Part shown: positions 1-21,365 of the stretch, piece by piece
Layout of the letters: each line of letters begins with the position of its first letter
How positions within the stretch are numbered: the stretch's first letter is position 1
IMG/VR virus record: IMGVR_UViG_3300046746_000178
Location: 1-21,365 of that record
Strand: one strand, 5' to 3'
DNA length: 21,365 bases
Origin: a virus
The notes under the pieces: model-generated
Seen by the model: the letters and a program-made list of their open reading frames with translations, nothing else
Told to the model about the DNA's origin: nothing
Databases searched by the model: none
Position numbers and translations under genes: made by a program

Positions 1-378
1 ATGGGATGCCAATTATTTAATCACATGTGCGAAGAATATCCTACACTAAGAGATGAGATAGAAATGGAAGTTAAAGAGGCAGCAAGGCTTATGATAGATA
101 TGGAAATGCAATTTATTAATAAGATGTTTGAAATGGGAGATCTTGAAAACCTAAAAGCTTCCGACTTAAAGGAATTTATTAAGAAAAGAGGTAACGAAAA
201 GCTTGCAGAATTAGGTTATTCTTCCGTGTTTGAATATAATAAAGAAGCCGCTTCTGAATTAGATTGGTTTTATCACCTCACTGGAGGACACACGCATACT
301 GACTTTTTTGCAATTAGGCCAACTGATTATTCTAAAGCAGGAGAAGATGAAAATTGGGATGAAGATGATTTATTTTAA
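1..378 (+). CDS. nrdB: Ribonucleotide reductase class I small (beta) subunit, C-terminal part
   Basis: This is the last 125 residues of the radical-bearing subunit that works with NrdA to reduce ribonucleotides to deoxyribonucleotides for phage DNA synthesis. The gene is cut by the window edge. The ATG at base 1 is probably an internal Met, because the reading frame is open at the edge and full-length family members are about 330-390 residues. The piece begins about where the helix with the Glu-x-x-His iron ligands ends, so the metal ligands lie outside the window. The tail has a Tyr followed by the acidic end ENWDEDDLF, typical of the flexible C-terminus that docks on the large subunit. nrdA follows after 18 bases, so the order is nrdB-nrdA, the reverse of T4. 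Confidence 0.9.
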   Translation: MGCQLFNHMCEEYPTLRDEIEMEVKEAARLMIDMEMQFINKMFEMGDLENLKASDLKEFIKKRGNEKLAELGYSSVFEYNKEAASELDWFYHLTGGHTHTDFFAIRPTDYSKAGEDENWDEDDLF

Positions 379-396
379 AAGATAATATAAATAAAG

Positions 397-2244
397 ATGA
401 TTAGAAATTATAATGATGCTCCAAGTCCGGAGTATAACGAAAAGGGAAAAGAAAGAAATTGCGGAGAATCAGAAGGATGGAAGCTAGGAATAGATTTTCC
501 AGTATGGGCAAACACAGAAGTATATGTTAAAACTGTATCTAAAGGTTATCTTTTAGAAGGAGAAACTCCAAAGGACGCATATTGGAGAGTTTCAACAACA
601 GTGGCACATAGGTTAGGAAAACCAGAATTAGCAAGTAAATTTTTCGACTATATGTGGAAAGGATGGTTAAATCTTGCAACTCCAGTTTTTTCAAACACAG
701 GTTCAGAAAGAGGTCTTCCAATTTCATGTTTCGGGATAGATGTTGCTGATTCAATTCACGATATAGGTTCAAAGAATTTAGAATTAATGTTACTTGCTAA
801 ACATGGAGGTGGTGTTGGCATCGGAGTAAATCAAATAAGACCGGCAGGGGCAACTATTACAGGAAACGGAACCTCAGACGGAGTAGTTCCATTTATAAAA
901 ATTTACGATTCTACTATTTTAGCAACTAATCAAGGTTCAGTAAGAAGAGGTGCAGCATCAGTCAATATAGATATAGAACATGATGATTTTTGGGAATGGC
1001 TAGAGGTTAGAGAACCTAAAGGTGACGTAAACAGACAATGTTTAAACGTACATCAGTGCATCGTAGTATCTGATGGGTTTATGCAAAAGATCGAGGCTGG
1101 AGATAAAGAAGCTCGTAAAAGATGGGCCGCTGTGATTAGAAAAAGAAGAGCAACGGGAGAACCTTATATAATGTTTAAGGGTAATATCAATAGAATGAAT
1201 CCCGATGCATATAAACAAAATGGTTTAAAGGTTTATATGACTAACATCTGTTCTGAGATTACTTTACACACTGATGAAAATCATTCATTCGTATGTTGTT
1301 TATCTTCTGTGAATCTTAAAAGATACGAAGAATGGAAAGATACTGATTTAATCTATACCGCAACTTACTTTTTAGATGGAGTTCTTCAGGAGTTTATTCA
1401 TAGAGCTAAATATATGAGAGGCTTTGAGAATGCAGTTAGATCTGCAGAAAAGGGAAGAGCATTAGGCCTTGGAGTCTTAGGATGGCATACATATTTACAA
1501 GATAGAAATATTCCATTTGACTCATTATCTGCACAATTTGAAACTAGAAAAATATTTTCACAAATTAAAGTAGAAAGTGAAAGAGCAAGTAGAGATTTAG
1601 CTACAGAATTTGGAGAACCGCTATGGTGTGTAGGAACTGGAATGAGAAACACTCACCTAAGAGCAATCGCCCCTACAGTTTCTAATTCTAAATTAGCAGG
1701 CAACGTTTCTCCAGGTATAGAGCCATGGGCCGCAAATGTATTTACTGAACAAACAGCAAAGGGAACTTTTATTAGAAAGAATCCTGCACTTGAAGACATG
1801 CTAACTAAGATTAAACAAAATAAGAAAAGTGTATGGGATAAAATATTAGAAGATGGAGGTTCTGTTCAAGGAGTTGATATATTAGATGAATATTGGGTAA
1901 AAGAAGGAAGTAACGATGCTCCAATCAGACAGACTGCCTATGACAAATTAACTGATCATGAAAAAGATCTTTATATTTCAGTTAAAGATGTGTTTAGAAC
2001 ATTTAAGGAAATTAATCAGATGGAATTAGTAAAACAGGCGGGAGTTAGACAGCAATATGTAGATCAAGCAGTTTCTTTAAACTTGGCATTTCCTACTCAA
2101 GCAGAACCTAAGTATATTAACCAGGTTCATTTAGAAGCTTACAAACAGGGAATAAAAACACTCTATTATATGAGAACTGAATCAGTATTAAGAGGAGATA
2201 TTGCGCAGCGAGCGATGGATGATTGTTTAGCATGTGACGGATAA
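397..2244 (+). CDS. nrdA: Ribonucleotide reductase class I large (alpha) subunit, no ATP cone
   Basis: Catalytic subunit that reduces ribonucleoside diphosphates, using the radical generated in NrdB. The active-site set is visible: Cys111 in SCFG, Asn283-x-Cys285-x-Glu287 in NICSEI, the partner cysteine at 300/301 in VCCLSS, the radical-transfer pair Tyr590-Tyr591, and a C-terminal CLAC pair (610 and 613) that is re-reduced by thioredoxin or glutaredoxin. At 615 residues it is shorter than E. coli or T4 NrdA (about 750-760). The N-terminus goes almost directly into the catalytic barrel, so the ATP-cone domain that senses ATP/dATP is missing. I infer that it lacks overall activity control by dATP. 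No Shine-Dalgarno is seen; the start follows TATAAATAAAG. It ends just before a set of hairpins and a terminator. Confidence 0.97.
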   Translation: MIRNYNDAPSPEYNEKGKERNCGESEGWKLGIDFPVWANTEVYVKTVSKGYLLEGETPKDAYWRVSTTVAHRLGKPELASKFFDYMWKGWLNLATPVFSNTGSERGLPISCFGIDVADSIHDIGSKNLELMLLAKHGGGVGIGVNQIRPAGATITGNGTSDGVVPFIKIYDSTILATNQGSVRRGAASVNIDIEHDDFWEWLEVREPKGDVNRQCLNVHQCIVVSDGFMQKIEAGDKEARKRWAAVIRKRRATGEPYIMFKGNINRMNPDAYKQNGLKVYMTNICSEITLHTDENHSFVCCLSSVNLKRYEEWKDTDLIYTATYFLDGVLQEFIHRAKYMRGFENAVRSAEKGRALGLGVLGWHTYLQDRNIPFDSLSAQFETRKIFSQIKVESERASRDLATEFGEPLWCVGTGMRNTHLRAIAPTVSNSKLAGNVSPGIEPWAANVFTEQTAKGTFIRKNPALEDMLTKIKQNKKSVWDKILEDGGSVQGVDILDEYWVKEGSNDAPIRQTAYDKLTDHEKDLYISVKDVFRTFKEINQMELVKQAGVRQQYVDQAVSLNLAFPTQAEPKYINQVHLEAYKQGIKTLYYMRTESVLRGDIAQRAMDDCLACDG

Positions 2245-2289
2245 AGGTGTGGTTTGAAGACCACGTCTTAGGGCCGAGATAGTTCTCGG
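2244..2289 (+). other. Two tandem RNA hairpins after nrdA (possible structured RNA)
   Basis: Two stem-loops lie between the nrdA stop and the terminator. The first spans 2244-2269: a firm core GTGGT/ACCAC, extended outward by five more pairs, two of them G-U. The second is at 2274-2289: CCGAGA/TCTCGG with a TAGT loop. Both are far richer in G and C than the surrounding DNA. With the terminator hairpin they make a three-stem element of about 90 bases. It could be a stable 3' end protecting the nrd mRNA or a small RNA of its own. It does not fold as a tRNA. No known family is recognised. Confidence 0.4.
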
Positions 2290-2295
2290 ATTTTA

Positions 2296-2332
2296 GAAGC
2301 CAGGAGTTCGCTACTTCCTGGCTTCGTTTTTT
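2296..2332 (+). terminator. Intrinsic (Rho-independent) terminator after nrdBA
   Basis: A perfect 10-bp stem, GAAGCCAGGA paired with TCCTGGCTTC (2296-2305 and 2316-2325), is followed by G and six T (2327-2332). It ends the nrdB-nrdA transcript and separates it from the clamp-polymerase operon. Confidence 0.92.
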
Positions 2333-2389
2333 ACTGAAACAATTTATGATTTTTGTGTAGAATAATAAACAAATAAAAATTATACATTC

Positions 2390-3145
2390 ATGAAAATTTC
2401 AATCAGTAAGGTCGATTCAAACAACTTCATCGGCTTCGTAAATAGACTTAAAGTAATTGATTCTTTTGTCTATTTTAAATTAAAGGATGGCGTAGTACAA
2501 GCATCAGCTTACTTGCCACAAAGAGATGCAGTTAAGCATCACAGAATGCCAATTGCCCAAGTATTTCAATTAGAAGACGATGCTATTAAAACAGAAAAAG
2601 AATTAAAGATAGCATTCTTTGACGCTTCTAAAATTACAGATGCATTTAAGCAGTTTGACTATGACGCAATTTCTGCAGAAATAGAATTTGTAGAAAACGA
2701 AGAAGATTGTGTAGCAACTACATTTAAAATCTTTAATGACGAATTAGAAATCACATTAGCATGTTCTGAGCCATCATTAGGATATAAAGACCTTACGGAT
2801 TCTCAAATTCAAGGCATTTTTAACACTGAAGCGTCTACTTTCAAGTTTGACTTAGACTATACTTCACTTGCCAAAGTGAGAAACTTATTCTCATTAGATA
2901 AAGAAGAAACATTCTCAATCAATGCAAATGGAAATGGAGTTAAATTATTAGGTAAAACTTATAATATGCTAGTAACACCTGATTATGATGGTGATTCAGG
3001 AACTAATGTAACTCTTTTCAAAAAATACCTAAATCTTTTAGATAAAGAAGATTATACGGCGCATGTCTTAGACAATAGAGTTGTTCTAAGATCTAATGAC
3101 TCTGAAACCCTATTAACTATTGCAACTTGTCAAACTGCGGAGTAA
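2390..3145 (+). CDS. 45: Probable sliding clamp (T4 gp45-like processivity factor)
   Basis: A 251-residue acidic protein that I read as the DNA sliding clamp, a ring that tethers the polymerase and, in T4, also activates late transcription. Evidence is mainly its size (T4 gp45 is 228), alternating beta-strand/helix pattern, acidic charge, and position: the polymerase fragment starts 3 bases after its stop, and UvsX, gp41, gp47 and gp46 follow. No short diagnostic motif is visible, as is usual for this family, so structure prediction (a two-domain PCNA-like fold) would decide. The A-rich leader has AATAAACAAATAAA before the ATG and no Shine-Dalgarno. It is the first gene after the terminator at 2296-2332, so a promoter should lie in 2333-2389, but I could not identify one with confidence. 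Confidence 0.7.
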   Translation: MKISISKVDSNNFIGFVNRLKVIDSFVYFKLKDGVVQASAYLPQRDAVKHHRMPIAQVFQLEDDAIKTEKELKIAFFDASKITDAFKQFDYDAISAEIEFVENEEDCVATTFKIFNDELEITLACSEPSLGYKDLTDSQIQGIFNTEASTFKFDLDYTSLAKVRNLFSLDKEETFSINANGNGVKLLGKTYNMLVTPDYDGDSGTNVTLFKKYLNLLDKEDYTAHVLDNRVVLRSNDSETLLTIATCQTAE

Positions 3146-3148
3146 TAG

Positions 3149-4345
3149 ATGGATATAAACACACTGATTAACAAGCCCGAAGATGACCTTACTAGGGATG
3201 AAATGCAAATCTTGGCGGACCATTATCAAACAATGTCCGCCAAGTATACTGCATACGAGCAAGCTGTAAAAGTAACGCTTAACTCTATCTATGGCGCATT
3301 TGGTAATAAGTGGTTCCACTTCTTCAATATTGATATTGCTGAATCAATTACACTTCAAGGTCAAAATGCAATCTTATATTCTGAAAAGATTTTAAATAAG
3401 TATTTTCAAGAGTTTTGGCCGAAAGATAGTAAGGTTCATGAACACTTTAGCATTTCTATTAAAAATAAACTTGTAAGACCTTCTGTAGTTTATATCGATA
3501 CAGATTCATGTTACGTGCAGTTTGAAGAAATGTACGAATCTATTGAATGGTACGGTGAACAGATGCCTATTGATAAATTCATCATGGAACTATATAATTT
3601 TAGACTTAAAGATTATATTACAGGTGCCATGAAAAAATACGCAGAAGCCACGAACACAGATAACTTCTTGTTTTTCGAATTAGAAACTATAGCGTATTCT
3701 GGAATTTGGTTAGCTAAGAAAAAGTATTTACAGGATATTGCATGGGAAGATAAATTAGAAATAGATGACAGATACCCTTCTCTTAAGAAAATTAAGACAA
3801 TCGGATTTGATACTATTCAGTCTTCCACTCCTACACTTGCGAGAAAGCATTTAACCGAAGCTCTCAAATTAATTCTTTCTGAGAAACCAACCGCTGACAT
3901 GTTAAGTAGATTAGTTTCTTTTTTGAAAACTGCAAAGAAAGAGTTTAAAATGGCTAACGTTGACGAAATATCTTTTAATAAAAGAACAAATAACATTGAA
4001 AAATATATCGTAGACGACACCATAGAATTTCAATATGGATTAAAATGTCCTCCAAATGTTAAAGCAGCAGGATTTTATAATTTCTTAATGAATCAGAATC
4101 CTAAGTATAAGAACAAGTATAAAATGATAGGTAATGGTGAAAAACTAAAACTATATCATTGTAACCATAATGTATGTGAAATGTATGCATATCAGCCGGG
4201 TGCTCATCCGTATGAGATTGCTCCACAAGTAGATTATGAAACTCAATTTGAAAAATCTGTAATAGATCCGATTAATAGAGTTTTAACTTCAGTGGGTCTT
4301 CAAAGACTAAATAGAAACTTAATTTACTCTACGTCATTATTCTAA
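3149..4345 (+). CDS. 43: Family B DNA polymerase, C-terminal fragment (gp43B-like; fingers end, palm, thumb)
   Basis: This 398-residue protein is only the second half of a T4/RB69-type gp43 polymerase. Motif B is present (Lys41, Asn45, Tyr48-Gly49 in KVTLNSIYG, matching RB69 Lys560, Asn564, Tyr567). Motif C follows, YIDTDS at 115-120 with metal ligands Asp117 and Asp119, then the KKKY DNA-contact motif at 190-193 and an SSTP segment like that of RB69. The 3'-5' exonuclease and motif A (the other catalytic Asp) are absent, and no remnant lies upstream, where the clamp gene sits. The N-terminal half must therefore be a separate gene outside the window. The ORF is intact with its own ATG and a full C-terminal domain, so this looks like a functional split rather than decay. 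The C-terminus ends STSLF, a shortened counterpart of the T4 clamp-binding tail. Confidence 0.93.
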   Translation: MDINTLINKPEDDLTRDEMQILADHYQTMSAKYTAYEQAVKVTLNSIYGAFGNKWFHFFNIDIAESITLQGQNAILYSEKILNKYFQEFWPKDSKVHEHFSISIKNKLVRPSVVYIDTDSCYVQFEEMYESIEWYGEQMPIDKFIMELYNFRLKDYITGAMKKYAEATNTDNFLFFELETIAYSGIWLAKKKYLQDIAWEDKLEIDDRYPSLKKIKTIGFDTIQSSTPTLARKHLTEALKLILSEKPTADMLSRLVSFLKTAKKEFKMANVDEISFNKRTNNIEKYIVDDTIEFQYGLKCPPNVKAAGFYNFLMNQNPKYKNKYKMIGNGEKLKLYHCNHNVCEMYAYQPGAHPYEIAPQVDYETQFEKSVIDPINRVLTSVGLQRLNRNLIYSTSLF

Positions 4346-4356
4346 AAATAAACAAA

Positions 4357-4542
4357 ATGAATTTTAAAAGTAAAATAATAGAATTAGTAAAAACAAACCC
4401 CAATAATTACGAACTAGGGGATAAGATTAGAAAACTAATTTGGCCGGAAGTTATCAAAGAACTTGAAGCAGATAAAAAAGATAAAAATCAAATTAGTATA
4501 TTTGACGAAATAAAAGAAAGAGAAAATGCTAGATCCAACTAA
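4357..4542 (+). CDS. Small hypothetical protein (61 aa)
   Basis: Not recognised. A charged, mostly helical 61-residue protein with no signal peptide or membrane segment. It starts after the A-rich leader AAAATAAACAAA, 11 bases past the polymerase stop, and its last 17 bases overlap the next gene. The leader, tight packing and overlap support a real gene. Its place between the polymerase fragment and UvsX suggests a replication accessory role, but nothing in the sequence shows a function. Confidence 0.75.
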   Translation: MNFKSKIIELVKTNPNNYELGDKIRKLIWPEVIKELEADKKDKNQISIFDEIKERENARSN

Positions 4543-4714
4543 ACTTAATGAAGAACAACAAGCCTTTGTTGTAAAATATAAAGTTATTTACGATAAGTTA
4601 ATTTCTCTACAAGATAAAATGGATTCTTTAAAGAAAGAATCCGATGTTCTAATAAAAGAACTCGAAACATTAAGAAAACAAGAAAAAAAATTATTCAAAG
4701 ATGGCAAAAAATAA
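4526..4714 (+). CDS. Small coiled-coil protein (62 aa)
   Basis: Not recognised. A short, highly charged protein whose residues 20-58 look like a coiled coil, with Leu and Ile at heptad-like spacing and many Lys and Glu. It overlaps the gene before by 17 bases and UvsX by 14 bases, so translation of the three is probably coupled. A short helical partner encoded next to UvsX could be a recombination mediator or a helicase/UvsX accessory protein, but that is a guess from position only. Confidence 0.75.
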   Translation: MLDPTKLNEEQQAFVVKYKVIYDKLISLQDKMDSLKKESDVLIKELETLRKQEKKLFKDGKK

Positions 4715-5810
4715 AGATTTTACATTTGACGATTTAAATAGCGAATTAGCTAATATAAATCCTTTAGGTTCTATTATGGAAAGTTCCAACTTTTCAGAAG
4801 TAACAGATTGGATTCACACAGGAAACTACCACTTAAACGCATGCGTATCAGGTTCATTGTTTAAGGGATGGCCCAATAATAGATCATCTTCTATTGCAGG
4901 TCCTTCAGGAACTGGTAAAACCTTTTTAATGCTAAACACTGTAAGAGAAGCTATTGATAAAGGTTATAGCGTAATTTACTATGACTCAGAAGCAGCAGTT
5001 GATAAAGAGCAAATGGAAAAGTTCGGAATTGATACTTCTAAGGTAAATTATCAACCAACTAACACTGTTCAAGATTTTAGAACTTCTGTAACTACGATTA
5101 CTAAGAAAATGCAAGAAGCTAAAAGAGCCGGTGGAGAAGTTCCTAAGGTAATGATTATTTTAGATTCAGCCGGTAACCTAGCAACTGCGAAAGAAATAGC
5201 AGATGCAGCGAGCGGTTCTGATAAATCAGATATGACTAGATCTAAGGTTTTAAAATCTATCTTTAGAATTATAATGACCCCATTAGCAGATCTTAAAATA
5301 CCTTTCTTATTTACAAACCACACATACCAATCTCAATCCTTTATTCCAATGCAAATCGCAGGAGGTGGAACAGGACCGCAGTATGCAGCATCAATTGTAT
5401 TGATGTTAAATAAGGCGCAATTAAAAGACGGAGCAGAAAAGGTAGGTATCATAGTTACTGCTAAGCCAGATAAAAATAGATTTGCAAAACCACATCCTAT
5501 TAAGTTTCACTTAAACTTTACAGAAGGTATGAATCCTTATGTTGGATTAGAACAATACGCAACATGGGATATATGTGGAATCACAAGAGGAAATATCGTA
5601 AAAGGAGAAAAGATTCCAAAGGCAACGGCAAGAACATGGATATGTAAACACCTAGACCATACAGTTGCAAACAAAGATTTCTTTTCAGATCTAGTATTTA
5701 CGCAAGAAGTCTTAGAGCAAATTGAAGCTCACATTCAACCAATATTTAACTACAATACTGAGATTTCTCAAATCGATGTTGAAGAAATGTTAGAAGACAG
5801 TGAAGCATAA
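4701..5810 (+). CDS. uvsX: UvsX-like RecA-family recombinase
   Basis: ATP-dependent strand-exchange protein that forms filaments on single-stranded DNA for recombination-dependent replication and repair. The RecA core is clear: Walker A GPSGTGKT at 67-74, a Walker B strand ending at Leu154-Asp155-Ser156, and a following segment with FTNHTYQ that matches the conserved RecA/UvsX core. The length of 369 is near T4 UvsX (391). The acidic C-terminus (EEMLEDSEA) is also typical. It overlaps the small coiled-coil gene upstream and shares one base with the next start (TAATG). The order uvsX, small gene, helicase parallels T4 uvsX-40-41. Confidence 0.94.
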   Translation: MAKNKDFTFDDLNSELANINPLGSIMESSNFSEVTDWIHTGNYHLNACVSGSLFKGWPNNRSSSIAGPSGTGKTFLMLNTVREAIDKGYSVIYYDSEAAVDKEQMEKFGIDTSKVNYQPTNTVQDFRTSVTTITKKMQEAKRAGGEVPKVMIILDSAGNLATAKEIADAASGSDKSDMTRSKVLKSIFRIIMTPLADLKIPFLFTNHTYQSQSFIPMQIAGGGTGPQYAASIVLMLNKAQLKDGAEKVGIIVTAKPDKNRFAKPHPIKFHLNFTEGMNPYVGLEQYATWDICGITRGNIVKGEKIPKATARTWICKHLDHTVANKDFFSDLVFTQEVLEQIEAHIQPIFNYNTEISQIDVEEMLEDSEA

Positions 5811-6121
5811 TGGAGTTAAATATAAACAAGATAGATGAGGATAAGTTGCCTATAAAATATGTATTAGGTATTCAGGAAGAGCTCGAATCTTTTCCAGATG
5901 CATTTGACATATTACATATATTTATTACAAGGGCGGTAAGGCAACCTGATAGACAAAAGGCAAGTTTTACTAAACATGCTCTTAAAAAATATTTTGCAAA
6001 AGGAAAAGACGAGAATATAGAAAAAGGATTAGAAGAAGCAATAGGAATGGGTCTTATAGAACAGACCAATGAAAACGAAGGAAAGGAAGCATATAAAATA
6101 AAAATAAATCCTTTCCTATAA
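5810..6121 (+). CDS. Hypothetical protein, winged-helix-like (103 aa)
   Basis: Not recognised. It starts on the last base of the uvsX stop (TAATG), so it is probably translated by coupling. Residues about 50-100 read as helix, helix, then a beta pair (KHALKKYF, an amphipathic EEAIGMGLIEQ, then KEAYKIKI), which suggests a small winged-helix fold. It sits where T4 has gene 40, between uvsX and 41, but it has no membrane segment and I see no likeness to gp40. A DNA-binding or helicase-loading helper is possible by context only. Confidence 0.85.
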   Translation: MELNINKIDEDKLPIKYVLGIQEELESFPDAFDILHIFITRAVRQPDRQKASFTKHALKKYFAKGKDENIEKGLEEAIGMGLIEQTNENEGKEAYKIKINPFL

Positions 6122-6168
6122 TGATTATCCAAATCAAAAAAACAAAAAAAGAATTAACAGTAGAATAA
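6121..6168 (+). CDS. Possible 15-residue micro-ORF
   Basis: An ATG overlapping the previous stop (TAATG, as at 5810) opens a 15-codon frame, MIIQIKKTKKELTVE. The overlap style matches real junctions in this operon, but the length and AT-rich composition make chance likely. It fills most of the gap before the helicase gene. Confidence 0.15.
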   Translation: MIIQIKKTKKELTVE

Positions 6169-6184
6169 CTATAAAAAAACAAAT

Positions 6185-7498
6185 ATGAAGTTTGGACCCG
6201 ATTTTGAAAAAATATTCTTTAAGTTATCTCTACAAAAACCTAAATATTTAGGCAATATTAAGAGAGGATTTTATACCTCTGAAGATATAGACTTAATTCA
6301 TTTTTTAACCACTAAATTCTACGATAAGTTTCACGAAACTCCAACTAATGAGCAAATGAAACTACTTATCAAAAATGATAAGATAGCTGGAAAAGTAGAA
6401 GAATCAATAGTAGATATAGTATATGACGTAGACCTAGATCAATATGATGAAGAATGGTTAACTTCTACTGCAGAAGCATGGATAAAATGGCGTAATTTTG
6501 ATAACACTCTTATCGATACAATAGAGTATATCAAAACTACCGAAGTAACACCGGATAATGCAGACTCGATCATCTCTAAGGTTAAAACTTTAATTAATGA
6601 TAGAAACTCAATCGTATTTAATTCTGATCTTGGATTAGACTTCTTTAAACCCGAAGACCACTCTTTTGAAGATGCTGAAAAGGTTTCCACAGGATATAAT
6701 TTTTTAGATAGAGCCCTTAACGGAGGATACGATAAAGATGGATCTTTAGTAGTTTATGTAGGTGAACAGAACATCGGTAAATCGATTTATCTTGCAAATG
6801 ATGCAGCAAACTTTGTTAAGATGGGAACTAACACTGCAGTTATAACAGCGGAAATGTCAGCTCCTAAATTTATGAAAAGAATAGGTTCTAATTTATTAGG
6901 AATTGATATATCTGATTACGAAGAAAAATCTAAGAACGCAGATTTAATTAAAAGAAAGTTAGAAACAGTAGGAGACGGATTTACCCCACCTGGTCAATTA
7001 TTTGTTAAACAATTTCCAACTTCACAGGCGACGGTCCCAGATATTGAAGCCTATTTAAAACAAATTGAAGAAGAAAGAAAAATAAAATTAGGAGCAGTTG
7101 TTATTGACTACATCAACATTCTTTCTAATTTTAGAAATCCTAATTCTGAAAATACCTATTTAAAGATCAAGCAGATAGCAGAAGATCTTAGAGCAATGGG
7201 CGTAAGAAACGGTTGGTTAATCGTAACGGCTACTCAAATTACAAGAAACGGATATAACTCTAGTGATATCACAATGACAGACGTTGCAGAATCAGCTGGT
7301 CTTTCACATACAGCAGATATCATGTTAGGTATTATTCAAGATGATATCATGAGAGCTAGCTACGAGTATTGGCTCAAAATACTCAAAATAAGAGACGGTG
7401 AAGGTAGAGGTTCTAAATGTAAATTAGGCATTAACTATAATTACATGAGGCTTACTGAAACTGACGAAGTTACTAATTCTAATATACACAGTTTATAA
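6185..7498 (+). CDS. 41: Replicative DNA helicase, DnaB family (T4 gp41-like)
   Basis: Hexameric 5'-3' helicase of the replisome. The C-terminal RecA-like motor has Walker A GEQNIGKS at 193-200, Walker B ending at Asp308 in VVIDYIN, and the polar motif TATQITRNGY that follows. The first 160 residues form the helical N-terminal domain, as in DnaB and gp41. Length is 437, against 475 in T4. The start follows an A-rich leader (AAAAAAACAAAT). It lies two genes downstream of uvsX, as in T4. A 9-base tandem repeat (CTCAAAATA twice, near 7374-7391) sits inside the gene and codes LKILKI. The primase and clamp loader are not in this window. Confidence 0.94.
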   Translation: MKFGPDFEKIFFKLSLQKPKYLGNIKRGFYTSEDIDLIHFLTTKFYDKFHETPTNEQMKLLIKNDKIAGKVEESIVDIVYDVDLDQYDEEWLTSTAEAWIKWRNFDNTLIDTIEYIKTTEVTPDNADSIISKVKTLINDRNSIVFNSDLGLDFFKPEDHSFEDAEKVSTGYNFLDRALNGGYDKDGSLVVYVGEQNIGKSIYLANDAANFVKMGTNTAVITAEMSAPKFMKRIGSNLLGIDISDYEEKSKNADLIKRKLETVGDGFTPPGQLFVKQFPTSQATVPDIEAYLKQIEEERKIKLGAVVIDYINILSNFRNPNSENTYLKIKQIAEDLRAMGVRNGWLIVTATQITRNGYNSSDITMTDVAESAGLSHTADIMLGIIQDDIMRASYEYWLKILKIRDGEGRGSKCKLGINYNYMRLTETDEVTNSNIHSL

Positions 7499-7499
7499 T

Positions 7500-7946
7500 A
7501 TGAGAACAAAAAGAGATAAAATATTTGACAATACTTTCGAAGATGGTGGTGACTTTGAGTTAAACGGATCGATTTCATTTAATCTTAATCCACAGTACAC
7601 TGATAATAGGGATGAAGAAGAAAAAATAGAAAGCGAGCAAATTAGAAATAAAATTCACGAACTAATTACTAATTCTAGATTTAAAAAATTTAATGAAATA
7701 GATGAATTTCAACAAATAACTAAATTAAGAAAATTAGATATTAATGAAGTTTACGGGTTTATGTATGATGAGCTACACGACAGATATTCTATAATTGATC
7801 TTTTTTCAGAATTATGTGACTACTTTAACATTAATCCAACCAAATTCTATTCTTCATTAAGTAACAAATATAAAGAAGACCTCATTCAAGAACTTGATAA
7901 AAAGACTAACGTCCTACAAAGAAAGAATATAAATAAACTTTTTTAA
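7500..7946 (+). CDS. Hypothetical protein; candidate gp33-like late transcription co-activator
   Basis: A 148-residue protein starting 1 base after the helicase stop. Residues 1-50 look disordered and acidic; the rest is helical. The second half, about 85-148, resembles T4 gp33 in pattern: helices ending in a short NxNPTKF turn (T4 gp33 has NSIPETQF), then a helix with a charged face, a basic stretch, and a hydrophobic C-terminus (INKLF; T4 gp33 ends in a clamp-binding LDFLL). gp33 bridges RNA polymerase and the gp45 clamp at late promoters. A gp55 homologue is present in this window, which makes a gp33 partner expected. The match is by eye and weak; it could instead be an unrelated replication protein. 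Confidence 0.5.
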   Translation: MRTKRDKIFDNTFEDGGDFELNGSISFNLNPQYTDNRDEEEKIESEQIRNKIHELITNSRFKKFNEIDEFQQITKLRKLDINEVYGFMYDELHDRYSIIDLFSELCDYFNINPTKFYSSLSNKYKEDLIQELDKKTNVLQRKNINKLF

Positions 7947-7948
7947 TT

Positions 7949-9064
7949 ATGATTGAGCCTAAGGTATTAGAGAAACCAGTAAATAGAATCTGGATTCTCG
8001 GAGACATGCACCTTGGAGTTCGTTCTAATTCTCTTGAATGGTTAGAAATTCAAAAGGATTTTTACGAAAACCAATTTATTCCAACTTTAAAAAGAGATGT
8101 TAAACCCGGGGATATTTTAGTTCAGGTTGGAGATGCATTCGATAATAGACAAAGTATAAATCTAAGAGTTCTTCACTATGCAGTAGATCTTTTCGAAAGA
8201 TTAGGTGAAATTTTACCCGTTCATGTTATATGCGGTAATCATGATATATGGGCTAAAAAATCAAATGAAGTAAGTTCTATTGATTCTTTAAAATGGATTC
8301 CAAATGTAGCAGTATATAAAGAACCTAAGGAATTTAATTGGGGTGGAAAGAAAGTTTTATTAATGCCGTGGAGAAGAGATTCTGCACATGAGGCAGAAAC
8401 CCTAGCGCAGTTCCCTAATTCTCAAATTGTATTTTGCCATTCAGAGGTTTCGGGAGTTTCTTTAAATTCTAAAGTAAAAAATCACCACGGAACAGATACA
8501 GTTTCATATAAGAATTATGATGCCGTTTATTCTGGACATATTCATTATAGACAAACTAAAGGAAAATTAAGATTAGTAGGAACACCGTATGAATTAACAC
8601 GCTCTGATTCTGGCAATACAAAGGGATTTGATATGGTTGATCTAGGAACAATGGAAGAGACTTTCTATGAGAATACTATATCACCAAAGTTTGTAAAATA
8701 CTATCTCACAGGTCTTTACAATGTTCCTCTAGGTGAATTTAAAGATAAGATTAGAAATAACTTCGTAGATTTATACGTTCCTTCTAACATTGCAACTACA
8801 AGTGCACTTTCTAGATTAATAAACAAAATACAAAAAATAGGTAGAAAAATAGAACCTAACATATATGAGCAAGATTCTTTCTTAGATAAAGATTTGTATG
8901 ATATGGATGAAATAGAAGATCTCTATAAAAATTACAATATCTTGCACCTATGTAACACATACGTTGATGGTTTACCACATGATGACGAAACAAGAGAAAG
9001 AGTCAAAGAAAGTTTAAAGAACCTACACGATAAGTGTGCATATAATTATGACAACGAAGTATGA
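7949..9064 (+). CDS. 47: Recombination nuclease subunit (T4 gp47 / SbcD / Mre11-like)
   Basis: Metallophosphoesterase nuclease that works with gp46 in DNA end processing and host DNA breakdown. All metal-ligand motifs are visible: Asp19 and His21 in GDMHLG, Asp62 in GDAFD, Asn97-His98-Asp99 in GNHD, His164 in FCHSE, and His197/His199 in SGHIHY. Length is 371, against 339 in T4. The end overlaps the gp46 start by four bases (ATGA), so the two subunits are made together. TATAAATAAAC lies 13 bases before the start, inside the end of the previous gene. Confidence 0.96.
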   Translation: MIEPKVLEKPVNRIWILGDMHLGVRSNSLEWLEIQKDFYENQFIPTLKRDVKPGDILVQVGDAFDNRQSINLRVLHYAVDLFERLGEILPVHVICGNHDIWAKKSNEVSSIDSLKWIPNVAVYKEPKEFNWGGKKVLLMPWRRDSAHEAETLAQFPNSQIVFCHSEVSGVSLNSKVKNHHGTDTVSYKNYDAVYSGHIHYRQTKGKLRLVGTPYELTRSDSGNTKGFDMVDLGTMEETFYENTISPKFVKYYLTGLYNVPLGEFKDKIRNNFVDLYVPSNIATTSALSRLINKIQKIGRKIEPNIYEQDSFLDKDLYDMDEIEDLYKNYNILHLCNTYVDGLPHDDETRERVKESLKNLHDKCAYNYDNEV

Positions 9065-10734
9065 AGATTAAGTCTATAGAATTTAAAAATTTTGCATCTT
9101 ATGGAAACTCTATTCAAAAAATAGAGTTTGAAGATAATAAGGCAGAATTACTTTTAACACTTGGAAAGAATGGCGAAGGTAAAACTACAATCGCGAATGC
9201 GATAGTATATGCCCTGTATGGAAAAGTAGAAGGTGTTAAAATGGCAGATCTTCCCAATAGAATCAATAAAGAATTATGGGTAAGAATAGAACTTTATTGC
9301 AAAGGGACTAAGGTAGAGATTGAAAGAGGTTTAATGCCAAATAGATTTAAGGTTCTTTTAAATGGTGTAGAATTTGATAAAGCGGGTAAAAAGTCAGTTC
9401 AAGATTATTTAGAAGAAGAAATATTTGGAATTCCATACCATGTATTTAAAAATATAATTATTCTATCTGTAAATGATTTTAAGTCTTTTTTAACCATGAC
9501 AAATCATGACAAAAGACAGATCATAGATAAAATGTTCGGTTTCTCTATTCTTAACGATATGCAAAAGCAAATTAAAGAAGAAAGAAGAGACCTTAAAATA
9601 GAATTAGATTCTTATGAAAAAGAACTAAATCAGCTTAGTGAAAATATCGTCTCAGTTAATATGAAGTTAAATCAGTTATTAGCAGAGGCAGATACTAAGA
9701 ATAAAGAAGAAATAGAAGCTTTAAAAGAAAGCTTAAAAAGATATGACGCTAATAGGATTAAATTAGAAGAAGCAAGTTCTAAAGTTTCTGAAAAAATATC
9801 AAGCAATCAAGAAACTCTTCAAGAAAAACAATCTAATTATTCAAAGCTAAAATATGAATTAGACGAATTGAAGAAAAAACTAGCGTTATATGAAAGCGAT
9901 AAATGCCCAACATGCGAAGGTGAATTGACATCTTCTTTTCACCAAGAAAGAAAAAAGGAAATTGAAAATAAAGCCAATACTCTTCCTTCTGAAATTGAAA
10001 AAGCAGAAAAATCTGTAACTTCCATCAAAGACGATATTGCAGATTTAAGAATTAAAGATAGGGCTATTAACGATAAAGTTTCTACAATTAATACTAATAT
10101 TAGAAATCTTAAAGGAGAACTTATTAAAATTAAGGATTCTTTAGGATCTAACAAAGACTTTTCTCATCTAAGACAAATCATTGAAGATTTTGAAACTCAA
10201 GAAAAAGAAAAAGCTAATAAAAAGGATGAAACATCTGGAAGTTATAATTTCTTAGAAATCTTAGAAGAAGTTTTAGGAGAAGATGGTGTTAAGAATTTAG
10301 CTGTAAAAACTATTCTTCCAGGCCTTAACGCTAATATTGCAGCGATGGGACAAACGATGCACCTTCCATTTCATATTAGATTTGACGAAAAATTCAATTG
10401 TTTAATAAATCACTTAGGTGAAGAAATTAATCCACTTACACTTTCAACTGGTGAAAGAAAAAAAGCAGACTTTATAATTATAATAGCTATTATAAAAATA
10501 CTTAAGTTAAGGTTTCCACAATTAAATCTATTATTTTTAGACGAGCTATTATCTTCAGTAGACGCGGATGGAGTTCATAATATTCTTAAAATTTTATCAC
10601 AAGTTATCAAAGATAGCAAGATTAATACGTTTGTAATTAATCACACAGTTCTTCCTCATGAACTATTCGATAAAAAAATACAAATCTATAGAGAGAACGG
10701 ATTTTCCAAACTAGATATAGAAGTTATAGAATAA
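9061..10734 (+). CDS. 46: Recombination nuclease ATPase subunit (T4 gp46 / SbcC / Rad50-like)
   Basis: ABC-type ATPase partner of gp47. Walker A GKNGEGKT lies at 35-42; a coiled-coil arm runs about 160-390 and is broken by the zinc-hook CPTC (Cys282 and Cys285); the ABC signature LSTGERKK is at 461-468; Walker B LLFLDE ends at Asp494-Glu495. Length 557 is nearly that of T4 gp46 (560). The start overlaps the gp47 stop. It is the last gene of the replication/recombination run; a putative promoter motif begins at the base after its stop. Confidence 0.96.
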   Translation: MKIKSIEFKNFASYGNSIQKIEFEDNKAELLLTLGKNGEGKTTIANAIVYALYGKVEGVKMADLPNRINKELWVRIELYCKGTKVEIERGLMPNRFKVLLNGVEFDKAGKKSVQDYLEEEIFGIPYHVFKNIIILSVNDFKSFLTMTNHDKRQIIDKMFGFSILNDMQKQIKEERRDLKIELDSYEKELNQLSENIVSVNMKLNQLLAEADTKNKEEIEALKESLKRYDANRIKLEEASSKVSEKISSNQETLQEKQSNYSKLKYELDELKKKLALYESDKCPTCEGELTSSFHQERKKEIENKANTLPSEIEKAEKSVTSIKDDIADLRIKDRAINDKVSTINTNIRNLKGELIKIKDSLGSNKDFSHLRQIIEDFETQEKEKANKKDETSGSYNFLEILEEVLGEDGVKNLAVKTILPGLNANIAAMGQTMHLPFHIRFDEKFNCLINHLGEEINPLTLSTGERKKADFIIIIAIIKILKLRFPQLNLLFLDELLSSVDADGVHNILKILSQVIKDSKINTFVINHTVLPHELFDKKIQIYRENGFSKLDIEVIE

Positions 10735-10743
10735 AGATATATA
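10735..10743 (+). promoter_or_regulatory. Putative promoter motif AGATATATA before the AAA+ ATPase gene
   Basis: AGATATATA begins immediately after the gp46 stop and ends 33 bases before the next ATG. The same 9-mer or the 10-mer AGAATATATA precedes four more genes in the late half of the window (see the entries at 13036, 15991, 17635 and 18496), always 22-34 bases before the start. It is TA-rich like the T4 late promoter box TATAAATA. Promoter function is inferred. Confidence 0.4.
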
Positions 10744-10776
10744 GTCTAAATATTATAAAAAAACAGAAGTCCCGAT

Positions 10777-12132
10777 ATGAGACATAAGATATTAAAATAT
10801 GATGACTATTTAGTAGAAGCTACAAAAGCCGATTCAGTAGATCCATCTATTACTAATCCTTCATTAAATAGAGCAGCTCTTTTAATTGCAAAATTTGTAA
10901 ATAAAAAGACAAAGAAAGACTTTAAGAAATTTCCATACACTATGTTTAGCGAGGTTGGTGGAGAAGAAAAACAAGGAATTATGTTTTATTCTAGTAAAGG
11001 AACAGAGTCCTTTATGGTAACATCAGCAACTGCTAAGAATCCAGGTATTGTAGGTTCTATAGTTTATTTTTCAGATGCTGCAAATATTCAATCTGACTTT
11101 TCTATTTCATCTGAAACATTCCCAATTGTCAAATTAGTTGGAGAATTTGTTAGATTAATGGATAAAAAATACGCTGCATCTATACAAGAGTCAATGTTAT
11201 TGGAAAGAAGAAAAAATAGAGCTTTTTCTAAAGAAGAGATTAAAATGATTGAAGCTAAATTATCATCTGGTATCGCAGTAAATAAAATAGCAGATGAATT
11301 AGAAGTTCCTTACTCTTCTATCATGAACATTAAGAAAGGACAGCAGGTTAAAGTTAAGCCTTCTCCAATGGAGACAAAAAATGAAGCGACACTTGACGAT
11401 AAAGTAAAATATCTAGAAGAGACTATGGAAGATATTTACGAAATATCAAGAAGAGTTGCGGCTGGTGCATTTAACTCTCTATTTATTTCAGGTAGAGCGG
11501 GTACGGGTAAAACGTATAATGTAGAAAGAGCAATGAAAGATGAAGGTCTTGTCGATGAAGAAGACTATGTGCTAGTATCAGGTGCTGCATCTGTAATTAT
11601 GATGTACAAGAAATTCTACCAATATAGAAATAAAACATTAATCTTTGATGACTGTGACGCAGTATTTAGAGATGAAAACGGTAGAAACCTAATGAAAGCA
11701 GCTTTAGATACAAAGAAAATAAGAAAGATTTCTTATTTAAAAAAGACTAAAGCAGTATACGATCCTAAAGACGTAAGCCCTGAAGAAGCATTTAATTTAG
11801 AAGAAAATGGAATTGTTCCTAATTCATTTGAATTCTCAGGAAGAGTGATATTTATTTCAAACTTAGCAAAGGATAAAGCAGATCCAGATGGAGCAATCAG
11901 ATCAAGGTCAATTTTAGTTGACGTTAATCCAGATGATGCAACCTTGATGGAAAGAATGGAAAGATTATTACCTCACTTAGAACCTACGGAAATGCCGCTT
12001 GAAGAGAAAAGAGAAATATATGAATTTATGAAAAATGCAAACGATGTTTCTATGAGAACGTTCGTTAAAGCAGCTGGTTTAAAAATGTCAGGTTTACCAA
12101 ACTGGAAAAGAGCAGCAACAAGATACCTATAA
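10777..12132 (+). CDS. AAA+ ATPase with N-terminal extension and helix-turn-helix-like segment
   Basis: A two-part protein. The C-terminal half is an AAA+ ATPase: Walker A GRAGTGKT (239-246), Walker B IFDDCD (289-294), a sensor-1-like FISN (359-362) and an arginine-finger candidate in AIRSRS (Arg375, Arg377). The N-terminal half (1-200) is not recognised, except that residues about 150-195 look like a helix-turn-helix (KIADELEVPYSSIMNIKKG). The first 14 residues, with KILKYDDYLVEA, resemble the short N-terminal signature of many virion or prohead proteins of T4-like phages, such as the KTYQEF peptide of T4. Longer than clamp-loader gp44 (319) and without its usual features, so I do not call it gp44. 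It begins the late block. Confidence 0.85.
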   Translation: MRHKILKYDDYLVEATKADSVDPSITNPSLNRAALLIAKFVNKKTKKDFKKFPYTMFSEVGGEEKQGIMFYSSKGTESFMVTSATAKNPGIVGSIVYFSDAANIQSDFSISSETFPIVKLVGEFVRLMDKKYAASIQESMLLERRKNRAFSKEEIKMIEAKLSSGIAVNKIADELEVPYSSIMNIKKGQQVKVKPSPMETKNEATLDDKVKYLEETMEDIYEISRRVAAGAFNSLFISGRAGTGKTYNVERAMKDEGLVDEEDYVLVSGAASVIMMYKKFYQYRNKTLIFDDCDAVFRDENGRNLMKAALDTKKIRKISYLKKTKAVYDPKDVSPEEAFNLEENGIVPNSFEFSGRVIFISNLAKDKADPDGAIRSRSILVDVNPDDATLMERMERLLPHLEPTEMPLEEKREIYEFMKNANDVSMRTFVKAAGLKMSGLPNWKRAATRYL

Positions 12133-12135
12133 TAA

Positions 12136-13032
12136 ATGGCAACATACAATCTTAAATATAATTCTGACGACGCGATAATTAGACACATTATAATAGGTCT
12201 TTTAGCCGATTTGAATAATAAAGTTTGGTTTCAGCGACAAGTAGATAAAAATACTAGAAAAGACATAGACGTTCCCTTCTATTATTCAATCACTGGAGAC
12301 GATCAATTTCTAAGAGATAATTTTTTATTTACGACTCCAACCGGAGAAGACTGTTATCCAGATCCTGGGTTTGCAGATGGAAATTACGATGTAGTTCCAA
12401 GAGGAGTTGCAAGAATATCTTCTATTTCTATAGATTCTTCTAAGCTTGTAAATAGAAGAATTATGGGAGAATATACGAGACTAGATCAAGAAGGATCTCT
12501 TCAGTCATATTCTTCTGAATTTGAAATGATACCTATAACACTAAACTTTGACATTGAAATCTTAGTGTCTTCGACATTAGACGCACTAAAGATTACGGAA
12601 ATGATAATCAAAAGATTATACAAATCTAATTACTTTAATGTTGAAGTTGGACACTTAGATGAAGGAACATATAGACTAGCGTCTTATTACGCTCTCCCAG
12701 ACGACTATACTGTTGAAAGTCCTATTGATTTTGGATTTGACGATAAAGATAAATATAACATTACGTTTCCAATTGAAGTTAACTCATTTATTCCTTCATT
12801 CTCAAACACACCTGACGGAGGAGCTGGAACTGGAGGCGAAGGAGGAAGTGTATCTTATGGGCCAAATGGAGCTAGACACTATGGTGGAGGTGGAAACTCT
12901 GAATTTCATTCAGGTAATAGAATGTTTGAAATTAAACAAAAGTCTATTACTTCCAACCGGGGAGAATCTCAGAACAAGCAAATTCAAGCAAAAGAAGACG
13001 ATCCTAACATAATTGATGAAAACGACATATAA
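12136..13032 (+). CDS. 15: Tail sheath stabiliser / tail completion protein (T4 gp15-like)
   Basis: In T4, gp15 caps the tail and joins the contractile sheath to the neck. This 298-residue protein follows the gp15 plan: a start with a viral-tail-like SDDAIIRHIIIGLLADL helix region, a VPFYYS strand, a VPRGVARISSISID strand like the PRINLHLVDF region of gp15, then a long ITLNFDIEILVSSTLDALKI segment matching the MIYELSIFTRYEDDMFQI region. Length is close to T4 (272). Residues about 226-260 are a glycine-rich linker unlike the rest, followed by a polar, probably flexible tail. It starts 3 bases after the AAA+ gene stop. The assignment is by pattern recall, not alignment. Confidence 0.7.
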   Translation: MATYNLKYNSDDAIIRHIIIGLLADLNNKVWFQRQVDKNTRKDIDVPFYYSITGDDQFLRDNFLFTTPTGEDCYPDPGFADGNYDVVPRGVARISSISIDSSKLVNRRIMGEYTRLDQEGSLQSYSSEFEMIPITLNFDIEILVSSTLDALKITEMIIKRLYKSNYFNVEVGHLDEGTYRLASYYALPDDYTVESPIDFGFDDKDKYNITFPIEVNSFIPSFSNTPDGGAGTGGEGGSVSYGPNGARHYGGGGNSEFHSGNRMFEIKQKSITSNRGESQNKQIQAKEDDPNIIDENDI

Positions 13033-13035
13033 TAC

Positions 13036-13044
13036 AGATATATA
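13036..13044 (+). promoter_or_regulatory. Putative promoter motif AGATATATA before the 250-aa gene
   Basis: Exact copy of the 9-mer seen at 10735 and 18496, ending 32 bases before the next ATG and followed by CATAAATAATAAAA. It starts four bases after the gp15 stop, in a 44-base gap with no other content. Confidence 0.4.
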
Positions 13045-13076
13045 CATAAATAATAAAAAATTAAATAAATAATAAA

Positions 13077-13829
13077 ATGGCAAACATATTAGCTCCTTTC
13101 GTAAAAAATGAAGAATCTCTTCAATTCTATTTAAACGGTAGAACTTACGAAATAAAAGAAAATAACGTTGAAATTATTGAAAATCCTAAGAATTCAAATT
13201 TACTATCTGCTATTTCTGCATTTGAAAGTTTCGAGTTTTTAAATGAAACTATAAGATGGTATCACGGATCTACTAAATTTATTTACAATATCGAAGAAGG
13301 TAAATTTTACAACAACAACACTGAGATCTTAGAATCTTTTTCTAACTTTGCATTAAATAGCGGTTTAGTTAGATACGAAAATAAAAATAAAGCTGAGTTA
13401 TTTGAAAGTCTTTCTTCTATTATAGAAAACTTTATGGTAGTAGATTTTGCTACTACATACAAGAGAGGAGGTGTCACTGTTGATTTATTTAAATTAGATG
13501 AAAATCTATTTATTTCAAGATACAACGAAGACACCAAATTATCTAAATTTTTCTCAGCATCTGCGAATGAAGCAGTAGAATACATTAAAGCTGAAACATC
13601 TGAAGATGCATCTCCAGTCGTAATCGAAATGCTAGAAGGAGAATTAGCAGAAGAGGCAAAAAAATCTAAAGAGATTTCTAAATATGAAGATATGATTTCT
13701 TTCTTAAAAGACCAAAGAGGTTTATTAGCTGAGGCTGATAAATCAATTGAAGAAATTAAAGAAGCTGATTCTTTAATTAATTCTGAAATTAAATCTTGGG
13801 AAGAAAAGATTGAAGCATTAAAAGCATAA
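13077..13829 (+). CDS. Hypothetical protein with C-terminal coiled coil (250 aa)
   Basis: Not recognised. Residues 1-160 look like a mixed alpha/beta domain that begins MANILAPFVKNEESL and includes a strand pattern around FYLNGRTYEI. Residues about 185-250 are a Lys/Glu-rich helix with heptad-like Leu and Ile, probably a coiled coil. No signal peptide or membrane segment. It has its own putative promoter motif upstream and an intrinsic terminator 22 bases after its stop, so it may be strongly expressed as a single unit. With gp15 before and head genes after, a virion or assembly role is plausible. Confidence 0.85.
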   Translation: MANILAPFVKNEESLQFYLNGRTYEIKENNVEIIENPKNSNLLSAISAFESFEFLNETIRWYHGSTKFIYNIEEGKFYNNNTEILESFSNFALNSGLVRYENKNKAELFESLSSIIENFMVVDFATTYKRGGVTVDLFKLDENLFISRYNEDTKLSKFFSASANEAVEYIKAETSEDASPVVIEMLEGELAEEAKKSKEISKYEDMISFLKDQRGLLAEADKSIEEIKEADSLINSEIKSWEEKIEALKA

Positions 13830-13851
13830 GACGTATCATCGAATTATAAAG

Positions 13852-13874
13852 AAGGGACCATCGGTCCCTTTTTT
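13852..13874 (+). terminator. Intrinsic terminator
   Basis: AAGGGACC and GGTCCCTT form an 8-bp stem with an ATC loop (13852-13870), running into six T (13869-13874). It ends transcription of the 250-aa gene and separates it from the gp55-led operon. Confidence 0.92.
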
Positions 13875-13911
13875 AGGTAATAAACTTTTTAACATTTGAG
13901 AGTATAATCTG

Positions 13912-13919
13912 TATAAATA
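13912..13919 (+). promoter_or_regulatory. TATAAATA box before the gp55-like gene
   Basis: An exact match to the T4 late promoter core, in the 58-base gap between a terminator and the gp55-like start, where a promoter is expected. It ends 13 bases before the GTG. The same TATAAATAAAC with the same spacing occurs before gp47 (7928). In AT-rich DNA a chance match is possible, and the phage could use a different box. Confidence 0.35.
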
Positions 13920-13932
13920 AACAATATACATT

Positions 13933-14316
13933 GTGGCTAAAAGAAGAAAATCAAAAAACTATCTAAATAATAGAGATCTTTACGATCAAATGGTTCTTTC
14001 TAAAGAGCAGGATAAATTAACCAGAGACGCAGAAAAAATGTTAATTCTTCTCGCAGAAAAGGCAATTAACCGTATGAAATATGTAAGCGAAGACGACAGA
14101 AACGATTGTCTACAGTTTGCTATTTTAGATCTTTTAAAATATTGGAGAAATTTTAATCCAAAATATCCAAACGCATTTGCCTATTTTACGGAAATAGCAA
14201 AAAGGGGTTATGCAAAGGGATGGAATAAGATTCACCCTCAAAAATATAAAGGAACTTTATCCATAGACAAGGGATCAGGCAACTCTGAAAATCAAACAGG
14301 AATTTACAGCATCTAA
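13933..14316 (+). CDS. 55: Late-promoter sigma factor (T4 gp55-like), short
   Basis: Late sigma factor that directs host RNA polymerase to late promoters. It follows T4 gp55 region by region: YLNNRDL (T4 YVNNKEL), then a helix with LAEKAINRMKY, EDDRNDCLQFAILDLLKYWRNF, and NPKYPNAFAYFTEIAKRGY (T4 KYKNPHAYITQACFNAF), which is the sigma region 2 core. It uses a GTG start; the next in-frame Met is residue 20, which would lose the conserved YLNNRDL. At 127 residues it is shorter than T4 gp55 (185) and ends in GIYSI, without the C-terminal SLDFL motif that binds the clamp in T4. The stop shares a base with the next start (TAATG). Confidence 0.88.
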   Translation: MAKRRKSKNYLNNRDLYDQMVLSKEQDKLTRDAEKMLILLAEKAINRMKYVSEDDRNDCLQFAILDLLKYWRNFNPKYPNAFAYFTEIAKRGYAKGWNKIHPQKYKGTLSIDKGSGNSENQTGIYSI

Positions 14317-14804
14317 TGTCAATAAAGAATGTTAAACCAACTAAAAATTCAGGATTTAATCAAGGTTATTTTAAACCTAATAATCCTTCTAAATATGCAG
14401 GACCTACTCCTATCATATATAGAAGTTCCTGGGAACGTAAGTTTATGATGTGGTGTGACAAAAATGAAAAAGTAAGTATGTGGTCAAGTGAACCAGTTGA
14501 AATACCCTATTGGTCAAGGCAAGATTCTACTAAAAGAAAATATTATCCTGATTTTTATTTTAAAGCAATTCAACCCGATGACAGTGTTAAAGAATATTTA
14601 GTAGAAATTAAACCAAAACAACAAATTCAGAAGCCTGAACCACCTAAGGTAAATTCTAAAAAAGCACTAAAATCTTATAAGTTTTTGGCTGAGCAATACG
14701 TTAAAAATATGGATAAATATAATGCAGCTAAAGAATTCTGTTCTCAGCGAAATTGGAATTTTATAGTATTAACAGAAGAAACGATAATCAATGGATTACA
14801 TTAA
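14316..14804 (+). CDS. 4: Head completion nuclease-like protein (T4 gp4/gp50-like)
   Basis: Head completion protein that acts after DNA packaging, before tail joining. The N-terminal region GFNQGYFKPNNPSKY and YRSSWERKFMMWCDKN matches the T4 gp4 signature (a YRSSWE motif and a WSSE shortly after). It has a TnsA-like PD-(D/E)XK nuclease layout: Glu40, Asp79 in YYPDF, and Glu97-Ile98-Lys99 in VEIK. Length is 162, against about 150 in T4. It starts on the last base of the gp55 stop, so late sigma and head completion are co-transcribed. In T4 these two genes are far apart. Confidence 0.9.
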   Translation: MSIKNVKPTKNSGFNQGYFKPNNPSKYAGPTPIIYRSSWERKFMMWCDKNEKVSMWSSEPVEIPYWSRQDSTKRKYYPDFYFKAIQPDDSVKEYLVEIKPKQQIQKPEPPKVNSKKALKSYKFLAEQYVKNMDKYNAAKEFCSQRNWNFIVLTEETIINGLH

Positions 14805-14822
14805 ACATATAAATTTTAAAAC

Positions 14823-15395
14823 ATGATAGCAGTATTTGATGATTTTATACAAGACGAACAATTATTAAAAGACATTTTAAAAGAAGGAGATAACTTTTAT
14901 GTTCCAACAGGGGATTATAAATATTGGAAAGGATGGTGGAATAAACCTGCCGCAAATATTAAGCAAAGATTGGCAGAATATATCTGGAAAGATAATCTTC
15001 CAGTTAAATTAAACATGGAAGTTAATGGATTTGAATATTGGACGGGTTTACAAACCGCAGCAGAAGATGGTAGAAGAAATTATTTAGAACTACACTTTGA
15101 CGATGACGTACAGTATAGACAAAAAACAGGAAATAGAATGTTTCCAGTTTTAGGATGTGTTTACTATCCACCTGGTTTTGATTTTAAAGGAGGAGATTTA
15201 CACATTTATACAGACGGAGAAGAAAACACACCAGAGGTTATTAAAACTAGACCAAATAGATTAGTTATTTTTAACCCAGGTGAAGTTGTTCACGGAGTTG
15301 ACACTGTAACTGAAGGAAAAAGAGGAGCAATTGCAATAAACGTATGGGCTGAAGAGCCATGGTCAGTTGGCCAAGGTTTTATTAAAGTTGAATAA
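14823..15395 (+). CDS. 2-oxoglutarate/Fe(II)-dependent oxygenase (prolyl hydroxylase-like)
   Basis: Non-heme iron oxygenase of the double-stranded beta-helix type. The iron triad is visible as His91-x-Asp93 and His157 (in VVHGV), with Arg167 ten residues later to hold 2-oxoglutarate. The spacing and the GGDLHIY strand fit the prolyl-4-hydroxylase-like group found in many marine T4-like phages. The substrate is unknown: it could be a virion protein, a host protein or a nucleic acid. It lies 18 bases after the gp4-like gene, inside the head-completion operon, which hints at a late role. Confidence 0.9.
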   Translation: MIAVFDDFIQDEQLLKDILKEGDNFYVPTGDYKYWKGWWNKPAANIKQRLAEYIWKDNLPVKLNMEVNGFEYWTGLQTAAEDGRRNYLELHFDDDVQYRQKTGNRMFPVLGCVYYPPGFDFKGGDLHIYTDGEENTPEVIKTRPNRLVIFNPGEVVHGVDTVTEGKRGAIAINVWAEEPWSVGQGFIKVE

Positions 15396-15404
15396 ACAGG
15401 ATTA

Positions 15405-16001
15405 ATGGGCTACATTAAGGAAGAAATTAAAAAATTAGTAAAGGGTAAGGGTAAGGCTAAAGCGTCTAAGGAATCTTTATCTTGGTTCGAAGATAGTCTT
15501 AATGATAGAAAGAATAAATCCGTTATGCCAATAAGGTCTAGGTTTATTCCAGGTAAAATGTATATTTTTGAATATAACCCAATTACTGAAGGTATTCCAT
15601 GGTATGATGATAATCCTATTGTTTTGGCATTAGACCCGTATGACGGAGATGATATAGGAATAAATGTTTCCATGTTACCTCCTAAGTTTAGAGAACAATT
15701 TTTAGATGAAATATATGACAGATATCAATCTACAATAAAAAGAGCTTCAAAGACAGATAATGCTAAAAATCAACGAGGATTATTAACATTTTCATATCAA
15801 GGAGCTAAGGCATATTTAGAGCAACGTGGATATGATTTTGCAATTAGAAGATATAAACCTTCTAGAAAATCAAATCAGGCAGTGATTGCATATAAAGATT
15901 GGTGTAAAATAGCTATTTGTGATTTTAATTCTTTAAATGGAATAACAAAAAATGAGCTAAATAGATTATTTGAAGATCATCGTAGAAAGAAGAATATATA
16001 A
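15405..16001 (+). CDS. Conserved T4-like phage protein of unknown function (198 aa)
   Basis: The basic N-terminus (about 1-25, rich in Lys and Gly) is followed by an SH3-like beta segment: RFIPGKMYIFEYNP, a Pro-Ile-Val-Leu-Ala-Leu strand, a Gly-Ile-Asn-Val-Ser strand, and LPPKFREQFLDEIYDRY. I recall this pattern (PGKxYxFxYxP, then a G-x-N-x-x-x-LPP turn) from many T4-like marine phage genomes, where the function is not settled. The C-terminal half is alpha/beta and ends very basic (EDHRRKKNI), which suggests nucleic-acid contact. It lies 9 bases after the oxygenase gene and just before the portal. A DNA-end or head-completion role is possible by position only. Confidence 0.85.
   Translation: MGYIKEEIKKLVKGKGKAKASKESLSWFEDSLNDRKNKSVMPIRSRFIPGKMYIFEYNPITEGIPWYDDNPIVLALDPYDGDDIGINVSMLPPKFREQFLDEIYDRYQSTIKRASKTDNAKNQRGLLTFSYQGAKAYLEQRGYDFAIRRYKPSRKSNQAVIAYKDWCKIAICDFNSLNGITKNELNRLFEDHRRKKNI
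15991..16000 (+). promoter_or_regulatory. Putative promoter motif AGAATATATA before the portal gene
   Basis: A 10-mer identical to the one at 17635, ending 34 bases before the portal ATG. It overlaps the last codons of the previous gene, so codon choice could also explain it. Confidence 0.3.
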
Positions 16002-16034
16002 AGAGAAAGTATAATACAATTGTAAATTTAACAC

Positions 16035-17630
16035 ATGGCAGGTTTTATAGAAAGAAATGGACCATTAAGTACCGGTAAAAGACCGTTCACACTAAGTGAT
16101 ACACTAAAAAGACTCTCGTCTTTTGGAATGTATTACGATGATTTAGTCTTAAGGCAGTCTCAGGCAATAGGTCCAGTAGAAGATGAATTTGGATATGGCC
16201 AAATGAATCAAATGGGTCTAGACGACGATAATATGTATGGCGCATTCGCCGCATTATCGATGGCAGACACCAACATGAGAAAAAATATTCCTTTCTTTGA
16301 TCAAGGCTATGAAGGTAAAAGAGACGAATTAAGAAGATTTTCAACCCATGACGAAATAGAAGATATATTAGATATTTTATGTGATGAGTCTATCGTATAT
16401 GATAACAAAAACTTTATTGGAAATCCAGAACTTATTGGAATGGATGTTTCTGAAGAAGTTACTAAATATTTAAATAAATCTTTTAGGGATATTTACCAAT
16501 ACTTTGGTTTTAATCAAGATCAATCAGCATGGTACTTCTTTAGAAAATTCTTAATTGATGGTTATCTTTCTTTTGAAATTATTTATAGCCCTGAGCAAGA
16601 TCAGATTATAGGATTTAAAGAAATAGATCCTATTACATTAATGCCAGGTTATAATAAAGATGACGGTAAAAAGGTATGGATTCAATTTAAAGACGATCCG
16701 GTTAAGGAGAGGGTCCTATATGATTCACAGATCATCTATCTTTCTTATTCTTCAATAACCACTGCATCTAGGGTAAGTTACTTAGAAAGACTCGTAAGAG
16801 CCTTTAACTTGATGAGAATTATGGAACATACTAGAGTTATCTGGGCAGTTACTAATTCTTCGTATAGAATGAAGTTTATTATTCCTGTTGGTGGTAAATC
16901 TAAAACAAGAGCAAAACAATCTCTTGCACAATTAATGGGTAATTATAAAGAAGTTGTAGACTTTGATTGGGATTCAGCTACATTAGCGACTAATGGAAAA
17001 CCAATGCTTCAATTTAACAAAGAATACTGGTTACCATCTAAAGAAGGAGAATCTCCAGAGATTGAAACTTTAGGAGGAGACGGTCCTGAATTATCAGATA
17101 CAGAAGCACTTAAATATTTCAATGATAAATTAAAAATGGTTTCTAAAATACCATTCAATAGATTTATGTATGAAGACGGTGGAGGTGACTTTAATTTAGC
17201 AGCCGATGGTATGATTAGAGATGAAATTAAGTTTTCTAAATTTATCAAAAGATTACGTTCTTCTTTCCAAGAAATTTTAGTAAAACCACTATGGTTACAA
17301 ATGTGTCTTAAGTTTCCTGAATTTAAAGATGATGCAGGGTTTAGAACTCAAATAGCTATTCAATTTAATGAAGAGAATATGTTTGCTGAATTAAAGCAGA
17401 TGGAAATCATGGAGAAACGATTAGACTTTATATCTACAATGCAAGATTCTCTAATGAAAACAGATCCAGTTACTATGGAAGAAATGCCATACTTTGATAT
17501 GGAATTCTTAGTTGATAGATACTTGAAATTATCACCTGACGATAAAGCAGCTAATTTATCATATAGACAAAGACAGGCTAAAGAAGATGCAGAAGAACCA
17601 GAGGTAGATCCAATGGACATGGGCTTCTAG
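16035..17630 (+). CDS. 20: Portal vertex protein (T4 gp20-like)
   Basis: Dodecameric portal through which DNA is packaged and to which the neck binds. Length 531 matches T4 gp20 (524). Recognisable segments include an early EIEDILDILCDESI helix, LSFEIIY with FKEIDPITLMP (the portal wing), the segment SYLERLVRAFNLMRIMEHTR, KFIIPVGG, and GGDFNLAADGMIRDEIKFSKFI with the following stem helix. The acidic C-terminus (EEPEVDPMDMGF) is short. It opens the head cassette, whose order (portal, core protein, protease-scaffold, capsid) is the T4 one. Confidence 0.95.
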   Translation: MAGFIERNGPLSTGKRPFTLSDTLKRLSSFGMYYDDLVLRQSQAIGPVEDEFGYGQMNQMGLDDDNMYGAFAALSMADTNMRKNIPFFDQGYEGKRDELRRFSTHDEIEDILDILCDESIVYDNKNFIGNPELIGMDVSEEVTKYLNKSFRDIYQYFGFNQDQSAWYFFRKFLIDGYLSFEIIYSPEQDQIIGFKEIDPITLMPGYNKDDGKKVWIQFKDDPVKERVLYDSQIIYLSYSSITTASRVSYLERLVRAFNLMRIMEHTRVIWAVTNSSYRMKFIIPVGGKSKTRAKQSLAQLMGNYKEVVDFDWDSATLATNGKPMLQFNKEYWLPSKEGESPEIETLGGDGPELSDTEALKYFNDKLKMVSKIPFNRFMYEDGGGDFNLAADGMIRDEIKFSKFIKRLRSSFQEILVKPLWLQMCLKFPEFKDDAGFRTQIAIQFNEENMFAELKQMEIMEKRLDFISTMQDSLMKTDPVTMEEMPYFDMEFLVDRYLKLSPDDKAANLSYRQRQAKEDAEEPEVDPMDMGF

Positions 17631-17634
17631 AAAA

Positions 17635-17644
17635 AGAATATATA
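17635..17644 (+). promoter_or_regulatory. Putative promoter motif AGAATATATA before the core-protein gene
   Basis: Same 10-mer as at 15991, here wholly intergenic, just after the portal stop and 25 bases before the next ATG. Confidence 0.35.
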
Positions 17645-17669
17645 ATCAATAGTGAAAATATAAAATAAG

Positions 17670-18467
17670 ATGGCAATAATATTTTACGTAAGCGAAAAGA
17701 ATAGCGAATATACTCAAATCAATTTTTTCAAGACAGAAAAAGAAGCATTGAAATATGGTATATCTAAATGGTCAGATTTTGACATGTTTGGTGACCCAGA
17801 CAGCAAAGAAGATTCATACGACGAGGATAACGATACATGGTGGGAAGGTGAATCTATTAACCCAAGGGGAGATGGACTTTTAATGTCATGGGAAGAAGAT
17901 CGAGTATATCTACAGAGTGCTGATGACGAAGAGGCAAGAAAATTCATACGAGGTTCAAAGCACTGGAGTCGAGGTTCCGCCATTTTCTTTGATAGTTTCA
18001 AAAAAGGTATGTACGGGATTTTAGGTAATGGAACAATAGAAGGTAAAGGTTACACATGGACATTTGAAAAAGGTAAGGTTAATGAATCATATACTGAAAT
18101 GAAACACTTACAAACATTTAAAAATTATTCTTCAATAAAGGAAGATGCCAGAGAAGTAGGTGAAGAATCTGACGTTATCGTTGATGACATTCTCCTAGAT
18201 TCAGGTGAAAAGATTAAATCAGCTGAAATCATAGGAGTTATTAAAACTAGCAAGACTGAAAAGGAATTTAAAGAATATTTCTATGATGAATATGGAAATA
18301 ACGCATTCACGGAAGAGGATATGCAGACTCTTGTAAAGTATTATTTAGAAGTAGAAACAGAAGAAACTGCTAAAGAAACTGAAGAAGAGGAAGAAGAAAA
18401 GAAGAAAGAAGACGGTGAAGAATCAGGTGGTGATTTATCTGGCGATTTAGCAGATTTAGAAATATAG
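17670..18467 (+). CDS. Probable prohead core protein (gp67/gp68 position), two-part
   Basis: Lies between portal and protease, where T4 has the prohead core genes 67 and 68. Residues 1-135 are an acidic domain that I do not recognise, with Trp-rich patches and strands. The second part starts at Met144 with MKHLQTFKNYSSIKEDA, which looks like a free N-terminus of a T4-type prohead protein (T4 gp23 and others start with short KTxQEF-like peptides). It ends in a Glu/Lys-rich, low-complexity stretch and a Gly/Asp tail, as expected of core proteins that are later degraded. It may be a fusion of a new domain to a gp67/68-like protein, or the internal ATG at 18099 may be used. No nuclease or ATPase motif is seen. 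Confidence 0.75.
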   Translation: MAIIFYVSEKNSEYTQINFFKTEKEALKYGISKWSDFDMFGDPDSKEDSYDEDNDTWWEGESINPRGDGLLMSWEEDRVYLQSADDEEARKFIRGSKHWSRGSAIFFDSFKKGMYGILGNGTIEGKGYTWTFEKGKVNESYTEMKHLQTFKNYSSIKEDAREVGEESDVIVDDILLDSGEKIKSAEIIGVIKTSKTEKEFKEYFYDEYGNNAFTEEDMQTLVKYYLEVETEETAKETEEEEEEKKKEDGEESGGDLSGDLADLEI

Positions 18468-18495
18468 AAAAAATGAAAAATCATTATTCTTCAAA

Positions 18496-18504
18496 AGATA
18501 TATA
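18496..18504 (+). promoter_or_regulatory. Putative promoter motif AGATATATA before the protease-scaffold gene
   Basis: Exact copy of the 9-mer at 10735 and 13036, followed by AACAAAC, 22 bases before the ATG, in a 59-base intergenic gap. Confidence 0.4.
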
Positions 18505-18526
18505 AACAAACATAGTATCAAAATAT

Positions 18527-20566
18527 ATGAATACGAAAAACAATCTATTAATCCTAGAAAGATCTTCTAGTGAACTGGAATTTAAACAAAAGGATGGTAT
18601 ATACGTCCTTGAAGGAGTTTTTGGTGAAATTGACAAAAAGAATAGAAACAATAGAATCTATACTGAGTCAGAATACGTTCCTCAAATTGAAGCTCTTCAA
18701 GCGAAGATAGGTTCTTCTAAACTATTAGGAGAATTAGACCACCCTCAAACATTTGATGTATCTTTAAAGAATGTATCTCACATTATTGAAGAATTATCAT
18801 ATGATAAAGAAACAAAACAAGTAAAGGGTAAGATCAGATTATTAGATACAGAAGCAGGCCGCCAGGCTAAAGCTTTAGTTGATGCTGGTGTTCCTCTTCA
18901 AATTTCATCTAGAGCAGCTGGTCAAGTTGAATCTAATGGAACTGTTAAAATTAAACAATTATTTACGTATGATTTAGTTGCAGATCCAGGTTTTGAAAAT
19001 GCAGAATTAAAAAGAGTAAATGAATCATTTGGATTCGAAAACGATTCTGACATTCAAATCTATGAAATTAGCGATACAAAAGAACTTTTAACAACCGAAA
19101 ATAAAACTGAAACAAAAATGGCTGAATCAAAATTCGTAAGTACAGAAGATTTTAACAAATATTCACAGTACTTATCAAGCGAAATCAAGTCTCTTAAAGA
19201 AGAAGTAACTTCTTTAACTGGAGACGAATCTGTTAAGTCTGAAGTTGAAAGCGTTAAAGAATATTCAAACTATCTTGCTGAAAAATTAGAAAAAACAATT
19301 GAATACTCTGCATATTTAGCCGAAAACTTAGATAACACGATTACAACAAATAACGAAATATCTGAGAAATTAGATAATAGCATTTCATACTCTGAGCATA
19401 TTGCTGAAGGTGTTGAATCAATTAAAGATTACACTAACTATTTAGCAGAATCTTACAACGAAGGTGCTACAACACATGAAAACTTATTAAAATACATTGA
19501 CTATTTAAAAGAAAACTTAGAAAAAGTTACTGAATATGCAGAATACGTTGCAGAAACAGTTAATTCTAACTTATTACTAGAAGATGAAGCTGGTAAAGAA
19601 GTTGAAGAAATTGAAGATGAAGACGATTCTACAGATGTTACTGAACCTACAGTTGATGCTGAAGGAAATGAACTAGATCATGGTGCCGAAGTTGAAGATA
19701 AATCTGACGAATTAGAAGATGAGTTAGAAGATACAGTTGACGATGCAGGTGATGAAGAAATTTCTGAAGAAGAAGACGTTGAAGCAGTTGAAGAAACTGA
19801 AGAAGACGTTGAAGAAGGTAATGCATTTGGTGCTGCAAGAGCAAAAGCTATCGCAGACGGAGAAGAAGAATTTACAGTAGATGGAGAAACTTTCAAAGTT
19901 AAAGATGTTGACGCTGAAGATAAAGAAAATGCTGAAGAGTTTGTAGAAGAAGAAGTTGAAGCTACAGAAGAATCAGAAGAAGTTGAAGCTACTGAAGAAT
20001 CAGAAGAATCAGAAGACGTTGAAGAAGCAGTAGATGCATTAGATTCATACAAATCTGAAATTACTTCTAAATTATCTGCTTTAATTGAAAAAGCAACTGC
20101 TAAAGAAAATTCTAATCCTCATTTCTTTAGATTTATTTCTGAAGCTAAGAAATCAGAATACAATGAATTATCTACTGAAGATCAATCTACAGTATTAAAG
20201 GCAGTAGAAGGTAAAGGATTCTTAACAGAAGGACAAATTATTACTCTATGGAATTCTTCATTAATCAAAGCTGATAACACTAGCGAACCTAATGTTATTG
20301 CAATGATGCCAGAAGAATATAAAGAAACATGGTCTAAATTATCTGAAGCTAAGAAAACAGCTCTTTTAGCACAATCTAAATATCATAAGTTAGAAACTTC
20401 TTATCAAGTAAGAAACTTCTGGCAAACTAGAGATCTTAGAGACGTTGCAGTAGTTATGGAAAAAGTAGAAACGGTAAATGAAGCTGCAGTTGAAGCTCCA
20501 GCTAAAAAACCTTTATACGATTTAACTAACGTAAAAGAAGAACTAGCTAAGAAATTTAAGAAGTAA
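18527..20566 (+). CDS. Fused prohead protease and scaffold protein (gp21-gp22-like)
   Basis: One 679-residue frame joins two jobs that T4 encodes as genes 21 (212 aa) and 22 (269 aa). Residues 1-170 are the prohead protease: a GVFGEI strand, NRNNRIY, GELDHP with His72, VSH with His85, and ISSRAAG with Ser127/Ser128, the expected His and Ser catalytic regions. Residues 198-350 are a coiled coil of tetradecad YSxYLAExL repeats. Residues 352-510 are extremely acidic low complexity (EDVEAVEETEED), and residues 510-679 a helical, Lys-rich end, as in scaffolds. An internal ATG at 19118 follows an A-rich leader. In T4 the protease cuts after I/LxE; candidate sites such as FISE-A lie inside. No stop or frameshift separates the parts. 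Confidence 0.9.
   Translation: MNTKNNLLILERSSSELEFKQKDGIYVLEGVFGEIDKKNRNNRIYTESEYVPQIEALQAKIGSSKLLGELDHPQTFDVSLKNVSHIIEELSYDKETKQVKGKIRLLDTEAGRQAKALVDAGVPLQISSRAAGQVESNGTVKIKQLFTYDLVADPGFENAELKRVNESFGFENDSDIQIYEISDTKELLTTENKTETKMAESKFVSTEDFNKYSQYLSSEIKSLKEEVTSLTGDESVKSEVESVKEYSNYLAEKLEKTIEYSAYLAENLDNTITTNNEISEKLDNSISYSEHIAEGVESIKDYTNYLAESYNEGATTHENLLKYIDYLKENLEKVTEYAEYVAETVNSNLLLEDEAGKEVEEIEDEDDSTDVTEPTVDAEGNELDHGAEVEDKSDELEDELEDTVDDAGDEEISEEEDVEAVEETEEDVEEGNAFGAARAKAIADGEEEFTVDGETFKVKDVDAEDKENAEEFVEEEVEATEESEEVEATEESEESEDVEEAVDALDSYKSEITSKLSALIEKATAKENSNPHFFRFISEAKKSEYNELSTEDQSTVLKAVEGKGFLTEGQIITLWNSSLIKADNTSEPNVIAMMPEEYKETWSKLSEAKKTALLAQSKYHKLETSYQVRNFWQTRDLRDVAVVMEKVETVNEAAVEAPAKKPLYDLTNVKEELAKKFKK
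19103..19120 (+). promoter_or_regulatory. Possible internal translation start for a separate scaffold protein
   Basis: Met198 of the fusion is preceded by AAAACTGAAACAAAA, an A-rich stretch like the leaders of real starts in this window (for example AAAATAAACAAA at 4346). Starting here would give a 482-residue scaffold (19118-20566) without the protease, beginning exactly where the protease domain ends. This would resemble the nested protease/scaffold pair C/Nu3 of phage lambda. Inference only. Confidence 0.35.
19160..19561 (+). repeat. Tetradecad coiled-coil repeat in the scaffold part
   Basis: The encoded motif Y-S/T-x-Y-L-A-E-x-L recurs at Tyr212, 246, 260, 288, 302, 323 and 337. The spacing is 14 (or 21 or 28) residues, i.e. 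whole heptads, apart from the first gap of 34. The repeats are degenerate at the DNA level, so they are old. Confidence 0.75.
19952..20005 (+). repeat. 27-bp tandem duplication in the acidic region
   Basis: Units 19952-19978 and 19979-20005 differ at one base (ACA versus ACT) and both code EVEATEESE. A partial third copy follows. This is a recent in-frame expansion of the scaffold's acidic segment. Confidence 0.85.
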
Positions 20567-20569
20567 TAT

Positions 20570-20718
20570 CTTAATATTTTAAGAAAAACGTAAAAAACGT
20601 AAATATAATAACAATATATAGTATATCGATAATCAGATAAGAAGAAAAAATCTGACATACATCGAGAAGATCTGAAAAGATCGATTTAAACAACCATTAA
20701 AAAAAACAAAATAATAAA
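20570..20718 (+). promoter_or_regulatory. Leader of the major capsid gene, with alternative hairpins
   Basis: A 152-base gap, the longest in the window. It holds a weak CTTAA/TTAAG hairpin (20570-20583) without a T-run, two ACGTAAA copies (near 20588-20602), an AT-rich ACAATATATA (20611-20620) similar to the late motif, and a hairpin-forming part. TCAGAT at 20633-20638 can pair with ATCTGA at 20650-20655 or with a second ATCTGA at 20670-20675, and ATCGA/TCGAT (20661-20665 and 20681-20685) forms another stem. The ATG follows A-rich AAAACAAAATAATAAA. A long leader suits a highly expressed mRNA; the role is inferred. Confidence 0.4.
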
Positions 20719-21365
20719 ATGGCAAATTTAATTAACTCTGCAGAAGTTAGAGAAACTTGGGCTCCGATCATCGAATCAGCTACAGGTATCAACGAAGCAG
20801 AAAAACTAGCGTGGATGTCAGAATACTGTCATAACCACAAACTTTACGAAGATGCTCACATCATGTCTTTAGGGACTGCTGGTAACATCTACGGTATGGG
20901 CCCTGCTACATTACCTTCAGTTGACGCTAACGGTAATGCAGTAAACGGTTCAGGTGATAAAGCTCCAACTTTATTACCATTAGCAATGCAAGTTGCTGCA
21001 CAAACTATCGGTTTAGACTTAGTACCAGTTGTACCAATGGCTGGACCAATGGGTCTTTTATCTTACTTAGACTTCGTTTACGAAGGTGGTAAAATAGCTG
21101 GTACTACTGCTCCAACTTACGTAAAAGCTTCTGCTGCTCCAAATGACGGTAGAGATGCAATAGGTGAGTCAAGATTAGATGGTATGTCAATCTATGACGT
21201 TTCTGACGTTTCAGGTACTATCTCTGCTGCTTTCCCAGCCGACACTAATATCGAATTAGTAAAAGCTTTAGAAGACCACATTAAAGGTTTTGCTGCTGCT
21301 GATAAGGATGGTAATCCATTCTCAAGAGAAGCTGGTGAACAGACTCCTGACAACATCATGGGTCT
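20719..21365 (+). CDS. 23: Major capsid protein (T4 gp23-like), N-terminal part
   Basis: The first 215 codons of the capsid gene; it runs off the window end. The start MANLINSAEVRETWAPIIE parallels the T4 gp23 start (AELLNKWKPLLE), and the segment LDLVPVVPMAGPMGLLSYLDFVY matches the T4 block FDICGVQPMNSPTGQVFALR. T4 gp23 loses 65 N-terminal residues to the prohead protease at an I/LxE site. Here LYE at residues 42-44 is a candidate cleavage site, with INE at 24-26 another. Codons look strongly biased to GCT, GGT and TTA, as in highly expressed genes. It follows the protease-scaffold gene as in T4 (21-22-23). Confidence 0.95.
   Translation, partial: MANLINSAEVRETWAPIIESATGINEAEKLAWMSEYCHNHKLYEDAHIMSLGTAGNIYGMGPATLPSVDANGNAVNGSGDKAPTLLPLAMQVAAQTIGLDLVPVVPMAGPMGLLSYLDFVYEGGKIAGTTAPTYVKASAAPNDGRDAIGESRLDGMSIYDVSDVSGTISAAFPADTNIELVKALEDHIKGFAAADKDGNPFSREAGEQTPDNIMG

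Follow-up and report, generated by a model that had tools for sequence, protein, structure and literature searches.

A gp21-type prohead protease encoded in one gene with a putative scaffold, and a probable nested start for free scaffold, in a widespread group of T4-type phages

Bacteriophage T4 is the textbook case of a phage whose prohead protease and scaffold are encoded by separate genes. The 21,365-nucleotide stretch of viral DNA analysed here (IMG/VR record IMGVR_UViG_3300046746_000178; hereafter the window) holds instead a single open frame with protease motifs near its N-terminus and a putative scaffold region behind them, which raises the questions of whether the fusion is real and whether one protein or two are made from it. 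The preliminary description had placed this frame at 18527-20566, uninterrupted, and these coordinates needed no change; the two motifs on which it had drawn lie at residues 68-73 (GELDHP) and 126-132 (ISSRAAG), and the internal start that it had proposed at 19118 is an in-frame ATG encoding Met198. The whole 679-residue protein matches phrog_207 (3.9e-40) in a profile search. The capsid gene starts 152 bases downstream of the fused gene (at 20719), and within positions 18527-20719 of the window there is no separate scaffold ORF between the fused gene and the gene for the major head protein. The 265-residue ORF upstream of the fused gene (17670..18467) had no family match better than 0.05 in Pfam or PHROGs. 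The features of the locus are collected in Table 1.

By profile and fold comparison, residues 1-167 are a T4 gp21-type protease. The N-terminal part matches Peptidase_S77 (PF03420) at 3.5e-10 and 40.2 bits, above the curated cut-off of 27, and when searched alone its best solved structure is that of T4 gp21 (5jbl_A, 3.4e-4). A Foldseek search with an AlphaFold model of all 679 residues returned 5jbl chains as its top three matches (E 2.1e-6 to 1.5e-5), and a family profile without T4 (A3) matched 5jbl at 0.0034; a value of 2.9e-47 against the gp21 structure is circular, since the profile used includes T4 gp21 itself. The protease assignment made from the two motifs was thus borne out by the Peptidase_S77 match, the gp21 fold and the His-Ser-Asp triad.

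Table 1. Features of the protease-scaffold locus, in window coordinates.
Feature	Position	Strand	Evidence
Portal protein, T4 gp20 type (context)	16035..17630	+	PF07230, 5.7e-68
ORF, 265 aa, acidic tail, function unassigned (context)	17670..18467	+	ORF list, profile searches
GATATATA, promoter-like element upstream of main start	18497..18504	+	putative function
Fused protease-scaffold gene, 679 aa	18527..20566	+	one uninterrupted frame; homologous fused ORFs
gp21/S77 protease domain, residues 1-167	18527..19027	+	Pfam, PHROGs, Foldseek, structure-profile matches
I-L-E at residues 9-11, candidate site of N-terminal self-cleavage, matching LIE-9 of T4	18551..18559	+	[IL]xE in 41/41 aligned
Catalytic His72 (T4 His85)	18740..18742	+	invariant in 17/17; catalysis predicted from T4
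Catalytic Ser127 (T4 Ser140)	18905..18907	+	invariant in 17/17; catalysis predicted from T4
Catalytic Asp149 (T4 Asp168)	18971..18973	+	invariant in 17/17; catalysis predicted from T4
V-N-E-S at residues 164-167, candidate site for release of the protease from the linker, predicted cut behind Glu166	19016..19027	+	[ILV]xE in 41/41; cleavage predicted
I-Y-E, residues 178-180, second putative release site	19058..19066	+	[IL]xE in 38/41
A-rich stretch of coding sequence, candidate initiation region for the nested start	19073..19117	+	synonymous A-excess
Nested ORF of 482 aa starting at Met198, predicted to encode free scaffold	19118..20566	+	conserved Met, A-excess, start comparisons
Helical, coiled-coil-like region, residues 206-353	19142..19585	+	low to moderate pLDDT; [ILV]xE motifs, several of them spaced by multiples of 14 residues
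Acidic stretch, mostly disordered, with small helix-hairpin module (GNAFGAARAKA..., residues 431-457)	19586..20020	+	sequence, model
Helical C-terminal domain, residues 499-679	20021..20563	+	modelled alone: mean pLDDT 75; relative not found
Major capsid protein, 5' part, runs off window (context)	20719..21365	+	phrog_138, 4.5e-7

The homologues show that this fusion is not unique to the phage of the window. At least 167 loci were collected, 148 of them with a protease-motif ORF, complete in 128; short protease-motif ORFs among the complete ones occurred only in T4, PAU and PA5oct, the motif filter having missed the split cyanophages. The loci on viral contigs, which were the best 80 of each of two scans, contributed at least 118 complete fused ORFs (some contigs twice), or at least 78 distinct proteins, and the second of these scans confirmed at least 573 stretches. 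Fused genes, some of them in huge phages of 462-735 kb, were also found in LR756500, LR756501, LR756502 and LR756504, in Tenacibaculum phage PTm1 and Lak-A1, and in Rhizobium phage RHph_Y65, Acinetobacter phage Ab1-TPeters, E. coli phage IME392 and Thermus phiLo. The genes are split in T4, PAU, PA5oct, Cr30, F370, Mosig, P-SSM2, S-H25, S-8S29, SD-15_S21 and Vibrio phage 1.031.O. A scan of viral contigs with the Rhizobium phage protein as query gave no matches. Separately, predicted structures of viral proteins include further 'prohead proteases' of 500-1,000 residues. The preliminary description had asked for the same fusion in related phages and had named a stop between the two parts in homologues as the sign of an artefact; the fusion recurs in the distinct proteins and in several named phage records. 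These homologues rule out a chance fusion, or an artefact of assembly or sequencing that joined two genes, a reading to which we attach next to no probability. On these comparisons, the protease and the putative scaffold are one gene in a large group of T4-type phages.

For the C-terminal part a scaffold role is suggested by less direct evidence. In the whole-protein model, which has a mean pLDDT of 57, it is set off from the protease by a linker (residues 184-205) with pLDDT under 50. The preliminary description had called this part scaffold-type, and its position between the protease and the major capsid gene and its helical and acidic architecture agree with this; the expected likeness to gp22 profiles did not appear, the comparison with T4-type gp22 profiles being non-significant (hhalign probability 3.2% and 1.0%). 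No scaffold family match was found in Pfam or PHROGs, and tblastn with the C-terminal 179 residues gave matches only in five uncultured huge-phage records. The best candidate fold for the C-terminal domain (Z 4.8, the SYNCRIP acidic domain, 57 residues) was rejected as not meaningful for a helical domain. Since similarity to gp22 is lacking, the scaffold assignment, which we infer, rests on gene position, the helical and acidic architecture, the cleavage motifs and the lack of an alternative gp22-like match. As to the repeated motifs, relatives in phages of 636-735 kb have at least nine 14-residue units in a row that hold [ILV]xE, and in one of the candidates about a dozen 14-residue heptad repeats stand in tandem with an [ILV]xE site in each.

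It could be argued that the C-terminal part is some other core or internal protein, like gp67, gp68 or the IPs, and that the true scaffold is encoded elsewhere in the genome. The missing profile similarity to gp22 would agree with this, as would the acidic low-complexity stretches, which look gp67-like by eye, and the divergence of scaffolds is fast enough that a real one could stay hidden from a gp22 profile search. However, the fused gene's C-terminal part is the sole ORF between the protease and capsid genes, the place of gp22 in T4 and cyanophages; it has long helices and a conserved C-terminal domain; and a gp22-like match was present elsewhere in none of 11 fused records, searched with one gp22 profile that fast-diverging scaffolds could escape and whose control, the recovery of T4 and P-SSM2, concerns two members of the query profile. 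We therefore hold a non-scaffold role to be improbable and treat the C-terminal part as the putative scaffold. A proposed homology between the cyanophage gp22 N-terminus and Met198 was dropped, as the one-piece tblastn match across the stop reflects frame continuity. Cyanophage gp22 and the nested product both begin MAE and are otherwise unlike.

The preliminary description had left two outcomes side by side, protease and scaffold at fixed stoichiometry in one chain or additional free scaffold from the nested start, and several kinds of comparative evidence favour the second. The junction Met is present in 46 of the 48 representatives, the exceptions being PTm1 (L003) and Lak-A1 (L087), which were left out of the nested-start statistics (A-excess, adenines, promoter) and of the linker figures because the aligned Met is absent. 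It is also present in all 78 distinct viral-contig proteins among the best-80 lists; by Met frequency the chance of this is about 0.11 per protein, and the proteins are related, so that these are not 78 independent trials. The peptide pattern of the first viral-contig scan included Met198, a possible bias, and that of the second did not; the representatives from the second scan kept the junction Met in 31 of 31 cases. The 12 residues before this Met share 24% pairwise identity, and the Met itself lies 26 to 49 residues (median 33) beyond the candidate release site.

The nucleotide sequence around the junction also bears the signature of an initiation site. Over the 24 bases upstream of the nested ATG, the excess of A over what the synonymous need of the codons demands had a mean z of 1.78 across 46 genes, 45 of them positive, and was limited to codons -15 to +4; the mean was 0.00 for 30,116 positions elsewhere, 0.15 for 307 further internal Met codons and -0.08 for 2,446 composition-matched positions. 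Gene by gene the excess is modest: 28 of the 46 sites rank within the top 5% for the gene concerned, and the window's own nested site has a z of 0.18. In F. johnsoniae, initiation is enhanced by adenines at -3, -6, -12 and -13 (PMC6847099). The mean number of these four key adenines was 2.91 at nested starts, 2.65 at main starts and 1.17 at other internal Met codons, to be read against baselines of 2.56 from synonymous resampling of the nested sites and 2.0 at matched positions, the latter indicating that much of the A-richness comes from Lys, Asn and Glu codons; all four are present at the nested site of the window. Predicted mRNA accessibility was 0.67 at nested starts versus 0.47. An SD-like motif preceded 11 of 259 ORF starts in related loci, versus 10 of 13 in T4. 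The scarcity of SD motifs and the A-rich context fit Bacteroidota initiation, and the hosts of these phages are most likely Bacteroidota.

A start-site matrix built from 126 starts in 18 hand-picked sources, with a training AUC of 0.98 that on so few starts marks it as overfitted, placed the junction ATG above every other internal Met in 16 of the 18 fused genes; it did not do so in L059, which has a second Met where the gene begins, or in L085, where the better-scoring Met is probably the true start. By this matrix Met198 of the window falls in the top 7% of internal Met codons and below 96% of starts, the main start being weak as well (0.22). In all 16 pairs compared, synonymous codons agreed more often at the junction, but the 1% level was reached in one; this test, on 15 hand-picked proteins, is too weak to decide. 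In distant fused genes from phages of other hosts, the internal ATGs were ranked by the strength of predicted SD pairing: the junction ATG comes first of 10 in RHph_Y65 (-6.6 kcal/mol), of 8 in Ab1-TPeters (-5.6) and of 6 in IME392 (-8.9), three phages that are related to one another and whose annotated starts show SD pairing, and third of 9 in Thermus phiLo. Transcription offers a further comparison, in that GATATATA stands no more than 60 nt upstream of the main start in 43 of the 46 representatives and in none of them that close to the nested start, this being the only promoter type sought; its presence before main and never before nested starts makes translation of both products from the same mRNA likely.

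The competing reading is that only the full-length fusion is made, that protease and scaffold enter the core one to one, that all scaffold arises by self-cleavage and that the junction Met is left over, as a relic, from the start of a once separate gp22 gene. PTm1, which is fused and has no Met at the junction, speaks for it, as does the modest score of the window's own Met198; in Lak-A1 a nearby Met212 has only one of the four key adenines. Yet a relic would be expected to decay in a linker of 24% identity, where the Met stands in 78 of 78 proteins among the best-80 lists, and the nucleotide-level selection around it across the family speaks against this reading too, as do the junction ATGs with SD motifs in other hosts' phages. 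The T4 core, moreover, holds about 580 copies of gp22 and about 55 of gp21 (PMC9958956), or 576 and 100 (PMC5694885), a surplus that leads us to expect a scaffold surplus here; this could come from a nested start whose initiation context is no poorer than that of the main start. We consider production of the fusion alone quite unlikely, and use of the nested start at 19118 to make extra free scaffold very likely.

How the one-gene and two-gene forms are related was approached with a tree of 26 protease domains, 16 from fused and 10 from split genes, which requires three changes between fused and split, also forced by the starred branches. With its long branches and hand-chosen domains, S-8S29 and LR756502 not among them, it shows only that at least three such changes are needed among these domains. 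PAU and the Vibrio phage are split within otherwise fused groups in this tree, and this related Vibrio phage has a stop and a new, SD-preceded start at the junction position. We put forward tentatively, and with more doubt than belief, that the fusion with a nested start, which herpesviruses also have, could be the older condition in the gp21 lineage, that genes 21 and 22 of T4 could stem from a stop gained just before the nested start, and that the form may have switched several times, which would be understandable because a nested start preserves scaffold synthesis in both forms.

A fused enzyme would have to free itself, as the preliminary description had supposed, and candidate sites lie near both ends of the protease domain. 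Near the N-terminus the I-L-E site corresponds to the cleavage site LIE-9 of T4 gp21 (PMC9026906). At the V-N-E-S candidate the P3 residue is Val in 41 of 41 sequences, not the strict I/L of T4. Relative to locally shuffled sequence the scaffold part is enriched in [IL]xE (observed/expected 2.0) and [ILV]xE[ASG] (2.95), four control patterns lying at 0.82-1.19, but the protease part is also enriched (1.6 and 2.81) and [ILV]xE is equally so in both (1.79 and 1.79), so that the enrichment does not single out the scaffold as substrate and may come partly from helix patterns. C-terminal self-cleavage was shown for a relative, gp245 of SPN3US, and has been suggested, though it is unsettled, for T4 gp21 (PMC5694885). 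Self-release of the protease from the fusion is plausible on these grounds, namely the motifs and the literature precedent (PMC5694885, PMC9026906).

The explanation that we favour, and which we regard as probable when taken as a whole, is a nested protease/scaffold gene with two co-terminal products, self-release and dicing. One mRNA would be translated into two proteins with the same C-terminus: initiation at 18527 would yield the full-length protease-linker-scaffold chain, and initiation at the internal ATG (19118), in an A-rich, SD-less context fitting Bacteroidota ribosomes, would yield free scaffold, probably in excess. The shared helical and C-terminal scaffold part would bring the enzyme into the prohead core alongside the free scaffold. 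After closure of the shell the protease would free itself by cutting after Glu166 and/or Glu180, and perhaps also Glu11, and would then dice the scaffold at its many [ILV]xE sites, as a result of which, we propose, the peptides could exit before DNA packaging.

Compared with gp21 (MEROPS S77) and gp22 of T4, the locus has the same protease fold, catalytic triad, order of portal, protease, scaffold and capsid, and (I/L)xE-type motifs; it differs in that the T4 genes are separate, whereas here the C-terminal part has no detectable gp22 similarity and begins at an SD-less, A-rich start. With lambda C/Nu3, Mu-type phages and P2 O it shares a single gene with an N-terminal protease and a C-terminal scaffold, and lambda has an in-frame internal start in its protease-scaffold gene. 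The proteases of lambda, Mu and P2 belong to classes other than S77/gp21, unlike the one described here, and the initiation signal here is A-rich and not SD. Lambda and P2 have been described as carrying protease and scaffold as single genes, with the C/Nu3 overlap given through a cited title (PMC8508860), and an in-frame internal start has been described for Mu and proposed for PaMx73 (PMC4378225). The herpesvirus UL26/UL26.5 pair offers a parallel in layout, with a release site, a short linker and a nested start, represented here by V-N-E-S and I-Y-E followed by Met198. In herpesviruses the nested UL26.5 product comes from a separate transcript. No second GATATATA, the one promoter type sought, precedes the nested start here, and the scaffold here would be diced at many sites, whilst that of herpesviruses is trimmed at one M-site. 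Pseudorabies virus pUL26 is cut at its release site, with the in-frame pUL26.5 start 21 residues further on (PMC4498786), and by its structure and its catalytic residues the herpesvirus protease is a relative of gp21 (PMC5694885).

A named counterpart of the fused gene, ORF-300 of PTm1, likewise lies between the portal and capsid genes and differs in having no junction Met. It is labelled 'prohead core scaffolding protein and protease', and as T4 gp21 carries nearly the same label this is not proof that anyone had noticed the fusion. The label also occurs in a paper on freshwater Bacteroidetes phages, and the passages of it available to us discuss no fusion (PMC9723584). A literature search, with most subscription journals outside its reach and some sources seen in part, found no paper that describes, for T4-type phages, a gp21-type gene fused in this way and holding a nested start for scaffold. 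What appears to be new is therefore the nested one-gene arrangement in the gp21 lineage, such arrangements being already known from lambda, P2, Mu and Mu-like phages and herpesviruses. The protease lineage of T4 would thus use, in a widespread T4-type group, the nested one-gene layout of lambda, Mu and the herpesviruses, and with it the same economy of genes as phage lambda and herpesviruses. The locus would offer a clean test case for SD-independent internal initiation in Bacteroidota, and for how the ratio of products is set when an enzyme and its substrate share a gene.

The acidic stretch of the fused protease and scaffold protein carries a recurrent module of about 30 residues, GNAFGAARAKAIADG..EF.VDGE.[YF].V, which structure prediction renders as a helix followed by a hairpin and which itself had no match in searches of Pfam and PHROG. 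Near-identical copies occur elsewhere among viral contigs, in long ORFs from which the protease motifs are absent. Its role may be that of a mobile unit for targeting or docking.

Coordinates of features in the window and in related loci (L-numbers)
Feature	Position	Further detail
GNAFGAARAKAIADG..EF.VDGE.[YF].V module	window 19817-19897	residues 431-457; also in L071, L075-L079, L081, L082
ORF between portal and protease genes	window 17670-18467; L009-L037	
GATATATA	window 10736, 13037, 18497	30-41 bases upstream of starts 10777, 13077, 18527
Protein with protease domain	L177:1655-3073	Vibrio phage 1.031.O, 472 aa

The ORF between the portal and protease genes encodes 265 aa in the window, ending there in an acidic C-terminal tail, and has the same length in the three nearest contigs, while in many close relatives it encodes 122-131 aa. 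The recurring element GATATATA may serve phages of this group as a late promoter.

The protease domain of the Vibrio phage protein is C-terminal, starting at about residue 283, and is preceded by a long N-terminal part without assignment. Among phages of 636-735 kb, the scaffold parts of LR756504, LR756501 and LR756502 (L085, L086 and L090) contain at least nine 14-residue heptad repeats arranged head-to-tail and bearing the putative cleavage motif [ILV]xE, a layout that looks as if designed for dicing into equal peptides.
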